Shown: positions 1-64,000 of the stretch, piece after piece | Layout of the letters: each line of letters opens with the position of its first letter | Numbering within the stretch: position 1 is the first letter of the stretch | DNA from: Balneolales bacterium ANBcel1 | GTDB taxonomy: Bacteria; Bacteroidota; Rhodothermia; Balneolales; Natronogracilivirgulaceae | Reading direction: 5' to 3' | Length of the DNA stretch: 64,000 nt | Assembly (NCBI GenBank): GCA_029688905.1 | Contig: JARULB010000008.1 | Span: forward strand, 1-64,000 | Position numbers and translations under genes: made by a program | The notes under the pieces: model-generated | What the model was told of the DNA's origin: nothing | Databases searched by the model: none | Seen by the model: the letters and a program-made list of their open reading frames with translations, nothing else

Positions 1-24
1 AGCTAAAACTATTGAGCTTTCAGG

Positions 25-2127
25 TTATTTTTTTTCTTCAATGACTTCCTTCGCGATGGAATCGGGAACCGGCGCATACTTTTCAAACTCCATGGAGTAG
101 ACGGCACGGCCCTGCGACAGAGAACGCAAATGCGTGGAATATCCGAACATTTCGGACAAAGGCACTTCCGCATCAATGACCGATCCTTCGACCCTGTTTT
201 CCATCTTGCCAATAATGCCACGTCGCCCGTTAAGGTCTCCGATGATATCACCCATGTACTCTTCCGGAGTGATTACTTCTACTTTCATGACGGGCTCAAG
301 AAGTATCGGAGCGGCTTTTCGGGCAGCTGTCTTGAATCCAAGCTTGGCACACATCTCAAAACTGACAGCGTCTGAATCCACATCGTGGTAGGAGCCGTCA
401 AAGACCCGCACCTTGACCCCTTCCACATTATAATTGGCCAGAACTCCATTGTTAAGCGCAAGTTTAAAGCCTTTTTCCACCGATGAGATATACTCTCTGG
501 GGATGTTGCCGCCTACCACCTCATTAACAAATTCGAATCCGGTGTTTCCTTCCATCGGCATGATTTCGAACTGGACATCGGCAAACTTACCTTTACCACC
601 GGTCTGCTTCTTGTAGATTTCACGATGGGTTACCGGCTTGGTAATGGCTTCACGATAGGAGACCTGCGGCTGGCCGACGTTCGCCTCTACCTTGAACTCG
701 CGCTTCAGCCGATCCACAATTACTTCCAGGTGAAGCTCACCCATACCTGCAATGGTTGTCTGGGCGGTTTCATCATCTACATTCACCTTGAAGGTGGGAT
801 CCTCTTCGGCAAGTTTTGCAAGGCCGGTGGTCAGTTTGTCGTTATCCGCCTTTGTCTTCGGTTCCACGGCAAGCTTGATTACCGGTTCGGGGAACACCAT
901 CTGCTCCAGGATGATCGGCGATTTTTCATCACACAGCGTATCTCCTGTATGCACGGTTTTAATCCCTACCGCAGCGCAGATGTCACCGGCACGAACCTTT
1001 TCGATATCCTCTTTGGAATTGGCGTGCATTTTCAGCAACCGGCCGATTCGTTCTTTTCTTCCGGTGGATGCATTCAGCACATAGGAACCGGCATCCAGTT
1101 CTCCGGAATAGACACGAATAAAGGTCAACTTACCGACATAGGGGTCGGTCATAATTTTAAACGCCAGTGCCGCAAAGGGCTCATCGATGCTGGTTTTGCG
1201 AACACGCTTTTCCTCTTCATTATCCGGATTGATTCCCTCGATAGAATCAACATCAAGCGGGGAAGGCATGTATTTGATCGTGGAATCGAGCAGTGCCTGC
1301 ACTCCCTTGTTCTTGAAAGCGGAACCGCAGAGAACGGGAGTAATGCTCAAATCAAGCGTCGCTTTGCGGAACGCCGCCTCCATCTCCTCAACGGAAATCT
1401 CTTCCTCCATCAGATACTTTTCCATCAGGGTGTCGTCATAGTCCGCAATGGACTCAATCATGATCTTGCGGAATTCATCCGCTTTGCCCTGCAAATCCTC
1501 TGGAATATCTACCTCGGCGAACTCCTTACCCTGGGTGGAATCATCCCATACAAAAGCCCTCATGCTCATGAGGTCAACTACTCCGCGAAATTCTGCTTCC
1601 GAGCCTATCGGGATTTGCAACGGAACAGGAGTTGCATTGAGCCTGAGTTTCATCTGCTCAACAACATTGTAAAAATCGGCCCCGGTACGGTCCATTTTGT
1701 TAACGAATGCCATTCTTGGCACACCGTATTTGTTCGCCTGGCGCCATACGGTCTCGGACTGTGGCTGGACGGCGCCGACAGCGCAAAAGACGGCAACGGC
1801 ACCATCAAGTACACGAAGGGATCGCTCAACCTCTACAGTAAAATCTACGTGACCCGGCGTGTCGATGATGTTGATCCTGTGATCGTTCCAGTTACAGGTA
1901 GTAGCCGCCGAGGTAATGGTAATCCCGCGCTCCCGTTCCTGCTCCATCCAGTCCATAGTAGCCGCTCCGTCGTGGGTCTCGCCCAGTCGGTGACTGATTC
2001 CGGTGTAAAACAGGACTCTTTCCGTAACGGTCGTCTTACCGGCATCGATATGCGCCATGATGCCGATATTACGCGTTTTTCTAATCTGCTCGGTGATTTT
2101 TGAATTGCTTGTTGCAGTAGCTGCCAT
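25..2127 (-). CDS. fusA: Translation elongation factor G
   Basis: 700 residues, the normal length for EF-G, a cytoplasmic GTPase that drives ribosomal translocation and, with RRF, ribosome recycling. The G1 loop AHIDAGKT lies near residue 25, the G3 motif DTPGH near 90 and the G4 motif NKMD near 143. Domains II to V follow without interruption, ending in the EF-G C-terminal ferredoxin-like domain. It starts with ATG at 2125-2127, 24 bases after rpsG. It is the last gene of an rpsL-rpsG-fusA string read on the minus strand, the usual str operon order; any tuf gene would lie outside the window. Identification is secure. Confidence 0.98.
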
Positions 2128-2151
2128 GATTCTTATGCGTAAACGTAATTA

Positions 2152-2619
2152 CTAAAAACGAAAATGGGCAAAAGCCTTGTTTGCTTCGGCCATCCGGTGT
2201 GTGTCGTCTTTTTTGCGGACCGCACCACCTTCATTATTTGCGGCGTCCATAATTTCCCGCGCAAGCCGGGCCGACATGGACTTGTCGTTTCTGGCTTTTG
2301 CCGAACGTATCAGCCACCTCATGCTTAGTGCCGTACTGCGCTCCGGGCGCACTTCAACAGGCACCTGATAGGTCGATCCGCCAACCCTGCGGCTCTTCAC
2401 CTCAATTACCGGTGCGGTATTATTCAAAGCGTCCTTGAACACCTCTACACCAACCTTGCCGGTCTTCTCTTCTATCACCGAAAAAGCCTGCTTCAACATT
2501 CTGCGGGCTGTGGTTTTTTTCCCGTCCTTCATAAGGCAGTTCACAAATCGCGCTACGGACTTATCCGAAAAATCCGGATCAGGCTTTACTATTCTTTTTT
2601 CGGCACTTCTTCTTCGCAT
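2152..2619 (-). CDS. rpsG: 30S ribosomal protein S7
   Basis: 155 residues, the standard length. S7 is the primary binder that starts assembly of the 30S head and lines the E site. The N-terminal region with [12 protein letters not shown] and the C-terminal AFAHFRF ending are typical. It sits 35 bases after rpsL and 24 before fusA, so the three are surely cotranscribed. In many bacteria S7 is the translational repressor of this operon; no such site was identified here. Confidence 0.97.
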
Positions 2620-2654
2620 TGGTCAAATAACTAAAAAGTTAACATTACAAAACC

Positions 2655-3029
2655 CTACTGCTTCGGGCGCTTGGAGCCGTAAAGGCTTCTGCGCTGACGC
2701 CTTTCACTCACTCCGGCAGTATCAAGCGCGCCGCGAATGATGTGATATCGCACACCCGGCAGATCCTTCACCCGGCCGCCACGAATCAACACAATACTGT
2801 GTTCCTGAAGATTGTGGCCTTCGCCCGGTATATACGCCGTCACTTCAATTCCATTGGTCAGACGTACACGAGCTACCTTCCGCAATGCCGAATTCGGCTT
2901 TTTAGGTGTAGTGGTATATACACGAGTGCATACCCCGCGACGCTGCGGACAGTTTTGTAGCGCAGGAGACGTAGTTTTCTTAGTTTTGTTCTTTCTGCCC
3001 TTACGTATAAGCTGCTGTATCGTTGGCAC
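2655..3029 (-). CDS. rpsL: 30S ribosomal protein S12
   Basis: 124 residues, usual length. S12 is a 30S decoding-centre protein that monitors codon-anticodon pairing. The segments [11 protein letters not shown] and PGVRYH match the universally conserved loops. The lysines at the positions that mutate to give streptomycin resistance are wild type here. It is the first gene of the str operon, divergent from recG with a 188-base gap that must hold both promoters. I could not pick a convincing minus-strand promoter in that gap. Confidence 0.97.
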
Positions 3030-3217
3030 GGTTCATTCTGTTTGAAATGGATGTTAAATAGTTTGAAAAGATATGGAATTTGCCCTGCCATTTGCAAACA
3101 CAATGTCATACAATAATCCAAATATCGATCGACAACAGCCTTTGTTTTACTTTTGCACCCAATACACCGCTCTTTTTGGCTTGTTGTTAATGCGTCTGAT
3201 ATATATCATTATAACAG

Positions 3218-5311
3218 TTGAATCTTACTAACATTTCAGGAATCAGCCCGGCAAGGGAAAAAGCGTTGAACCAGGCCGGTATTTTCACTCCGGCCGACCT
3301 GGCTCTTTTTTTCCCGAGAGCCTACATCGACCGACGCACCGTACTCCGGATCGGCAGCCTGCAGGGTGCCGGTGAAAAAGTGACGGTAACAGGAACCCTG
3401 GCTTCTGTCAGAGAGAGTGGGTTTGGAAGAAAAAAACGGCTTGAAGCGGTTCTCCAGGACGAAACCGGTATGGTGAAAGGAGTCTGGTTCAAAGGCCTCT
3501 CCTATTTTAAAAAGAGTCTCAAACAAGGAGAACAGGTCGCCTACTACGGCACGGTCAAACGGTACGGCCGCTATCTCACCATGGCACACCCTGAAGTTGA
3601 GCAACTGTCGGCCGGAGATGAAAACGGGCACAATACTTCCGTGAATGAGGATGGTTTCACCGGAATCGTTCCTGTCTATCATGGAAATCAGTTCTTCAAG
3701 AAAACGTACATCACTTCCGGGCTGCTGCGTAAGTGGATATTAACCGTACTTGACCAGCTCTCATTTCAGGAGTTTCTTCCGGAGCCACTGCTCAAACAGT
3801 TGAACTACCCCTTGCGTGAAGAGGCGTTACGCTGGATTCACGCACCGCAGTCTCCAAAACAGCATCATGCGGCGCTTGAGCGGTTCAAATTTGAGGAGCT
3901 GTTTCTCTTCGAACTTAGTGTCGTGACGCTCAAGCGGGATGTGCTCGAAAAAGCGCCCGGCAATGTAATGGCCGAAACCCGTCCTGCCACCCACCGGTTT
4001 TTCAAAGAAACGTTACCCTTTGAACTGACCGAAGGGCAGAAGTCGGCACTTGGTGACATCAAAAAAGATATCCGATCCGGAAAACAGATGAACCGGCTGC
4101 TCCAGGGGGATGTCGGATCCGGAAAAACAATCGTCGCCATCGGCGCCATGCTGATGGCCCTGGACAGCGGCTACCAGTCGGTTTTAATGGCTCCCACAGA
4201 GATACTCGCGGAACAGCACTATCATTCATTGAGTCGGTGGCTGAACCCGCTGGGGGTAAATGTCCGACTGCTCGTTGGCAATCAGAAAAAGGCCCTCAGA
4301 GACGACCTCCTGTCCGATATCGCGGGCGGTACTGCCCACATTGTAGTCGGCACCCACGCGATCATCCAGGAATCCATTCGTTTTCACCGGCTGGGCATGG
4401 CAATCATCGATGAGCAGCACCGGTTCGGGGTATCGCAGCGCGCACTTCTCCGCGAAAAAGGTGACCGCCCCCACATCCTTGTAATGTCCGCCACACCGAT
4501 TCCCCGATCCCTCGCCATGACCCTGTACAGCGACCTCGACGTCTCCATTATTCGTGATCTGCCACCCGGGCGCAAACCGATTATCACGCGTGTTGTCCGG
4601 GAAGCCGACCGACCGAAGGTCTACCGGTTTATCGAAGAGCAACTGCAGGACGGCGGCCAGGTTTACATCGTGTATCCACTTATTGAAGAATCGGAAGCCA
4701 TGGACCTTAAGAACGCCACGGAAGGCTTCCGCCAAATCAGCGCCGAGTTTCCGGATCACCGTACCGGTCTCCTGCACGGCAGGATGACAGCTACCGAGAA
4801 AGAGTCGATCATGCGGGATTTCTCCAGTAACCGAATCCGGATTCTGGTTTCAACTACCGTTATTGAGGTTGGGGTGGATGTGCCCAATGCGTCTATCATG
4901 GTTGTGGAACATGCTGAACGATTCGGCCTGTCGCAGCTGCACCAGCTTCGCGGACGCACCGGTCGGGGGCAACGTCAGAGCTACTGCCTGCTCATGGCCG
5001 GTGTCAAACAGAGCAAGGAGGCCCGAAGCCGGCTCGGAACCATGGAAGAAACCACCGACGGATTCAAGATCGCCGAAGCGGATCTGAAACTTCGCGGACC
5101 CGGAGATTTTCTGGGCACACGGCAAAGCGGCCTCCCCGAGTTCCGTTACGCCGACCTTTTGAACGATCAGTTTCTTTTGGAGGTTGCAAAAGAGAATGCC
5201 GTAAAACTGCTTCAGACCGACCCCGATCTGCAAAGTCCTGAGCTGAATGCACTTCGGAGGGTTTTTATTCCCTATTTGAGGGAAAAAAAGAAATTTTTCA
5301 GAATGAGCTGA
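3218..5311 (+). CDS. recG: ATP-dependent DNA helicase RecG
   Basis: 697 residues, close to the usual size. RecG is a monomeric superfamily 2 helicase that remodels stalled forks and branches. An N-terminal wedge/OB domain (about 1-230) precedes the helicase core. Walker A GDVGSGKT lies near residue 300, the DEQH box (IIDEQHRFG) near 400, the SATPIPRS motif just after, and the helicase C-terminal motifs (VGVDVPNA, QLRGRTGRG) near 550-590. It starts with TTG at 3218; no earlier in-frame ATG fits the family start. It is divergent from rpsL and stands 57 bases before the DUF1538 operon, so read-through into that operon is possible. Confidence 0.96.
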   Translation: MNLTNISGISPAREKALNQAGIFTPADLALFFPRAYIDRRTVLRIGSLQGAGEKVTVTGTLASVRESGFGRKKRLEAVLQDETGMVKGVWFKGLSYFKKSLKQGEQVAYYGTVKRYGRYLTMAHPEVEQLSAGDENGHNTSVNEDGFTGIVPVYHGNQFFKKTYITSGLLRKWILTVLDQLSFQEFLPEPLLKQLNYPLREEALRWIHAPQSPKQHHAALERFKFEELFLFELSVVTLKRDVLEKAPGNVMAETRPATHRFFKETLPFELTEGQKSALGDIKKDIRSGKQMNRLLQGDVGSGKTIVAIGAMLMALDSGYQSVLMAPTEILAEQHYHSLSRWLNPLGVNVRLLVGNQKKALRDDLLSDIAGGTAHIVVGTHAIIQESIRFHRLGMAIIDEQHRFGVSQRALLREKGDRPHILVMSATPIPRSLAMTLYSDLDVSIIRDLPPGRKPIITRVVREADRPKVYRFIEEQLQDGGQVYIVYPLIEESEAMDLKNATEGFRQISAEFPDHRTGLLHGRMTATEKESIMRDFSSNRIRILVSTTVIEVGVDVPNASIMVVEHAERFGLSQLHQLRGRTGRGQRQSYCLLMAGVKQSKEARSRLGTMEETTDGFKIAEADLKLRGPGDFLGTRQSGLPEFRYADLLNDQFLLEVAKENAVKLLQTDPDLQSPELNALRRVFIPYLREKKKFFRMS

Positions 5312-5368
5312 ACCTGTCCCCATAACCACTTCTCACCATACAGCAACCGGTAACAGACGAATTAACAT

Positions 5369-6061
5369 ATGCAAAATCTTCAGGAAACTGTTAGAGAAGT
5401 TGTTCAGGCCATATTGCCGGTGACGATTGTTGTCATTTTGTTGCAGTTTACCATCATCTGGCTGCCCCTGGAAGATTTTCTGCAATTCATCATCGGTGCG
5501 GTTATGGTATCGGCCGGACTCATCTTTTTTCTCCTGGGCGTTCACATTGGGTTGTTGCCAATCGGCGAGATGATTGGTTCCTCTTTACCGAGAATGGGCA
5601 AGGTTTGGCTAATTGTACTGATCAGCTTTCTGCTTGGATTCGTAGTAACCGTGGCCGAGCCGGATGTTCGTGTTCTGGCAAATTATGTTGACAATGTCTC
5701 CGACGGCGAGGTAAATCGCCATTTGCTGATCTATACCGTTGCCCTGGGCCTGGCCATATTCGTCGGACTAGCCATTCTCCGCATCATATACGACATCCCC
5801 ATAAAATATCTGCTGACCGGTGGATATCTGGCGGTGTTCATCCTTGCCATATTTGTACCCGAACAGTTTGTATCCATCTCCTTTGACGCCGGCGGGGTCA
5901 CAACAGGTCCGCTGGCCGTTCCCTTTATTCTGGCCTATGGCGTTGGAGTGGCGGCAGTACTTGGCGGACGAAAAACAACCGACAATGGCTTCGGGCTTGT
6001 TGCACTGGCTTCCATCGGACCGGTACTGGCCGTTCTGATCCTCGGAATTATTTATGGATAG
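5369..6061 (+). CDS. DUF1538 family multi-spanning membrane protein (first copy)
   Basis: 230 residues, almost entirely hydrophobic, with about six or seven membrane spans and no signal peptide. It carries motifs shared with the next gene: a span with FFLLGVHIGLLPIG, then VTVAEPDVRVLA, then FDAGGVTTGPLAVPF. These identify it as DUF1538, a family of uncharacterised inner-membrane proteins. The paired acidic and Pro residues (AEPD) and the Gly-rich DAGG-TGP segment look like substrate- or ion-path elements, but that is inference. It starts at ATG 5369 and ends 6 bases before its paralogue, so the two are almost certainly made together and may form one two-part channel. Confidence 0.88.
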   Translation: MQNLQETVREVVQAILPVTIVVILLQFTIIWLPLEDFLQFIIGAVMVSAGLIFFLLGVHIGLLPIGEMIGSSLPRMGKVWLIVLISFLLGFVVTVAEPDVRVLANYVDNVSDGEVNRHLLIYTVALGLAIFVGLAILRIIYDIPIKYLLTGGYLAVFILAIFVPEQFVSISFDAGGVTTGPLAVPFILAYGVGVAAVLGGRKTTDNGFGLVALASIGPVLAVLILGIIYG

Positions 6062-6067
6062 GACAGT

Positions 6068-6796
6068 ATGGAACTGAAAATTTTCAACGGAATTACGGGT
6101 GTCATTATCGAAGTGGTCTTTGCCCTTGTACCACTCATTATCTTTTTCCTGATCGCCCAGGTACTTTTCCTTCGCATTCCGTGGAAGAAGGTGACCGATA
6201 TCATCAAGGGTATCGTACTGGCTTTTTTCGGTCTGACACTGTTTCTGCAGGGGGTTCATGTCGGGTTTGAACCCGCCGGCAAGCTGATGGGCGAAGTGCT
6301 CGGATCAAAAGACTACCGCTGGGTCCTGGTGCCGATCGGTTTTTTACTGGGATTTGTCGCCACCATTGCCGAACCTGCCATACGAATTCTGAACCATGAA
6401 GTGGATAAGGTATCGGGCGGTTACATCCCGAAAAATGTACTGCTCTACACGCTCTGTATCGGTGTTGGGGTTTCTATCGCGCTGGCCATGCTTCGACTGC
6501 TGGTCGGCATTCCGATCGTCTGGCTTGTACTTCCCGGTTATATTATCGCGTTGATTATGATGCACTTCACTTCTCCGACATTCACATCCGTCGCTTTTGA
6601 TGCCGGAGGGGTCGCAACAGGACCGATGACTGTTACGTTTATTATGGCGATAGCACTCGGAGTAGGAGAAGCACTCCCCGACCGAAATCCGATGATCGAC
6701 AGCTTCGGAATGATTGCACTGGTTGCTTTGGCACCCATTATTTCCGTACTTACGCTCGGGTTACTATACGCATGGAAGGAGCGCCGAAATGATTGA
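6068..6796 (+). CDS. DUF1538 family multi-spanning membrane protein (second copy)
   Basis: 242 residues, paralogous to the preceding gene along its whole length: LFLQGVHVGFEPAG, VATIAEPAIRIL and FDAGGVATGPMTVTF line up with the first copy in the same order. It is an inner-membrane protein with about six or seven spans. In many genomes the DUF1538 domain occurs as a tandem fusion; here the two halves are separate genes. Its last 8 bases overlap the start of the PII-like gene, which points to translational coupling and a shared complex. The substrate is unknown; a PII-controlled transporter is my inference from the context. Confidence 0.88.
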   Translation: MELKIFNGITGVIIEVVFALVPLIIFFLIAQVLFLRIPWKKVTDIIKGIVLAFFGLTLFLQGVHVGFEPAGKLMGEVLGSKDYRWVLVPIGFLLGFVATIAEPAIRILNHEVDKVSGGYIPKNVLLYTLCIGVGVSIALAMLRLLVGIPIVWLVLPGYIIALIMMHFTSPTFTSVAFDAGGVATGPMTVTFIMAIALGVGEALPDRNPMIDSFGMIALVALAPIISVLTLGLLYAWKERRND

Positions 6797-7523
6797 CATT
6801 TTAAAAAACTGCCAGAAATTGATTGTTACGGTTGTAAGCCGTGACAAAACCGCCCGTGTTGTGAAAGCCTCAAAACGGAAGCGCGCCGAGGGCGCCACAA
6901 TTATGCACGGCCAGGGAACGGGAATTGAGAAGTGTAAAACGTTTTGGGGGATTCCCCTGGAACCTGAAAAGGATGTCATCTTTACCGTTGTGTCCGATGA
7001 ACATGCCGAAGAGGTGCTGGATATCATCAGCAAAAGTGTAAAAATGAGCAAGCCGGGTAATGGTGTCGCGTTTATTCTGGATATCACGCGATTTACCGGT
7101 GCTGTTCATTTGCACAAGAAAAAGAATAAACCCGAAGATTTACCGCTTAAAGCCATGGATGAGACCGCCCAGTTTGAACTGATCGTCACCATTGTCGACA
7201 AAGGATTTTGTGAAGAAATCATTACGGCATCCCGAAAAGCCGGTGCTGCCGGGGGCACCATCATAACAGGCAGGGGCACCGGAGTACACGAACGAGGCAG
7301 GCTGCTCTCTTTCAATATAGAACCTGAAAAAGAGGTGATTCTCACTCTGGTTCCACAGTCCATTACCGACGAGGTACTCGAAACCATTGTAAAAACAGGA
7401 GAACTTGACAAACCCGGCAAGGGTATCGCCTTCGTTCTGAATGTTGAAAAGGTGCTCGGCATCAATCACCTGGTTCAGGACATGCTTCACAAGCATAAGC
7501 AAGGTAATGGCAGCGGCGAATAG
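6789..7523 (+). CDS. Tandem PII-like (GlnB-fold) regulatory protein
   Basis: 244 residues made of two PII-like domains (about 5-105 and 115-225). Each begins with a beta strand (KLIVTVV and ELIVTIV), continues through GATIMHGQGTG or GGTIITGRGTG, and ends with a B-loop-like segment (KPGNGVAFIL, KPGKGIAFVL). The short T-loops lack the tyrosine that is uridylylated in GlnB, so control by GlnD is unlikely. PII proteins sense ATP, ADP or 2-oxoglutarate and gate transporters or enzymes by contact. I chose the ATG at 6789, inside the end of the upstream DUF1538 gene, because the fold begins directly after it. The likely partner is the DUF1538 pair. Confidence 0.88.
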   Translation: MIDILKNCQKLIVTVVSRDKTARVVKASKRKRAEGATIMHGQGTGIEKCKTFWGIPLEPEKDVIFTVVSDEHAEEVLDIISKSVKMSKPGNGVAFILDITRFTGAVHLHKKKNKPEDLPLKAMDETAQFELIVTIVDKGFCEEIITASRKAGAAGGTIITGRGTGVHERGRLLSFNIEPEKEVILTLVPQSITDEVLETIVKTGELDKPGKGIAFVLNVEKVLGINHLVQDMLHKHKQGNGSGE

Positions 7524-7599
7524 CAATCACCTTCCCGGTGTTTACCCTCTTTTTTGCCCTTCAAAAAGCACGCCCTTTCTGTGAGGTATCGACTCGTTG

Positions 7600-8475
7600 C
7601 TACTTTTCGGATGAGGTACTTCGGGTCTTCAGGTTACCGGAACCGATCAGGTCAACAGGCAGCGGCTCGCTGGCAGATCCGGCATAAACCGACACATGCG
7701 GGAACGGAATTTCGATACCCTCCTTGTCAAAACGCTCCTTGATACCCATATTCAACCCGTTTCGCAGTTTCAGAAAATCCTCCCTGGCGGCCCAGGCGAC
7801 AAACAGAATGTCGATGGATGAGTTGCCGAACTTGTCAAAAATCAGCAATGGCGGTGGTTCCTGCAGGGAATAGGGGATTTTTTCCGCGACATCAAACAGC
7901 ACCTCACTGACCCTCTTCAGGTCTTCCTTGTAAGCCACGGAGATGTTGCAATCCACCCTTCGGATGGGGAACCGGGTGATGTTGATGAATTCCGATTTAA
8001 TCATTGACTCATTGGGAACCCTCAGAAAGCGGTTGTCGAACATGCGAAGTTTGACCGACAGGGTGTCGATGGAAAGTACAATTCCCACATTGCCACTTAC
8101 GCTGACCACATCCCCCACTTTGAAAGACTGTTCAGCAATCAGAAAAAAACCACTGATAACATTCGAAATGCTTGTTTGAGATGCGAAACCCAGTGCCAGT
8201 CCGACTACACCCGCAGCGCCAAGAAGAGGTGTAAGCCCGAATCCCAGATCGTGAAGAACCATGATCACAAGAAGCACCGCGCCGGAATAAAAAACCAGTT
8301 TGCCGACCAGCATTCCATAATGCGCGTTGTATTGCTTTGAAACATACCGTATCAGTGAGCGACGGATGAATATCAGCGCAAAAAAACCAATGACTATCAG
8401 AAACAGGACGCGTATCAGCTGTAGTAACCGGGCTTCGGTCAAGTATCCTTCAAACAGGCCTGAAATAAAATCCAT
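7600..8475 (-). CDS. Small-conductance mechanosensitive channel, MscS family
   Basis: 291 residues, near the size of E. coli MscS. Three membrane spans (about 18-40, 62-85, 90-115) are followed by a cytoplasmic beta and alpha-beta vestibule. The third span has the Gly/Ala-rich packing of the MscS pore (GAAGVVGLALGFASQTSISN), followed by FKVGDVV. The protein releases solutes on osmotic downshock. It lies 33 bases after a DUF432 gene on the same strand and is probably its operon partner. It converges with the PII-like gene across a 76-base gap. Confidence 0.93.
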   Translation of the reverse strand: MDFISGLFEGYLTEARLLQLIRVLFLIVIGFFALIFIRRSLIRYVSKQYNAHYGMLVGKLVFYSGAVLLVIMVLHDLGFGLTPLLGAAGVVGLALGFASQTSISNVISGFFLIAEQSFKVGDVVSVSGNVGIVLSIDTLSVKLRMFDNRFLRVPNESMIKSEFINITRFPIRRVDCNISVAYKEDLKRVSEVLFDVAEKIPYSLQEPPPLLIFDKFGNSSIDILFVAWAAREDFLKLRNGLNMGIKERFDKEGIEIPFPHVSVYAGSASEPLPVDLIGSGNLKTRSTSSEK

Positions 8476-8508
8476 GGTGCCTTCCTCCTGGCATTAAACG
8501 TATCGTTA

Positions 8509-9312
8509 TCAGTGACCGGCAATTCCAAAATCACGCAGAAGCTTGAATGTTCTGACCGCCAGGCTCTTTTTAACATTGAGCCGCGGCCCGGACAACAATT
8601 TTCCGCCTTCGGCCTCCGGCGGCAGCACCCCCTTCATTTCAATATCGCTGTGTGCTTCTCCTGAATGATGAGTGATTTTTGTCTCGTCCGCCCACATCAC
8701 CCCGTCTTTTTCGTAAATGGACAGGCGCTCCGAACGCAGACATACTTTCTCGAACTTCAAATCGCTTTCACTGGTATTGTGGATGACCATCGGACAAATC
8801 ACGAGATGGGGTTCGTGCAAATCGCTGGTTATCACACGTCGCAGGGTGGAAGAAAGTGCGTAGGAGTGCTCCCCTTCGGTAAAAATGCCGAACCAGGTGC
8901 CTGAGAGTATGAGTGTCGGCAATTCGGCGATGACCAGGTCGGGCTTATCCACCGGTGAAATACGCACGAAAACAGGCACCCTGCAGTATACCCGCGCGTT
9001 ACCACCCGGATAAATCCGATAGGAATATTCAGTGTTTACAACGACCGGCCGATCGGGAAATACCGGAGTAAAGGTATACTCATGATATGCTTTGGGCAGA
9101 GCCGTCCGCATCCAGTCCGGATTTTCGGGAACGGGCAGTGGGTCATGGTTGCCGCTTTCATCACGTTCGGCAGCCACCCAGATGTCATTAAATACTTTTT
9201 TCAGATATATGGACAACGGGCCTATCCGATGGCTCGCAATAACATCATCTTCCAGGGTTACTGTTTTCCAGACTAAATCATTCATGAGTTGCTCAATTTG
9301 AGTTTCCAGCAC
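8509..9312 (-). CDS. DUF432 domain protein linked to the MscS channel
   Basis: 267 residues, soluble, no signal peptide or membrane span. The series of short beta segments with PLSIYLKKVF, YRIYPGGNARVYCRVPVFVRI and LSGTWFGIFTEGEHSYAL is what I recognise as DUF432, a family without known function. Start appears to be GTG at 9310-9312. The family often lies next to MscS channels, as here with 33 bases between the genes. This suggests a cytoplasmic accessory or regulator of the channel, which is inference. The start could be slightly further downstream. Confidence 0.78.
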   Translation of the reverse strand: MLETQIEQLMNDLVWKTVTLEDDVIASHRIGPLSIYLKKVFNDIWVAAERDESGNHDPLPVPENPDWMRTALPKAYHEYTFTPVFPDRPVVVNTEYSYRIYPGGNARVYCRVPVFVRISPVDKPDLVIAELPTLILSGTWFGIFTEGEHSYALSSTLRRVITSDLHEPHLVICPMVIHNTSESDLKFEKVCLRSERLSIYEKDGVMWADETKITHHSGEAHSDIEMKGVLPPEAEGGKLLSGPRLNVKKSLAVRTFKLLRDFGIAGH

Positions 9313-9578
9313 ATGTTAGTGCATTCTATGCAAATCGTCAAATTCCGCGTTGTCATTTCAGGTGATATTGCGCTTTCTGAACACTTTTCAGGAGATAACA
9401 GCCACCCGCTGTCGCTGTACCGGTAACGTTATTCAGAACTGTACTGCCCTGTTTCCAATACCGCGCTGTTTACCTATATTTCCAGTTGAATCCCGATCGC
9501 AACAACAAGATACAGCAACACTGCCTGAAGATCCCGTTCGGTCGTCACTCATCCATCATTTTGATCAGAGAGTCTGCC

Positions 9579-10499
9579 ATGAAAAACCCGAAAATCCTTG
9601 TTCCAATTGATTTTTCCGAGTTGAGCGAACACGCGCTCAAGGCGGCCAACCTGTTTGCAACCAGGTTTCAGGGCACAATCACGCCCTTTCACGCCTACAT
9701 TCCGGTGACCGACCTCGATGGGTTTTATTATGTGGGATCCGGCATTACCCCGCATGAAAAATACACAGAGATCGAGAAAGTTCTGAACAGGAGGCTTCAG
9801 GAAGCGGCCCGGAAACATGTTCCGGAAGATCTGTTAACTTCACCGCTGCTGGATGTCGGCAATCCAGCCCGGGCCATCACCTACAATACAAAAGATTTTG
9901 ATCTGGTGATCATGAGTACCCATGGCCGTACCGGCTTCAGTCGATTTGTGATGGGATCGGTTACGGAAAAGGTATTGCGGATGTGCAACAAGCCGATGAT
10001 CACCGTTACCGAAGAGTCCGATCTCGGTGAGTTGACCTCCTTGCTGGTAACCACCGATTTCTCGGAAAACTCATTCCGGATATTTCCTTTTGCCAACCGT
10101 GTTGCGGAGATTACCGGTGGCACGATAGATCTGGTGCATGTTGTGAGTGAAGAGCAGTTTTTCGATGCCAACGCCGTTAAGGGTACCATCCAGTCACGGG
10201 AAGAGGAACTTTCGGCGCTTGCCGATGAGCATTTCAGGAACATCCGGGAGCAGGTTCATGCGAAAGTGATTACCGGAAAGCGCTCTCCGCACGCGGAAAT
10301 CGAGAAGCTGGCCATGGATGGAGCATATCAGCTGGTATTCATGTCATCGATCGGCAGGTCCGGGCTGGAGTACCTTATGATGGGAAGTACGGCGTCACAT
10401 GTCGTTCGTACTGTCAAAAACGCGGTATTTACCTTCAACCCCCAGGGAATAAGTACAGAAAAGGCGAAGAAGCTTCATTTTAAAAACCGCGAGTTTTAA
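9579..10499 (+). CDS. Universal stress protein with two UspA domains
   Basis: 306 residues in two UspA-fold halves (about 3-145 and 150-290). Each half has the nucleotide-binding signature near its end: STHGRTGFSRFVMGSVTEKV and SIGRSGLEYLMMGSTASHV. The first strand ILVPIDFSELSEHAL is diagnostic. Proteins of this type bind ATP in the cytoplasm and help survival under starvation, redox or osmotic stress, often with broad and poorly defined roles. I chose ATG 9579 because the fold begins immediately after it; the reading frame stays open upstream to a TTG at 9486, which would add 31 unrelated residues. It is monocistronic. Confidence 0.93.
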   Translation: MKNPKILVPIDFSELSEHALKAANLFATRFQGTITPFHAYIPVTDLDGFYYVGSGITPHEKYTEIEKVLNRRLQEAARKHVPEDLLTSPLLDVGNPARAITYNTKDFDLVIMSTHGRTGFSRFVMGSVTEKVLRMCNKPMITVTEESDLGELTSLLVTTDFSENSFRIFPFANRVAEITGGTIDLVHVVSEEQFFDANAVKGTIQSREEELSALADEHFRNIREQVHAKVITGKRSPHAEIEKLAMDGAYQLVFMSSIGRSGLEYLMMGSTASHVVRTVKNAVFTFNPQGISTEKAKKLHFKNREF

Positions 10500-10760
10500 T
10501 CCGCTTCGACAATTGCAAACGTGCTGATTCCATTTCCCCGATAACGACCTGCGTTGCCCGGTTCCCCGGTTTTGATACTGGTATGGCGGCTACACCGCTT
10601 GTTCACTGCTCAATCCAGAGACACACGGATATCCATTTGCCTTGTGGCATCGCATTGACGGAGTGTCGGATAAGAGCCGGCTCGGGTTCACTCTACTCCT
10701 CCAAAGCAGAACCGGATGGCGTGAAATGCCTGACATGGAAACAGCAAGCCTTATCACACC
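10500..10760. other. Convergent gap between usp gene and porin gene
   Basis: 261 bases between two genes that end towards each other. I see no credible gene, no strong hairpin with a T-run, and no repeat. The short open frames across it have no recognisable features. Confidence 0.5.
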
Positions 10761-12317
10761 TCAAAAACGGATATTCAAACCTACAGTGGCATGCAGCCGC
10801 GTCACATCCTGGTCTGCGGTCTCGAAGAATGTAACAGGTGAGCCGGTGGCATCATCAACAATAATACCGGTACTCTCGTCGACATAATAGACATCCTCGG
10901 TGGTATTCCAGAGCCCATACTGGACGGCAATGTCGATGCTCATATTTTGCTGCAGGCCGATACCCAGGCCGGCGCTGAGAAACTGGCGGTCATTGTCTTC
11001 AAGGTATCCTATGGGATTGCTCATATAAGCCCACCCAAGACGGGGTTCAAACGCCCCGAATGTGGTAAAGGCGACACCGGCTCTGAAATTCCAGACATCC
11101 TCGAAGTTTTCATTGATAAAATTGTTCTCGGATATCTCTGTACGGCGGTCCTGAGCGTCAAAATCATCCAGCTGGATGCTGCTGTAGTTGATCCGCTCGG
11201 CGGAAAAGGATACATCCACAAACGGCAGATTTTTTGTTGCGGCTCCAAGGTTGATGCGGGCAGGACTGGTAACACTGTAGGAGTACTCTCCTTCAATCTC
11301 GGAACTGACAACGGGGCCGAAGGTATCGCCATTATCCGTCTGAACCACACCGTCAAATGTCACGACATCCAGAAACTCGGTCTGGTAATAAGTGTCGAAG
11401 CGCTCTTCCACTTTCCAGCGGGTTCCAAGCGCATAGCTGGCACCAACATCAACAAAGGATAACCCGGTATAGAGCAGTCCTGCCCGGAAATTCCAGCCTA
11501 CGGCGTTCACACGAAGCCGCTCCTCAAACAGCAACTGGTCAATGTTGTAGGTACCGGTATTTGCTTCTCCGGTATAGAGAGGCTGGCGGTTAATATCCCA
11601 GGGAGCCTCTTCGATAAATACCTGGTTGAACCGGTAATTGGAAACGGGAACGCCTGCCGTAACTCCCAGAAAGAGGTCTTGCTGAAACTCGGTTGCCAGA
11701 AACAGGCTGTATTCACCGGACTGGCCCCGATGCGTGGTTTCCGCATATTGAAACACCCCTTCAAAACCGCCATAATCGAAAACCGACTGAAGCTGACCGT
11801 GCGGGTCGTCTATGGCAAAGGTGTTATAGGCGATATCATTCGTGTAATCGGTAAGCGACTGATAGGTGCGGCTGGTCATATCGTTGAACGCATCAATACT
11901 GTAGGCGCTGTTAAAGTCGGCGGTCTGAGTGTATCCACCGCCAATCACCAGGCTGCCAACGGCAGTCGGAACCCGATAAGCGAAACCGATGTTGGTCAGG
12001 CCGATTTGATTGTCATCAAAAGACGTGGTCTGTCCCAGATAGGTCGATTCCTGGGAAACATCGCGAATGCCCAGCCCGGCGGTAAAAAAACTCTTCTCGA
12101 TTTTGCCGGCAACAGCCGGGTTGACAAGATAGGACCCCAGTCCCTGCAAGCGGGCTGCCGATGAGCTTCCCAGTGCAATGCTGTGGGGATCCTGACCTGG
12201 GACCTGCTGTGACAGGCGAAGTGCGTCAAAACTGTATTGAGCCTGAACGGCCGGAGCGCCCGTCAGCAAAAAAAGACAGGCGAGCAGGACGGGCGAAATA
12301 GAAAAACGGATAGCCAT
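10761..12317 (-). CDS. Outer-membrane transport protein, OmpP1/FadL/TodX-like
   Basis: 518 residues with a clear signal peptide (MAIRFSISPVLLACLFLLTGAPAV, cleavage after AQA near residue 26). The mature part is rich in alternating aromatic/polar strands and ends in LNIRF, a C-terminal phenylalanine typical of outer-membrane barrels. Early segments such as IALGSSSAARLQGLGSYLVNPA recall the FadL hatch region of Bacteroidota members. FadL-type barrels take up long-chain fatty acids or other hydrophobic compounds. The substrate here is not deducible. It is transcribed after the lipoprotein gene but separated from it by an intrinsic terminator, so probably independent. Confidence 0.75.
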   Translation of the reverse strand: MAIRFSISPVLLACLFLLTGAPAVQAQYSFDALRLSQQVPGQDPHSIALGSSSAARLQGLGSYLVNPAVAGKIEKSFFTAGLGIRDVSQESTYLGQTTSFDDNQIGLTNIGFAYRVPTAVGSLVIGGGYTQTADFNSAYSIDAFNDMTSRTYQSLTDYTNDIAYNTFAIDDPHGQLQSVFDYGGFEGVFQYAETTHRGQSGEYSLFLATEFQQDLFLGVTAGVPVSNYRFNQVFIEEAPWDINRQPLYTGEANTGTYNIDQLLFEERLRVNAVGWNFRAGLLYTGLSFVDVGASYALGTRWKVEERFDTYYQTEFLDVVTFDGVVQTDNGDTFGPVVSSEIEGEYSYSVTSPARINLGAATKNLPFVDVSFSAERINYSSIQLDDFDAQDRRTEISENNFINENFEDVWNFRAGVAFTTFGAFEPRLGWAYMSNPIGYLEDNDRQFLSAGLGIGLQQNMSIDIAVQYGLWNTTEDVYYVDESTGIIVDDATGSPVTFFETADQDVTRLHATVGLNIRF

Positions 12318-12393
12318 GAATAAAGGAATAGGATGGAAATTGGGTGATAAAAGCTACCACCAGGTTGAAGGCTGCATCAGGCTGGTTCATCTG

Positions 12394-12428
12394 CAAAAAA
12401 AAACAGGGTGCAAAAGGAGTGCACCCTG
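12394..12428 (-). terminator. Rho-independent terminator after the lipoprotein gene
   Basis: Arms CAGGGTGCA (12404-12412) and TGCACCCTG (12420-12428) pair perfectly over 9 bases with a 7-base loop. Read on the minus strand the stem is followed by nine T residues. It lies 33 bases after the lipoprotein stop codon. Confidence 0.9.
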
Positions 12429-12460
12429 AATTCTCTCAATGCAAAAAATCCGGTAAAATA

Positions 12461-13462
12461 TCAGTCATTACGACTGCGGGAGGTTCCCGAGCTTCCGCTT
12501 CCACGGCTTGTCGAGCTGCCGCTTCTGCTCACTGACCCACTGCTGCCCCTGCTCGATCCGGATGAACCCACCGATCCGGAGCTTCGCGTGGTATTGGTCG
12601 TGGACCTGGTCACTGAGCCGGTGCTGCGCGTTGTATTTGTCGTGGACCTGGTCACCGACCCTGTATTGCGGGTAGTGGTGGTAGCCGGAGAAGATCGTTG
12701 CACCCCGGATGCGGGCGATCGGGTTGTAGTGGCGGCACGATCCGTTCGAACCGATGAAGCGCCCGAACGATCGGTTCTTGCTACAGCAGTTGTGCTTCTG
12801 GTAACCGTTGAAGGAGCTGCCCGATTAACACTGCGTGTTGTGGCAGTACTTCTGTTTACACTGCTACGAGATGCATCCCTTGCTATGAAATCGGTGGAGC
12901 GGGTGGCGGTTACACTACCCGATCCGCGCACGGTACGGGTTCTGTGTGGTGAAACTCCGGTGACATTCTGGTAATTGTATACCACAACATAACGGGGCCC
13001 GAATATGCCGTAATAAGCGTGTGGTCGCCCCCATCTGTGCCATCCATAGTGATGATACCCTCCTAAATGGTACCAGGCGTATGGATAGTGCCGGGTTCTC
13101 CAGTGATATGCCCCATATCCGTACATGGGCCAAAAATGGTTTCCGAAATAGGGATCATAATATACGTTGCTGTACCCCATGGAAAAGCCCAGACTCCACA
13201 TGCTGTGAGACCGGTGCCCGTAATGAATACCCGCTTGTCGCGGCCACGGGTTGCGGGAATAATCACGGAAATAAATGGTTGCGTCTTCCATTCCATCATC
13301 GTAGCCCAGGTCGTACGCATCCTGTACCGTATAGACTTCTTCGGAATGACGCTCGGAGTCGTAATGCGCCTGGCGATCATCGATTACATGCACCTGTGTG
13401 TAGCATCCGGTAACAAAGAGGGCTGCGACAGCAATTATTAAGAGATTTTTGAAGTGTGCCAT
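12461..13462 (-). CDS. Putative lipoprotein with Tyr/His-rich middle and Ser/Thr/Arg-rich tail
   Basis: 333 residues. A type II signal peptide ends in the lipobox VTGC (Cys near 20), so the mature protein should be lipid-anchored. Residues about 45-65 hold DAYDLGYDDGMEDATIYF. Residues 70-165 are very rich in Tyr, His, Trp and Gly. From about 190 to the end the sequence is almost only Ser, Thr, Arg, Gly and Asn, with a 14-residue unit GSVTRSTTNTTRS repeated. I do not recognise a family beyond this composition. The tail looks disordered and positively charged, perhaps for binding polysaccharide or other anionic surface material, which is speculation. It begins with ATG at 13462. Confidence 0.75.
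   Translation of the reverse strand: MAHFKNLLIIAVAALFVTGCYTQVHVIDDRQAHYDSERHSEEVYTVQDAYDLGYDDGMEDATIYFRDYSRNPWPRQAGIHYGHRSHSMWSLGFSMGYSNVYYDPYFGNHFWPMYGYGAYHWRTRHYPYAWYHLGGYHHYGWHRWGRPHAYYGIFGPRYVVVYNYQNVTGVSPHRTRTVRGSGSVTATRSTDFIARDASRSSVNRSTATTRSVNRAAPSTVTRSTTAVARTDRSGASSVRTDRAATTTRSPASGVQRSSPATTTTRNTGSVTRSTTNTTRSTGSVTRSTTNTTRSSGSVGSSGSSRGSSGSVSRSGSSTSRGSGSSGTSRSRND
12590..12675. repeat. 42-base tandem repeat inside the lipoprotein gene
   Basis: The 17-base string GTCGTGGACCTGGTCAC occurs at 12597 and again at 12639, a 42-base period encoding 14 residues. The flanking bases are imperfectly repeated. It encodes the duplicated GSVTRSTTNTTRS block. Confidence 0.75.
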
Positions 13463-13825
13463 GATAAACTCCCTGGTGATTTTTACTGCCCGTTATGGTT
13501 GGGTTACCTTAATGCTGCATCGACAACCATGTAACTTTAGAACGATTTCTGCCTGATTTTCTTGTTGCTTCCAATTTGCAGAGACTTCAGGCTTCAGGCC
13601 TCACCTGTTCCTCTCGTATAGTTTATCTTCCGGGCCGCTTGCCCGGACTGTACATGATCTGGATTGCTTCCGTATACTAGCAATATAGAAGAAAAACCAA
13701 AAATTGCACTGATAATTCTACTTTTTTTACGTATCAGAGAAAAAAAGGTTCGATGAGATTCCCCTTTTCCCTATCCGATCTCTCAGAGACAAAATAAACG
13801 CATCCGTCGCTGCTTAGCAGGGTTT
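13463..13825. other. Gap between sigma factor and lipoprotein genes
   Basis: 363 bases with no credible gene. The half near the sigma gene is AT-rich (about 13675-13800) and should contain the lipoprotein promoter and the sigma gene's 3' end. On the minus strand a TTGGTT, 18 bases and TATACG can be read around 13670-13702 as a weak promoter candidate. A small inverted repeat CTGATA/TATCAG lies around 13709-13737. Confidence 0.4.
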
Positions 13826-14737
13826 TTATCCCAGATACACTCGCAAGGCCAGGCTTCTGTTGTGATGGCGGAGTTTTCTGAGTGCTTTTTCCTTGATCTG
13901 GCGGACACGTTCACGGGTAAGATCAAAACGTTCACCGATCTCTTCGAGGGTCAGGGAATGCTCACGGCCAATTCCAAAATAGAGTCGAATCACCTCTGCT
14001 TCCCGCTTGGTCAGCTTCGACAAAGCTCTTTCGATCTCCACCTTCAGCGACTCACCCATCAGGTCGTTGTCGGGATCTGGGGTCTCCTCATTCTCAAGTA
14101 CATCCAGCAGACGGTTATCCTCACCCTGGGCAAACGGCGCATCCACAGAAAGATGGCGTCCTGAGATTTTCAGGGTATCGGAAACTTCAGACACCGTCAT
14201 TTCCAGGCTCTCGGCAAGTTCCGATGCCGAGGGAATGCGTTCGTACTCCTGCTCCAGCTTGGAGAGTTCTTTTCCGATTTTATTGAGGGCACCCACCCGG
14301 TTCAACGGAAGCCGGACAATTCGACTCTGTTCGGCAAGCGCCTGCAAAATGGACTGACGGATCCACCAGACCGCGTAGGAAATAAACTTGAAGCCTCTGG
14401 TTTCATCAAAACGTTTGGCGGCTTTGATCAGGCCCAGGTTTCCCTCATTGATCAGGTCACCGAGCGACAGCCCCTGGTTTTGGTACTGTTTGGCAACAGA
14501 GACAACAAACCTCAAATTCGCCTTGGTCAGTTTTTCAAGAGCATCCTGGTCACCGGCCTGAATTTTTTTGGCCAGATCCACCTCCTCATCGGGAGTGATC
14601 AGGTTCACTTTACCGATCTCCTGCAAATACCGGTCAAGGGACTGTGATTCTCTGGTTGAAATTCCGCTGGGACTTGGATTTTTTGGTTCTTTCTTCTTTT
14701 TGGCCACTTGAAATACTTGGTTTGGGTGTTGGTTCAA
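13826..14737 (-). CDS. rpoD: RNA polymerase sigma factor, RpoD/SigA type
   Basis: 303 residues. It has region 1.2 ([16 protein letters not shown], near 35-50), region 2 with the -10 recognition segment ([15 protein letters not shown]), region 3, and region 4 with the -35 helix-turn-helix ([20 protein letters not shown]). Region 1.1 is absent, as is usual for the short primary sigma factors of Bacteroidota and relatives. It should be the housekeeping sigma. The frame begins at a TTG at 14735-14737, but a GTG giving [10 protein letters not shown] at 14707 is an equally likely start. An element TATATTTG at 14765-14772 on the minus strand resembles a -10/-7 box. Confidence 0.93.
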
Positions 14738-14950
14738 TCGAATGGTCCGGGGATTTTAATTCCGCAAATATACGATCTTTAGAACACGTTTTCTTGTACA
14801 ACTATTTATTATCGGTGAGATTCGGGAAACGTTCCGGAACGGCTATTTCAAAACGATTCAAAAGTAAAGATGTTATTTGTCTATTATCGGCAATTATTAA
14901 AACAGCTCAACCGCAGTCCAGCATTCCTTTGAGTTCTGACAAATCGTTAC

Positions 14951-16123
14951 TTATCTGATGAAGCTTTTCCCGGCAAAGGGGTTATCCAGCCCAAAATAGT
15001 GGCATACTGAAACGGCAACATCTGAGAACCCCGCCCGGGTCTGAAGTTCCGGTGAATCGGCTTTATGGGCCGGATACACCAGAAGGGGCGTGAACTCCCG
15101 GGAGTGGTCGGTACTGGGCATGGCCGGATCATTCCCGTGATCGCCGGTAATGATCAGCAGGTCATCCTGCTTCAAATGCTCCAGAAACTTTGGAATGGCA
15201 CGGTCGATCTCCTCCAGGGCCGCGGCAAAACCGGGCACATCATTACGATGACCGAAATTCTGGTCGGTTTCGATGAGATTGATGAACACAAAGCTTTCGG
15301 ATCCGGTTTTCATCTCGCCCATCACATGCAGCAGCTTCTCTATGCCCTCGGTGTTGCTCTTTGTCCGTATTGCCTTCGTAAATCCCTTTTCTGCAAACAG
15401 GTCGATGACCTTGCCGACAGAGACAGTCTCAATGCCCTGCTCCTGCAAGTATTTGGGGAGAAAGGGGTCGGGGGGAACCAGTGAGTAGTCGTGCCTCTGA
15501 TCCGATTTTCGATGATAGGCTCCCGGCTCACCGGCAAAGGGACGTGCAATCACCCGGCCTACCGCGTGCTCATCCACCATAATCTCTTTACGGGCAATGA
15601 TACACCAATCGTACAGAGTTTCAAGCGGAACCGTATCCACATGACACGCCACCTGAAACACACTGTCGGCCGAAGTGTAGACAATGGGCAACCCCGTCTT
15701 CTGGTGCTCTTCGCCAAACTGCTCAATGACGGCTGTACCGGATGCGGGCCGGTTGGACAGCACCCGCTCGTTGCCGGTCCGTTCACAGAATTTCCGGATG
15801 ACATCCTGCGGGAACCCCTTCGGATATGTTGGAAACGGACGCTCCATCCGCACCCCGGCAATTTCCCAGTGTCCGGAGGTCGAATCCTTGCCAGCTGATT
15901 GCTGACGCATTTTCCCAAACGCGGCAAGTGGATTTCTCACAGGGGCGACCGTTTCGAGCGGGATGATGTTACCGAGACCCAGTTTTTCTAATTCCGGCAG
16001 TTTGCACCGGGTTTGATTCACGACATGCCCTAGGGTGTTGCTGCCGGCATCACCGTAGCTTTCGGCATCTTCCTGGGCACCGACACCCAGTCCGTCGATA
16101 ATCAGCAGATAGCACACCCCCAT
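14951..16123 (-). CDS. deoB: Phosphopentomutase
   Basis: 390 residues, normal length. DeoB interconverts ribose-1-phosphate (or deoxyribose-1-phosphate) and the 5-phosphate, linking nucleoside breakdown to the pentose phosphate pathway. Alkaline-phosphatase-superfamily metal-binding motifs are present: IDGLGVGAQ near residue 9, the phosphorylated Thr region KDSTSGHWE near 80, and ITGDHGND near 330. It starts one base after the stop of the GAF-like gene, so it is cotranscribed with that gene and probably with pepF. Confidence 0.96.
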   Translation of the reverse strand: MGVCYLLIIDGLGVGAQEDAESYGDAGSNTLGHVVNQTRCKLPELEKLGLGNIIPLETVAPVRNPLAAFGKMRQQSAGKDSTSGHWEIAGVRMERPFPTYPKGFPQDVIRKFCERTGNERVLSNRPASGTAVIEQFGEEHQKTGLPIVYTSADSVFQVACHVDTVPLETLYDWCIIARKEIMVDEHAVGRVIARPFAGEPGAYHRKSDQRHDYSLVPPDPFLPKYLQEQGIETVSVGKVIDLFAEKGFTKAIRTKSNTEGIEKLLHVMGEMKTGSESFVFINLIETDQNFGHRNDVPGFAAALEEIDRAIPKFLEHLKQDDLLIITGDHGNDPAMPSTDHSREFTPLLVYPAHKADSPELQTRAGFSDVAVSVCHYFGLDNPFAGKSFIR

Positions 16124-16124
16124 C

Positions 16125-17597
16125 CTAAACCTCCATTTTAAATAATTCCTGCTTCATAGCCTGGTTCATCGCTTTTCTCACCTCTCCGATGATCCGGTCT
16201 GCATCCGTCCCGTTATCCATCAATAAATAACCGAGATGCAGGGTTACCCGCTCGCTGATGCCGGCGGAAAACGGGACCGGACTCCGAAATGCCTCTTCAA
16301 CACCATCCGTCCACTGACCGAATGCCGCCTCATCGGCAGATTGCAACAGAAAGCAGTAGACATAGTCGCTGTATTCTCCCAGGATTCCGGAAAATCCGTA
16401 TTCCTGCGGCCTGAGCCGGCGCAGAACCTGATGCTGCAGATCAAGCAGGTCGTCGAGCCGGTGTTTGCTGCGCAAATCGGCAATATTCCCGATGCCCACC
16501 ATACCGACCCAGCTTTGCAATACCCCATTCCGGTTTTTGTGATGCCGTTGCAGCGTCGACAGCGCCCCTGAAAAAAGATCTTTGCGATAGCCGGAATTGC
16601 CTGCGGCAAAAATATCCTCCTGCACATCCAGCCCTGGGAACATGGACTCCATTTTGAGTCCGGCTACCCGGCATAGATTCCCAATTTTATGTTTCGTGGC
16701 TTCATTGAAAACGAGCGGATTTTCCGAGTAGGAGAGTGCAACCAGCTGTCTTCGCTGTCGGTGCATGACCGGCACGGCCAGAGAGGCTCCGTTGCATAAC
16801 GGCTCGTGAACCGAGATCCGCTTGGGGTTTGCGTTCAGATGGCTTGAAAATAACGGCTCCCCGCTGCCAAGCGCCTGGCCCGAGATGGAGTTCTCCTGAA
16901 CACGTAGTCCTAATGGCGGCGGATAAGCTGCTTTTTCCGAATAAAGCACGGTGTGCCAGTCATCCATGCCTCGTGCCATCAGTACGGCGCCGCCGTTACT
17001 GCCGGCATATTCCTGAAGCTCTTCCAGCAGGCAGGTAACGAGCGAATAGGCGGAACGCGACCGGATCAGTTTTTTCACCGTTTCCTCGTAATCACTCCAC
17101 TCCGTCTGCTTTTCGGAGAGGTCGCTCAACTCCAGATGTGTTTTCAAAAGGCGGAAAAGTACATCTTCATACGCGGCAATAGCGGCTTCTTCTGTTCCGG
17201 TAAGCTGCGATTTTTCGGATGTCTCCACCGTCGTTATGGCTACCGTTTCCGTGTTGTAGGTAAACGGGATCAGATAGAGATAATTTACCGGAGGATCAGA
17301 GGTGTAATGGGTCAGTTCGGAGGTGGCGAGATGGGTTCCCGTCTCAAGGCGGGTTACCGACTTGATCGCATCAAACCTGCCTAAAAAGTGCTCTTTCCTG
17401 GATACACGATCCTGGTAAACCACATTCTTCTGGTTGGTTTCAAACCCCTCCAGGACCAGCACATCCCGATTGCTGTTCACCCAGTGCAGGGAGACCGTCT
17501 CCGCCTGCAGCGATGTCCTTAGCAGAATTAGCAAATCGCGAATCATCTTCTTGAAGTTTTGAAGATGTTCGCCCTCCCTGTTGTCTTTGTATGTCAT
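16125..17597 (-). CDS. GAF-like sensory protein with degenerate C-terminal cyclase-like region
   Basis: 490 residues, soluble, no signal peptide. Residues about 10-150 and 175-325 each look like a GAF-type sensory fold; the second has SGQALGSGEPLFSSHLN and SLAVPVMHRQRRQLVALSYS. The last 150 residues have a pattern reminiscent of a GGDEF domain (alternating strands, late HLGYLLMD) but no GGDEF motif, so it should not be an active diguanylate cyclase. Ligand and output are unknown. It lies between pepF (27 bases upstream) and deoB (1 base downstream) in one operon, which gives no obvious functional clue. The fold assignments are by eye. Confidence 0.65.
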   Translation of the reverse strand: MTYKDNREGEHLQNFKKMIRDLLILLRTSLQAETVSLHWVNSNRDVLVLEGFETNQKNVVYQDRVSRKEHFLGRFDAIKSVTRLETGTHLATSELTHYTSDPPVNYLYLIPFTYNTETVAITTVETSEKSQLTGTEEAAIAAYEDVLFRLLKTHLELSDLSEKQTEWSDYEETVKKLIRSRSAYSLVTCLLEELQEYAGSNGGAVLMARGMDDWHTVLYSEKAAYPPPLGLRVQENSISGQALGSGEPLFSSHLNANPKRISVHEPLCNGASLAVPVMHRQRRQLVALSYSENPLVFNEATKHKIGNLCRVAGLKMESMFPGLDVQEDIFAAGNSGYRKDLFSGALSTLQRHHKNRNGVLQSWVGMVGIGNIADLRSKHRLDDLLDLQHQVLRRLRPQEYGFSGILGEYSDYVYCFLLQSADEAAFGQWTDGVEEAFRSPVPFSAGISERVTLHLGYLLMDNGTDADRIIGEVRKAMNQAMKQELFKMEV

Positions 17598-17624
17598 TTC
17601 GCTGCCATTGGTTACCAGAATATG

Positions 17625-19424
17625 TTACCGTGAAGCGTCCACAGAATCAAGAAGGGATTCCGCCTCTCCGATCATGGTTTCCACGGCCTGCAGCCCGCGA
17701 TTCCAGAAAGTGCGTTGCCGGATGTCCACGCCCAGTTCATCGGTCATCCTGTCGGGCCATTCGGATCCTCCCTTTTCGAGCATTGCCAGATACTTTTGAT
17801 CGAAACCGTTCGGGGCCCGCTGGTACTCCTGATACAGGGCAAGCACCAGCAGTTCACCGAACGCATAGGCATAGACATACCCCGGAGTATGGACAAAATG
17901 CGGGATATAGCTCCACCATAGGCGATAATTATCCGAGAGCGTTACCGAGTCACCATATACCGGTTTCTGGGTCTCCATCCAGAGATCCGAAAAACGGTCG
18001 GTGGTGAGTTCGCCCTCTTCCCTGCGGGCTTTGTGGATGCGGTCTTCGAACCGGTTCATGGAAACCTGACGAAATACAGTTGCGATGGTATCATCAATTT
18101 TCCCAACCAGCAGCGCCAGCTTTTCAGCAGGGTCATCCAGGGAGGACAGCAGTTTTCGGAATACCAGCATCTCGCCGAAGACCGAGGCCGTTTCGGCCGT
18201 AGTTAGCGGCGTCCCTGCCTGCAGAATGCCCTGCTTGCGTGACAGGTACTGATGCACCCCGTGCCCCAGTTCATGGGCGAGGGTCTGGACGTCCCGTATC
18301 CTGCCTTCATAGTTCATGAACACATACGGGTGCACCGAGGGAACAGTGGATGCGGAATAGGCGCCGCCCCGTTTTCCCGGGCCCATGGCGGCATCAATCC
18401 AGCGCTTTTCAAAAAACAGGTCAGCGATGCGGCCCATCTCAGGGTGAAACTCGGTGTAGGATTCGACAACAATCCTGCGCGCCTCAGTCCAGCTGATTTT
18501 CTCCCTGTTTTTGCGGACGGGCGCATAACGATCGAACTCCATCATCTCATCCAGGCCGAGCAGTTTCTTTTTCAATCTGTAAAATCGCTGCACCAGCGGA
18601 TAATGTGCTACGACGGCATCCACAAGTGAATCGACGCTCTCATCCGAAATTTCATTTGACAGGTTGCGCGCTTTGAGCCAGTGGGGATAGTTTCTGAGGC
18701 GGTCGTTGGTGTATTTGTCGACCAGCAAGGTATTGAACACATAGGTCAGCGGGTGCTTCCTCCGGGCCAGACCCTCCGTGAACACTTCCGATGCTTTTCG
18801 CCTGACGTTCCGGTCAGGGTCATGCATTTTGCCCAGTATTTCCGACTCTGTAAGGGTTTCACCATCCAGGACAAAACGGGATGCTCCAAGCGTTTCATCA
18901 AAAAAACGGACCCAGGCTTTTGCGCCGGTAACAGATTTTGCCGAAAGAATTTTCTCTTCCTTCTCTTCCAGGATATGGGGCTTATCCATCCTGGACGTTT
19001 CCAGATAGTGTCTGTAAAAAGTCAGTTCGTCGCTTTCAATCAGCCGGGCTGCCTCCTGTTCCTCCATGGCCAGCCATTCCACCGTGAAGAACACCAGTTT
19101 CCGGGAGATCTCCGAAGAGAGCTCATTGGATTCCTGAACCGCCTTGCCCAGTGCGGGATCCTCGGTGTTGGTGGTCCAGCCAAGGTACGCGAAGGAACCC
19201 AGACGGCTCATGATTTCCAGTATCCCGGAATACTCGTCCAGGACCGATGAGAATTCGGCGGGGGTCAGTTCCGCAATTCGTCCGCGCCATTTTTCGGCAA
19301 AGGCATCCGCTTTTTGGAGCGCCAGCTCGCGGTCGTTTGCAAATTGAGGGTCATCAAGGCCATGATAGAGATCCGACAGATCCCAGCGCACTTTTTCTGC
19401 GCCTGTTTGCTCTTTTGTTGCCAT
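17625..19424 (-). CDS. pepF: Oligoendopeptidase F, M3 family
   Basis: 599 residues from ATG 19422-19424, matching the family length of about 600. PepF is a cytoplasmic zinc metallopeptidase that cuts short peptides left by other proteases. The catalytic HEXXH is seen as LAHELGHGVHQ near residue 385, with the downstream Glu in TAETASVFGE. The N-terminal PepF domain starts at WDLSDLYHGL. The frame stays open 61 codons upstream to 19607 but that stretch has no family similarity, so I reject the longer start. It is the first gene of a pepF-GAF-deoB operon. Confidence 0.94.
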   Translation of the reverse strand: MATKEQTGAEKVRWDLSDLYHGLDDPQFANDRELALQKADAFAEKWRGRIAELTPAEFSSVLDEYSGILEIMSRLGSFAYLGWTTNTEDPALGKAVQESNELSSEISRKLVFFTVEWLAMEEQEAARLIESDELTFYRHYLETSRMDKPHILEEKEEKILSAKSVTGAKAWVRFFDETLGASRFVLDGETLTESEILGKMHDPDRNVRRKASEVFTEGLARRKHPLTYVFNTLLVDKYTNDRLRNYPHWLKARNLSNEISDESVDSLVDAVVAHYPLVQRFYRLKKKLLGLDEMMEFDRYAPVRKNREKISWTEARRIVVESYTEFHPEMGRIADLFFEKRWIDAAMGPGKRGGAYSASTVPSVHPYVFMNYEGRIRDVQTLAHELGHGVHQYLSRKQGILQAGTPLTTAETASVFGEMLVFRKLLSSLDDPAEKLALLVGKIDDTIATVFRQVSMNRFEDRIHKARREEGELTTDRFSDLWMETQKPVYGDSVTLSDNYRLWWSYIPHFVHTPGYVYAYAFGELLVLALYQEYQRAPNGFDQKYLAMLEKGGSEWPDRMTDELGVDIRQRTFWNRGLQAVETMIGEAESLLDSVDASR

Positions 19425-19768
19425 TATTTGTTCTTTCGTTTTTATGGTCACGGAGTATAAGAAAAAAAGTAACCTCGGGTAAGGGTTGATCCGACTTTCA
19501 CCCGTGTGGTATTCAGACGTCAAACCGTTCGGAGTTACCGGAAAAAGTTTGTGCCGGCTTCCTGGGCGACCCGACCGGTCCGGCATACGGAAGTGATTCT
19601 GTAACACGTCCCGGGTTATCCGTCAGGAGCCTCTCTTTTTTGCCTCCTGCATCAACGTTTTTATTCCTCATATCGTTATTATACTTTAGTTTTCTACAAT
19701 TCTCCGATGCTCCGTGCCTGAAATTTGCACGTATCCAAAAACACACTTCATAAAACATCCTGGCGATT
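19425..19768. promoter_or_regulatory. Divergent promoter region between pepF and 2-oxoglutarate dehydrogenase
   Basis: 344 bases with no credible gene. Both neighbours start outwards, so promoters for each must lie here. A TATAAT on the minus strand (19678-19683) overlaps a TATACT on the plus strand (19680-19685), each a good -10 box. Neither has a good -35 at 17 bases. Confidence 0.45.
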
Positions 19769-22700
19769 TTGAAAAAAATAGAAGCACAATTCGGTCCGAA
19801 TGCCGCCCTCGTTGAGGATCTCTACGATCAATACCTGGAAAACCCGGAATCCGTTCCGGAATACTGGCGAACATACTTTGATGAACTGGAGAGCGAATCC
19901 GGTCCGGAATCTGCTGCAACTGAAGGCACCGCTGATCCCGCTACCGGCAAAAAGACACCGTCCGAGCCGTCGGATCTTCCCAAACGACCCAAAAACGACA
20001 AGGCTCCCGCCGCCGATCAGAAGACTTCCGCCAAAAGCGGGGCCAGGGAAAAAACGGATCAACGGGGTGATGATACGGAGAGTGAGTCCGAAGACTTTGA
20101 GTACAAACCGCTTAAGGGCGTAGCTGTCAAGCTGGCAGAGAACATGTCTCAAAGCCTTGAAGTTCCCACAGCGACTTCTCTCAGGGTGATACCTGTCAAA
20201 ATGTTGATGGAAGACCGGCGGATCATCAACAGTTACCTTGAAAAAAGGCTTCAGCCCAAAGCGACACTCACTCATTTCATCGCGTGGGCCATTATTGCCG
20301 CACTGAAGGATTTCCCGCAGCTGAACCACCATTTTGGAGAAAAAGGGGGGAAACCGGCCAGGGTCGTACCCGGCTCCGTCAACCTGGGCATCGCCATCGA
20401 CCTGCCGAACAAGGACGGCTCCCGAAATCTTGTGGTACCCAATATCAAAAAAGTGGATACCATGACCTTCCGGGAGTTTCTCGAGGCATACCACGAGTTG
20501 GTCAACCGGGCCCGCAACGGCGAGTTGGAAATTGATGACTATCTGGGCACGACCATCTCCATTACCAACCCGGGCACCATTGGAACGGTATCGTCCATGC
20601 CCCGGCTGATGAGAGGGCAGGGCGCGATAATCGCCACCGGAGCCATCAACTATCCGGCGGAGTTCCAGTCGATGTCCCAGGATCTTTTGAGCCATCTCGG
20701 TATCAGCCGTGTGATGAATATCACCTGCACCTACGATCACCGCATTATTCAGGGAGCGGAGTCAGGGTCATTCCTTGCCCGTATCCAGGAGCTTCTCTCC
20801 GGGCCTACCGAGTTTTACGAATCCATCTTTGATGAGCTGGACATTCCCTACGAGCCGATTCCCTACGGCACCGACCAGTATATTGGAGCCCTGGACGGAG
20901 GGTCCGACAAGGAAATATCCGACAAAAAGGCGGTTGCCGTCAGCCGGCTGATCGACCGGTACCGCAGACACGGGCATGTCATGGCCGAGCTTAATCCGCT
21001 CAAGTTTGGGACCGGATACAACCCCGAGCTCGATTTTCACTATCACGGGCTTACGGTATGGGACCTTGACAGGAAATTTTACCCGAGCAAACTGGGTGGT
21101 TCCGAGCAGGTCACAACACTTCGAAATATCATCGATATTCTACGGAATACCTACTGCGGACACATCGGCGCCCAGTACACTCATATTCTGGAAGTCGAGG
21201 AACGGTCCTGGCTGCGGGATACCATGGAATCCACCATGAACAATCCGGGACTCAACAAGGAGGAAAAAAGGCGAATCCTCCGCAAGCTGAATCAGGCGAG
21301 TGCCTTTGAGGAGTTCCTGCACAAGAAATATATCGGGCACAAGCGGTTCTCACTGGAAGGAGCCGATACGGTTATTCCAATGATCGATTATTTGCTGGAG
21401 CGGGCGGCCACTTATGCGGTTTCGGATGTCGTATTGGGTATGGCCCACCGTGGGCGTCTGAATGTACTGGTGAATACGCTCAACAAATCCTATCAAAAGG
21501 TATTTGCCGAATTCGAAGGCAATATCGATCCCGAGTCGGCCATGGGTACCGGTGATGTCAAGTATCATCTGGGTGCGAAATCGGTCCACAAAGCCGAGAA
21601 CGGCAATGAAATTAAACTTTTGCTCATGCCGAACCCCAGCCATCTTGAGTCGGTGAACCCGGTAGTCGAGGGGGCGGTCAGGGCTCTTCAGGATCAGAGT
21701 GATGACGAACAGGCGGATAAAAAGGTTATTCCTCTGCTCATCCATGGTGACGCCGCATTCGCCGGCCAGGGGGTTGTGGCCGAAACCCTGAACATGTCGC
21801 AGCTGGAAGGTTTTTCTACCGGTGGAACCATCCACCTTATCATCAACAACCAGATTGGTTTTACCACGTTGCCCAAGGACGGCAGATCCACGGAGTATGC
21901 ATCGGATCTGGCAAAGATGATTCTGGCTCCCATTTTCCATGTTAACGGCGATGAGCCCGAGGCGGCGATTCAAAGTATCAAGCTGGCACTCGATTATCGT
22001 CAGAAATTTGGCAAGGATGTGGTGATCGATCTGATTTGCTACCGCAAACACGGTCATAATGAGGGGGACGAGCCGGGATTTACACAACCCAGTCTCTACA
22101 AGGAAATTTACGATCATCCGAGTGTGCGCGAACGCTATACGAATGAGCTGGTGCGCCGGAAAGAATTGACAAAAGAGGAGACGCAGCAGATTTTCGAAGA
22201 ATTTGACGAGCTGCTTGAATCCGCCTTCAAAGATGCAAGAAAAGCAAAGAATGAGGGTACCTCTCCCGTTGAAATTGTCAGGCGTCATGAAAAAAAGCAG
22301 GAGGAGTGGTCCAAAGACCTGCCGGACACCCGTTTCGACATGGAGCGGCTCAAGGAAATTGGTACAAAGCTGAATACGCTGCCGCCCGATTTCGACGGGA
22401 ATCCGAAATTGCTGCGCATTCTGGCCAAGAGAAACGAAATCGTAGAAAAGAATTTGAAGAAGATCGACTGGGGGTTTGCCGAGGCGCTTGCTTTCGGCAG
22501 CCTGCTGGTGGAAGAGCGGCCTGTGAGGCTTAGCGGCCAGGACTCCGAGCGCGGCACCTTTTCCCACCGCCACTCGGTGTTACACGGAACCGAGCGGCAG
22601 CAGACATTCGTACCACTCAACAATCTTCAGGATAACCAGGCCACATTTAAGGTTTTCAACAGCCTCTTAAGCGAATTTGCCGTTTTGGGATTTGAGTTCG

Positions 22701-23518
22701 GCTACAGCAGCCTCAGGCCGCAGGCCCTGGTTCTGTGGGAAGCTCAGTTCGGCGACTTCAACAACGGCGCACAGATTATCATCGATCAGTATATCGCTGC
22801 CAGTGAAAGCAAATGGCGCCAAACAAGCGGTATCGTCATGCTGCTCCCTCACGGGTATGAAGGCCAGGGGCCGGAACACTCCTCCGCCCGTTTGGAGCGC
22901 TTCTTGCAGCTTAGTGCCAATGATAACATCCAGGTGGCCAACTGCACGACACCGGCGCAGTACTACCATTTACTGCGGCGTCAGGCCTTGAGGTCAGATA
23001 ACAAACCGCTGGTTATCATGGCTCCGAAAAGCCTCCTGCGACACTCCAAAGTGGTGGCCTCAATCGAGGAGCTGGCGGATGGTCGTTTCCAGGAAGTGAT
23101 TTCAGACCAGAGGATGAAAAGTGCCTCTGATGCCGAGAAACTGATACTGTGCTCGGGCAAGGTTTATTACGACCTGATGGATATGGTGGAAGCCGAGCAG
23201 ATTGATGATGTCGCTGTAGCCAGAGTCGAGCAGTTTTACCCGTTCCCCGATCGCGATATCGCATCCCTGATAGCATCACATGAAAATGCGGAACAGGTAG
23301 TTTGGTGCCAGGAAGAACCCCGGAATATGGGGGGATGGCAGTTCATGCAGGACCGACTCCGTCCATTGCTCAGAGAGGGGCAGGAACTTGTCTACTCCGG
23401 TCGTGCAGCATCGGCTTCACCGGCAACCGGATCCACCAGCCTCCACGCGTTTGAGCAGGAGCAGTTGGTCCGTGAAGCGCTGGGTGTTACTGCCGGAAAA
23501 GCGAAGAGCACTGCCTGA
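19769..23518 (+). CDS. Multifunctional 2-oxoglutarate dehydrogenase, E2-E1 fusion (KGD type)
   Basis: 1249 residues. The order is: an E1o N-terminal assembly segment (about 3-40, LVEDLYDQYLENPESVPEYW), a charged Pro/Ala/Lys linker (45-115), an E2 succinyltransferase catalytic domain (118-350, with DHRIIQGAESG near 322), then a full thiamine-diphosphate E1 (about 385-1249, with MAHRGRLNVLVNTL near 557 and GDAAFAGQGVVAETLNMS near 660). This is the layout of mycobacterial KGD. It decarboxylates 2-oxoglutarate in the TCA cycle and passes succinyl groups to CoA. There is no lipoyl domain, so a separate lipoyl protein and E3 are needed. Start appears to be TTG at 19769. It is monocistronic. Confidence 0.93.
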   Translation: MKKIEAQFGPNAALVEDLYDQYLENPESVPEYWRTYFDELESESGPESAATEGTADPATGKKTPSEPSDLPKRPKNDKAPAADQKTSAKSGAREKTDQRGDDTESESEDFEYKPLKGVAVKLAENMSQSLEVPTATSLRVIPVKMLMEDRRIINSYLEKRLQPKATLTHFIAWAIIAALKDFPQLNHHFGEKGGKPARVVPGSVNLGIAIDLPNKDGSRNLVVPNIKKVDTMTFREFLEAYHELVNRARNGELEIDDYLGTTISITNPGTIGTVSSMPRLMRGQGAIIATGAINYPAEFQSMSQDLLSHLGISRVMNITCTYDHRIIQGAESGSFLARIQELLSGPTEFYESIFDELDIPYEPIPYGTDQYIGALDGGSDKEISDKKAVAVSRLIDRYRRHGHVMAELNPLKFGTGYNPELDFHYHGLTVWDLDRKFYPSKLGGSEQVTTLRNIIDILRNTYCGHIGAQYTHILEVEERSWLRDTMESTMNNPGLNKEEKRRILRKLNQASAFEEFLHKKYIGHKRFSLEGADTVIPMIDYLLERAATYAVSDVVLGMAHRGRLNVLVNTLNKSYQKVFAEFEGNIDPESAMGTGDVKYHLGAKSVHKAENGNEIKLLLMPNPSHLESVNPVVEGAVRALQDQSDDEQADKKVIPLLIHGDAAFAGQGVVAETLNMSQLEGFSTGGTIHLIINNQIGFTTLPKDGRSTEYASDLAKMILAPIFHVNGDEPEAAIQSIKLALDYRQKFGKDVVIDLICYRKHGHNEGDEPGFTQPSLYKEIYDHPSVRERYTNELVRRKELTKEETQQIFEEFDELLESAFKDARKAKNEGTSPVEIVRRHEKKQEEWSKDLPDTRFDMERLKEIGTKLNTLPPDFDGNPKLLRILAKRNEIVEKNLKKIDWGFAEALAFGSLLVEERPVRLSGQDSERGTFSHRHSVLHGTERQQTFVPLNNLQDNQATFKVFNSLLSEFAVLGFEFGYSSLRPQALVLWEAQFGDFNNGAQIIIDQYIAASESKWRQTSGIVMLLPHGYEGQGPEHSSARLERFLQLSANDNIQVANCTTPAQYYHLLRRQALRSDNKPLVIMAPKSLLRHSKVVASIEELADGRFQEVISDQRMKSASDAEKLILCSGKVYYDLMDMVEAEQIDDVAVARVEQFYPFPDRDIASLIASHENAEQVVWCQEEPRNMGGWQFMQDRLRPLLREGQELVYSGRAASASPATGSTSLHAFEQEQLVREALGVTAGKAKSTA

Positions 23519-23647
23519 ACCGTACTGTAAATCTGGTCTCTGCAGGCTGGCATGCGAAGCCGGCCAGACAATCGACCGCAGTACCGGGCAAGGCCGATGA
23601 TCCACTCTCAGGCCCAGCCATACCAGGCTTTTTTGTCGGCTTTTCCG

Positions 23648-24547
23648 TTACCTTAAACCACCAGGTATGCCCTTGCAGATTCTGCTGACGGCGTCGTGGC
23701 TGTGCAGGCTCTCCATGTGCGAACAGCGCACAACGAAATCCCGAATCTCCTCCTGCTTGTCGAGGCGCTCATACACCAGCCGGGCGGCATCTTCGACAAA
23801 TTTTTGATAGGCGCCATTCAATTCGGCGAAAGCCTGCTCATCCTCGCGCTTAACCATCACCTGGGTCTCTGTTTTGAGCGCCTCCCTCAACAGGGAGATC
23901 AGTTTTTCGGGATGGACGTACTCATGGCACTCCACCGTAACGTTGGTAACACTCCGCTGGCTGTGGGATATGGCCGCTACATCTCTCATTTCGCGGGCAT
24001 GCTCCGCCAGCTCGTAAGAGCACGGGCAGGCGCTGCTGTATTCAAAATCAATATTCATGTACTTCCGCATAGCCCCGTTCTCGTCCATATGGCCCTCAAA
24101 TGATACCGGATAGTACTGATAACCACTTAGGCCAGATCTGAGGCTTTCCTGAAGCAGTGGGTAATTGACGCTCAGCCGTACATGGCTCTCACGGCTTTTC
24201 AGGTTCTCACGATAAGCTCTGAGAATATATTCCAACACCTCCTGCGAAACGATATCATCCTTGAAATCATAGAATGAGCGCATAATACGGCTCATATTGA
24301 TGCCTTTTTTTCCGGCATCCAGACTCACATAGCCATCAACGGATGTCTCCAGCGTGAGGATTTCGCCGTCCAGGCGACGATATTTCATTGGAAGGCGGAA
24401 GTTTGATATTCCAACCTGCTGGATAGGAACATTCGCCCCTTCAATAAGCGAAGCCGGTCCGTTTTGCAAATCAGGCAAGCTGCTTTTATAAGCATCTGAA
24501 AGCGTGAATGTGGGATCGTAAAAGCGTTTCAAATTATAGGTGCTCAT
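23648..24547 (-). CDS. folE2: GTP cyclohydrolase FolE2 (type IB)
   Basis: 299 residues, usual length for the COG1469 family. FolE2 makes dihydroneopterin triphosphate from GTP, the first step of folate and of queuosine precursor synthesis, and unlike FolE1 does not depend on zinc. Recognisable segments are VGISNFRLPM near 47, DAGKKGINMSR near 77, and the SACPCSYELAEHAREM segment near 170 with the metal/active-site cysteine. It is 20 bases after the queD-like gene and belongs to its operon. No FolE1 is visible in the window. Confidence 0.94.
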   Translation of the reverse strand: MSTYNLKRFYDPTFTLSDAYKSSLPDLQNGPASLIEGANVPIQQVGISNFRLPMKYRRLDGEILTLETSVDGYVSLDAGKKGINMSRIMRSFYDFKDDIVSQEVLEYILRAYRENLKSRESHVRLSVNYPLLQESLRSGLSGYQYYPVSFEGHMDENGAMRKYMNIDFEYSSACPCSYELAEHAREMRDVAAISHSQRSVTNVTVECHEYVHPEKLISLLREALKTETQVMVKREDEQAFAELNGAYQKFVEDAARLVYERLDKQEEIRDFVVRCSHMESLHSHDAVSRICKGIPGGLR

Positions 24548-24567
24548 TGGGATGTATAAATCGTAGG

Positions 24568-24987
24568 TTAAACGTCACGGTACTCCGCTATATTCCTTTC
24601 CGTTTCATACAGCTTCACCGAATAGAGCGAACCTTCGTAGCACAGTTCACGAACATCGCCGTGCAGTTCCATGAAGAAAGCTTGCGCCAGGTTCTCCGCC
24701 GAGGGTATCACTCCCTGCAAGAAATCCACATCCAGATTGAGGTTTTTGTGGTCGCATTTGATGATAATCCGTTCCTGGATCCGTTCTTTCAACTTGCCCA
24801 AATCGATTACATATCCGGTTTCGGGGTCCGGCTTTCCGGCCACGGTCACTTCAATAACATAGTTGTGGCCGTGCCAGTTGGGGTGGTTGCATGGCCCGAA
24901 TGTCTCACGATTCCATGAATCGCTTTTTTCGGGATTATGCAATCTGTGGGCGGCAGTAAAGTGCTCTTTGCGGGTTACGAATATCAC
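24568..24987 (-). CDS. queD: 6-carboxytetrahydropterin synthase / 6-pyruvoyl tetrahydropterin synthase family
   Basis: 139 residues. It has the zinc-binding His of FTAAHRLH and the HGH pair of CNHPNWHGHNYVIEV, with the Cys three residues before His as in QueD/PTPS enzymes. The late catalytic segment SAENLAQAFF and the final ETERNIAEY glutamate are also present. The family converts dihydroneopterin triphosphate, the FolE product, to 6-carboxytetrahydropterin (queuosine path) or 6-pyruvoyl tetrahydropterin. Sequence alone does not fully separate these. Start is GTG at 24985-24987. Its place directly before folE2 supports a two-step pathway unit. Confidence 0.9.
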   Translation of the reverse strand: MIFVTRKEHFTAAHRLHNPEKSDSWNRETFGPCNHPNWHGHNYVIEVTVAGKPDPETGYVIDLGKLKERIQERIIIKCDHKNLNLDVDFLQGVIPSAENLAQAFFMELHGDVRELCYEGSLYSVKLYETERNIAEYRDV

Positions 24988-25077
24988 GGTCGGTTAACTG
25001 TCTATTGTGATTAGCGGAAATACGACAACACAAAAGCATCACCCACGGTTCCTGCGGTGCAATTCATACACTGTTTT

Positions 25078-27081
25078 TTATTGCTGCTCCGCCTTGTCCC
25101 CGCTCTCGGTACCCGGACCTTGAAGCTCCATCTCATCACGGCGAGATGTTTGAGGATATCTGCCTACTGGTCGTTCTCCAAGCAAATCAATCAGTTCACG
25201 GGATCCCATAATCTCCTTTTCCAGCAGTGTTTCGGAGAGAGCTACCAGCATTTCTTTCTTGTCCAGCAAAAGCTTCCTGGTTCTATCAAGGTTGCGCCTG
25301 ATAATACTCTGCACAGCGCTGTCGATCCTCTCGGCCGTCCGTTCGGAATATTTTTTTCCAAAACCGAATCCACTGTCGTCTGCCGAGGAGTCGTGGAATG
25401 ACATATACCCGAGTTCGTCGCCCATTCCGTATTCCGTAACCATCGCATAGGCCAGCGCGGAAACACGTTCCAGGTCGTTTCTGGCGCCTGTGGATACTTT
25501 TCCGAAGATAATCTCTTCCGAAACCCGGCCTCCAAGCAGGGCACAGATTTTGTCATCCAGCTCTTCGGTCGTCATGAGAAACCGGTCTTCGAGCGGCGTT
25601 TGAAGCGTGTAGCCCAAAGCGGCAAACCCGCGGGGCACAATGCTCACTTTCATGACGGGATCGGTGTGCTCCAGATACCAGCCGACGACGGCATGGCCCG
25701 CTTCGTGATAGGCGATCACCCGGCGTTCATCCGGACTGATGATCTTGTTCTTCTTTTCGAGTCCGGCTACGACCCGTTCGATGGCATCCTGAAAATCAAT
25801 CATTTCAATCGCCGTTTTATCTCTGCGGGAAGCCAGCAGGGCCGCTTCATTACACATGTTTGCCAGTTCGGCACCGGCGAATCCTGGTGTTTGGGAGGCC
25901 AAAAGGTGCAGATCCACATTATCCGAAATAGTCAGTTTCTTGGTATGAACCTCAAGAACCTCCTTCCGGCCGTTCAGATCGGGTTTATCGACAAGGATCT
26001 GACGATCGAAACGACCCGGCCGCATGAGCGCCGAGTCCAGCACATCGGGCCGGTTGGTGGCTGCCATAATGATCACACCCTTATCGGTATTAAAACCATC
26101 CATCTCCGCCAGCAACTGATTCAGCGTATTCTCCCGCTCGTCGTTGGAGCCGGTAACCTGATTCTTGCCGCGACTCCGGCCTATGGCGTCAATTTCATCA
26201 ATAAATATGATGCAGGGGGCTTTCTCCTTGGCCTCCTTGAACAAATCGCGAACACGGGATGCTCCCACACCGACAAACATCTCAACAAAGTCGGATCCGC
26301 TCAGGCTGAAAAACGGGACGTTGGCCTCGCCCGCCGTCGCCTTTCCCAGCATGGTTTTTCCGGTTCCGGGCGGCCCTACCAGCAACACCCCTTTGGGAAT
26401 ATTGCCTCCCAGCCGGGTAAACTTCTGGGGATCCTTCAGGAAAGCCACCACTTCCTCTACCTCTTCCTTGGCCTCTTCCAGGCCGGCTACATCCTTGAAT
26501 GTGATTCCATCGTCGCTTTGATGGTCGTACAGAGCCGCCTTGCTTTTGCCGATATTCATCATCTGTGAACCGGGGTTCATCCGGCGGAAAATGAATATCC
26601 ACAAGGCGATGAGCAGAATCAACGGAATCATCCAGATAAAAAGTCCGCTGAACCAATTGTCGCTGATTTTCGCATCATACGCCACCTGATGTTCGTCCAG
26701 CAGTGGACGAATTTCATCGCCCTCGATCATGGTCAGTTTGAAGGGGTAGGTTGGCGGCTCCTCCTCGGCCATTCCGAACCAGTTAAAATCGGAGGTTTCC
26801 TCAAACGTAACATGCCCCTCATTGACGGCATCCGAATGATAATAGCCCTCGATATACTTGCCGTCGATAACGGTAACACTTTCCACATAACCCTTTTTCA
26901 CGTGATCCAGAAAAGTGCTGTAACTTATGGTTTTCACGCCATCGGGAAACAGCGACAGATATGGAACCGTCAGGAGAAGCAGAAGTATCACTACATAGAA
27001 CCAGATGGACAGGCGAGGGCCTTTGCGTCCGTTCTTCCCTGCGTTCTTTTTTCCGGATGCCCGGTTTTTTTTATCTGACAT
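25078..27081 (-). CDS. ftsH: ATP-dependent zinc metalloprotease FtsH
   Basis: 667 residues. A Lys/Arg-rich N-terminus precedes a first membrane span (about 26-46). A periplasmic domain and second span (about 146-166) follow, then the AAA domain with Walker A GPPGTGKT near 238, Walker B IIFIDEID and the arginine-finger region MRPGRFD. The M41 protease has HEAGH near 457. FtsH is a membrane-anchored hexamer that degrades membrane proteins and unstable regulators. It starts with ATG at 27081, 111 bases after thiL, and is followed after 90 bases by queD on the same strand. Confidence 0.97.
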
Positions 27082-27192
27082 GGCGATATCTGCCTTTGAC
27101 TCGGGTTTAGCTCTTCAATACGGCACGGGGTGGTTCGTAAGTAGCGCGCTGTAATGATGACAGCAGCAGGAGCCAAAAGATACGTTATTTTC

Positions 27193-28209
27193 CTATTCCG
27201 GTTCGAAGGATATGACATCCCCTTCCGCCGATTGCATTTCAATCTTCCCGCCATCGTCTGTGACTTTCCCTATAACGGCAAAATTACTGAAATGTTCGGC
27301 CAGGCGGGTCACTTCTTTTTCCCCGGCGGTGAAGAGCAGTTCAAAATCCTCTCCTCCGTACAGAGCATATTTATCCACGTCTTCTTTCATTTCATCGGCA
27401 GCCTGTCGTGTTTGAAGATCTATCGGAATGGCGGCCTGATAGATATATGCGCCTGTCCTGGAATCTGCAAAAAGCCGGTTTAGATCATGAATCAAGCCCT
27501 GACTTATATCCACCATGGAGGAGGGTATTATCTGATGTTCCCGGAAGATGGAGATGACATCTTTTCGCGCAACGGGTACAAGCTGGCGCTTTACAATATA
27601 GTCCCAGTCGGATAAATCCGGCTGCATCACCGGGTCCTGCGAATCCTCCCAGTGTTTCTTCTCCCTAAGGAGGATTTTAAGGCCGGCAAGCGCGCCGCCC
27701 AGATCACCGGTAACACAAATGGCATCATCCCTCCGGGCTCCCCTGTTATAAGTAATGCTTTCCTTCTCAACTACACCGTATGCCGTCACGGAGATTACAA
27801 GCGCATTGTGGGATCCTGTCAGATCCCCGCCCGCCAGCTGGCACGCGTAATCGGAACAGGCCATGCCGATCCCCTTGTAAAGCTCCTCAATCATTTCCAC
27901 CGTTATCCTGTTCGGAATACCGAGGTTGACCAGTACCGCTTCGGGCCGGCCGTTCATGGCGTAGATATCACTTACAGCCGCCGATATTGCTTTGGCGCCA
28001 ACCTGATGAAACGGCATAAATGAAAGATCAAATTCTACACCTTCGACAAAAGTTTCGCTGGAAACAAGTGAATATGAGTGTTCGTCTTTTTCCAGGACAG
28101 CGGCATCGTCGCCGATACCCTGGATCACCAGATCGGAACGCCAACCAGCAGAGGCACTCAGTTTTCTGATCAGGCCCTGACGCCCGATATCCGATATCTT
28201 TTTATTCAT
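27193..28209 (-). CDS. thiL: Thiamine-monophosphate kinase
   Basis: 338 residues from ATG 28207-28209, the usual length. ThiL phosphorylates thiamine phosphate to the active thiamine diphosphate cofactor, used among others by the E1 domain encoded at 19769-23518. Family motifs are IQGIGDDAAVL near 30, LAGGDLTGSHNALVISV near 125, and YALYGGEDFELLFT near 275. The frame stays open to 28260 but the first 17 residues match nothing expected, so the inner ATG is chosen. Confidence 0.94.
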   Translation of the reverse strand: MNKKISDIGRQGLIRKLSASAGWRSDLVIQGIGDDAAVLEKDEHSYSLVSSETFVEGVEFDLSFMPFHQVGAKAISAAVSDIYAMNGRPEAVLVNLGIPNRITVEMIEELYKGIGMACSDYACQLAGGDLTGSHNALVISVTAYGVVEKESITYNRGARRDDAICVTGDLGGALAGLKILLREKKHWEDSQDPVMQPDLSDWDYIVKRQLVPVARKDVISIFREHQIIPSSMVDISQGLIHDLNRLFADSRTGAYIYQAAIPIDLQTRQAADEMKEDVDKYALYGGEDFELLFTAGEKEVTRLAEHFSNFAVIGKVTDDGGKIEMQSAEGDVISFEPE

Positions 28210-28265
28210 AAGATGAGCCTTGAAAGTGGAGTGTATTGCCCGGTTTCGGCAATACCTCATGAAAC

Positions 28266-28302
28266 GAAAAAAAAGGCAACCCGGAACAATCCAGGTTGCC
28301 TT
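28266..28302 (-). terminator. Rho-independent terminator after the ExbB/ExbD operon
   Basis: Arms AAGGCAACC and GGTTGCCTT flank a short loop, and on the minus strand the stem is followed by eight T residues. It lies 65 bases after the last exbD stop and before thiL, separating the two units. Confidence 0.9.
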
Positions 28303-28367
28303 CAGAATACAACATCCGGTACCATTCGCTTTACAGCTAAAGCAGCGTTAGCACCAGTGGGAAAGAA

Positions 28368-28826
28368 TTACATTGGAGCACCTTCTCCGCGCAGCGTAGA
28401 GTAATTGATACGCAGGGTTCCGGCCTCGCGCAACTCCTGCTGCACATCACTGACCACGCCCATCTCGGACTCCTCGTCAACCCGGAGGGATACAATGAGA
28501 CGGGGCTCTTCCATCAGTTTATCGTACATCAAATTCCGGATGGCATAGATATCGTCGATCAAAGCGTCGTCAATCTGCACGCGAGTCTGACCATAACGGC
28601 CACCACCAAGAATTTCCGGTCCGATATAGATGTAGCTGACCAGTCGTTTCTGCTCAATTTTTTCAATGTTGTCGGCACGGGTAAAATCTACCCTGACCTG
28701 AAGCTCCACCTCGCGCAATACCGTTACCACCATGAAGAAGATGAGCAACATGAAGATGATATCCGGCATGGCAGCGGTAGGAACCTGCTGCTTGGTCTGT
28801 GCCTGTTTTTTTTGAAATTTTGACAT
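28368..28826 (-). CDS. exbD: ExbD/TolR-family proton-motive protein (second ExbD)
   Basis: 152 residues with a short cytoplasmic N-terminus, one membrane span (about 20-42; PDIIFMLLIFFMVVTVL carries the critical Asp at its start) and a periplasmic domain. ExbD works with the ExbB channel to convert proton flow into work on TonB or a similar protein. It is the last gene of the ExbB operon, 18 bases after another ExbD. Two different ExbD proteins per ExbB are common in Bacteroidota relatives and may form a heteromeric rotor. Confidence 0.93.
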   Translation of the reverse strand: MSKFQKKQAQTKQQVPTAAMPDIIFMLLIFFMVVTVLREVELQVRVDFTRADNIEKIEQKRLVSYIYIGPEILGGGRYGQTRVQIDDALIDDIYAIRNLMYDKLMEEPRLIVSLRVDEESEMGVVSDVQQELREAGTLRINYSTLRGEGAPM

Positions 28827-28844
28827 AATTACATCAACAAATTA

Positions 28845-29402
28845 TTATGAACCGGGATCTGGTTCAGCAAGGGATATGTTCTGAGGATACATTTCGCGAA
28901 TGACGTTGTCTTCCCTGGGAACACGATTTGTGTACTCGCGATAGGAGATTCCAAACTCCCTTTGCGCAGCCTCGTTGCGCAATTGCCGATATGCCCCGAT
29001 CACCTCGTCAAGCATATCGATATAGATCTCGTAAGAGGTCTGGCGATCGGTCTTGATAGAGACAATGGCTTGCCGCGGAGACTCGGCCAGATTCGGATCC
29101 TGAGCCCGGTTCTCGTTATCCACAAAATCCATGACCAGTTGCTGTACTTCAGCCAGGCTGGCGGGCTCCTCATTGATCAGAATCAGCCCCTGGGCGTTGA
29201 CGAGAATGTTCATGAGATTACGTTCCCGGATTGGAGGCGGCTCCTGTTCCGGATCCGGCGGCGGGGGCAGCTGCATCCCGATACCGGTATCAACGTCGAT
29301 CGTCGTGACAACAAGGAAGAAAATCAGGAGCAGGAAGGCGATATCCGCCATCCCTGCCTGAGGTACTTCCGCTGTCTCACGTGAGCGTTTTTTTAGAAGC
29401 AT
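28845..29402 (-). CDS. exbD: ExbD/TolR-family proton-motive protein (first ExbD)
   Basis: 185 residues. A short basic N-terminus with PQAGMADIAFLLLIFFLVVTTI forms the single span, with the proton-path Asp in MADIAF. A Pro/Glu-rich stretch (PPPPDPEQEPPPIRERN, about 48-64) leads to the periplasmic domain. It follows the 89-residue membrane protein by 8 bases and precedes the second exbD by 18. It differs clearly from the second copy in the periplasmic part, so the two are old paralogues, not a recent duplication. Confidence 0.93.
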   Translation of the reverse strand: MLLKKRSRETAEVPQAGMADIAFLLLIFFLVVTTIDVDTGIGMQLPPPPDPEQEPPPIRERNLMNILVNAQGLILINEEPASLAEVQQLVMDFVDNENRAQDPNLAESPRQAIVSIKTDRQTSYEIYIDMLDEVIGAYRQLRNEAAQREFGISYREYTNRVPREDNVIREMYPQNISLAEPDPGS

Positions 29403-29410
29403 ATCTGAAT

Positions 29411-29680
29411 TCAGAATTTAAAAGTGGTACGAATACCGGTTATGATCAGCATCAGGGCGAGAACCGCCATGGTGATCAGCATGGTAAGCATGGCCGCATC
29501 GGTAACACCACCTGTTATAAGATAGGATATGCCGAAAATGACAGCAGGTATCACATAAATCAGAATCTTGAAAACTTCCTGCTTTCCCTGAATAATGTTT
29601 TTGATACCAAATCCGACCATGGACAGCAGGCCTACAACAACCAATGCCAGCATCAGTCCGATTGCAATGGGTACGTACAT
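29411..29680 (-). CDS. Small three-span membrane protein in the ExbB/ExbD operon
   Basis: 89 residues, nearly all hydrophobic, with about three spans (4-25, 40-60, 65-83) and a basic C-terminus (GIRTTFKF). I do not recognise a named family. It lies 27 bases after exbB and 8 before the first exbD, so it is certainly made with them. A role in assembling or stabilising the ExbB/ExbD motor is plausible from position alone. Confidence 0.8.
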   Translation of the reverse strand: MYVPIAIGLMLALVVVGLLSMVGFGIKNIIQGKQEVFKILIYVIPAVIFGISYLITGGVTDAAMLTMLITMAVLALMLIITGIRTTFKF

Positions 29681-29707
29681 AATGAGAAAAATTTAAAAGG
29701 TAAGTGG

Positions 29708-30460
29708 TTAGGAAGCGGACTCCTCAGAAGAATCCTCACCTTTTTTGGCATTGCGCTCTGCTTTCTCCTCTTCCGAAATAATCGGTTTGCCTTGCTGGAG
29801 AAGTGCAATGGAGTCAACCAGTACAATCGAGCTTTCTTCCATATCCACAACCAGCCGGTCGATCTTGGAAACGCAGTAGTTGTACCCGACCTGCAGAATG
29901 ATACCGGCAATCAGACCCGAAGCAGTTGTAAGAAGAGCTACCTTGATACCTCCGGCAACCAGACTCGGTGAAATATCACCGGCAGCCTCAATGGCATCAA
30001 AGGCCTGGATCATACCGATAACGGTTCCGGTAAATCCAAGCATCGGAGCGATGGCGATAAACAGGGAAAGCCAGACCAGGCCGCGCTCGAGAAAACTCAT
30101 CTCGATGGAGCCGTAGGACTGAATCGCTTTTTCCGCCGCATCGATACCCTCATCGGCACGAAGCAGACCGGCCTGAAAAACGGAAGCAACAGGGCCACGG
30201 GTGGAAGAGCAAAGCTCTTCGGCAGACTCAATGCCTCCATCCTGCAACGCCTCTTTGACATCCAGGATAAAATTACGGGTGTTGATATCAGCTCTGTTGA
30301 GCGTTATCAGACGCTCGAGAAATATGGCAAGTCCAAGGATCAATGCAATGAGAACGGGCCACATGAACGGACCACCTTCATTGAAATAACCGACAAGCAT
30401 GTTGAATAATCCTTCTTCCAGGGCGCCCTGGAAGAGCAGTGCACTAAACGAGAGGGTCAT
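29708..30460 (-). CDS. exbB: MotA/TolQ/ExbB proton channel protein
   Basis: 250 residues. The first span is about 28-48 (GPFMWPVLIALILGLAIFLERL); the paired later spans hold SLFIAIAPMLGFTGTVIGMIQAFD near 135-160 and VALLTTASGLIAGIILQVGYN near 175-200. The threonine/glycine packing motif is typical of ExbB and TolQ. The C-terminus (about 220-250) is charged and cytoplasmic. It is the first gene of the operon and follows a promoter with perfect consensus hexamers (30521-30549), with a CGGAG Shine-Dalgarno-like site just before ATG 30460. It energises outer-membrane transport or cell-envelope integrity with the two ExbD proteins. Confidence 0.94.
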   Translation of the reverse strand: MTLSFSALLFQGALEEGLFNMLVGYFNEGGPFMWPVLIALILGLAIFLERLITLNRADINTRNFILDVKEALQDGGIESAEELCSSTRGPVASVFQAGLLRADEGIDAAEKAIQSYGSIEMSFLERGLVWLSLFIAIAPMLGFTGTVIGMIQAFDAIEAAGDISPSLVAGGIKVALLTTASGLIAGIILQVGYNYCVSKIDRLVVDMEESSIVLVDSIALLQQGKPIISEEEKAERNAKKGEDSSEESAS

Positions 30461-30787
30461 ACGATTCTCCGATTTTTTACTAATGTTGTATTCTGGTAAT
30501 AGACAATTCGCAATGTGGAGATTATAGACTATTTTGCATCAAATGTCAAAGCCCCTGAGTCCTTAGCATCTAAGGCAATCCGACGGCCAGGAACCGCCAG
30601 ATTCAGGAAAAAACATATAAATGGGGTCATATAATCGGGGATAAATAGTATTGAAGCTGCAGATTCCGTATGAGGCGTAACCATAATTGCCAACAATTGC
30701 GGAACTGTAAAAAACGATACCATTCAACGTTACGTATGTATCAATTTATCCTGAGCAGCAAAATAGCGTTTTTTTATTAAAATAGGA
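30461..30787. other. Gap upstream of exbB
   Basis: 327 bases. It holds the exbB promoter at 30521-30549 and a leader of about 54 bases. The rest, downstream of the large outer-membrane gene on the same strand, shows no credible gene and no clear terminator, although T-rich tracts occur near 30770. Confidence 0.5.
30521..30549 (-). promoter_or_regulatory. Perfect-consensus sigma-70 promoter for the exbB operon
   Basis: On the minus strand TTGACA (30544-30549) is followed by exactly 17 bases and TATAAT (30521-30526). Both hexamers equal the E. coli consensus. The expected start site near 30514 gives a leader of about 54 bases before ATG 30460. Confidence 0.8.
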
Positions 30788-33700
30788 TTAAAAAACTGCA
30801 CTCATCGTAAATCTCATTGTCTGCACCAGGGGACGTGCCGTAACTGTTCTGCCGTCGTATTGAAGACTGGCCCTCAGGAAGTCACTGATCCGGTAATCGG
30901 ACTGAACCGACCAGGACCAGGTGCTGCCCAGGCCGGCGCCTTCGGTCATTTCAAATTCTCCCATGGTTGTGGATGGGCCACCGCTCAGATCAAAACGGCG
31001 GTATTCCACACGCACCGTCGCCTGCCAGCGGGCGGCGAGATTCAGTCTGGAATCCAGATGGGTTGTGACCCCGGTCACCTGTGCCGTTTCTGCGGGGTGG
31101 CTATCCCTTTTCCGGATCAGCGATACCCCGGCACCGGAGTTAACGGACTGATTCCAGCGGATATCCACCCGCGGCCGAATTTCCCTGCTTATAATCGAAT
31201 AGTTTCGCGAGGCGAATGTTTCGCTCAGGTTCTCGCTTTTTCCAACGGTTATGGCCGCCGACACCCTGTAACGCCTGCCAAGCCGGCCGCCACCCCTGGC
31301 AGTCAGGTTTTCAATCCGCTGCTTCTCAATACCGCTTGCCTGCCGGTTCTGTGACAGCATCCGGTCGGCGGTAAAACGAAGGTCCCGGCGTGTATTATTC
31401 CGGAACAGCTCCAGGTCCTGTTCCAGAAACACCCTGCCGGAGATGGTGAGGCTGTCGTCACGAAACCGGTCAAGTCGCAGTAAATAAATGTCCTCGAGAT
31501 CTTCCGTGCGGTTCTCCTCCCGGATATCGACCACCGAGTTCCACCGTATGCCCGAAAGAAAATCCAGCCAATCGGAAAACCGGGCGTCGTGCGGGTCGAT
31601 CAGCCGGGACGGGTCCAGCGATGTGCGCCATCGCACCCGGAGCGCTATCACGGGAAACAGCTCTTCCGATGGAATGAGCTGTTTGATGAATGTGCCCTCA
31701 TTCGGACTCTGTTCCGGGAAAAATTCATCCACCTGCTGAACCCCGTCGTTATTCAGATCCTCCCAGACATACTGGCCCATCTCGGGACCCACTTCGATGA
31801 ACGCCTCCTGCATCAACGGCCTGCGTTCGGTGTTGGCATCGTAGAGCAGCTGCGTTTCGACAAACCGGTTCCAGGGGCGATAGTCGGTTACAGACCTCAC
31901 CAGTACTCCGCGACTGTCCATCCGTTGCTGTTCTTGCCGGAATGCCTCATCAAACACCCGTTTGCGCAGCCCCAGCATGTTCTCTGTCCGGAACTGGCTG
32001 CCCCTGCCATACTCCAGAACATATCTCTGGGTCATTTCATGCGACTCCTGCCGCATCTCCCCGTTCAGTATCCCTCTGTCCTCCCGGTAACGGAGGGTAC
32101 TTCCGATCCGGAACTCGTCGGTGATCCGGTAAAACAGGCCCGGACCGATTTCAAAGAACCGAAATGATTGCGGAAGCAGCGAATCCGATACCGTGGCTCG
32201 CTGCCTGCGATCCTCCTGTTCGAAAACGAACTCCGGGTGGAGGGTTCCGCCGGGAGCAGACCATGTGTGATCGATGCGTCCGCGCTGTCGCAGCCAGTTG
32301 CCCTCCTGGTCCCGGTAGCGGTCACTGCTGGCGACATACTCCAGATAGTAATCGATACCCGGCAGCCCCTCCTCTTCCGAAAGCAGCCTCATATCGCCGC
32401 GTGTTCCATCGAACTCGCCGCGTTCAATGGCGCCTGCTCCTATCTCCAATTCGGTGAAGTCCGATGGGGCCCATCTCCCGCTGCCCTCCAGCCTTCTTTC
32501 ACTGGCCGCCTGCAACTCCGAAAGGTTCCAACGCCTGTCGAATTCAACCTCCCTGACCCGGTCGAAATAGGCAAAGTGCTCCCCCTCGTAACGGCCTCTG
32601 ACATCCAGCCCGAAACGGCCCAGGCGTGTTGGCCGGGAGGTCAGTTCCACCCCTCCCAAAAAGCCCATATCGTGGTTGTTGTGATTGTCCAGGGGCGACA
32701 GGCGGTTGCGATCGTGGTAGCTGCCCGCCCACTCTCCGTAAACCGTCAGGTGTGATGTTGCGCGAAACGAGCTTCGGAGGGCGATCATGCTCTGTTCAAC
32801 CGGCCGGGAGATCTGCCGCTGCGGGGCGTAATTGCCTTTGCCCGGACCAACCCATTCATACAGAATGCCGTTCGCTGCCCGGCCGACCCGCCGATAGTCG
32901 CCTTCTCCTTCGCCGACCCGGCTAAACTGAACCCGGAATACTCCTGACGAATCCCCCGGAATGTGCTCAAAGATCCGGTATTGTTCCCCTTCGAAGAGGG
33001 TGTCGACCCGGCTGTAGAGCAGAAAATCGGCATCGCGGCGGAAGCCGACCGAATCCGCCCCGCTGACGACCGCCCTGGACGGATCATCGCCGGCCTGTCT
33101 CAAAACCTCCCGCTCGGTATCGGTCAGAAACAGGCGGCTGCTCATATTTACATTATCCGCTTCGCGGATGATCGAAGCGCCGAACGATGCTCTGCCGTTC
33201 AGCAGCCGGTCGTGTTCCGCCTCGGCAGATATCACCGTACGGGTATAGGCATCGGTCAGGTACTGAAAATCGACCGTAATCCTGGAGTGGTCGGTGATGA
33301 TGCGGTTGGAAGTGAAGGTGATTTCACCAAGTCCGTAATCAATCACGTAGTCGTTTTCCTCCCCGCGAACCATGCGCTGACCATTTATGTACACCCGTTC
33401 GGAACCGGCAAGCACGATGATGAACGCTTCGTTCTCCGCCCCGGCCAGGCGGTACGGGCCCTGGACACCATCCTCCCCGCGAAATGCCATTTCGTGATAC
33501 TGGCCGCGCACCACGGCGGCGGAGCCCTGGTAATCGCCATACCGATTCAGATTGGCGCGGACATCCACCCCCTGGAGCCGCCGGTCGATCACCGCGAAAT
33601 TGCTCCGGTCGAGACGCATATCGATATCACCCATCTGAAGCCGGCCCATTTCGTGGCTAAGGCGTATATAGACCTGGTCAAATTCCCTCAGGGTTTGCGT

Positions 33701-34303
33701 GGTACCGTCGGGCTGGATGGGGGTACTGCGGTCGGTAAGAGAGGCCACCAGCTCCAGGTCGTCGGTGATGTTGCCCGAGATGTCGAAATTGAGTCCGCTT
33801 TCCAGGGAGAAATCCTGGGCGGACCCTACAACCACGCCGCGACGTATACTTCCGCTCCGGTTCAGGTCGGTGCCCGCAAACAGATCCTGCCGGGTCACAG
33901 CTCTTCGGGCAATCTGTTCGAACTCTTCCGGATCGTCGGCATCCCGCAGGGTATCGGTGTCCACCCATTCCCGCTCATAGACCGAGACCGGCAGATCCAG
34001 GGGCCATACCCGGTAGGAGAAGCGCAGGGTATCGGCGGAAGCCCTGACGGATTGCGGTGCATCCCAGCTCCACACCCCTCTCACGGGATCCAGTGACCAC
34101 TGTTCCTCCGCCAGCGGTTCACCATCAGCCAGAACGTCGAAGGTTTCCGGAAGAATCCAGGGATCCAGCACCACGAGGGAGTCGGCCACGGTAACTGCCA
34201 CCACACGTTCTTTCTCCAAAGCCACCTGTGCCTGCAGATTTGCCGAGGCCAGGACGCCCGCGGCAGCCATCCAGAAAAAGACCCATTTTCTCAAAAGATC
34301 CAA
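30788..34303 (-). CDS. Large outer-membrane beta-barrel protein with EF-hand-like site
   Basis: 1171 residues. It has a signal peptide (MDLLRKWVFFWMAAAGVLAS, cleavage after LQAQ near 26). The N-terminal third has NFDISGNITDDLELVASLTD and ENDYVIDYGLGEITFTSNRI, patterns I associate with large SprA-like and related surface proteins. The remainder is a long series of amphipathic strands ending in TMSAVF, suggesting a barrel. Near residue 848 DLNNDGVQQVDE matches a calcium-binding loop of dockerin/EF-hand type. Start is TTG at 34301-34303; a stop codon lies just upstream. Much smaller than SprA (about 2400 residues). Function unknown; single-gene unit between exbB and rplI. Confidence 0.75.
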   Translation of the reverse strand: MDLLRKWVFFWMAAAGVLASANLQAQVALEKERVVAVTVADSLVVLDPWILPETFDVLADGEPLAEEQWSLDPVRGVWSWDAPQSVRASADTLRFSYRVWPLDLPVSVYEREWVDTDTLRDADDPEEFEQIARRAVTRQDLFAGTDLNRSGSIRRGVVVGSAQDFSLESGLNFDISGNITDDLELVASLTDRSTPIQPDGTTQTLREFDQVYIRLSHEMGRLQMGDIDMRLDRSNFAVIDRRLQGVDVRANLNRYGDYQGSAAVVRGQYHEMAFRGEDGVQGPYRLAGAENEAFIIVLAGSERVYINGQRMVRGEENDYVIDYGLGEITFTSNRIITDHSRITVDFQYLTDAYTRTVISAEAEHDRLLNGRASFGASIIREADNVNMSSRLFLTDTEREVLRQAGDDPSRAVVSGADSVGFRRDADFLLYSRVDTLFEGEQYRIFEHIPGDSSGVFRVQFSRVGEGEGDYRRVGRAANGILYEWVGPGKGNYAPQRQISRPVEQSMIALRSSFRATSHLTVYGEWAGSYHDRNRLSPLDNHNNHDMGFLGGVELTSRPTRLGRFGLDVRGRYEGEHFAYFDRVREVEFDRRWNLSELQAASERRLEGSGRWAPSDFTELEIGAGAIERGEFDGTRGDMRLLSEEEGLPGIDYYLEYVASSDRYRDQEGNWLRQRGRIDHTWSAPGGTLHPEFVFEQEDRRQRATVSDSLLPQSFRFFEIGPGLFYRITDEFRIGSTLRYREDRGILNGEMRQESHEMTQRYVLEYGRGSQFRTENMLGLRKRVFDEAFRQEQQRMDSRGVLVRSVTDYRPWNRFVETQLLYDANTERRPLMQEAFIEVGPEMGQYVWEDLNNDGVQQVDEFFPEQSPNEGTFIKQLIPSEELFPVIALRVRWRTSLDPSRLIDPHDARFSDWLDFLSGIRWNSVVDIREENRTEDLEDIYLLRLDRFRDDSLTISGRVFLEQDLELFRNNTRRDLRFTADRMLSQNRQASGIEKQRIENLTARGGGRLGRRYRVSAAITVGKSENLSETFASRNYSIISREIRPRVDIRWNQSVNSGAGVSLIRKRDSHPAETAQVTGVTTHLDSRLNLAARWQATVRVEYRRFDLSGGPSTTMGEFEMTEGAGLGSTWSWSVQSDYRISDFLRASLQYDGRTVTARPLVQTMRFTMSAVF

Positions 34304-34320
34304 TTGAAGTTATCGCCGGA

Positions 34321-34356
34321 TAAAAAAAAAGGAAACACAGCAACTGTGTTTCCTTT
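34321..34356 (-). terminator. Rho-independent terminator of the rpsF-rpsR-rplI operon
   Basis: Perfect stem AAAGGAAACACAG / CTGTGTTTCCTTT with a 3-base loop (CAA on the plus strand), followed on the minus strand by nine T residues. It starts 42 bases after the rplI stop. Confidence 0.93.
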
Positions 34357-34398
34357 GAAAGAACGGATAGTTCAGGAAAGATAGTCTTCCATGAGCAA

Positions 34399-34848
34399 TC
34401 AATCCTCGGCTTTCACCACCCAGAAAGTAAGGGATACTTTCACCTCTTCATGGAGGCTGATGGTGGCGGTATATTCGCCAAGCTGATTGACGTTGTCATC
34501 GATCTGGATCTTCTTGCGATCGATGTCGAAACCTTTGTCCTTGAGGGCATCGGCGATCTGAACGTTGGTGACCGTACCGAAAATTTTGCCCTGTTCGCCT
34601 GCTTTCACGGCAAGGGTGATGTTGATTCCCTGCAGTTTTTCAGCGGTTTCCCTGGCTGTTTCGAGATCAGCTTTGCGCTGCTCCAGTACTTTTTTGAGTT
34701 GATTGTCGACCGCCTTGCGGGCTCCGGGGGTTGCGAGTACGGCTCGTCCGGTGGGAATCAGGTAATTTCTTCCGAAACCATCCTTCACATCAACGACTTC
34801 ACCGGCCAGCCCCAGTTTTTCGACATCCTGTTTAAGAATAACTTGCAT
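34399..34848 (-). CDS. rplI: 50S ribosomal protein L9
   Basis: 149 residues, standard length. L9 has an N-terminal RNA-binding domain (MQVILKQDVEKLGLAGEVV, with the conserved GFGRNYLIP near 26-34), a long helix and a C-terminal domain. It binds 23S rRNA near the L1 stalk. It is the last gene of the rpsF-rpsR-rplI operon, 21 bases after rpsR, and is followed by a strong terminator. Confidence 0.97.
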   Translation of the reverse strand: MQVILKQDVEKLGLAGEVVDVKDGFGRNYLIPTGRAVLATPGARKAVDNQLKKVLEQRKADLETARETAEKLQGINITLAVKAGEQGKIFGTVTNVQIADALKDKGFDIDRKKIQIDDNVNQLGEYTATISLHEEVKVSLTFWVVKAED

Positions 34849-34869
34849 GTTTAACTCCTTAAAATGTGA

Positions 34870-35121
34870 TTATCTGAGATTTTCGGCAACAAACGGAAGC
34901 AGGCCGAGATGACGGGCCCGTTTGATGGCAAGGGCGAGTTGCCGCTGATATTTCGCGCTGGTACCGGTGACACGGCGGGGAAGGATTTTCCCCTGATCAT
35001 TGACAAACCGCTCCAGCGTGTCCACGTCCTTGTAGTCGATGTAAATCACACCGGCTTTGGAGAATTTGCACTCTTTCTCCTTGAGGTTTCCTTTCTTGGG
35101 ATGTGCGGGGTTTTTTAACAT
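34870..35121 (-). CDS. rpsR: 30S ribosomal protein S18
   Basis: 83 residues, normal. S18 forms a heterodimer with S6 on the 30S platform. The conserved part [21 protein letters not shown] and the [15 protein letters not shown] segment are present. It lies between rpsF and rplI. It uses no zinc-ribbon Cys pairs; only one cysteine is seen near residue 18, so it is a C-minus-like form. Confidence 0.96.
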
Positions 35122-35147
35122 TTCTTTTCTCCTTTACGTTGGGTGGA

Positions 35148-35519
35148 TTACGCTTCTTCTTCGGGCGTTTCCGTGAAAATGACCGGCAATTTGCCTTTTT
35201 TCTTCATCTCAAGGTGCTTGAGCATCTTGTTGTCGTATTTCAGCACAAGGTGTCTCAGAACGTTTTCCTGCAGCTTGAAATACTTCTCGAGATCGGTCAC
35301 AATCGTCGAGGGAGCGTTGATGTAGGCATTCACGTAGTAGCCGCTGTTCTTTCCATCCATCTCGTAGGCGAGGCGCTTGATGCCCCACTCATCCACTTCA
35401 TCAATCTCCGCGCCCTTTCCGGTCACAAAGGACTCAAAGTTCTCCTTGACCTCCTTGACCTGATCTTCTTCAAGAACGGGATTGATGATAAAGGTCACTT
35501 CATAAAAATTCTTTTTCAT
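35148..35519 (-). CDS. rpsF: 30S ribosomal protein S6
   Basis: 123 residues. The S6 fold begins with KKNFYEVTFIINPVL and the conserved aromatic/basic helix WGIKRLAYEM lies near 63-72. The last 20 residues are acidic, as in other S6 proteins. First gene of its operon, preceded by a leader of about 140 bases with two GC-rich hairpins and a sigma-70-like promoter. The S6-S18 complex is known to repress its own mRNA in many bacteria by binding such a leader. Confidence 0.97.
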   Translation of the reverse strand: MKKNFYEVTFIINPVLEEDQVKEVKENFESFVTGKGAEIDEVDEWGIKRLAYEMDGKNSGYYVNAYINAPSTIVTDLEKYFKLQENVLRHLVLKYDNKMLKHLEMKKKGKLPVIFTETPEEEA

Positions 35520-35659
35520 GTGTCTTTATCGGTTTTCTTCCGGCACATGGCACATCCGTGAATCAGGCCGGCAGGTGCTGCCGGCGCTTCCGCCACGAAT
35601 GAATCATATCACCTTCGGTTGTTTATAACAAACAGCCGCTGGAGTCTCCAGCGGCAGGC
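35520..35659 (-). promoter_or_regulatory. Structured leader of the rpsF operon, candidate S6-S18 site
   Basis: Two perfect stem-loops lie in the leader: GCCGCTGGA / TCCAGCGGC (35635-35655, 3-base loop), starting almost at the predicted transcription start, and GCCGGCAG / CTGCCGGC (35567-35585, 3-base loop). Neither has a T-run, so they are not simple terminators. The S6-S18 complex binds a leader stem with a CCG element in other phyla; similar elements occur here but I could not confirm the full motif. Confidence 0.5.
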
Positions 35660-35665
35660 GGCGTA

Positions 35666-35694
35666 AAGATAACGACATTGCAGGTTTATTCCAA
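35666..35694 (-). promoter_or_regulatory. rpsF: Sigma-70-like promoter for rpsF operon
   Basis: On the minus strand TTGGAA (35689-35694), 17 bases and TATCTT (35666-35671). Spacing is exact and each hexamer has four of six consensus bases. The start near 35659 places the leader hairpins immediately after it. Confidence 0.55.
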
Positions 35695-35861
35695 TCGGAA
35701 ACGCGTTTGCGGCTCCGGTTTGGCGCATCGTCCGCGGTCATATCCGCCGATGTCGTTTTCGGTTCTGCTGTGCATCAACGCATAACCCAATCAGGGCGGC
35801 GGATCCAGCCATCCCGAGATATCCTGTTTTCGGATATGGTTGAACAGAAAGGCCAAGCTGG

Positions 35862-36557
35862 TTATTCGGATTCGAAACCCGGACCCGGATCTATTCCGGG
35901 AATATCGAAGATTCCGAAGTCCACCAGGACATTGGCTGCGCCATTGATCACAAACTGTACGGAGATAACCGCCAGAATAAGTCCGAATACCTTGGTGACA
36001 ATCTGCTTCCCGCTGTCACCGAGGTAGCGTACGATCACCCTGGAATAGATCATGGAGTAATAGCAGGTGATGGTGGTCACAAGTACCGCCACAAACACCA
36101 GGCCCGTATGGTAGATGCTCGGCGCCTCGCTGGTGAGAATCATTACGGTGGCAATGGACCCCGGGCCGCTGATGAACGGAATCGCCAGCGGAATAACAGA
36201 AATATCGTCCGCGATCTCTCCTTCGGGCTTGGTTTGTTTTCTCTCATCTTCTCCTTTGCTGCGGATCATCCCCATCGCAATTCCGAACAGGATGATTCCT
36301 CCGGCAATACGGAAAGCGGCCAGCGTAATTCCGAACAACTGAAAGATCACACCGCCCAGCAAGGCAAAAATAAAAAAGAGGCCGGTGGATATTTTCGTGG
36401 CGCGCAGGGCCAGCTCTCTTTTTCGCTCCTCTTTCATGCGCGTTGTAAGCGACATGAAGGCAAACGCGGTTGTCAGCGGATTCACAATTACAAAGATACC
36501 CGCGATGGTGATCAGCAAATACAGAACAGTGGTTTGAATAATTTCGATAACTCCCAT
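35862..36557 (-). CDS. MarC family integral membrane protein
   Basis: 231 residues with about six spans, typical of MarC/YhgN. Segments IVNPLTTAFAFMSLT in the first third and PLAIPFISGPGSIATVMIL near 140-160 are family hallmarks. The family was named after the E. coli marC locus but is not a proven drug exporter; function is unknown. It starts with ATG at 36557 and stands alone between rpsF and the nuo operon; the C-terminus ends in an acidic, Pro-rich tail (PGIDPGPGFESE). Confidence 0.9.
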   Translation of the reverse strand: MGVIEIIQTTVLYLLITIAGIFVIVNPLTTAFAFMSLTTRMKEERKRELALRATKISTGLFFIFALLGGVIFQLFGITLAAFRIAGGIILFGIAMGMIRSKGEDERKQTKPEGEIADDISVIPLAIPFISGPGSIATVMILTSEAPSIYHTGLVFVAVLVTTITCYYSMIYSRVIVRYLGDSGKQIVTKVFGLILAVISVQFVINGAANVLVDFGIFDIPGIDPGPGFESE

Positions 36558-36707
36558 AGCGATCAGTTTTTGTAAATATTATCCCTTTTTATTACAACTG
36601 ATCCGCTTTTTCAGCCGTTCCGTATGCCCCGTCAAGCCCGGTTCATGGATTCAGCGGAACAGGTTCACTGGCGAGCTGCAGAAACCTCCATCGCTTCCGG
36701 CTGACTG

Positions 36708-38138
36708 CTAATAGGAAGCTCCCTTGAAGCTGCCGAGAAGATCGACCAGGCCGCCCGGATTAATACCGAAATAGATTGTCATGGCAGCCAGCAGCAGCAA
36801 CGCTCCCGTGTAAACCACACCCGGCCGGGTGAGCACGGTACCGGTTTCATTCTCCTTCATGTAAAGATAGACCATCACACGAAGGTAATAATACACCGAG
36901 GCGGCGCTTGCAAGCACACCGACGATGACCAGACTGATCAGTCCCTCATCAATGGCAGCGGCAAAAACGCGGTACTTTCCAATAAAACCTGCAAATGGCG
37001 GAATGCCCACCATGGAGAAGAGAAAGATGGACATCATCACTCCCATAACCGGCTGCTGAAAGCCGAGGCCGGAGTAACTCTTGATCTCTGTGAAATCCTG
37101 CCCTTTGTGCCATTCCATATAGGCGACTATTCCAAAGGCACCGACATTCATTAGCGTGTATGCAAACAGGTAGAACAGTACCGCGCTGTAAGCGGCGGGG
37201 GTTCCGGCCGCCAGACCGATCATTATGTAACCCGCATGGGCGATGCTGGAGTAGGCCAGCATCCGTTTTACATTATCCTGGACCAGCGCCAGCACATTTC
37301 CAACAACCATGGTAAGGATGGCAAAGACCCAGATCACATCCGCCCACTCGGTCCGGGCTTCGGGGAGTGCCCGGCTCAACACCAGTACAAAAGCCACGAT
37401 TGCCGCCGATTTGGAAGCGGTAGCCATGAAGGCCGTGATGGTCGTCGGCGCTCCGTGATAGACATCGGGCGTCCACATGTGGAAGGGCACGGCCGATATC
37501 TTGAAGAAAAAGCCGACCAGCAGCAACGCCACACCGGCCCAGTAGATGAGACCCTTGTTTTCGACGGCGGCGATATCCACCAGGAATGTTGAACCGGAAG
37601 CCCCATAGAGCAACGCGATTCCATAAAGCAGAAAACCGGTGGCAAAGGCTCCCAGCAGAAAATACTTCAGCGCCGCTTCTATGCTCTTCTTCTCCCCTTT
37701 CACCAGTCCGGCCAGCACATAGAGAGAAATGGACATGGTTTCGATACCCAGAAAAAGGGTAACCAGATTGTTTGACTGCACCAGCAGCAACATCCCGAAC
37801 GCTGCAAACAAAATCATGGAATAGACTTCCGCAATATGATGCCCGATGTTCTCCAGATAGTCGCGTGTAAGCAGCACGGAAAACAGGGTGCCGGTCATGA
37901 CCAGGACCGCGCCGAATGCAGCGGTTCCCCCGTACGTGATCAGTTCGTAAAAGGAGGTACCTGTGGGTCCGAACAGGTCGTAAATGGCCACACCGAGGGC
38001 GAGGATGGAAAGAAGCACCGTGGTACCGTACGACAGGCGCGGATTCTCCGTAAATGCATCCAGCATCATAACCAGCAGGCCGGCGGCCCCTATGATTATG
38101 AGCGGCAGAATGGTCAATAGTTCGTTAGCAGATTCCAT
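36708..38138 (-). CDS. nuoN: NADH-quinone oxidoreductase subunit N
   Basis: 476 residues, about 14 spans, an antiporter-like proton-pumping subunit of complex I. The conserved region GLVKGEKKSIEAALKYFLLGAF (about 145-166) and FKISAVPFHMWTPDVYHGAPTTI near 215-235 contain the key Lys and His of the proton path. Last gene of the nuoJKLM-pcd-nuoN set, starting 9 bases after the pterin dehydratase gene. Confidence 0.96.
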   Translation of the reverse strand: MESANELLTILPLIIIGAAGLLVMMLDAFTENPRLSYGTTVLLSILALGVAIYDLFGPTGTSFYELITYGGTAAFGAVLVMTGTLFSVLLTRDYLENIGHHIAEVYSMILFAAFGMLLLVQSNNLVTLFLGIETMSISLYVLAGLVKGEKKSIEAALKYFLLGAFATGFLLYGIALLYGASGSTFLVDIAAVENKGLIYWAGVALLLVGFFFKISAVPFHMWTPDVYHGAPTTITAFMATASKSAAIVAFVLVLSRALPEARTEWADVIWVFAILTMVVGNVLALVQDNVKRMLAYSSIAHAGYIMIGLAAGTPAAYSAVLFYLFAYTLMNVGAFGIVAYMEWHKGQDFTEIKSYSGLGFQQPVMGVMMSIFLFSMVGIPPFAGFIGKYRVFAAAIDEGLISLVIVGVLASAASVYYYLRVMVYLYMKENETGTVLTRPGVVYTGALLLLAAMTIYFGINPGGLVDLLGSFKGASY

Positions 38139-38147
38139 GAATTATGT

Positions 38148-38429
38148 TTAAATCGCGTCGATTCGTTTCGCCAGTTCGATATCCTTGCCGGTAATTTTTC
38201 CGCCGGCATCGTGGGTTGCCAGCTGAATCCGAACATCCTTGTAGACATTGAAAATTTCGGGATGGTGTCCCATTTCCTCGGCCTCGAAAGAGATTCTGAC
38301 CAGGAAGGAGAGTGCTTCCCGGAATCCGGCAAAGGAGAATTCCCTGGTAAGCTTTTCGCCCTCTACATACCAGCCGTCCAGCGCATCCAGTTCTTTTTCT
38401 ATTTGTGCAGCATCAAGAGCCTGGTTCAT
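38148..38429 (-). CDS. Pterin-4a-carbinolamine dehydratase, embedded in nuo operon
   Basis: 93 residues, family length. The signature EMGHHPEIFNVYKDVRIQLATHDAGG holds the catalytic His pair and the conserved Asp. The enzyme dehydrates 4a-hydroxytetrahydropterin, recycling the cofactor of phenylalanine hydroxylase; in some bacteria family members also help molybdopterin-enzyme maturation. Its ATG overlaps the nuoM stop by four bases (ATGA), and nuoN follows after 9 bases, so it is a true member of the complex I operon. Why it is there is unclear; it fits with the pterin genes folE2 and queD elsewhere in the window. Confidence 0.93.
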   Translation of the reverse strand: MNQALDAAQIEKELDALDGWYVEGEKLTREFSFAGFREALSFLVRISFEAEEMGHHPEIFNVYKDVRIQLATHDAGGKITGKDIELAKRIDAI

Positions 38430-40057
38430 TGTGTCACCTCCTTTTTTTCTTCTTCCAGAATTACGGCATACTGCGGAGTCACATCATAGAGATGTTGCGC
38501 CCATCCCGGCAGGTCGGACTGTGTCGCATTTCGCGCTACTAGCTCCGCCCGTTCGCGGGTATCATCCAGTAGCCGGGTAACTTCCACTTCCGAGTATTTC
38601 GTGAAATCGCCGGGCCGGATTCCAATCCAGACAATAAAGATCATCAACGGAACAAGGACCGCGATCTCGCGTGCGTTTATGTCGGTCAGATTGTTGTTTG
38701 CTTCGTTGGTGATGGGGCCGAACATAACCCGCTGGAACATCCAGAGCATATAGGCCGCCGCCAGAATGACCCCAAGAGCACCGATGACGGCATACCAGTA
38801 CGAACCCAGCACATCCGAGCTGAACGCCCCTACCAGAATCAGAAACTCGCCTACAAAGCCGTTCAGACCGGGCAGTCCGATGGAAGCCAGCGTAGCCATC
38901 ATGAACATCACCGTAAATACCGGCATTTTCGTGGCGATCCCGCCGAAGTCCGCGATCATCCGCGTATGGCGCCGCTCATAGAGCATGCCCACAATGATAA
39001 AGAGCGCTCCGGTGGAAAGGCCGTGGTTGACCATCTGGATGATGGCTCCCTGCGCCCCGGTCGTATTGAAGGCAAACATTCCCAGCACCACGAATCCGAG
39101 GTGACTGATAGAAGAGTACGCCACCAGCTTTTTGATATCTTTTTGCACCATGGCGACCAGCGCTCCGTAGATGATGCCGATCACACCCAGCACCGCGAAC
39201 ATGGGCGCGAACGCGATCGCGGCATTCGGGAAAAGCGGAATGAGGAAACGCATGACGGCGTAGGTACCCATTTTCAGGGCGATGGCTGCAAGCACCACAG
39301 ACCCGGCGGTCGGCGCCTCGGTATGAGCCAAGGGAAGCCAGCTGTGAAAGGGGAAGATGGGAACCTTGATGCAGAATGCGAAGCCGAAAGCCAGAAAGAG
39401 CCAGGTCTGTTCCACCAGTCCGAGCTGGAAGGCGGGGTCGGTCAGTAGCCGCCAGTCAGTGGTAAACACGCCGTCATTGACCATATTTCCGGCGGCGTAC
39501 CCTAAATAGATCAATGCGACAAGCATCAGCAGCCATCCTACCAGCGTATAGATAAAAAACTTGACGGTGGCGTAGATACGGTCGGAGCCTCCCCAGATAC
39601 CGATCAGGAAAAACATGGGGATCTGGGTCAGTTCGAAGAAGATGTAGAACATGAACAGATCCATGGCCGCGAAAACGCCGAGCGATCCGGTCTGGAGTAT
39701 AAGGAGCATGGAAAAAAAGCCCGCCACGTGCTTGGTGACCGATCGCCACGCCGAAAGCACCACAATGGGCGCCATGAAGGTAGTCAGCATGAACAGCAGC
39801 ATGCTCAAGCCGTCCAGGCCCATCATATATTTGACGTCCCAGTCACCGAGAAACGGTTCAGAAACGGTCATATACTGCACAGTTCCTGCTGCGGTGATGT
39901 CAAATTGGAAGAGCAGCGGAAGTGACAGTGCAAAGGTGGCTGTGGTCACCAGCAGGCTGGTCCATTTGACCCACTCCTCCTGCCTGATTACAAGCAGCAG
40001 CAACGCCCCGAACAGGGGCAGGTAGATGACGATATTTAGCAGTAACTCCATGTACAC
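38426..40057 (-). CDS. nuoM: NADH-quinone oxidoreductase subunit M
   Basis: 543 residues, about 14 spans. The core proton-path segments FFELTQIPMFFLIGIWGG (about 138-155) and CIKVPIFPFHSWLPLAHTEAPT (about 230-251) contain the conserved Glu, Lys and His of antiporter-like subunits. It is 12 bases after nuoL and overlaps the pterin dehydratase gene by four bases. The C-terminal 30 residues are charged and cytoplasmic. Confidence 0.97.
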   Translation of the reverse strand: MYMELLLNIVIYLPLFGALLLLVIRQEEWVKWTSLLVTTATFALSLPLLFQFDITAAGTVQYMTVSEPFLGDWDVKYMMGLDGLSMLLFMLTTFMAPIVVLSAWRSVTKHVAGFFSMLLILQTGSLGVFAAMDLFMFYIFFELTQIPMFFLIGIWGGSDRIYATVKFFIYTLVGWLLMLVALIYLGYAAGNMVNDGVFTTDWRLLTDPAFQLGLVEQTWLFLAFGFAFCIKVPIFPFHSWLPLAHTEAPTAGSVVLAAIALKMGTYAVMRFLIPLFPNAAIAFAPMFAVLGVIGIIYGALVAMVQKDIKKLVAYSSISHLGFVVLGMFAFNTTGAQGAIIQMVNHGLSTGALFIIVGMLYERRHTRMIADFGGIATKMPVFTVMFMMATLASIGLPGLNGFVGEFLILVGAFSSDVLGSYWYAVIGALGVILAAAYMLWMFQRVMFGPITNEANNNLTDINAREIAVLVPLMIFIVWIGIRPGDFTKYSEVEVTRLLDDTRERAELVARNATQSDLPGWAQHLYDVTPQYAVILEEEKKEVTQ

Positions 40058-40069
40058 AACATTGAAAAA

Positions 40070-42088
40070 TTATCGGAACAGCAGCATGGCAACAACGAGA
40101 ATGACTCCAAGGACTATGCCATAGGCATAAGACTGCACCAGACCGGTCTGAAAATAGCGAAGCAGGCTGCCGGCGAACTGGACCACAGAGCCGACAAAAT
40201 TCACAAATCCGTCGATGATCTTCATGTCGAACACGGCAAGTACCCGGTCCGAGACACGCACCGTCGGCCTGACAATGGCGCCTTCATAGATCTCATCCAG
40301 CAGATATTTGTCGTTCCAGACCTGATACAGCGCCCCCAGCCTGGTGGCGATTCGCCGGTCCTGGCTTTCCGGCTCTTTCTCACCGTAAAGCATGAAAGCG
40401 ACAAAGACTCCGGCTAAAGCAATCACAACCGAACCGAACAGCAGCATCCACTCGACCTGCTTGCTGAGGATAAGGTCGGCATCCAGAGTGACCCTGTCGA
40501 GCCAGTTGGAAAGCAGGTTGACATCGGCCGTTCCCGTGAACGTGGCCACAACAAAATTCGGAATTCCTATAAATCCGCCCACCACGGAGAGGCCTGCCAG
40601 GACCCAGAGTACCGATGTCATGGTAAACGGGCTTTCATGCAGTAGCTTATCGGCTCCGGCGGCTTGCGGTACCTTCTCGGGCAGACGGAATTTCCCGTGA
40701 AAGATACCCAGTGTGAGACGGAACATGTAAAAGGCAGTCAGGAAAGCCGTGACAAGCGCCACCGCCCAAAGGCCTATGTAAACGGCGCCGTATTCACCCA
40801 TCCCGGCGTTGAATGTCATCACAAGGATTTCATCCTTGGAGAAGAAACCGGCCAGAGGCGGAATACCGGCAATAGCTATCGTGGCAATCAGAAACGTCTT
40901 ATAGGTTGACGGGAGGTATTCCTTCAGGCCTCCCATGAAGCGCATATCCTGCGGGTCGAAATGAGCCTCCTTTCCCTCTTCATGCAGTTTGTGCTCCACA
41001 TGGTGCATGGCATGAATCACGGAACCGGAACCCAGAAACAGACAGGCTTTGAAGAAGGCATGGGTGACAACATGGAACATGGCAGCCACATAAGCTCCTG
41101 AGCCAAGAGCCAGGAACATGAAGCCCAGCTGCGAAACTGTGGAATAGGCAAGAACAGCCTTGATGTCGTAGCGTGTCAGGGCGATGGTTGCGGCGACAAT
41201 AGCGGTAAAAGCTCCGATCACGGCCACCACCAGCATCAGTTCGGGCGACTGCATATACAGTGGCGACAGACGGGAAATCACATAGATTCCGGAGGTAACC
41301 ATGGTAGCGGCATGGATAAGGGCGGATACGGATGTCGGTCCCGCCATGGCATCGGGCAGCCAGACGAAAAGCGGAATCTGTGCGCTTTTACCGGTGGCTC
41401 CAATCAATATCAAAAAGCCGATCAGAAAGACCTGGTCTGTTGAAAACAGCGCGGTTCCGGCGAGGATATCCTCGAACCTGAGGGAGCCGATGGTCTGGAA
41501 AATCATGAACATGGCAATCAGGAAGGCAAAATCTCCTACCCGGTTGTAGAGAAAAGCCTTTTTCGCGGCATCGGATTTGGCCATGTCGGTGTACCAGAAC
41601 CCGATCAGCAGATAGGAGCAGAGGCCGACGCCTTCCCAGCCGAGAAACAACAGCAGCATATTGTCGGCCAGCACCAGATTCAGCATGGCGAAGATAAACA
41701 GGTTCATGAAAGCAAAAAACTTCCAGTACCCTTCATCTCCTGCCATGTATCCGATGGAGTAAAAATGGATAAGTGCACCGACTCCGGTTACGACCAGCGT
41801 CATGAGCAGGGATAGCTGGTCGAGGCGATAGCCGATATCCGTCGAAAAATCCCCGGCCTCAATCCAGGTAAACAGGCTGATACTGGCGCTTTCACTATCG
41901 CCCTGCATCATGATAAAGAGATAGGCGGCCAGGACAAACGGGATGAATACGGCCAGCGTGGATACCGTTCCTATGAACGATTCTCTCGTCCGGTAGTTCT
42001 CGGAGGCAAGCCCGGCAATGCCATTTAGGAGAAACCCCGCAAGCGGAATAAGAACGATCCAGGGAACAAGATGAACGTATGCGTCCAT
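40070..42088 (-). CDS. nuoL: NADH-quinone oxidoreductase subunit L
   Basis: 672 residues, the largest antiporter-like subunit of complex I. Family markers are LLFLGWEGVGLCSYLLIGFWY near 146-166, KSAQIPLFVWLPDAMAGPTSVSALIHAATMV near 233-263, and the distal lateral helix HL region in the last 150 residues. Start ATG at 42088; 87 bases after nuoK, a wider gap than the rest of the operon. Confidence 0.97.
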   Translation of the reverse strand: MDAYVHLVPWIVLIPLAGFLLNGIAGLASENYRTRESFIGTVSTLAVFIPFVLAAYLFIMMQGDSESASISLFTWIEAGDFSTDIGYRLDQLSLLMTLVVTGVGALIHFYSIGYMAGDEGYWKFFAFMNLFIFAMLNLVLADNMLLLFLGWEGVGLCSYLLIGFWYTDMAKSDAAKKAFLYNRVGDFAFLIAMFMIFQTIGSLRFEDILAGTALFSTDQVFLIGFLILIGATGKSAQIPLFVWLPDAMAGPTSVSALIHAATMVTSGIYVISRLSPLYMQSPELMLVVAVIGAFTAIVAATIALTRYDIKAVLAYSTVSQLGFMFLALGSGAYVAAMFHVVTHAFFKACLFLGSGSVIHAMHHVEHKLHEEGKEAHFDPQDMRFMGGLKEYLPSTYKTFLIATIAIAGIPPLAGFFSKDEILVMTFNAGMGEYGAVYIGLWAVALVTAFLTAFYMFRLTLGIFHGKFRLPEKVPQAAGADKLLHESPFTMTSVLWVLAGLSVVGGFIGIPNFVVATFTGTADVNLLSNWLDRVTLDADLILSKQVEWMLLFGSVVIALAGVFVAFMLYGEKEPESQDRRIATRLGALYQVWNDKYLLDEIYEGAIVRPTVRVSDRVLAVFDMKIIDGFVNFVGSVVQFAGSLLRYFQTGLVQSYAYGIVLGVILVVAMLLFR

Positions 42089-42175
42089 GTAGTTAAACAG
42101 TTACCAGTTATTAGCGTTTATGGTCCGGCGAAACCGGGGCGTTGGAAAAAGCAACACCACAGCCCTGTGTTCGGT

Positions 42176-42478
42176 TTACCATCTGAGCAGGTTTATTTTC
42201 GTGATGTCCACGGTCAGATGATTGCGAAATATGGCGATGATGATGGCCAGCCCTACGGCAGCTTCGGCGGCGGCTACACAGAGGGAGAAAAAAACGAGTA
42301 TCTGTCCGTGTACATCACCGAGCTGGGCGCTGAATGAGACCAGGGTGAGGTTAACCGAGTTCAGCATCAGTTCGGCACACATGAAGATAACGATGGCGTT
42401 TTTACGGGTAAGAACACCGATGACGCCGATGGTAAACAGCACTGCGGACAAGCCGAGGTACCAGTCAAGTTCTATCAT
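42176..42478 (-). CDS. nuoK: NADH-quinone oxidoreductase subunit K
   Basis: 100 residues, three spans. The two conserved membrane glutamates lie in [14 protein letters not shown] and [16 protein letters not shown]. It overlaps nuoJ by four bases (ATGA), the usual translational coupling of J and K. Confidence 0.97.
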
Positions 42479-42987
42479 TTAACCTTTCTGTATTTTCGTT
42501 GAGCAAGCAGAATCGCACCGACCACGGCGGCGGTGAGCAGGACAGCTGTAGCCAGAACCGGCAGCATGTAGGTGGTGTACAGGGCATCCCCCAGGGCCTC
42601 AACCGTGCCAACCTGTTCCATCTCCGGAGAAATGTAGGGAAGGGTTCCGGTAGCACTGGCAATGGCATAAACCAGCATCGAGAGAATGATAACCCCCAGA
42701 AAAAATGCCACGGCATATTTCACACTGAAGCGGCTCAGCATGTTCTCTTCACTGTTGAGGTTGAGCAGCATGATGACGAAAAGGAACAGCACCATGATGG
42801 CCCCGCCATAAACCAGCACCTGAATGACTGCCAGAAACTGTGCTTTAAGCAAAAGAAAAATTCCGGCTACAGAAACCAGATTAAGCACCAGAAACAGGGC
42901 GCTGTTGACCGTATCCCTGCTGAGGATCATTCCGACCGCAGATGCGACTGCCAATGTGGCGAACAGGATAAAGAAGTAAATCTCCAT
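42475..42987 (-). CDS. nuoJ: NADH-quinone oxidoreductase subunit J
   Basis: 170 residues, five spans. The segment [21 protein letters not shown] (about 56-76) with the pi-bulge region of the third helix is diagnostic. It is the first gene of this nuo set. Upstream is a divergent moxR gene, so nuoA to nuoI are not attached here; the hydrophilic arm must be encoded elsewhere. Confidence 0.97.
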
Positions 42988-43145
42988 AGGTTACCGCAAT
43001 TGAAAAATGAGCATCAAGGTACCCAAAAATCCTTGTGTCTTCAACCTCTTAGTTGTCAAATATAGGGAAATATTGAGATTTACATCCGGCCATCCGGAAA
43101 CAAAAAGGAAACGGATCGAATCAATTCGAAGGGATCTCTCTGTTT

Positions 43146-43175
43146 TTTTGTAAATTCGGTCATGAATTTACAAAA
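43146..43175. promoter_or_regulatory. Perfect inverted repeat between nuoJ and moxR
   Basis: TTTTGTAAATT (43146-43156) is repeated inverted as AATTTACAAAA (43165-43175) with an 8-base spacer. Each arm contains TTGTAA, a -35-like hexamer. No T-run follows on either strand beyond the arm itself, so an operator is more likely than a terminator. The 259-base gap around it must hold divergent promoters; TATATTTG on the minus strand near 43055 is a possible -10 for nuoJ. Confidence 0.5.
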
Positions 43176-43246
43176 TCTTTGTATCCACGTCCGCTTTTTT
43201 TCCTTCAATCACGAGAATTTTTAACGAATCCAAAACACTGCAGAAC

Positions 43247-44248
43247 ATGAGTCGTTGCAATCCGGATATGCAGGCCCTTACAGAAAGAATCGAGGTCTCA
43301 AGCGCGTTTATCAATGAAATTCATCAGGAGCTGGAAAAGGTTGTCATTGGCCAGCGGCCCATGATTGACCAGCTGCTTACCGGTTTGCTTGCTGACGGAC
43401 ACGTTTTGCTCGAGGGAGTACCGGGCCTGGCCAAAACTCTTACTGTATCCAGCCTGGCGCAGGTGATTGACACCGGGTTTCAGCGCATCCAGTTCACCCC
43501 GGACCTGCTTCCCGCAGATCTGATCGGAACCCTGATCTTCAATCAGAAAACCGGTGATTTTTCGGTAAAAAAGGGACCGATATTTTCTAATATAATTTTG
43601 GCGGATGAAATAAACCGCTCACCTGCCAAGGTACAGAGCGCCCTGCTCGAGGCGATGCAGGAACGCCAGGTAACCATTGGCGAATCTACCTACAAGCTCG
43701 ACAGCCCGTTTCTTGTGCTCGCAACGCAGAACCCTATCGAGCAGGAGGGTACATATCCGCTCCCCGAAGCCCAGGTAGACCGATTCATGTTGAAAATCAA
43801 AGTCGATTACCCCTCCGGAGAAGACGAACTGGAGATCATGCGCCGGATGGCGCGCACAGGTGAGAAAACGACGCCGAAAAGAGTCGTCAAGCCCCAAACC
43901 ATTCTTGATGCCCGCCAGGTAATAAATGAGATTTACATGGATGAGCGTGTGGAGCAGTATATCGTTGATATTATAATGGCTACACGGTATCCCGAAAAAT
44001 ATGATATAACCGCTGTTGACGGATTGATTGAATATGGTGCATCTCCCAGAGGCACCATTAATTTAAACCTGGCATCAAAAGCCGTAGCCTTTTGCCAGCA
44101 CAGAGCCTACGTAACTCCCGAAGATGTTCGATCCATCGCGTACGATGTTCTTCGACACCGTATTGTTTTAACTTATGAAGCAGAGGCTGAAGAAATACAA
44201 ACAGATAACATTATAGAAACCATATTAAAAAACATCCAGGTACCATAA
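43247..44248 (+). CDS. MoxR-family AAA ATPase
   Basis: 333 residues, usual for MoxR. Walker A appears as GVPGLAKT near 58, Walker B as IILADEINR near 120, and sensor residues follow in ATQNPIEQEGTYPLPEAQVDRF. The C-terminal lid domain is complete. MoxR ATPases are chaperone-like factors usually encoded beside DUF58 and VWA proteins that they act on with metal. Here no such partner follows; only an 83-residue unknown gene does. Divergent from nuoJ. Confidence 0.94.
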   Translation: MSRCNPDMQALTERIEVSSAFINEIHQELEKVVIGQRPMIDQLLTGLLADGHVLLEGVPGLAKTLTVSSLAQVIDTGFQRIQFTPDLLPADLIGTLIFNQKTGDFSVKKGPIFSNIILADEINRSPAKVQSALLEAMQERQVTIGESTYKLDSPFLVLATQNPIEQEGTYPLPEAQVDRFMLKIKVDYPSGEDELEIMRRMARTGEKTTPKRVVKPQTILDARQVINEIYMDERVEQYIVDIIMATRYPEKYDITAVDGLIEYGASPRGTINLNLASKAVAFCQHRAYVTPEDVRSIAYDVLRHRIVLTYEAEAEEIQTDNIIETILKNIQVP

Positions 44249-44338
44249 TATATGTATATGTACAGTCGTTGACATTACTATGATATTATAGCTATTTTAT
44301 AAGGGCAATTTATATACAATTAAACAAATCCCATTACC

Positions 44339-44590
44339 ATGAAATTGAAATTTGTCCCCCGCAACGATGTACGCATCACCAAAAAGAGCTCCTCAAAGTT
44401 CAGACCTCTTATTGACGCACTTAACAAACTGGAGCCTGGTGGAGATGCCCTGGAAGTGACCTTCAACAATGAAAAAGAGCTTAACTCCATGAGAAATGTT
44501 GTATACACATACAACAGGGAGTCCGGTGCCAAAATCAAAAGCGGCAAGGATACCGTAAACGGAAAAGTGTTTTTCTACAAGGAAAAATAG
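44339..44590 (+). CDS. Small conserved-looking unknown protein downstream of moxR
   Basis: 83 residues, basic (many Lys/Arg), no signal peptide, with an N-terminal KLKFVPRNDVRITKKSSSKF and a central helix FRPLIDALNKLE. Sequence composition and spacing look like a compact folded cytosolic protein, perhaps nucleic-acid or protein binding. I do not recognise a family. It lies 90 bases after moxR and is followed within 20 bases by a bidirectional terminator, which supports a real gene. Confidence 0.7.
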   Translation: MKLKFVPRNDVRITKKSSSKFRPLIDALNKLEPGGDALEVTFNNEKELNSMRNVVYTYNRESGAKIKSGKDTVNGKVFFYKEK

Positions 44591-44607
44591 ACCAGAGTCA
44601 ACGTGAC

Positions 44608-44645
44608 AAAAAAAAGCCTTCTGTATGTAACGGAAGGCTTTTTTG
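44608..44645. terminator. Bidirectional intrinsic terminator
   Basis: Stem AAAAAAGCCTTC / GAAGGCTTTTTT (44610-44621 and 44633-44644) gives a T-run when read on either strand. It closes the small gene on the plus strand and nadA on the minus strand. Confidence 0.9.
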
Positions 44646-44733
44646 TATAAAGACTTATAAAGATAGGCGCGTCACCAGGCGTGCGGAGAAGTGTCCCGCA
44701 GAACGGGCTATCCGCTTCATCAGCCCGGGAATA

Positions 44734-45774
44734 TCAGCTCATTTCCAGCATGCGGTCCAGGGATTTTTTGGCACGTACCCGGATGCTCTCCTCAACTTCT
44801 ATCTGATACACATCCTCCCTCAACGACCGCAGCGTATCCTCGAGTGTTATTTCATTCATATGCGGGCAGCGTATGCTGCACATCCGGAGCATCTCCTTGT
44901 CCGGGTTCTCTGCCGCGATATTATCCCCCATGGCACATTCCGTGAGAATGAGAAATCGCTCGGCGTCCGATTCGCGCACAAAACGGACCATGGCCGTGGT
45001 TGATCCGCTATAGTCCGCCGCCTGCACCACTTCCGGCGAACACTCCGGATGTGCCACAACAACGGTATCGGGAAACTGCCTGCGGGCATTATCAATATCC
45101 GCGACCGTAAACTTGTCATGTACTTCACAGCGTCCGTCCCATACTACCATATCGTTGTGCCCCGAGCGGTCGCTTCCCGGATAGATTACCTTCTTCCCGG
45201 TTTCATTTGCGATGTTTTTTGCCAGAAATTCATCCGGAAGACAGATCACCGAATCGCTGTCAAGCTTGCTCACAATATCGGATGCATTGCTTGAAGTGCA
45301 GCATACATCGGTTTCGGCCTTCACATCGGCGTAGGTATTGATATAGGTGACCACAGGGATTCCCGGGTATCGGGCTTTGAGATCGCGGACATCCTGCGCC
45401 GTAATACTGGCGGCAAGCGAACACCCGGCCACTTCGGCGGGAAGCAGCACCATGCGGTCCGGATTCAAAATTTTGGCGGTTTCCGCCATGAAGCGTACAC
45501 CGCAGAACACGATGCGTTTAGCATCGGATTCGGCAGCAATCCTGGCCAGACCCAATGAGTCGCCCACATGATCGGGGATACTGTAAAAGAGCGCGGGTTC
45601 CATGTAATTGTGCCCCAGGATAACCGCGTTTTTCTCCTTTTTCAGCCTGTTGATCTCAAAGGCAATTTCCGCTTTCACGCGTATTTCGGATTCCGGAACA
45701 ATCTTGTCAAGCAGTTTGCTGAGATGTTCATACGTATCGGAAACCGAAGCTGCTTGTGACACTGTACCAGGCAT
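44734..45774 (-). CDS. nadA: Quinolinate synthase A
   Basis: 346 residues from ATG 45774. NadA condenses iminoaspartate with dihydroxyacetone phosphate to quinolinate in de novo NAD synthesis and carries one [4Fe-4S] cluster. The three cluster cysteines are recognisable in FCGVRFMAETAKIL, DVCCTSSNA and CSIRCPHMNEITL. The frame opens slightly upstream at a TTG (45795), but that codon abuts the rpsA terminator T-run, so I prefer the ATG. NadB and NadC are not in the window. Confidence 0.95.
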   Translation of the reverse strand: MPGTVSQAASVSDTYEHLSKLLDKIVPESEIRVKAEIAFEINRLKKEKNAVILGHNYMEPALFYSIPDHVGDSLGLARIAAESDAKRIVFCGVRFMAETAKILNPDRMVLLPAEVAGCSLAASITAQDVRDLKARYPGIPVVTYINTYADVKAETDVCCTSSNASDIVSKLDSDSVICLPDEFLAKNIANETGKKVIYPGSDRSGHNDMVVWDGRCEVHDKFTVADIDNARRQFPDTVVVAHPECSPEVVQAADYSGSTTAMVRFVRESDAERFLILTECAMGDNIAAENPDKEMLRMCSIRCPHMNEITLEDTLRSLREDVYQIEVEESIRVRAKKSLDRMLEMS

Positions 45775-45792
45775 ATTTTTTGGGTGATTGTC

Positions 45793-45829
45793 CAAAAAAA
45801 TGGAGGTACGGCACTATCGCCATACCTCC
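45793..45829 (-). terminator. Rho-independent terminator after rpsA
   Basis: Arms GGAGGTA(C)GGC and GCC(A)TACCTCC (45802-45829) pair around a 6-base loop and are followed on the minus strand by a T-run. It lies between rpsA and nadA and separates their transcripts. Confidence 0.92.
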
Positions 45830-45865
45830 TTTAATGTAGATTCCGAAGAAGCTAACGGTCAGAAG

Positions 45866-48031
45866 TTACTCTTTGGTGTCTTCATTTCCTGACTCTTCTT
45901 CCTTCTTCTGCAGCCTCTCCTTCAGGTCCTTGAGCCCCGACATTTCTCCCAGAGTCAACTTTCCTGAAGCGGCAGGCTCGGCCTGAGCTTCCTTCTTTTT
46001 ACCCTTGGCGGAAGCTTTCTGTTTGGCTTCATCCATCTGGCCGATCTTGTTTTGACTGACAACAATACTTTTGTTGTTTTCATCAAAATCGGTAACGACC
46101 ACCTTGACGGTTTCATCCTCTTTATAGGACTCTTTCAGCGAGTCGCCGTTTTCAGCTTCACGCGCCGGCATGAACGCCTCAACGCCGAGCGGCAGCTGAC
46201 CGAAAACTCCCTTGTCAGTGACTTTTGTTACCGTTATTTCCACTTCATTGCCTACGGCATATTCCACAGCATATTTCTCCCAGGGATTCTGCTGTACCTG
46301 CTTGTGGCCAAGTGAAATTCGGCGGTTGTCAAAGTCAACGGAGAGAATAACCACTTCCAGCTCTTCGCCCTTGTTGACGATTTCGCTCGGGTGATTCACT
46401 TTTTCGGTCCAGCTCATATCGGAAATATGTACCAGTCCGTCGATTCCGGGCTCCAGTTCCACGAAGACACCGAAGTTGGTGAGGTTCCGGACCACTCCTT
46501 TGTGCCTGGAACCAACCGGATATCGCTCCAGAAGATCTTCCCACGGATCCGATTGCAGCTGCTTGACACCAAGGGACACCTTGCGTTCGTCCTTGTTGAT
46601 GTTCAGCACTACGCACTCGATAACCTGGTTCTTTTCGACCAGCTGTGAAGGGTGCTTGATGTGCTGGGTCCAAGACATTTCACTGATGTGGACCAGGCCT
46701 TCTACGCCCTTCTCCAGTTCAATGAACGCGCCATAATCGGCAATGGAGACCACTTTACCCTGCACCTGGACGTTTTCGGGATACTTGCTGTCAATCTCGT
46801 CCCAGGGGTGAGGCTGGAGTTGCTTGAGGCCGAGTGATATCCGCTTTCGCTCCTCATCAAATTCAAGAACGACCACGTTAAGACGCTGGTCAAGGCGTAC
46901 GATTTCGGAGGGATGCTCCACGCGTCCCCATGAGAGGTCGGTGATGTGCAGCAGTCCGTCCACTCCGCCAAGGTCGATAAACACACCAAAGTCGGTGATG
47001 TTTTTAACCACACCTTCCAGAATTTGTCCGGGCTCCATGCTGGCAAGTATTTGCTCACGCTGCTCTTCCAGGTCGGACTCAACCAGGGCGCGGTGTGAAA
47101 CCACCACATTTTCACTGGACATATTCAGTTTGACCACCATGAACTCCATGGTTCTTCCGACATAGGCGTCAAAATCGCGTACCGGGCGCACGTCAATCTG
47201 AGATCCGGGAAGGAAGGCGTCAATACCGTGGATGTCCACCACCATTCCACCTTTGATACGGCGCTTGATATAGCCCTCAATGATTTTTTCGGTGTTGTGG
47301 GCCTCTTCAATATCCTGCCATGTACGGAGGGAGTCCGCTTTGCGGCGCGAAAGCACCAGCTGGCCGTCCCGGTCTTCAACCTTGTCAAGGAAAACTTCTA
47401 CTTCATCACCGATGTTCAGGTTCTCGGGATCCTTGAATTCATTAATAGGGACAATGCCCTCGGACTTAAAACCGATATCGACTATTACATATTTCTCGTC
47501 GACTGAAAGGACCCGGCCGGTAACAATCTCTTTTTCGGTGAAGGAGGTCAGGGTTCCTTCATACATTTTGACCATCTGATTGAACTGGTCATCATCGTAT
47601 TCTTCGGAAGCTTCCTGCAATTCATCCAGATTATACACCTTGTCTCCAACCAGACCGCTGAAGGTGGGGATGCTGGATTCATCTAACTCTTCGGCCTCCG
47701 GTTCGCTCTGCTGTTCAGTGAGTTCGGGTTCTTCACCGGCAGTTTCTTCAACACCGCCTGCTTCTTCCGGAGCTTCCTCAACATCCTTTTGCGCCTCTTC
47801 TGCATCGGCTTTTTCGCCGGCGCCCTCTTCTTCCGCGCTCTTTATCTCTTCCGTCTCCTTTTCAGTGGCAGTGTCATCCGCTTTTTCTGCAGCCGTATCT
47901 TTTTTCTCAGCGGCCGTCTCTTTCACCTCATCTTCATTGCTCGCTGCTGCTTTTTCCGCCTGTTCTTCAGCCGGTTTGATATTTTCAGGAGCTTCTTCGA
48001 TTTTTTGATCCTTTTTTACTTCATCGGTCAT
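45866..48031 (-). CDS. rpsA: 30S ribosomal protein S1 with acidic N-terminal extension
   Basis: 721 residues. Six S1 RNA-binding repeats run from about residue 160 to 665 (for example GVVKNITDFGVFIDLGGVDGLLHITDLSW). S1 captures mRNA on the 30S subunit. The first 150 residues are an unusual stretch of Glu, Lys, Ala and Asp (many AEK/EET repeats) with no S1 fold, and the C-terminus ends in a second Lys/Glu-rich tail. The extension is longer than in E. coli S1 (557 residues, no extension). cmk lies just upstream, the common cmk-rpsA pairing. Confidence 0.96.
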   Translation of the reverse strand: MTDEVKKDQKIEEAPENIKPAEEQAEKAAASNEDEVKETAAEKKDTAAEKADDTATEKETEEIKSAEEEGAGEKADAEEAQKDVEEAPEEAGGVEETAGEEPELTEQQSEPEAEELDESSIPTFSGLVGDKVYNLDELQEASEEYDDDQFNQMVKMYEGTLTSFTEKEIVTGRVLSVDEKYVIVDIGFKSEGIVPINEFKDPENLNIGDEVEVFLDKVEDRDGQLVLSRRKADSLRTWQDIEEAHNTEKIIEGYIKRRIKGGMVVDIHGIDAFLPGSQIDVRPVRDFDAYVGRTMEFMVVKLNMSSENVVVSHRALVESDLEEQREQILASMEPGQILEGVVKNITDFGVFIDLGGVDGLLHITDLSWGRVEHPSEIVRLDQRLNVVVLEFDEERKRISLGLKQLQPHPWDEIDSKYPENVQVQGKVVSIADYGAFIELEKGVEGLVHISEMSWTQHIKHPSQLVEKNQVIECVVLNINKDERKVSLGVKQLQSDPWEDLLERYPVGSRHKGVVRNLTNFGVFVELEPGIDGLVHISDMSWTEKVNHPSEIVNKGEELEVVILSVDFDNRRISLGHKQVQQNPWEKYAVEYAVGNEVEITVTKVTDKGVFGQLPLGVEAFMPAREAENGDSLKESYKEDETVKVVVTDFDENNKSIVVSQNKIGQMDEAKQKASAKGKKKEAQAEPAASGKLTLGEMSGLKDLKERLQKKEEESGNEDTKE

Positions 48032-48112
48032 GTAACTTTACCTGGTTTCAGTTAGCCTCCCGGTTATTGTATTATGTGCCAACAACCAGGGGATTGGGGT
48101 TTATGTTTCGGT

Positions 48113-48790
48113 TTATATCGTTAGATTGTCGCCCGAGCCTGTCCTTTTACTACGGATATGTTCCATAATTCTTGTGACCTGCTCGTCAAACGTCATGGAC
48201 GTTGAATCGATTTCAATGGCATCATCCGCCTTTTTAAGAGGCGCGACGGCACGGGTGGAATCGATCCGGTCCCGCTTTTCAACATTTTGCAACACTTCTT
48301 CATATGTGACACTCTCGCCCTTTTCGATGCTTTCATCGTATCTGCGCCGGGCGCGCGCTTTCTGGTCGGCAGTCAGAAAAAATTTGAGGTCGGCATCCGG
48401 AAATACATCCGTGCCGAGATCCCTTCCTTCCAGAACTACGTTGCGGTTCCCGGATTCTTCGCGCAGGATGCCTCGAACGACTTCCCTTACTTCCGGCATG
48501 GCCGCAACCCTGCTCACATGGTCATTAATTACACCGGACCGAATATCGCGGGTTATTTCTCTTCCTCTGTTGAAAACCCGGGCCTCGGTACCCTTGAAAT
48601 CAAATCGCAGTCCGTGGCTTTGTATCTTTTCCAGAAACTCGAATTGGTCATTGCCGCATACCGTGAAGAGATAGGTAAGCCCGCGATAGATGGCACCGCT
48701 GTCAACATAATCAAACCCGGTCTGACGGGCGATTTCCCTGGCGGTTGTACTTTTACCGGCACCTGCCGGCCCATCTATGACTATGATCAA
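48113..48790 (-). CDS. cmk: Cytidylate kinase
   Basis: 225 residues. Cmk phosphorylates CMP and dCMP. The P-loop GPAGAGKST is at residues 7-15, and the NMP-binding and LID segments follow (DYVDSGAIYRGLTY near 31, EGRDLGTDVFPDADLKFFLTA near 122). Start is TTG at 48788-48790, directly before the P-loop strand. It is 81 bases upstream of rpsA, on the same strand. Confidence 0.96.
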   Translation of the reverse strand: MIIVIDGPAGAGKSTTAREIARQTGFDYVDSGAIYRGLTYLFTVCGNDQFEFLEKIQSHGLRFDFKGTEARVFNRGREITRDIRSGVINDHVSRVAAMPEVREVVRGILREESGNRNVVLEGRDLGTDVFPDADLKFFLTADQKARARRRYDESIEKGESVTYEEVLQNVEKRDRIDSTRAVAPLKKADDAIEIDSTSMTFDEQVTRIMEHIRSKRTGSGDNLTI

Positions 48791-48837
48791 TGATTTGTTC
48801 CGATTTCCTTACGCCACAACTTTTCAAAATGTCCGGT

Positions 48838-48866
48838 AATTTATGCGATATCTTTTTTTTTTGCAA
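48838..48866 (-). promoter_or_regulatory. cmk: Sigma-70-like promoter for cmk
   Basis: On the minus strand TTGCAA (48861-48866), exactly 17 bases, mostly an A-tract, and TAAATT (48838-48843). It lies about 48 bases upstream of the cmk start. Confidence 0.5.
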
Positions 48867-48873
48867 AACATTC

Positions 48874-48904
48874 TTGTAAATAGCTGGACATAATCATAAA
48901 TTTG
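48874..48904 (+). promoter_or_regulatory. rpsT: Promoter candidate for rpsT
   Basis: TTGTAA (48874-48879), 17 bases, TAAATT (48897-48902), giving also the string TAAATTTG that fits the Bacteroidota-type TAnnTTTG box with TTG 20 bases earlier. It lies 55 bases before the rpsT start and back to back with the cmk promoter. Confidence 0.5.
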
Positions 48905-48958
48905 AGGTCTATCTAATTTTTATCATTTCGAAACCAACGAAAGTTTTAAGAACAGATC

Positions 48959-49213
48959 ATGCCGCAACATAAATCAGCAGAAAAACGTGTTCGCCAATCC
49001 GCAAAGCGTCGTCTTGCCAACCGTGACAAGCGATCCAAAATGAGAACGTTAAGCCGCAAGGTGTTCGAGGCCGGCGACAAAGAACAGGCACAGGCGCTGC
49101 TTGTTGATGCCGTTTCCTACATCGATCGTCTTGCCTGCAAGGGGCTTGTCCACAAAAACAACGCTGCCAACAAAAAGTCAAGGCTGGTTCGGCACGTGAA
49201 CAACCTCGGGTAA
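48959..49213 (+). CDS. rpsT: 30S ribosomal protein S20
   Basis: 84 residues, typical length. The basic, three-helix protein binds 16S rRNA helix 44. KRVRQSAKRRLANRDKRSKMRT in the first 30 residues and the late VHKNNAANKKSRLVRHVN segment are S20 signatures. It is divergent from cmk and 178 bases before gpmI. Confidence 0.96.
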   Translation: MPQHKSAEKRVRQSAKRRLANRDKRSKMRTLSRKVFEAGDKEQAQALLVDAVSYIDRLACKGLVHKNNAANKKSRLVRHVNNLG

Positions 49214-49391
49214 TGATCTCTGATCCGGCCACTCCCCCTGGCCCGGATTCGAATATCATCTGAATTATTCCTGACGAATGATTCTTCAGGGGACCAGGCA
49301 CCTGCCGGCTCCCCTGGCTTTCACTTCTCTTTTTGTGTGTCCCTGTATTTGGTTGCCACAGACACACCCAGACTCTAAAAACTATTTTCCC

Positions 49392-50903
49392 ATGGCCAAA
49401 GCCCTGCTCGCAATTCTTGACGGTTACGGACTCCCTGAAGACGATTCCGCAAGTGCCATCAAGAAAGCGCATACTCCTTTCGTGGATTCCCTGATTGAAA
49501 ATGAACCCAATTCGAAACTCAGTGCGTCCGGCCTGGATGTCGGGCTCCCCGAAGGTCAGTTCGGCAACTCCGAAGTCGGCCACCTGAATATCGGTGCGGG
49601 ACGCATCGTTTGGCAGGAACTAACCCGGGTAAACAAGGATATTGAAGACGGTGGCTTTTTTGCCAACGAGGCGCTTCTGTCCGCTGCCGAACAGGCAAAG
49701 AAATCCGGCAAAGTACACATCATGGGACTCTTCTCGGATGGCGGAGTGCACAGCCACAATAATCACCTGTTCGCTCTTCTCCGCTTCTTCCAGCAGCAAG
49801 GCATCGAAAACGTTTTCGTCCATGCCTTCACCGACGGCCGCGACACCTCCCCCCACGGCGGAGCCAGATATGTCGAAACGTTTCTGGAAGAGAGCAAAAA
49901 GGCGGGTGTGGGCAAAATCGCTTCTGTGGTTGGACGCTATTACGCCATGGACCGTGACCGCCGCTGGGAACGGACCCAGCTGGCCTACGACCTGCTTGTC
50001 CACGGAAAAGGTGAGAAAGCCGACGATCCGGTCGAAGCCGTCAAAAAATCGTATGAGGATGGCGTCACCGACGAATTCATCAAACCACTTGTACTGGATG
50101 ATTCTCCTGAATCCCGCCTCGGCAAAAACGACCCGGTGGTTTTCTACAACATCCGCGGCGACCGGGCGCGCCAGATCACAACCGCCCTCACCGAAACGGA
50201 ATTTGATGACTTTCCGGTGGAATCCGGCCTTAACCTCCACTATGTCTGTTTCACACAATACGACAAGCGATACAAGAATGTGCATGTCGCCTACCCCCCT
50301 ATTTCCATGACCAATACCCTTGGGGAAGTGATCGCAGCAAATGGCATGAAACAGCTCCGAATCGCCGAAACGGAGAAATATCCGCACGTAACCTATTTTT
50401 TCAACGGCGGCGTGGAGGAACCGAACAAGGGTGAAGACCGGAAAATGGTTCCGAGTCCGAAGGTTCCCACCTACGATCACCAACCCGAAATGAGCGCCCC
50501 GGAACTCACCGAAGAGCTGGTCAAGCTGATTAACGGCGAGCAGTATGAAATGATCATTCTCAACTATGCCAACCCGGACATGGTGGGGCATACAGGCGAT
50601 TTCGATGCCACCGTCAAAGCCGTTGAAACGGTTGATACCTGCCTCAAAAAAGTGGTTGAAGCCGCCACGGAGAAAGGATACAAGATCATAGTGATCGCCG
50701 ACCATGGCAACGCCGACATCATGAAAGAGAAAGACGGGAGTCCGCATACAGCGCACACAACCAGCAAGGTGCCGTTTATCGTGCTGAATGAGCCGGGTAT
50801 TTCCACCCCCGAAGACGGCATTCTGGCCGATGTTGCTCCTTCACTGCTTAAGCTGATGGGAATTTCCCAGCCTGATGAAATGACCGGTAAACCCCTTTTC
50901 TGA
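49392..50903 (+). CDS. gpmI: 2,3-bisphosphoglycerate-independent phosphoglycerate mutase
   Basis: 503 residues from ATG 49392, the family length. The enzyme interconverts 3- and 2-phosphoglycerate in glycolysis using two manganese ions. The start LAILDGYG provides metal ligands, the catalytic Ser is in GNSEVGHLNIGAG near 60, and the late metal site is VIADHGNAD near 437. The frame is open for 38 more codons upstream, but those residues do not belong to the family. Confidence 0.96.
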   Translation: MAKALLAILDGYGLPEDDSASAIKKAHTPFVDSLIENEPNSKLSASGLDVGLPEGQFGNSEVGHLNIGAGRIVWQELTRVNKDIEDGGFFANEALLSAAEQAKKSGKVHIMGLFSDGGVHSHNNHLFALLRFFQQQGIENVFVHAFTDGRDTSPHGGARYVETFLEESKKAGVGKIASVVGRYYAMDRDRRWERTQLAYDLLVHGKGEKADDPVEAVKKSYEDGVTDEFIKPLVLDDSPESRLGKNDPVVFYNIRGDRARQITTALTETEFDDFPVESGLNLHYVCFTQYDKRYKNVHVAYPPISMTNTLGEVIAANGMKQLRIAETEKYPHVTYFFNGGVEEPNKGEDRKMVPSPKVPTYDHQPEMSAPELTEELVKLINGEQYEMIILNYANPDMVGHTGDFDATVKAVETVDTCLKKVVEAATEKGYKIIVIADHGNADIMKEKDGSPHTAHTTSKVPFIVLNEPGISTPEDGILADVAPSLLKLMGISQPDEMTGKPLF

Positions 50904-51406
50904 ACCCCTTGCAGGGCCCGTTAAACGGAGGTTCTGGTCCGCTGTACCTCCTCCGTCAATTCGAAAGAAACGCCGTGGCATTCCGTGACCACGATTGGCT
51001 ACGGAAACTACATGTGGATCAGAGCATGTTTCGGAACAGGCGTCTGTGCAAGGCTTCCCGCACCGGATTCGCCATGAACCGGTATATAACCGGGAACGCT
51101 TTCGGCCGGATGGAGGATGCGGCCGAGGCCGGCTTTGAGGCATGCTGAAACCGGGTCGTGGAGACCGTCCCATTGGTTGCTCCGCCGGCGCTGAGGAACC
51201 CGTCTTTTCTTCCATTACTACCCCTGCTGATCGAGAAGAAGATCTGCTTTCCTGCCCGGAATTATTACTGAGCAAATCCTTGCATTTACACTAAGGCGGG
51301 GCTACATTCGTTTTTTGTTCTGAACGTTTAAATCCGCTCCACGGTTTTCAATTACGTCTCCGGACAAGAGTTTGTTCACGGTTAATCACATCAGCTATAC
51401 GTTTTT
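50904..51406. other. Gap between gpmI and clpC
   Basis: 503 bases. It holds the clpC promoter candidate at 51280-51308 and a leader of about 90 bases. Short open frames on both strands (for example 50841-51275 minus) show no recognisable sequence and I do not call them. A weak hairpin GGAGGT/ACCTCC lies near 50927-50951 without a T-run. Confidence 0.4.
51280..51308 (+). promoter_or_regulatory. clpC: Sigma-70-like promoter for clpC
   Basis: TTGCAT (51280-51285), exactly 17 bases, TACATT (51303-51308), about 98 bases before the clpC ATG. I see no CtsR- or CIRCE-like operator next to it. Confidence 0.5.
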
Positions 51407-54007
51407 ATGGAAGGCAATTTTTCTAACAGGGTTCGCGATGTCATTCAGTTCAGCCGGGAGGAAGCGTTACGGCTCGGCCACGACTATATCGGAACCGAAC
51501 ATCTCATTCTCGGAATTCTGCGTCTCGGAGACGGTGTCGCCATAAAAATACTCAAGAACCTCCGCTGCGACCTGTACAAACTCAAGAAAACCATCGAGGA
51601 GACGGTCCGCGGAACCGGTGCCGCTGTCACTGTCGGGAACATCCCGCTCACCAAACAGGCCGAAAAAGTGCTCCGCATCACCTATCTGGAGGCCAAGCTC
51701 TACAAAAGTGACACGATCGGAACCGAGCATCTTTTGCTGTCCCTGTTGCGGGACGACGAGAATATCGCCGCCCAGATCCTTCAGCAGTTCAATGTTACTT
51801 ACGATGCGGTCAGGGAGGATCTGGATTTGATTGTCTCCGGCCACGCATCCCGATCGGAAACATCCCGGCCCAGAGCCAGCGAATCACCGACTTCAGATAA
51901 TCCGAAATCTTCATCCGGAAGTGCAAGAGAACGAAAAATGGAAAAGACAAAAACTCCCGTCCTTGACAATTTTGGTCGCGATCTTACCAAACTGGCCGAA
52001 GAGGACAAGCTGGATCCCATCGTCGGCCGTGAGAAAGAAATCGAACGCGTGGCGCAGGTACTCAGCCGCCGGAAAAAGAACAATCCGGTCCTTATCGGTG
52101 AACCGGGTGTCGGCAAAACGGCCATTGCCGAGGGCCTTGCATTGCGCATCATGCAACGAAAGGTATCCCGCGTTCTCTACGACAAAAGAGTGATCGCGCT
52201 CGACCTCGCCGCGCTGGTCGCAGGCACCAAATACCGCGGCCAGTTTGAGGAAAGGATGAAGGCGATCATGAACGAGCTGGAGAAGATTCCCGATATCATC
52301 CTTTTCATTGACGAGCTTCACACCATCGTGGGAGCTGGCGGGGCCAGCGGTTCGCTGGACGCATCCAACATGCTCAAGCCGGCACTTGCCAGAGGTGATG
52401 TGCAGGCTATCGGCGCCACCACGCTCAACGAGTACCGGCAGTACATCGAAAAGGACGGTGCCCTGGAGCGAAGGTTCCAGAAAATCATGGTGGATGCCAC
52501 TTCTGCTGAAGAGACCACTACGATTCTGAACCAGATCAAGGGCAAATACGAAAAACACCACAGTGTCCGGTATTCCGAAGAGGCCCTGGCCGCCTGCGTC
52601 ACCATGACCGACCGCTACATCACCGACCGGTTCCTGCCCGACAAAGCCATCGACGCCCTGGATGAGGCCGGCGCCCGTGTGCACCTGTCGAACATCACGG
52701 TTCCCGAGCATATCGTAAAGCTGGAGGAAGAGATCGAAATCACCAGCGCCGAGAAAAACAATATGGTCAAGAAGCAGCGTTTTGAAGATGCCGCCCGGCT
52801 TCGCGACAACGAAAAACGGCTGATCGAGGAACTGGAACATGCCCAGCGCGAATGGGAGAAAGAGTCGGAAAAGATCATCTACAACGTCGAGGAAGAGGAT
52901 GTAGCCACCGTTGTTGCCATGATGACCGGTATTCCGGTGAACAAAATCGCTCAGAGCGAAGGCCAGAAACTGCTAAAAATGAAGGAGGAACTCTCCGCGC
53001 ATGTGATCGGCCAGGAGGAGGCGATCCTCAAGCTGAGCAAGGCCATACAGCGGACGCGCGCCGGACTGAAGGATCCGTCGCGGCCCATCGGCTCATTCAT
53101 CTTTCTGGGTCCCACCGGAGTCGGTAAAACCGAGCTGGCCAAAATCATGTCGAAATACCTTTTCGACTCCATTGATTCCCTCATTCGCATCGACATGAGT
53201 GAGTACATGGAAAAATTCTCGGTTTCCCGCCTGATCGGAGCCCCTCCGGGCTATGTCGGCTACGAAGAGGGTGGTATCCTCACCGAGAAGGTCAGGCGCA
53301 AGCCCTACAGTGTCGTACTGCTGGATGAAATCGAAAAGGCACACCCGGATGTGTTCAATCTGCTGCTTCAGGTGCTGGATGACGGTATCCTGACCGACAG
53401 CCTTGGCCGTAAAGTCGACTTCCGGAACACCATTATTATCATGACATCCAACATCGGGGCCCGTGACATCAAGAACATGGGTCGCGGTATCGGTTTTGCC
53501 GACGGCGACGGCGCCTCCGACTATTCCAAAATGAAGTCCACTATCCAGGACGCCCTTAACAAGGTATTCAATCCGGAGTTCCTGAACCGCGTCGACGATG
53601 TCATTGTCTTCAAGCCGCTCGAGAGGAATGACATTTTCCAGATCATCGACAATATGGCCAATGAACTTTTTGAAAGGATTGAAAGCCTCGGGTTCAAAGT
53701 GGACATTACCAAAGGCGCCAAAGAGTTCCTCACCGACAAAGGATTTGACCAGAAATTCGGTGCGCGGCCGCTTAAACGCGCCATCCAGCGCTATGTGGAA
53801 GACCCGCTTGCCGAGGAAATTCTGGGGGCTGAAAAAAGAAGCGGATCCACTATTCGCATCAAAATGAACAATGCCCGCGACGGACTCCTCTTCGAATGGA
53901 AAGATCCCGATAACCTCGCCACGGACGTTAACTCCGAAAACGAAGAAACCCGGCAGGGCGAAAGCAACGGCAAGCCGTCGCAAAACATATCGCAGAACAA
54001 GAACTGA
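51407..54007 (+). CDS. clpC: ATP-dependent Clp protease ATP-binding subunit ClpC
   Basis: 866 residues. Two N-terminal Clp repeats (about 1-145), a linker, AAA-1 with Walker A GEPGVGKT near 231, a UVR-type coiled region ([18 protein letters not shown] near 455), and AAA-2 with GPTGVGKT near 567. The IGF tripeptide in [11 protein letters not shown] near 693 is the loop that docks on ClpP. ClpC unfolds damaged proteins and feeds ClpP. The short middle domain with UVR separates it from ClpB. No mcsA/mcsB/ctsR neighbours are present, so adaptor and control differ from Bacillus. Confidence 0.96.
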
Positions 54008-54080
54008 ATGAGCCGCCGTTGCGGATTGTCCCTAATCTGTTGCGGAGTTTCCCTAAACGCTGAGGCACCGTGCGGTGATA

Positions 54081-55244
54081 TTACAGCCCGTGCCGAATCT
54101 CAAGACCCCGGTTTGTGCCCTCCAGCCGGTAGGTGCCGGACGATACGTACATGAATCTGAGCGGGAACAACTCCGAAGTGTAGACGGTCCGGGTTGTCGT
54201 TTCGCGAACCACTCTGCGCTGTTCAATATCGATCATGTGGCCTCTCAGGTTCTCCAGCTGACCGTCGGCGGATCTGCGGCCTGTCAACACCGAGAGAATC
54301 CCGTCCGGCATGTAGGCCGCCACAAGCACGGTCTCCGAAAAGCTGGCACTCCCAAGGCGCTCACCGTCTATCACCCGATGGACCAGCACTCTGCCCGACG
54401 CACGTGCTGTCACAAAACGGCCATCATCACTCAGAACAAGTTCGCGGATTTCATTCTCTTCGTAATCCAGTTCCGCCAGCAACTGTCCCTGAAACGAGGT
54501 CACGTAACCGCGATCGGTACCGGTTTCGGCATCTTGCGCCAGGATAACGAGCATTCGTCCGGCGGGATGAGGTACAACCTCACGGATTGCCATCCCGGGC
54601 AATGAGATTACCGGTTCGGGCTCACCCGGCATATCCATCTTCTGGACGCGGGAACGCACCAGGTCGCCGTCATAAATCTCCGGGTTGATCACATACGAGA
54701 CCCTCGCGTAATCCGGAGTCGAATAGGTCGAAATTGTCTCCCCGTCCACACTTCCGGAGCTGTTGGATGCCCGGAACACCTCCGCGCCGCGCTCATCATA
54801 AAAGGTAAAACCGGCGATATTGTCCTGGTATATGAAGCTGCCGTCATTCTGCATATAGAGTCGAATGGACGGGTCGTTGGAGTCGTGGTCAGCTAGTGGG
54901 GCAATCCTGTTCACCAGATCGCCGTCACTGCGATATATCTCGACGGAAACCTGTCCGCCGCGTATAAACAGGGCGCCCACATAGGCGCGGTTCGCGCTTA
55001 CCGAGTACTGATGCGCTCCGGCGATCATGGACGAACCGTCTCCGAAAATCACTTCGTTGGCGGTAAACCGGGCACTTCGGGTCTCACCATCATCCCGAAA
55101 AATATCCATCCGAAACCGGTCCGGCGCAAAATTCGCCGTCTCCGGAGTAAAGGAAAACTGGATATCCTGGGCCAGGGAGAAGCCGACAGGTAACACCGCG
55201 GAAAGAAAGAGCGAAAAAACGAGGATGCGCAGGGTGAAAACCAT
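54081..55244 (-). CDS. Exported protein of unknown function, beta-propeller-like
   Basis: 387 residues. A signal peptide (MVFTLRILVFSLFLSAVLPV, cleavage near SLAQ at 26) directs it out of the cytoplasm. The mature part is rich in beta strands, with short repeats such as LVLSDDGRFVTARASGRVLVH and VAAYMPDGILSVLTG that recall the blades of a six- or seven-bladed propeller. I recognise no specific family or catalytic residues. It is divergent from the glycosyltransferase gene downstream and converges with clpC. Confidence 0.7.
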   Translation of the reverse strand: MVFTLRILVFSLFLSAVLPVGFSLAQDIQFSFTPETANFAPDRFRMDIFRDDGETRSARFTANEVIFGDGSSMIAGAHQYSVSANRAYVGALFIRGGQVSVEIYRSDGDLVNRIAPLADHDSNDPSIRLYMQNDGSFIYQDNIAGFTFYDERGAEVFRASNSSGSVDGETISTYSTPDYARVSYVINPEIYDGDLVRSRVQKMDMPGEPEPVISLPGMAIREVVPHPAGRMLVILAQDAETGTDRGYVTSFQGQLLAELDYEENEIRELVLSDDGRFVTARASGRVLVHRVIDGERLGSASFSETVLVAAYMPDGILSVLTGRRSADGQLENLRGHMIDIEQRRVVRETTTRTVYTSELFPLRFMYVSSGTYRLEGTNRGLEIRHGL

Positions 55245-55385
55245 GAAATCAGGTGTTGTTTTTCGGGTAATATATATGACAATGCCTTATCATCAGAACG
55301 TGCGGTGCCATGTGATGAAGCGGCGGGACACCGGTGCCGGCAGGCTGCTAACCCGCGTACCTAAAATACTGAAAATGCGGCGTCA

Positions 55386-56393
55386 ATGACCATACGATAT
55401 TCCATTATCATTCCAGTCTACAACCGTCCGGGTGAATTGAGCGAGCTGCTCGAAAGTCTTGCTGCTGCCCCTGCGGAAGTCATGAGCCGGACAGAAGTGA
55501 TTGTTGTGGATGACGGATCGGAAGAACGTTCGGGAGAGGTTTGCCGCAACAGCCGGGACACACCGGACATACGCTATCTGTATCAGGATAACCGGGGGCC
55601 GGGAGGAGCGCGAAACACCGGTGCCGGCATGGCCAGAGGGGAATGGCTGATTTTCTTCGATTCCGACTGCATCATCCCGCCCGGATACATGGACGCCGTG
55701 GAGCAGGGCCTTTCCAATGGGAATGTTGATGTGTTCGGCGGACCCGATCGCGCTTCAGACGACTTCACCCCCACGCAGAAGGCGATTGACTATGCCATGA
55801 CCTCCTTTCTTACAACCGGCGGAATCCGCGGCGGCCGCAAACAACTCGACCGCTACTATCCCCGGAGCTTCAACATGGGTATCCGGAAAAGCGCCTTTGA
55901 TGCCGTAGACGGTTTTTCTTCGCTGCGGTTTGGAGAGGATCTGGATCTGAGCATGCGACTGATCGCGGCCGGGTATCGTACGGCACTCCTGGACAGGGCC
56001 TGGGTCTATCACAAACGGCGAACCGATCTCAAAAAGTTTTTCAAGCAGGTTTATAACTCCGGCATGGCCCGTGTCGTGCTGAACAAGCGCCATCCCGGCA
56101 CGATGAAGGCCGTCCACTGGATGCCCTCCCTGTTTGTGCTCTATCTGGCGGCGGCTTTTCTGTCGCTGCCGGTTGCCGGCGGCTGGCTCTGGCTTCCCCC
56201 GGCGCTGTTCTGCCTGTTGCTTTTTCTGGATGGATGGCGGAAGACCCGACATCTTGTATCCGCACTCCTGGTTCCGCCTGCGGCACTTTTTCAGCTCTCC
56301 GGTTACGGAACCGGACTGCTTCACGCGCTGGTGATTATCCACATCCTGGGCCGCACCGACGCGCGGGCATTTGAAAAAAACTTCTACCGCTGA
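55386..56393 (+). CDS. Family 2 glycosyltransferase with C-terminal membrane helices
   Basis: 335 residues. The GT-A fold begins with YSIIIPVYNRPGEL; the nucleotide-sugar and metal motifs are VVDDGSEE near 40 and FFDSDC near 93, with an acceptor-site acidic region GEDLDLSMRLIAAGY near 182. The last 110 residues form two to three hydrophobic helices and a short cytoplasmic tail, so it is anchored to the inner membrane. It probably adds a sugar to a lipid-linked or surface glycan; the substrate is unknown. Its start is 141 bases from that of the divergent exported protein. Confidence 0.9.
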   Translation: MTIRYSIIIPVYNRPGELSELLESLAAAPAEVMSRTEVIVVDDGSEERSGEVCRNSRDTPDIRYLYQDNRGPGGARNTGAGMARGEWLIFFDSDCIIPPGYMDAVEQGLSNGNVDVFGGPDRASDDFTPTQKAIDYAMTSFLTTGGIRGGRKQLDRYYPRSFNMGIRKSAFDAVDGFSSLRFGEDLDLSMRLIAAGYRTALLDRAWVYHKRRTDLKKFFKQVYNSGMARVVLNKRHPGTMKAVHWMPSLFVLYLAAAFLSLPVAGGWLWLPPALFCLLLFLDGWRKTRHLVSALLVPPAALFQLSGYGTGLLHALVIIHILGRTDARAFEKNFYR

Positions 56394-56872
56394 TCGTCGG
56401 GGTTCCGTTATCCACAATGCGTGTGGGTTGTATTCCCGGCCATCACTCCCCGCCCCAGGCTTCCCGGACGCCCCAACCCGCGGTTCCCTGTTTGCCTGTG
56501 TGGCCGCCCGGTTGCAACTGCCTGTCCGACCGGACACCTCGAAACTTCCGGATTGACATTTGTCCCCGCCGCATGCAACCATTTCGGTTCTCCGTAAATA
56601 AACTACCCAAGCCGCAGATACCCCAAATTCATTGCTCAGCCATAAATTCGCACGCTCCGGCAACCGCAGCGATGCAATGCAGCCAGGTCAATCACAATCA
56701 TCCGTTTTTTTACACCCATGCATGATTGATTTGCATCTGGATTTCCATTATATTTACAGTCTTTGCAAAAGCAGAGATTGCAATAATAAAACCATACTCT
56801 GCGTGTTCTTTGTTCTTGATGATAAAAGCGATCGACATCGCAAGTTGAACTCATTCGGTTGAAATCAATGAT
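56394..56872. other. Gap before the tRNA cluster
   Basis: 479 bases with no credible gene. It holds a tRNA promoter candidate at 56726-56754. The first 200 bases are GC-rich, the last 150 AT-rich. I see no repeat or attachment-site-like duplication of a tRNA end here. Confidence 0.4.
56726..56754 (+). promoter_or_regulatory. Promoter candidate for the tRNA cluster
   Basis: TTGATT (56726-56731), exactly 17 bases, TATATT (56749-56754), about 118 bases upstream of tRNA-Pro. No better pair was found closer to the first tRNA. Confidence 0.4.
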
Positions 56873-56946
56873 CGGGGCGTAGCGCAGCCCGGTAGCGCAT
56901 CTGCTTTGGGAGCAGAGGGTCGCAGGTTCAAATCCTGTCGCCCCGA
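56873..56946 (+). tRNA. tRNA-Pro (TGG)
   Basis: Acceptor stem CGGGGCG / CGCCCCG pairs over seven bases. The anticodon loop TTTGGGA gives TGG, and the T arm has GGTTCAAATCC. CCA is not encoded. First of six tRNAs read on the plus strand. Confidence 0.95.
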
Positions 56947-57099
56947 CATCATTCATGGATACACAATGCGCTCATGGCAGATTACAGGGCAGCTGATTCC
57001 GGCCATGGGAGATGTGCCCGGAGCAATGATTTTCGGGTGATATCGTCGATATGAAGCCGGTGATGCCATGCAGCAAAATACGAGCCCGCAGTCAGACAG

Positions 57100-57173
57100 G
57101 CGCCCGTAGCTCAACCGGATAGAGCAACTGCCTTCTAAGCAGTAGGTTACAGGTTCGAGTCCTGTCGGGCGTA
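57100..57173 (+). tRNA. tRNA-Arg (TCT)
   Basis: Acceptor GCGCCCG / CGGGCGT (first pair G-U). Anticodon loop CTTCTAA gives TCT, reading AGA/AGG. T arm GGTTCGAGTCC is canonical. CCA not encoded. Confidence 0.95.
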
Positions 57174-57190
57174 CAACAACCGTTTTTTTT

Positions 57191-57261
57191 GGCGACATGG
57201 CCGAGTGGCTAGGCAGAGGTCTGCAAAACCTCGTACGGCGGTTCGAATCCGCCTGTCGCCT
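57191..57261 (+). tRNA. tRNA-Cys (GCA)
   Basis: Acceptor GGCGACA / TGTCGCC pairs fully. Anticodon loop CTGCAAA gives GCA. T arm GGTTCGAATCC. CCA not encoded. Confidence 0.95.
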
Positions 57262-57285
57262 CACTCAATCAGCTTCGATGTTTAT

Positions 57286-57358
57286 GCCGCGTTCGTCTAG
57301 AGGCCTAGGACGCCGCCCTTTCACGGCGGTAGCACGGGTTCGAATCCCGTACGCGGTA
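57286..57358 (+). tRNA. tRNA-Glu (TTC), copy 1
   Basis: Acceptor GCCGCGT / ACGCGGT (first pair G-U). Anticodon loop CTTTCAC gives TTC. The bases CCA follow directly (57359-57361), so the 3' CCA may be encoded. It differs from copy 2 at two D-arm bases (AGAGGC versus AGGGGT). Confidence 0.95.
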
Positions 57359-57376
57359 CCATCCGATGTCGATCAC

Positions 57377-57451
57377 GGAGCCCATAGCTCAGTTGGTTAG
57401 AGCGCCAGGTTGTGGCCCTGGAGGCCGTGGGTTCAAATCCCATTGGGCTCC
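57377..57451 (+). tRNA. tRNA-His (GTG)
   Basis: Acceptor GAGCCCA / TGGGCTC preceded by an encoded extra G (57377) that pairs with C73 (57451), the identity element of histidine tRNA. Anticodon loop TTGTGGC gives GTG. CCA not encoded. Confidence 0.95.
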
Positions 57452-57468
57452 CTTTTCATAGCAGTGAT

Positions 57469-57541
57469 GCCGCGTTCGTCTAGGGGTCTAGGACGCCGCC
57501 CTTTCACGGCGGTAGCACGGGTTCGAATCCCGTACGCGGTA
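57469..57541 (+). tRNA. tRNA-Glu (TTC), copy 2
   Basis: Identical to the copy at 57286 except for two D-arm bases, including the acceptor, anticodon and T arms and the trailing CCA (57542-57544). It is the last tRNA of the cluster, followed at once by a terminator. Confidence 0.95.
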
Positions 57542-57546
57542 CCATC

Positions 57547-57581
57547 AAGCCCGGTTTCTGTTCAGAAGCCGGGCTTTTTTT
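57547..57581 (+). terminator. Rho-independent terminator of the tRNA cluster
   Basis: Stem AAGCCCGG / CCGGGCTT (57547-57554 and 57569-57576 approximately), partly extended by TTC/GAA near the loop, then a run of T. It begins 5 bases after the second tRNA-Glu. Confidence 0.92.
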
Positions 57582-57707
57582 ATGGCGGATGGCTGTCAGC
57601 CGGAAAGGTGCTTTCGCTTCATCCCGCGACGGGGAACATATTCCTGATTCAATTCACCGAGCGGACCGGCAAGCGGTCGATTTCCTGAGCGGCATGGCCC
57701 GGTTTCA

Positions 57708-58538
57708 TCACCTCTTGCTCGAAACTCCAATGATCCCGGTCCCACGGGGGTTTTCCCTTCGCCCGTCGACCGCCATCATGGCCAGGCCGGGCAGCAGCGT
57801 AACCGCGTAGTAAAACGGGAGCCAGAACATGGTCTTCATCCCGAAACGGGTGAACCACAACATGGGATACTTGATCAGCATCACCCAGGCGCGGTGCCCC
57901 CACTTCCCGTAGGTGTACCGGACCGACACCGGCTCCAGGCCCGAAGCCATTAGTTTTTCCAGCAGTTCCTCACGGGAATAGCCGGCCCTGGCGTGCTCAT
58001 CCACAAAGAACTCATCCTCGCCGGCATCCTCTTCGGAGTAGTGGGACGGAGAATGCATCACAAACATCCCGCCGGGTTTCAGAGCCTTGCGAATCCGCTT
58101 CATCACACCGATGTCATCTTCAATATGCTCAAGCACATCCACACAAAGAGCCAAATCATACGATTCGGCGGGCAGCTCCTGCGTCACCAGATCAACGGCA
58201 TCAAACCGGATCCGGCCCGATGCAATCGCGTCCCTGAAATAGTACCGGCAATCGTCCAGGTAATCTTCCTTGATATCTGCGGCATGGACCACCGCGTTGG
58301 GAAATGATGTGAGTAGAAACCGGTCGTACTGACCAAAACCACTCCCGGCGTCGAGGATATCCACCCGTTCACGGCGCGAAAGGCCGGCGCGGAACTGCGC
58401 GCGAACCGCCGATCGCACATACCAGCTCCTAAGAAAAAACATATCCAGCAACCGGTAGAAGAGGGTTCGGAGAGAACGTGACCGACGGATCCAGGCGGCA
58501 AAGCGGTCTTTTGTCGGGTCGTATGCGATTTTACTCAT
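57708..58538 (-). CDS. Class I SAM-dependent methyltransferase with C-terminal membrane helix
   Basis: 276 residues. Motif I is VDILDAGSGFGQYD near 58-71, and the later SAM-fold strand is YDLALCVDVLEHIEDD near 130. The last 50 residues (WFTRFGMKTMFWLPFYYAVTLLPGLAMM) form a membrane-associated helix. The methylated substrate is unknown; a lipid or quinone-like precursor is likely from the membrane tail and the linked glycosyltransferase, but this is inference. Its ATG overlaps the stop of the upstream glycosyltransferase by four bases. Confidence 0.88.
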   Translation of the reverse strand: MSKIAYDPTKDRFAAWIRRSRSLRTLFYRLLDMFFLRSWYVRSAVRAQFRAGLSRRERVDILDAGSGFGQYDRFLLTSFPNAVVHAADIKEDYLDDCRYYFRDAIASGRIRFDAVDLVTQELPAESYDLALCVDVLEHIEDDIGVMKRIRKALKPGGMFVMHSPSHYSEEDAGEDEFFVDEHARAGYSREELLEKLMASGLEPVSVRYTYGKWGHRAWVMLIKYPMLWFTRFGMKTMFWLPFYYAVTLLPGLAMMAVDGRRENPRGTGIIGVSSKR

Positions 58539-59572
58539 GGCCTCCCGGTACCTTCGGTATCGGAATTGCCGGCGGGCGGGACAGATCGATCGATCTCGTT
58601 GGTTTCATCAAAACCGGCGATATCCTGGATGTTCACCGGATCGCCTTTGTTGCCGGCCCGGTTCTGGTTCAGGATTTCACCGAGAAAACCAACAGAGAAA
58701 AACTGCACCCCAAGCAGCAGGAAGAGAATGCCGAACAGGAACAGCGGGCGGCCCGAAAGATAGACTTCAAAAAACAGGCGCATGACCGTAAGGTAGAGGG
58801 TGATCGCCCCGCCGATGATCAGGAACAGCGTCCCGACTCCGCCGAAAAAATGCATGGGACGCTTCATGTAATGGCCGAGGAACAGCAGCGTAACCAGATC
58901 GAGGAATCCCTTTATAAACCGGGACAAACCGAATTTGGACTCTCCGAATTTGCGCGGATGGTGCTGAACGACCTTCTCCCCGATTCGCTCAAAGCCTTCC
59001 TGCTTGGCCAGATACGGAATATACCTGTGCAGCTCTCCATACAGGGTGAGATGCCCGACCACCTCGGCGCGGTAAACCTTGAGGCCACAGTTGAAATCGT
59101 GAAGTTTGATGCCGGTAGTCAGCGATGTCACATAATTGAAGAAGCAGGAGGGTATGGTTTTGCTGATGGGGTCGTATCGCTTCTTTTTCCAACCGCTCAC
59201 CAGATCCAGGTTCTGCTCCTCAATCATGCGGATCATTTCCGGAATCTCGGCAGGATCATCCTGCAGATCGGCGTCCATCGTTGCGACATACTTACCCGAC
59301 GCCAGCAGAAAACCCTGCTGCAGCGCTGCGCTCTTGCCGTAGTTCCGGCGGAACCGGATACCACGAACCCGGTCGGATTGGCCCGTCAGCTCCGCAATTT
59401 TCTCCCACGATCCGTCATCGGACCCGTCATCCACCAGAATGATTTCATACGTCCACTTCGGGGAAAGCGCATCCCCGATGCGGCCGACAAGCTCCCCGAG
59501 AGAATCCACTTCATTCAACAGGGGAACAACGACCGATACCTCTGCCCTGTTTACGGTCCTGTTATTCGTCAA
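58535..59572 (-). CDS. Family 2 glycosyltransferase, polyprenyl-phosphate type
   Basis: 345 residues. The GT-A domain (about 10-230) has VSVVVPLLNEVDSLGELV, LVDDGSDDGSW near 46 and ATMDADLQDDPAEI near 94, the layout of DPM1/ArnC-type enzymes that charge polyprenyl phosphate with a sugar. Two C-terminal membrane spans (about 235-260 and 272-300) follow. Start is TTG at 59570-59572. It is translationally coupled to the methyltransferase through an ATGA overlap. Divergent from the MerR gene. Confidence 0.9.
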   Translation of the reverse strand: MTNNRTVNRAEVSVVVPLLNEVDSLGELVGRIGDALSPKWTYEIILVDDGSDDGSWEKIAELTGQSDRVRGIRFRRNYGKSAALQQGFLLASGKYVATMDADLQDDPAEIPEMIRMIEEQNLDLVSGWKKKRYDPISKTIPSCFFNYVTSLTTGIKLHDFNCGLKVYRAEVVGHLTLYGELHRYIPYLAKQEGFERIGEKVVQHHPRKFGESKFGLSRFIKGFLDLVTLLFLGHYMKRPMHFFGGVGTLFLIIGGAITLYLTVMRLFFEVYLSGRPLFLFGILFLLLGVQFFSVGFLGEILNQNRAGNKGDPVNIQDIAGFDETNEIDRSVPPAGNSDTEGTGRP

Positions 59573-59653
59573 AATTTCTTGCTTTTATTTTGGTATTATG
59601 AGCGTTATAGTAAATACAATTATCCAGAAAATGAAACCTCCGGAAGCAATCAC

Positions 59654-59989
59654 ATGAAAAAACTCTACTACTCCATAGGTGAAGCTTCCCGGCTTACCGA
59701 CGTGGAGCCGCATGTTCTGCGTTACTGGGAGTCGCTTTTTCGTGAACTGGCTCCGGCCAAAAACCGCGCCGGCAAGCGGACCTACACAGAACTGGATATC
59801 CAGACCATCCTTGTGCTCAAAGACCTCATACAAGAGAAAAAATATTCTACGGCAGGAGCTCGCAAGGAATTGCAGCGTCTTAGAAACCACCGGAAAGATA
59901 AGCAGGATTCCGGTGAGCTGCCGGTGGAATTGACCCGCGACCTCAAGCAGGTCCGTGTATTTCTGAATGATCTGTTGCAGAAGTTATGA
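59654..59989 (+). CDS. MerR-family transcriptional regulator
   Basis: 111 residues. The winged helix-turn-helix begins with YYSIGEASRLTDVEPHVLRYWES, then KNRAGKRTYTELDIQTIL, and a short coiled helix follows. No effector domain or Cys metal site is present, so it is the short HTH-only form common in Bacteroidota relatives. Start is ATG 59654; the frame is open far upstream only because the strand opposite the glycosyltransferase is open. Its stop overlaps the start of the hydrolase gene by four bases. Confidence 0.9.
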   Translation: MKKLYYSIGEASRLTDVEPHVLRYWESLFRELAPAKNRAGKRTYTELDIQTILVLKDLIQEKKYSTAGARKELQRLRNHRKDKQDSGELPVELTRDLKQVRVFLNDLLQKL

Positions 59990-60864
59990 GATCTCTTTCG
60001 TCAGCCGATTTTGGAAATTTCCGGCTGTTCACCATCGAAACCGGACGTTTTCGCCTGGATGGCGGCGCCATTTTCGGTGTAGTGCCCAAAGTGCTCTGGT
60101 CCAGGCGTTTCGAGAGCGATGAACAGAACCGCATCCCGCTCACGGCCCGCTGCCTGCTGGTGCACTCGCGGTCAACCCAAAGACTCTACCTGATCGACAC
60201 GGGACCCGGACACAAGTTCGATAAAAAGTTCAGTGCCATCTACGGGCTCGATTTTTCGGATTACTCTCTGGATCAATCCCTTGCCTTTCACGGATTCAAC
60301 CGCTCAGATGTCACCGATGTCGTTTTCACACACATGCATTTCGACCACTGCGGGGGCGCTGTTTCGCGGGATGAGCACGGCCGGGCCATACCCCACTTCC
60401 CCGAAGCCCGCCACTGGGTGCATCAAAAGCAGTGGGACTCGGTTCAGCACCCCAATGCCAGGGAAAAAGCCAGCTTCCTGCCGGAAAATATCGAGCCTCT
60501 CGCCGCATCCGGTCTGCTCCATTTCATCGATGACCACCATATATACGAACCGGGATTCGGGACTGAGGTCGTCCATGGCCACACCTCCGGCCAGCAGCTA
60601 CCGCTGCTCAACGACGGCGACAGAAAACTCCTTTTTGCCGCCGATTTAATGCCGACCGCCGCCCACCTCCCGCTGCCCTGGGTGATGGGCTTCGACATGC
60701 GTCCGATTCAGACCATGGAAGAGAAAGTTCGTATCCTCGGCCGGTGCATCCGCGACAACACCTCTCTCTACCTGGAACATGACCCCAATCATGAAGTGAT
60801 CCGCCTTGAGGGTCCGCCTGAAAAACCAGCAGTAGGCTGGAACGGCACTCTGAATGATTTGTGA
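59986..60864 (+). CDS. Metallo-beta-lactamase-fold hydrolase
   Basis: 292 residues, soluble. The HxHxDH metal motif is THMHFDHCGG near 112. Later ligands are VHGHTSGQQLPL near 195 and FAADLMPTAAH near 218, giving a dinuclear zinc site like that of YtnP/AttM lactonases. Such enzymes hydrolyse lactones or other esters; the substrate is not deducible. It overlaps the MerR gene by four bases (ATGA) and may be controlled by it. Confidence 0.9.
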   Translation: MRSLSSADFGNFRLFTIETGRFRLDGGAIFGVVPKVLWSRRFESDEQNRIPLTARCLLVHSRSTQRLYLIDTGPGHKFDKKFSAIYGLDFSDYSLDQSLAFHGFNRSDVTDVVFTHMHFDHCGGAVSRDEHGRAIPHFPEARHWVHQKQWDSVQHPNAREKASFLPENIEPLAASGLLHFIDDHHIYEPGFGTEVVHGHTSGQQLPLLNDGDRKLLFAADLMPTAAHLPLPWVMGFDMRPIQTMEEKVRILGRCIRDNTSLYLEHDPNHEVIRLEGPPEKPAVGWNGTLNDL

Positions 60865-60941
60865 TTGTTATCTTTTCGCCGGATACTAACCGGGCGTGAT
60901 TCTCGTAACGTATAGGTAGCTGCAATCCGAGTAACATTTCC

Positions 60942-63900
60942 ATGGCATCACACCCTGATTATGAATCCATTGAAACGCTGTTCAGGTCCGCTTACCGGAC
61001 ACTGCGCAAGCGCCTGAAACGGACCGCGCTGACCGGCGGCCTGGCGGCTGTCCCTGTGCTCCTGTTCCTGTTTCTGCTACTGGAGCATCTTCTGTTCCTG
61101 CCGCCCTGGTTTAAAACCGCCTATTGGGCCATGTCTGTAGCTCTGGCGCTCCTGATTGCCCTGTACATCCGCAGAGAATACGCCCTCCCTGACTTTACCT
61201 CATTTTACCGGGAAGCCTCCGACCGCATGAACCTGCCGGAGTTGCGGCATGTGATGGACCTCTCACTTAAACGCGGATCGGCCGATCCCGACCTGCTTGA
61301 AGCCGCCATACGACAGAACCTGGAGCGGGCTGCCGAAAAAGAGCCGAAGCAACAGCTTTCGGCCTATGTCGCCTCCCTCCCGCTCACCCACCTCTACCGG
61401 CGTGCAAGGTGGTCCGCCGGAAGCGGCGTTTTGCTGCTGGCCGCCGGATTCCTGCTATTCGGTGATGCCCTCCAGCGCACCGGCACTTTCTGGGCCTCCT
61501 ATGACCGACCCATCCCCTTCGAATTCACAATCACCCCGGGCGACACTATCATCGAACAGGGCTCGCCGTTTCGGGTACGGGTTGACTTCGAGGGCACGGT
61601 TCCCGGCCAGGTTCGCCTCGGTCTCCAGACCGACCGGGAGGATCGGCCCCGTATCCAGGGAATGACCTCCACCGGCGACGCAACCTTTGCCTCCCGGGAA
61701 GCCGACCTGTTTGAGGACGCCGATTTTTTTGTTGAAATGGACGGCCACAGAAGCGAGCGGAAGCGGGTCCGGGTGGAACTGCTCCCCAGGCTTCAGGACC
61801 TCGTCGTGACCGCCCATCCCCCACCGTACACCGGCATGGAGAGCATCTCGAACACCTATCCGTTCAACCGGATGGATGCCCCCGCCGGATCACGCATCGA
61901 AATTCGTTCGAGCAGAAACAAGCCGCTTGCAGAGCTGGGGCTTGTTTCCGAATCTCGTGCAGACACCCTCCACATCCAGCCCGATACCCTCATCGCAGCC
62001 GAGTTTGCCGCCCGTGAAGATGACCGGTTCCATTTTGTGATGCGCGACTCTTTCGGCCTGGAGAACAGCAACCCGTTCCGATTCCGGCTCAGCGTGATCC
62101 CGGACCGGCCGCCGCATGTGGAGATTCTCAGTCCGGAGCGGCATGTTCACGAGTTCATCCAGGGAACCGTTCCACTGCTCTATGAGTATGAGGACGATTA
62201 CGGGTTTACGGCGGCCGAACTTCACTACCGATTGCACAAAGCTTTTGTGGATGTGCCCGTTGAAGGGATGGTTACGCTGGAAACTCCGCAGCGCAACCGG
62301 GGCATGGCCGACCACGACTGGGACGTGAGCAGAATGAACCTCGGACCGATGGACCGGCTGGAATACTGGATTGAAATCACCGACAACAACGAGGTCGAAG
62401 GCTACCAGACCAGCCGTTCCGCCACCCACATCATCGAGATACCGTCGCTGGCCTCCCGGTTTTTTGAGCAGGAGGAGAAGGAGGAGGCGATTGAAAGCCG
62501 TCTCTCGGAAGTGGAAGAGACCTACCAAAGGATGCAGCAGGATATGCAGGAGCTGCGGGAGCGGATTCAGACACAGCCGGACGATGACTGGGAGCAGTCA
62601 CAGATTCTCGACGACATCCAGGATCAGCGTCGTGATATCGAGGAGCAGATCGAGGAGATGCGGCGGCAGTTTGATGAATTGACGCGCGACATGGAGTCGC
62701 AGGACCTCATGTCGGAGGAAACGCTCAGCCGTTACCGGGAGCTGCAGGACCTGATGGACGAAATCGACGACCCCGAAATCCTGCGCCTGCTGGAAGAGAT
62801 GCAGAAAAACCTGGGCGATATGGATCAGCGTCAGCTCCGGGAACAGCTTGAGAACATAGAGTTCAACGAAGATCGGTACCGGGAGCGGCTGGAACGGACC
62901 ATGGAGCTGTTCAAGTCACTTCGCCTTGACGCCGACCTCGACAGGGCCTCGAAGCTGCTGGAAGAACTCAGCCGGCAGGAATCCGAACTCTCCGGGCAGG
63001 AGTCCTTTGGCGAGGAGGAAATCCGGCAGCAGGAACAGATCCGCGATCAACTGCAGGAGCTGTCGGACAAGATCCAGTCAATGCCGGAGAAGAGTCCGGA
63101 GCGGCGCAAAGACCGCATCCGTGAAATGAGTGACGAGATGCGAGACCGCATGGATCAGCTCGACCACCAGATGGAGGATAACATCCGGCAGATGCAGGAC
63201 AGCGGCAACGGTAACGGCAACGGTTCGGATTCGGATGAGATCCGCAACCAGCAGCAGGACATGAGCCGTCAGATGCAGGAAATGGCACAACAAATGTCGG
63301 GCATGAGGATGCAGATGCAGCAGGAATCCATTTCGATCAATATCCGTGCCCTGGAATACATCCTCGACACTCTCCTGCTCCTCTCCGAAGAACAGGAGGA
63401 TGTGGTGCATCGTACCTCCGATCTGGCTTCGAACAGTCCGGGATTTATCGAACAGGCCCGGCGCCAGAGAACCATCAGCGGCCAGTTCGGCATGATCACC
63501 GATTCGCTCTACCAGGTATCTGCCGAAATCTCTCAGTTTTCGAACAGGATCAATGACCGGAAGAGGGATGTCCAGCGCAACATGGACCGCGCGCTTGGCT
63601 ACCTGATCGACCGAAACCGCTCCAGTGCCGTTGCGCAGGAGAGAACCGCACTTGGCGGCCTCAACGAGATCGGCACCATGCTGGCCGACCTGCTGGATCA
63701 GCTCTATCAGATGGAGAACGACGGCGATGGCGGCGGCGGCATGATGAGCATGGACCAGATGATGGAGCAAATGCAGGAGATGTCGCAGGACCAGCAGCAG
63801 CTCAACCAGCAGATCCAGGACTTTATCAACGACCTCCAGGGGGAACGACTTACGCAGGACCATATGGAGCGTCTCGAACAAATGGCCCGGGAACAGAACC

Positions 63901-64000
63901 GAATCCGCGAAGAGATGCGGCGCCTGCAGCGGAGTAGCGGCCGCGGCGGCGACCGGCTGATGAGTGAAATCGAGCGAATGGCCCGGGAAATGGAGGATGC
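60942..64000 (+). CDS. DUF4175-like large membrane protein, incomplete at window end
   Basis: At least 1019 residues, open from ATG 60942 to the window end with no stop. Three membrane spans are seen near residues 28-52, 58-78 and 158-178. A beta-rich region (about 180-500, with PHVEILSPERHVHEF) precedes a very long Gln, Met and Glu-rich coiled coil from about 505 to the end, for instance MDQMMEQMQEMSQDQQQL. This matches the DUF4175-type proteins seen in many FCB bacteria near MoxR/VWA clusters. The function is unknown; a cell-envelope scaffold role is plausible. The C-terminus is missing. Confidence 0.85.
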   Translation, partial: MASHPDYESIETLFRSAYRTLRKRLKRTALTGGLAAVPVLLFLFLLLEHLLFLPPWFKTAYWAMSVALALLIALYIRREYALPDFTSFYREASDRMNLPELRHVMDLSLKRGSADPDLLEAAIRQNLERAAEKEPKQQLSAYVASLPLTHLYRRARWSAGSGVLLLAAGFLLFGDALQRTGTFWASYDRPIPFEFTITPGDTIIEQGSPFRVRVDFEGTVPGQVRLGLQTDREDRPRIQGMTSTGDATFASREADLFEDADFFVEMDGHRSERKRVRVELLPRLQDLVVTAHPPPYTGMESISNTYPFNRMDAPAGSRIEIRSSRNKPLAELGLVSESRADTLHIQPDTLIAAEFAAREDDRFHFVMRDSFGLENSNPFRFRLSVIPDRPPHVEILSPERHVHEFIQGTVPLLYEYEDDYGFTAAELHYRLHKAFVDVPVEGMVTLETPQRNRGMADHDWDVSRMNLGPMDRLEYWIEITDNNEVEGYQTSRSATHIIEIPSLASRFFEQEEKEEAIESRLSEVEETYQRMQQDMQELRERIQTQPDDDWEQSQILDDIQDQRRDIEEQIEEMRRQFDELTRDMESQDLMSEETLSRYRELQDLMDEIDDPEILRLLEEMQKNLGDMDQRQLREQLENIEFNEDRYRERLERTMELFKSLRLDADLDRASKLLEELSRQESELSGQESFGEEEIRQQEQIRDQLQELSDKIQSMPEKSPERRKDRIREMSDEMRDRMDQLDHQMEDNIRQMQDSGNGNGNGSDSDEIRNQQQDMSRQMQEMAQQMSGMRMQMQQESISINIRALEYILDTLLLLSEEQEDVVHRTSDLASNSPGFIEQARRQRTISGQFGMITDSLYQVSAEISQFSNRINDRKRDVQRNMDRALGYLIDRNRSSAVAQERTALGGLNEIGTMLADLLDQLYQMENDGDGGGGMMSMDQMMEQMQEMSQDQQQLNQQIQDFINDLQGERLTQDHMERLEQMAREQNRIREEMRRLQRSSGRGGDRLMSEIERMAREMED

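Follow-up and report, generated by a model that had tools for sequence, protein, structure and literature searches.

A tandem PII protein encoded with a split DUF1538 pair points to a probable PII-gated cation/proton antiporter

A tandem PII protein is encoded directly after two DUF1538 genes

Few signal proteins are as widespread as those of the PII type. What would one of them do beside a pair of membrane proteins from the family DUF1538? The question is raised by positions 5369-7523 of the window, by which we mean the whole 64,000-nucleotide stretch of Balneolales bacterium ANBcel1 DNA that was analyzed. Three genes lie there on one strand:

5369..6061, + strand: umpA-like DUF1538 gene, first half-transporter (230 amino acids [aa]; PF07556)
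6068..6796, + strand: umpB-like DUF1538 gene, second half-transporter (242 aa; PF07556)
6789..7523, + strand: gene for a tandem PII-domain protein (244 aa; the best-read start is the ATG at 6789)

An earlier reading made from the sequence only had described two DUF1538 paralogs separated by 6 bases, the second overlapping a gene with two PII domains by 8 bases, and the open reading frames and family matches confirm this layout. PF07556 matches both membrane proteins over their full length (umpA-like, E value of 1.4e-76 and 257 bits; umpB-like, 4.9e-75 and 251.9 bits; cut-off, 22.6), and the two proteins are 38% identical to each other. The P-II model PF00543 matches the third protein in two stretches (E value of 2.7e-18, 66.6 bits against a gathering score of 25), and each of the two domains also exceeds the cut-off on its own. 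The AF2 model of this protein contains two ferredoxin-like PII folds. Its best Foldseek match is GlnK from the AmtB complex (E value of 2.8e-6), and VIA-align superposes it on PII chains with a Z score of about 11 and an rmsd of about 2-4 over about 80-105 residues.

In the window genome, which is 98% complete, there are a single DUF1538 locus, one AmtB, and a diadenylate cyclase. No canonical GlnB/GlnK was found in it, despite the AmtB. The sole other PF00543 match of the genome (L005 1495-1857, minus strand; C4:56729-57019) neighbors a gene for an RND-type efflux pump, and by inspection of its sequence this protein is PII-NG-like. Elsewhere, AmtB and PII are naturally fused in one open frame in Hungatella hathewayi (G405:C1:3732455-3734104, 594 aa) and in Enterococcus raffinosus (G404:C8:18499-20202, 604 aa). 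Convergent to the three genes, at 7600-8475 on the minus strand of the window, is a gene for a candidate MscS-type small mechanosensitive channel.

PII adjoins DUF1538 across bacterial phyla and archaea

To avoid bias toward PII, loci were collected by DUF1538 only; the DNA scan used a subset of an alignment of 15 diverse DUF1538 halves, the full alignment being too divergent. Among the deduplicated loci with readable downstream sequence, all of them best-scoring DUF1538 matches, a PII domain was found directly downstream on the same strand in 165 of 169 (2 further loci end at a contig and are outside this count). The set spans Bacteroidota, Bacillota, Desulfobacterota, alphaproteobacterial plasmids, Aminicenantes, and archaea; its Pseudomonadota coverage consists of two alphaproteobacterial plasmid loci, and Halomonas is outside the survey. 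PII was linked in 29/30 loci of Bacillota, 15/16 of Desulfobacterota, 29/30 of the archaeal phylum of Methanothrix, and 7/7 on plasmids, as well as in 77 of the 79 named genomes with readable context. When 395 Bacteroidota genomes were sampled, 13 exceeded the DUF1538 cut-off, and in all 13 PII was directly downstream. The median distance from the DUF1538 stop to the PII domain is about -4 bases.

Because the first loci were the best-scoring ones, we searched an extra 67 DUF1538 genomes with a PII alignment. By comparison of coordinates by eye, PII adjoins DUF1538 in 64 of them, a count in which a few cases presuppose a second, unlisted DUF1538 half in the intervening space and from which the weakest DUF1538 matches of the Bacillota search are left out. 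As for the remainder, G954 has no PII and a cut DUF1538, G1079 is ambiguous, and G1214 has its PII elsewhere: its fused DUF1538 is without a neighboring PII, and another contig carries a tandem PII that belongs to the DUF1538-linked subfamily (C36, C77).

Genomes hold few PF00543 matches (0-6 each), so chance adjacency would be on the order of 0.1%. In three genomes (G395, G399, and G406) the DUF1538-linked PII is the sole PF00543 protein, and the linked PII is therefore independent of GlnB/GlnK. The linkage survives repeated fusion and splitting of either partner, and no natural DUF1538-PII fusion protein was present in any locus examined. Neighboring genes across lineages are what a PII-gated transporter would show, and this near-universal link over several phyla and the archaea supports the functional PII-DUF1538 unit that had been proposed from the sequence. 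In public records the two annotations already appear next to each other. We found no report of the pairing in the open-access papers searched, and a word search of two later papers naming UmpAB or DUF1538 found no PII.

Copy number varies and a few loci lack PII

A matched 2:2 complex of membrane halves and PII domains had also been suggested. There is one PII domain in 53 of the linked loci, two in 110, and three in 2, which excludes a fixed 2:2 ratio as a general rule. Split DUF1538 genes occur with one PII domain (51 loci), tandem PII (36), or two PII genes (14), and fused DUF1538 genes occur with tandem PII (54), two PII genes (6), or one PII domain (2). In 2 loci a triple-PII chain (L031 2211-3386; L141 290-1447, minus strand) stands beside a long DUF1538 fusion of 630-710 aa.

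In the window, the two PII domains, which are 33% identical to each other, are placed as follows:

6816..7091, + strand: PII domain 1, the more divergent copy (separate PF00543 placement; tree)
7176..7463, + strand: PII domain 2, slowly evolving and resembling the single-PII form (PF00543 placement; alignment; tree)

Domain 2 is 48% identical to single-PII domains and domain 1 is 36% identical, and second PII domains and single PII domains generally resemble each other. The PII tree, in which many forks are unresolved and one artefactual row (can_L120) forms a long branch, sorts mainly by domain position and not by organism (2 changes for first domains and 3 for second domains, against a shuffled mean of about 30). 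This sorting is consistent with an old duplication of the PII domain, after which the first domain would have evolved fast.

Such architectures bear on whether PII is a reversible, GlnK-like inhibitor at all. It could be a constitutive structural or sensory subunit that is always bound, like RCK/KTN on K+ transporters. The near-invariant linkage and the translational overlap would fit such a subunit, as would the degenerate first PII domain of Clostridia, which suits a structural role, and the triple-PII proteins of the long-fusion clade, each of which is possibly a PII trimer within a single chain. However, four loci have no PII (L057, L066, L145, and L184, of which L145 is a partial DUF1538), and these together with G1214 show that PII is not indispensable. 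In addition, the DUF1538 pair UmpAB of Halomonas zhaodongensis is active in Escherichia coli without a co-cloned PII (PMC5484666). We consider a permanently bound subunit unlikely, while giving it real weight.

The DUF1538 proteins are relatives of the antiporter UmpAB

The earlier reading took DUF1538 to lack an assigned substrate, which is out of date. UmpAB, a hetero-dimer encoded by two DUF1538 genes, carries out Na+(Li+,K+)/H+ antiport and makes E. coli KNabc tolerant of Na+ and Li+; it is the sole DUF1538 pair tested so far, and the paper describing it makes no mention of PII (PMC5484666). NCBIfam has models for both subunits. The UmpA model NF041627 matches the umpA-like protein with an E value of 5.9e-39 and 133.8 bits, below the curated cut-off of 490, and the UmpB model NF041628 matches the umpB-like protein with 4.1e-35 and 121.4 bits, below the cut-off of 500. 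Because of these scores, we regard the window proteins as relatives of UmpAB and not as equivalogs, and their substrate could differ from that of UmpAB. The window and UmpAB share two adjoining, mutually homologous DUF1538 genes, a two-part transporter, and a full-length family match; they differ in the equivalog scores and in the PII gene that comes next in the window and in nearly all of its relatives.

Five features of the DUF1538 proteins are relevant to transport and to contact with PII:

5657..5668, + strand: EPDV motif of the umpA-like half (E97-P98-D99; invariant E/P columns; helix break in a homolog's model)
5882..5914, + strand: FDAGGVTTGPL motif of the umpA-like half, with an invariant Asp (second broken helix in the homolog's model)
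6371..6382, + strand: EPAI motif of the umpB-like half (E102-P103; invariant columns; homolog's model)
6596..6628, + strand: FDAGGVATGPM motif of the umpB-like half (D178; invariant columns; homolog's model)
6773..6793, + strand: basic C-terminal tail of UmpB, WKERRND (family charge pattern; tail comparison)

Alignment columns E102/P103 and D178/G185 (umpB-like numbering) are invariant, as are E97/P98 in a further alignment. The AF2 model of a natural DUF1538 fusion (L104; pLDDT of 87, pTM of 0.86) has two broken helices per half, sited at the EP and FDAGG motifs. Comparison of the DUF1538 fold with the PDB gave no clear match (best Foldseek E value of 6.6e-3 with a TM score of 0.15; best VIA-align Z score of 5.2). 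In clostridial fused homologs, positive charges alternate between the halves. Taken over to the window by homology, this pattern suggests an N-in/C-out first half and an N-out/C-in second half, forming an antiparallel inverted repeat, with the basic C-terminal tail of UmpB in the cytosol. We infer that this tail is a candidate docking site for PII. Among the few PII-less loci, loss of the basic tail is hinted in L057 and L184 and not in L066.

Alternatively, DUF1538 might move something else, such as a carboxylate, bicarbonate, or an osmolyte together with Na+, and the antiport seen in Halomonas would be a side activity or limited to one clade. The scores below the equivalog cut-offs and the lack of a PDB fold match leave room for this, and PII partners elsewhere control the uptake of NH4+ and HCO3- (PMC10710835). 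Against it, the one tested pair is an antiporter, and the invariant acidic Glu and Asp predicted to lie in broken helices of both halves would suit cation or proton binding. A machine-learning study also lists DUF1538 among pH-adaptation features (PMC13255231). We judge a different substrate to be improbable, about on a par with the permanently bound subunit.

The linked PII domains have lost the canonical ligand residues

On sequence grounds, the DUF1538-linked PII domains are a subfamily of their own, and the T-loops of the window protein display its features:

6915..6971, + strand: short T-loop of PII domain 1 (GTGIEKCKTFWGIPLEPEK), without Tyr (alignment)
7275..7331, + strand: short T-loop of PII domain 2 (GTGVHERGRLLSFNIEPEK), with the GRGxGxHE and EPEK family motifs (alignment)

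Between the equivalents of G37 and P57, the T-loop has 16 residues versus 21-23 in canonical PII proteins, making it about 5 residues shorter. Neither T-loop of the window has any tyrosine, whereas canonical GlnB/GlnK has the modifiable Tyr51; this absence agrees with the earlier expectation of control by ligand and not by uridylylation. Nearly all members of the subfamily have replaced Q39 with G, K90 with I, L, or V, and R101 with G, and R103 is mostly not an arginine, so that the canonical ATP/2-oxoglutarate contact set (Q39, K90, R101, and R103) is lost. G37, G89, and, by the alignment used, K58 (the K of EPEK) are kept. Newly conserved are R162, G165, H167, E168, E178-K181, P209, and G224 (window numbering). 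For this residue comparison we excluded can_L120, a stop-free mistranslated sequence that is present in the 7-sequence canonical PII row and in the tree; mistranslated canonical sequences containing stops, from minus-strand loci, were left out of the whole comparison. The conserved and replaced positions surround the inter-subunit ligand site of PII proteins, and a non-canonical ligand or binding mode is therefore likely. The linked PII probably reads a non-canonical ligand.

Could this ligand be c-di-AMP, with PII as the receptor tying K+/Na+ exchange to it, as for other K+ transporters of Bacillota? Of 28 genomes with DUF1538, 27 have a diadenylate cyclase (DAC) domain, the window genome among them; however, DAC is common in these phyla, with 11 of 14 controls having it. 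Methanothrix (G401) has the DUF1538-PII module and no DAC match, and the module is carried by alphaproteobacterial plasmids, whereas the Caulobacter and E. coli controls are without DAC. A c-di-AMP riboswitch does lie just downstream of one DUF1538-PII operon (L194 2913-3085), where it stands before the next gene, but searches for Na+, c-di-AMP, and Mg2+ riboswitches found none within the window and none upstream of any operon examined. We consider a c-di-AMP receptor quite improbable. Least credible by far is an ordinary nitrogen-status GlnB/GlnK beside an unrelated transporter: public records do annotate a "P-II family nitrogen regulator," but the linked PII is a separate clade with a short T-loop and without the canonical ligand residues, and many genomes have a canonical GlnK elsewhere too, while the linkage is to DUF1538.

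A proposed model for PII-gated cation/proton antiport

The lost nitrogen-sensing residues, the antiport activity of UmpAB, and the linkage together make it probable that the module exchanges ions as an antiporter under the control of a small molecule. Our preferred reading, a PII-gated monovalent cation/proton antiporter, is thus a probable one; it and its rivals overlap, and their probabilities need not sum to one. In this model, the two DUF1538 proteins would come together in antiparallel orientation, as an inverted repeat like that of a UmpAB-type unit, and exchange Na+/K+ for H+. The PII sensor encoded by the third gene would assemble through its PII domains at the cytosolic face, where it would probably contact loops and the basic C-terminal tail of the second DUF1538 protein. 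A small molecule binding between PII subunits would raise or lower transport. This ligand would not be the classical ATP/2-oxoglutarate pair and is perhaps another adenine nucleotide. The physical contact, the gating, the direction of control, and the ligand are what we infer from these observations.

More tentatively, somewhat short of an even chance, the module may represent a widespread, unrecognized class of PII-gated monovalent cation/proton antiporters of bacteria and archaea. These would couple ion or pH homeostasis to metabolism, and their PII subunit would read neither ATP/2-oxoglutarate nor bicarbonate nor c-di-AMP but a different ligand. If this is true, PII control extends to Na+/K+/pH homeostasis and DUF1538 gains a regulator. 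The linkage also suggests a ligand site of a distinct kind, open to assay with small soluble proteins.

Comparison with known PII systems

The principle of a PII protein acting on a transporter is already known, with AmtB-GlnK and SbtA-SbtB as precedents (PMC10710835). A 2023 review names few PII-controlled transporters (the Amt family, the Nrt and Urt ABC systems, and SbtA) and regards such control as seemingly limited to transporters able to act as trimers (PMC10710835). The PDB fold searches with Foldseek and VIA-align gave no structural relative supporting a DUF1538 trimer. Like GlnK-AmtB and SbtB-SbtA, the window has a gene of the PII superfamily adjoining a transporter gene, and a PII fold, here a predicted one. 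Unlike them, its transporter is DUF1538 and not Amt or SbtA; its PII has a short T-loop, no uridylylated Tyr, and replaced ATP/2-oxoglutarate residues; and tandem or duplicated PII domains are common in the DUF1538-linked family. NifI1 and NifI2 of archaeal nif clusters are likewise two diverged PII paralogs beside their target, but that target is nitrogenase. PII-NG with RND metal pumps also places a non-canonical PII beside a membrane transporter, with a different pump as the partner.
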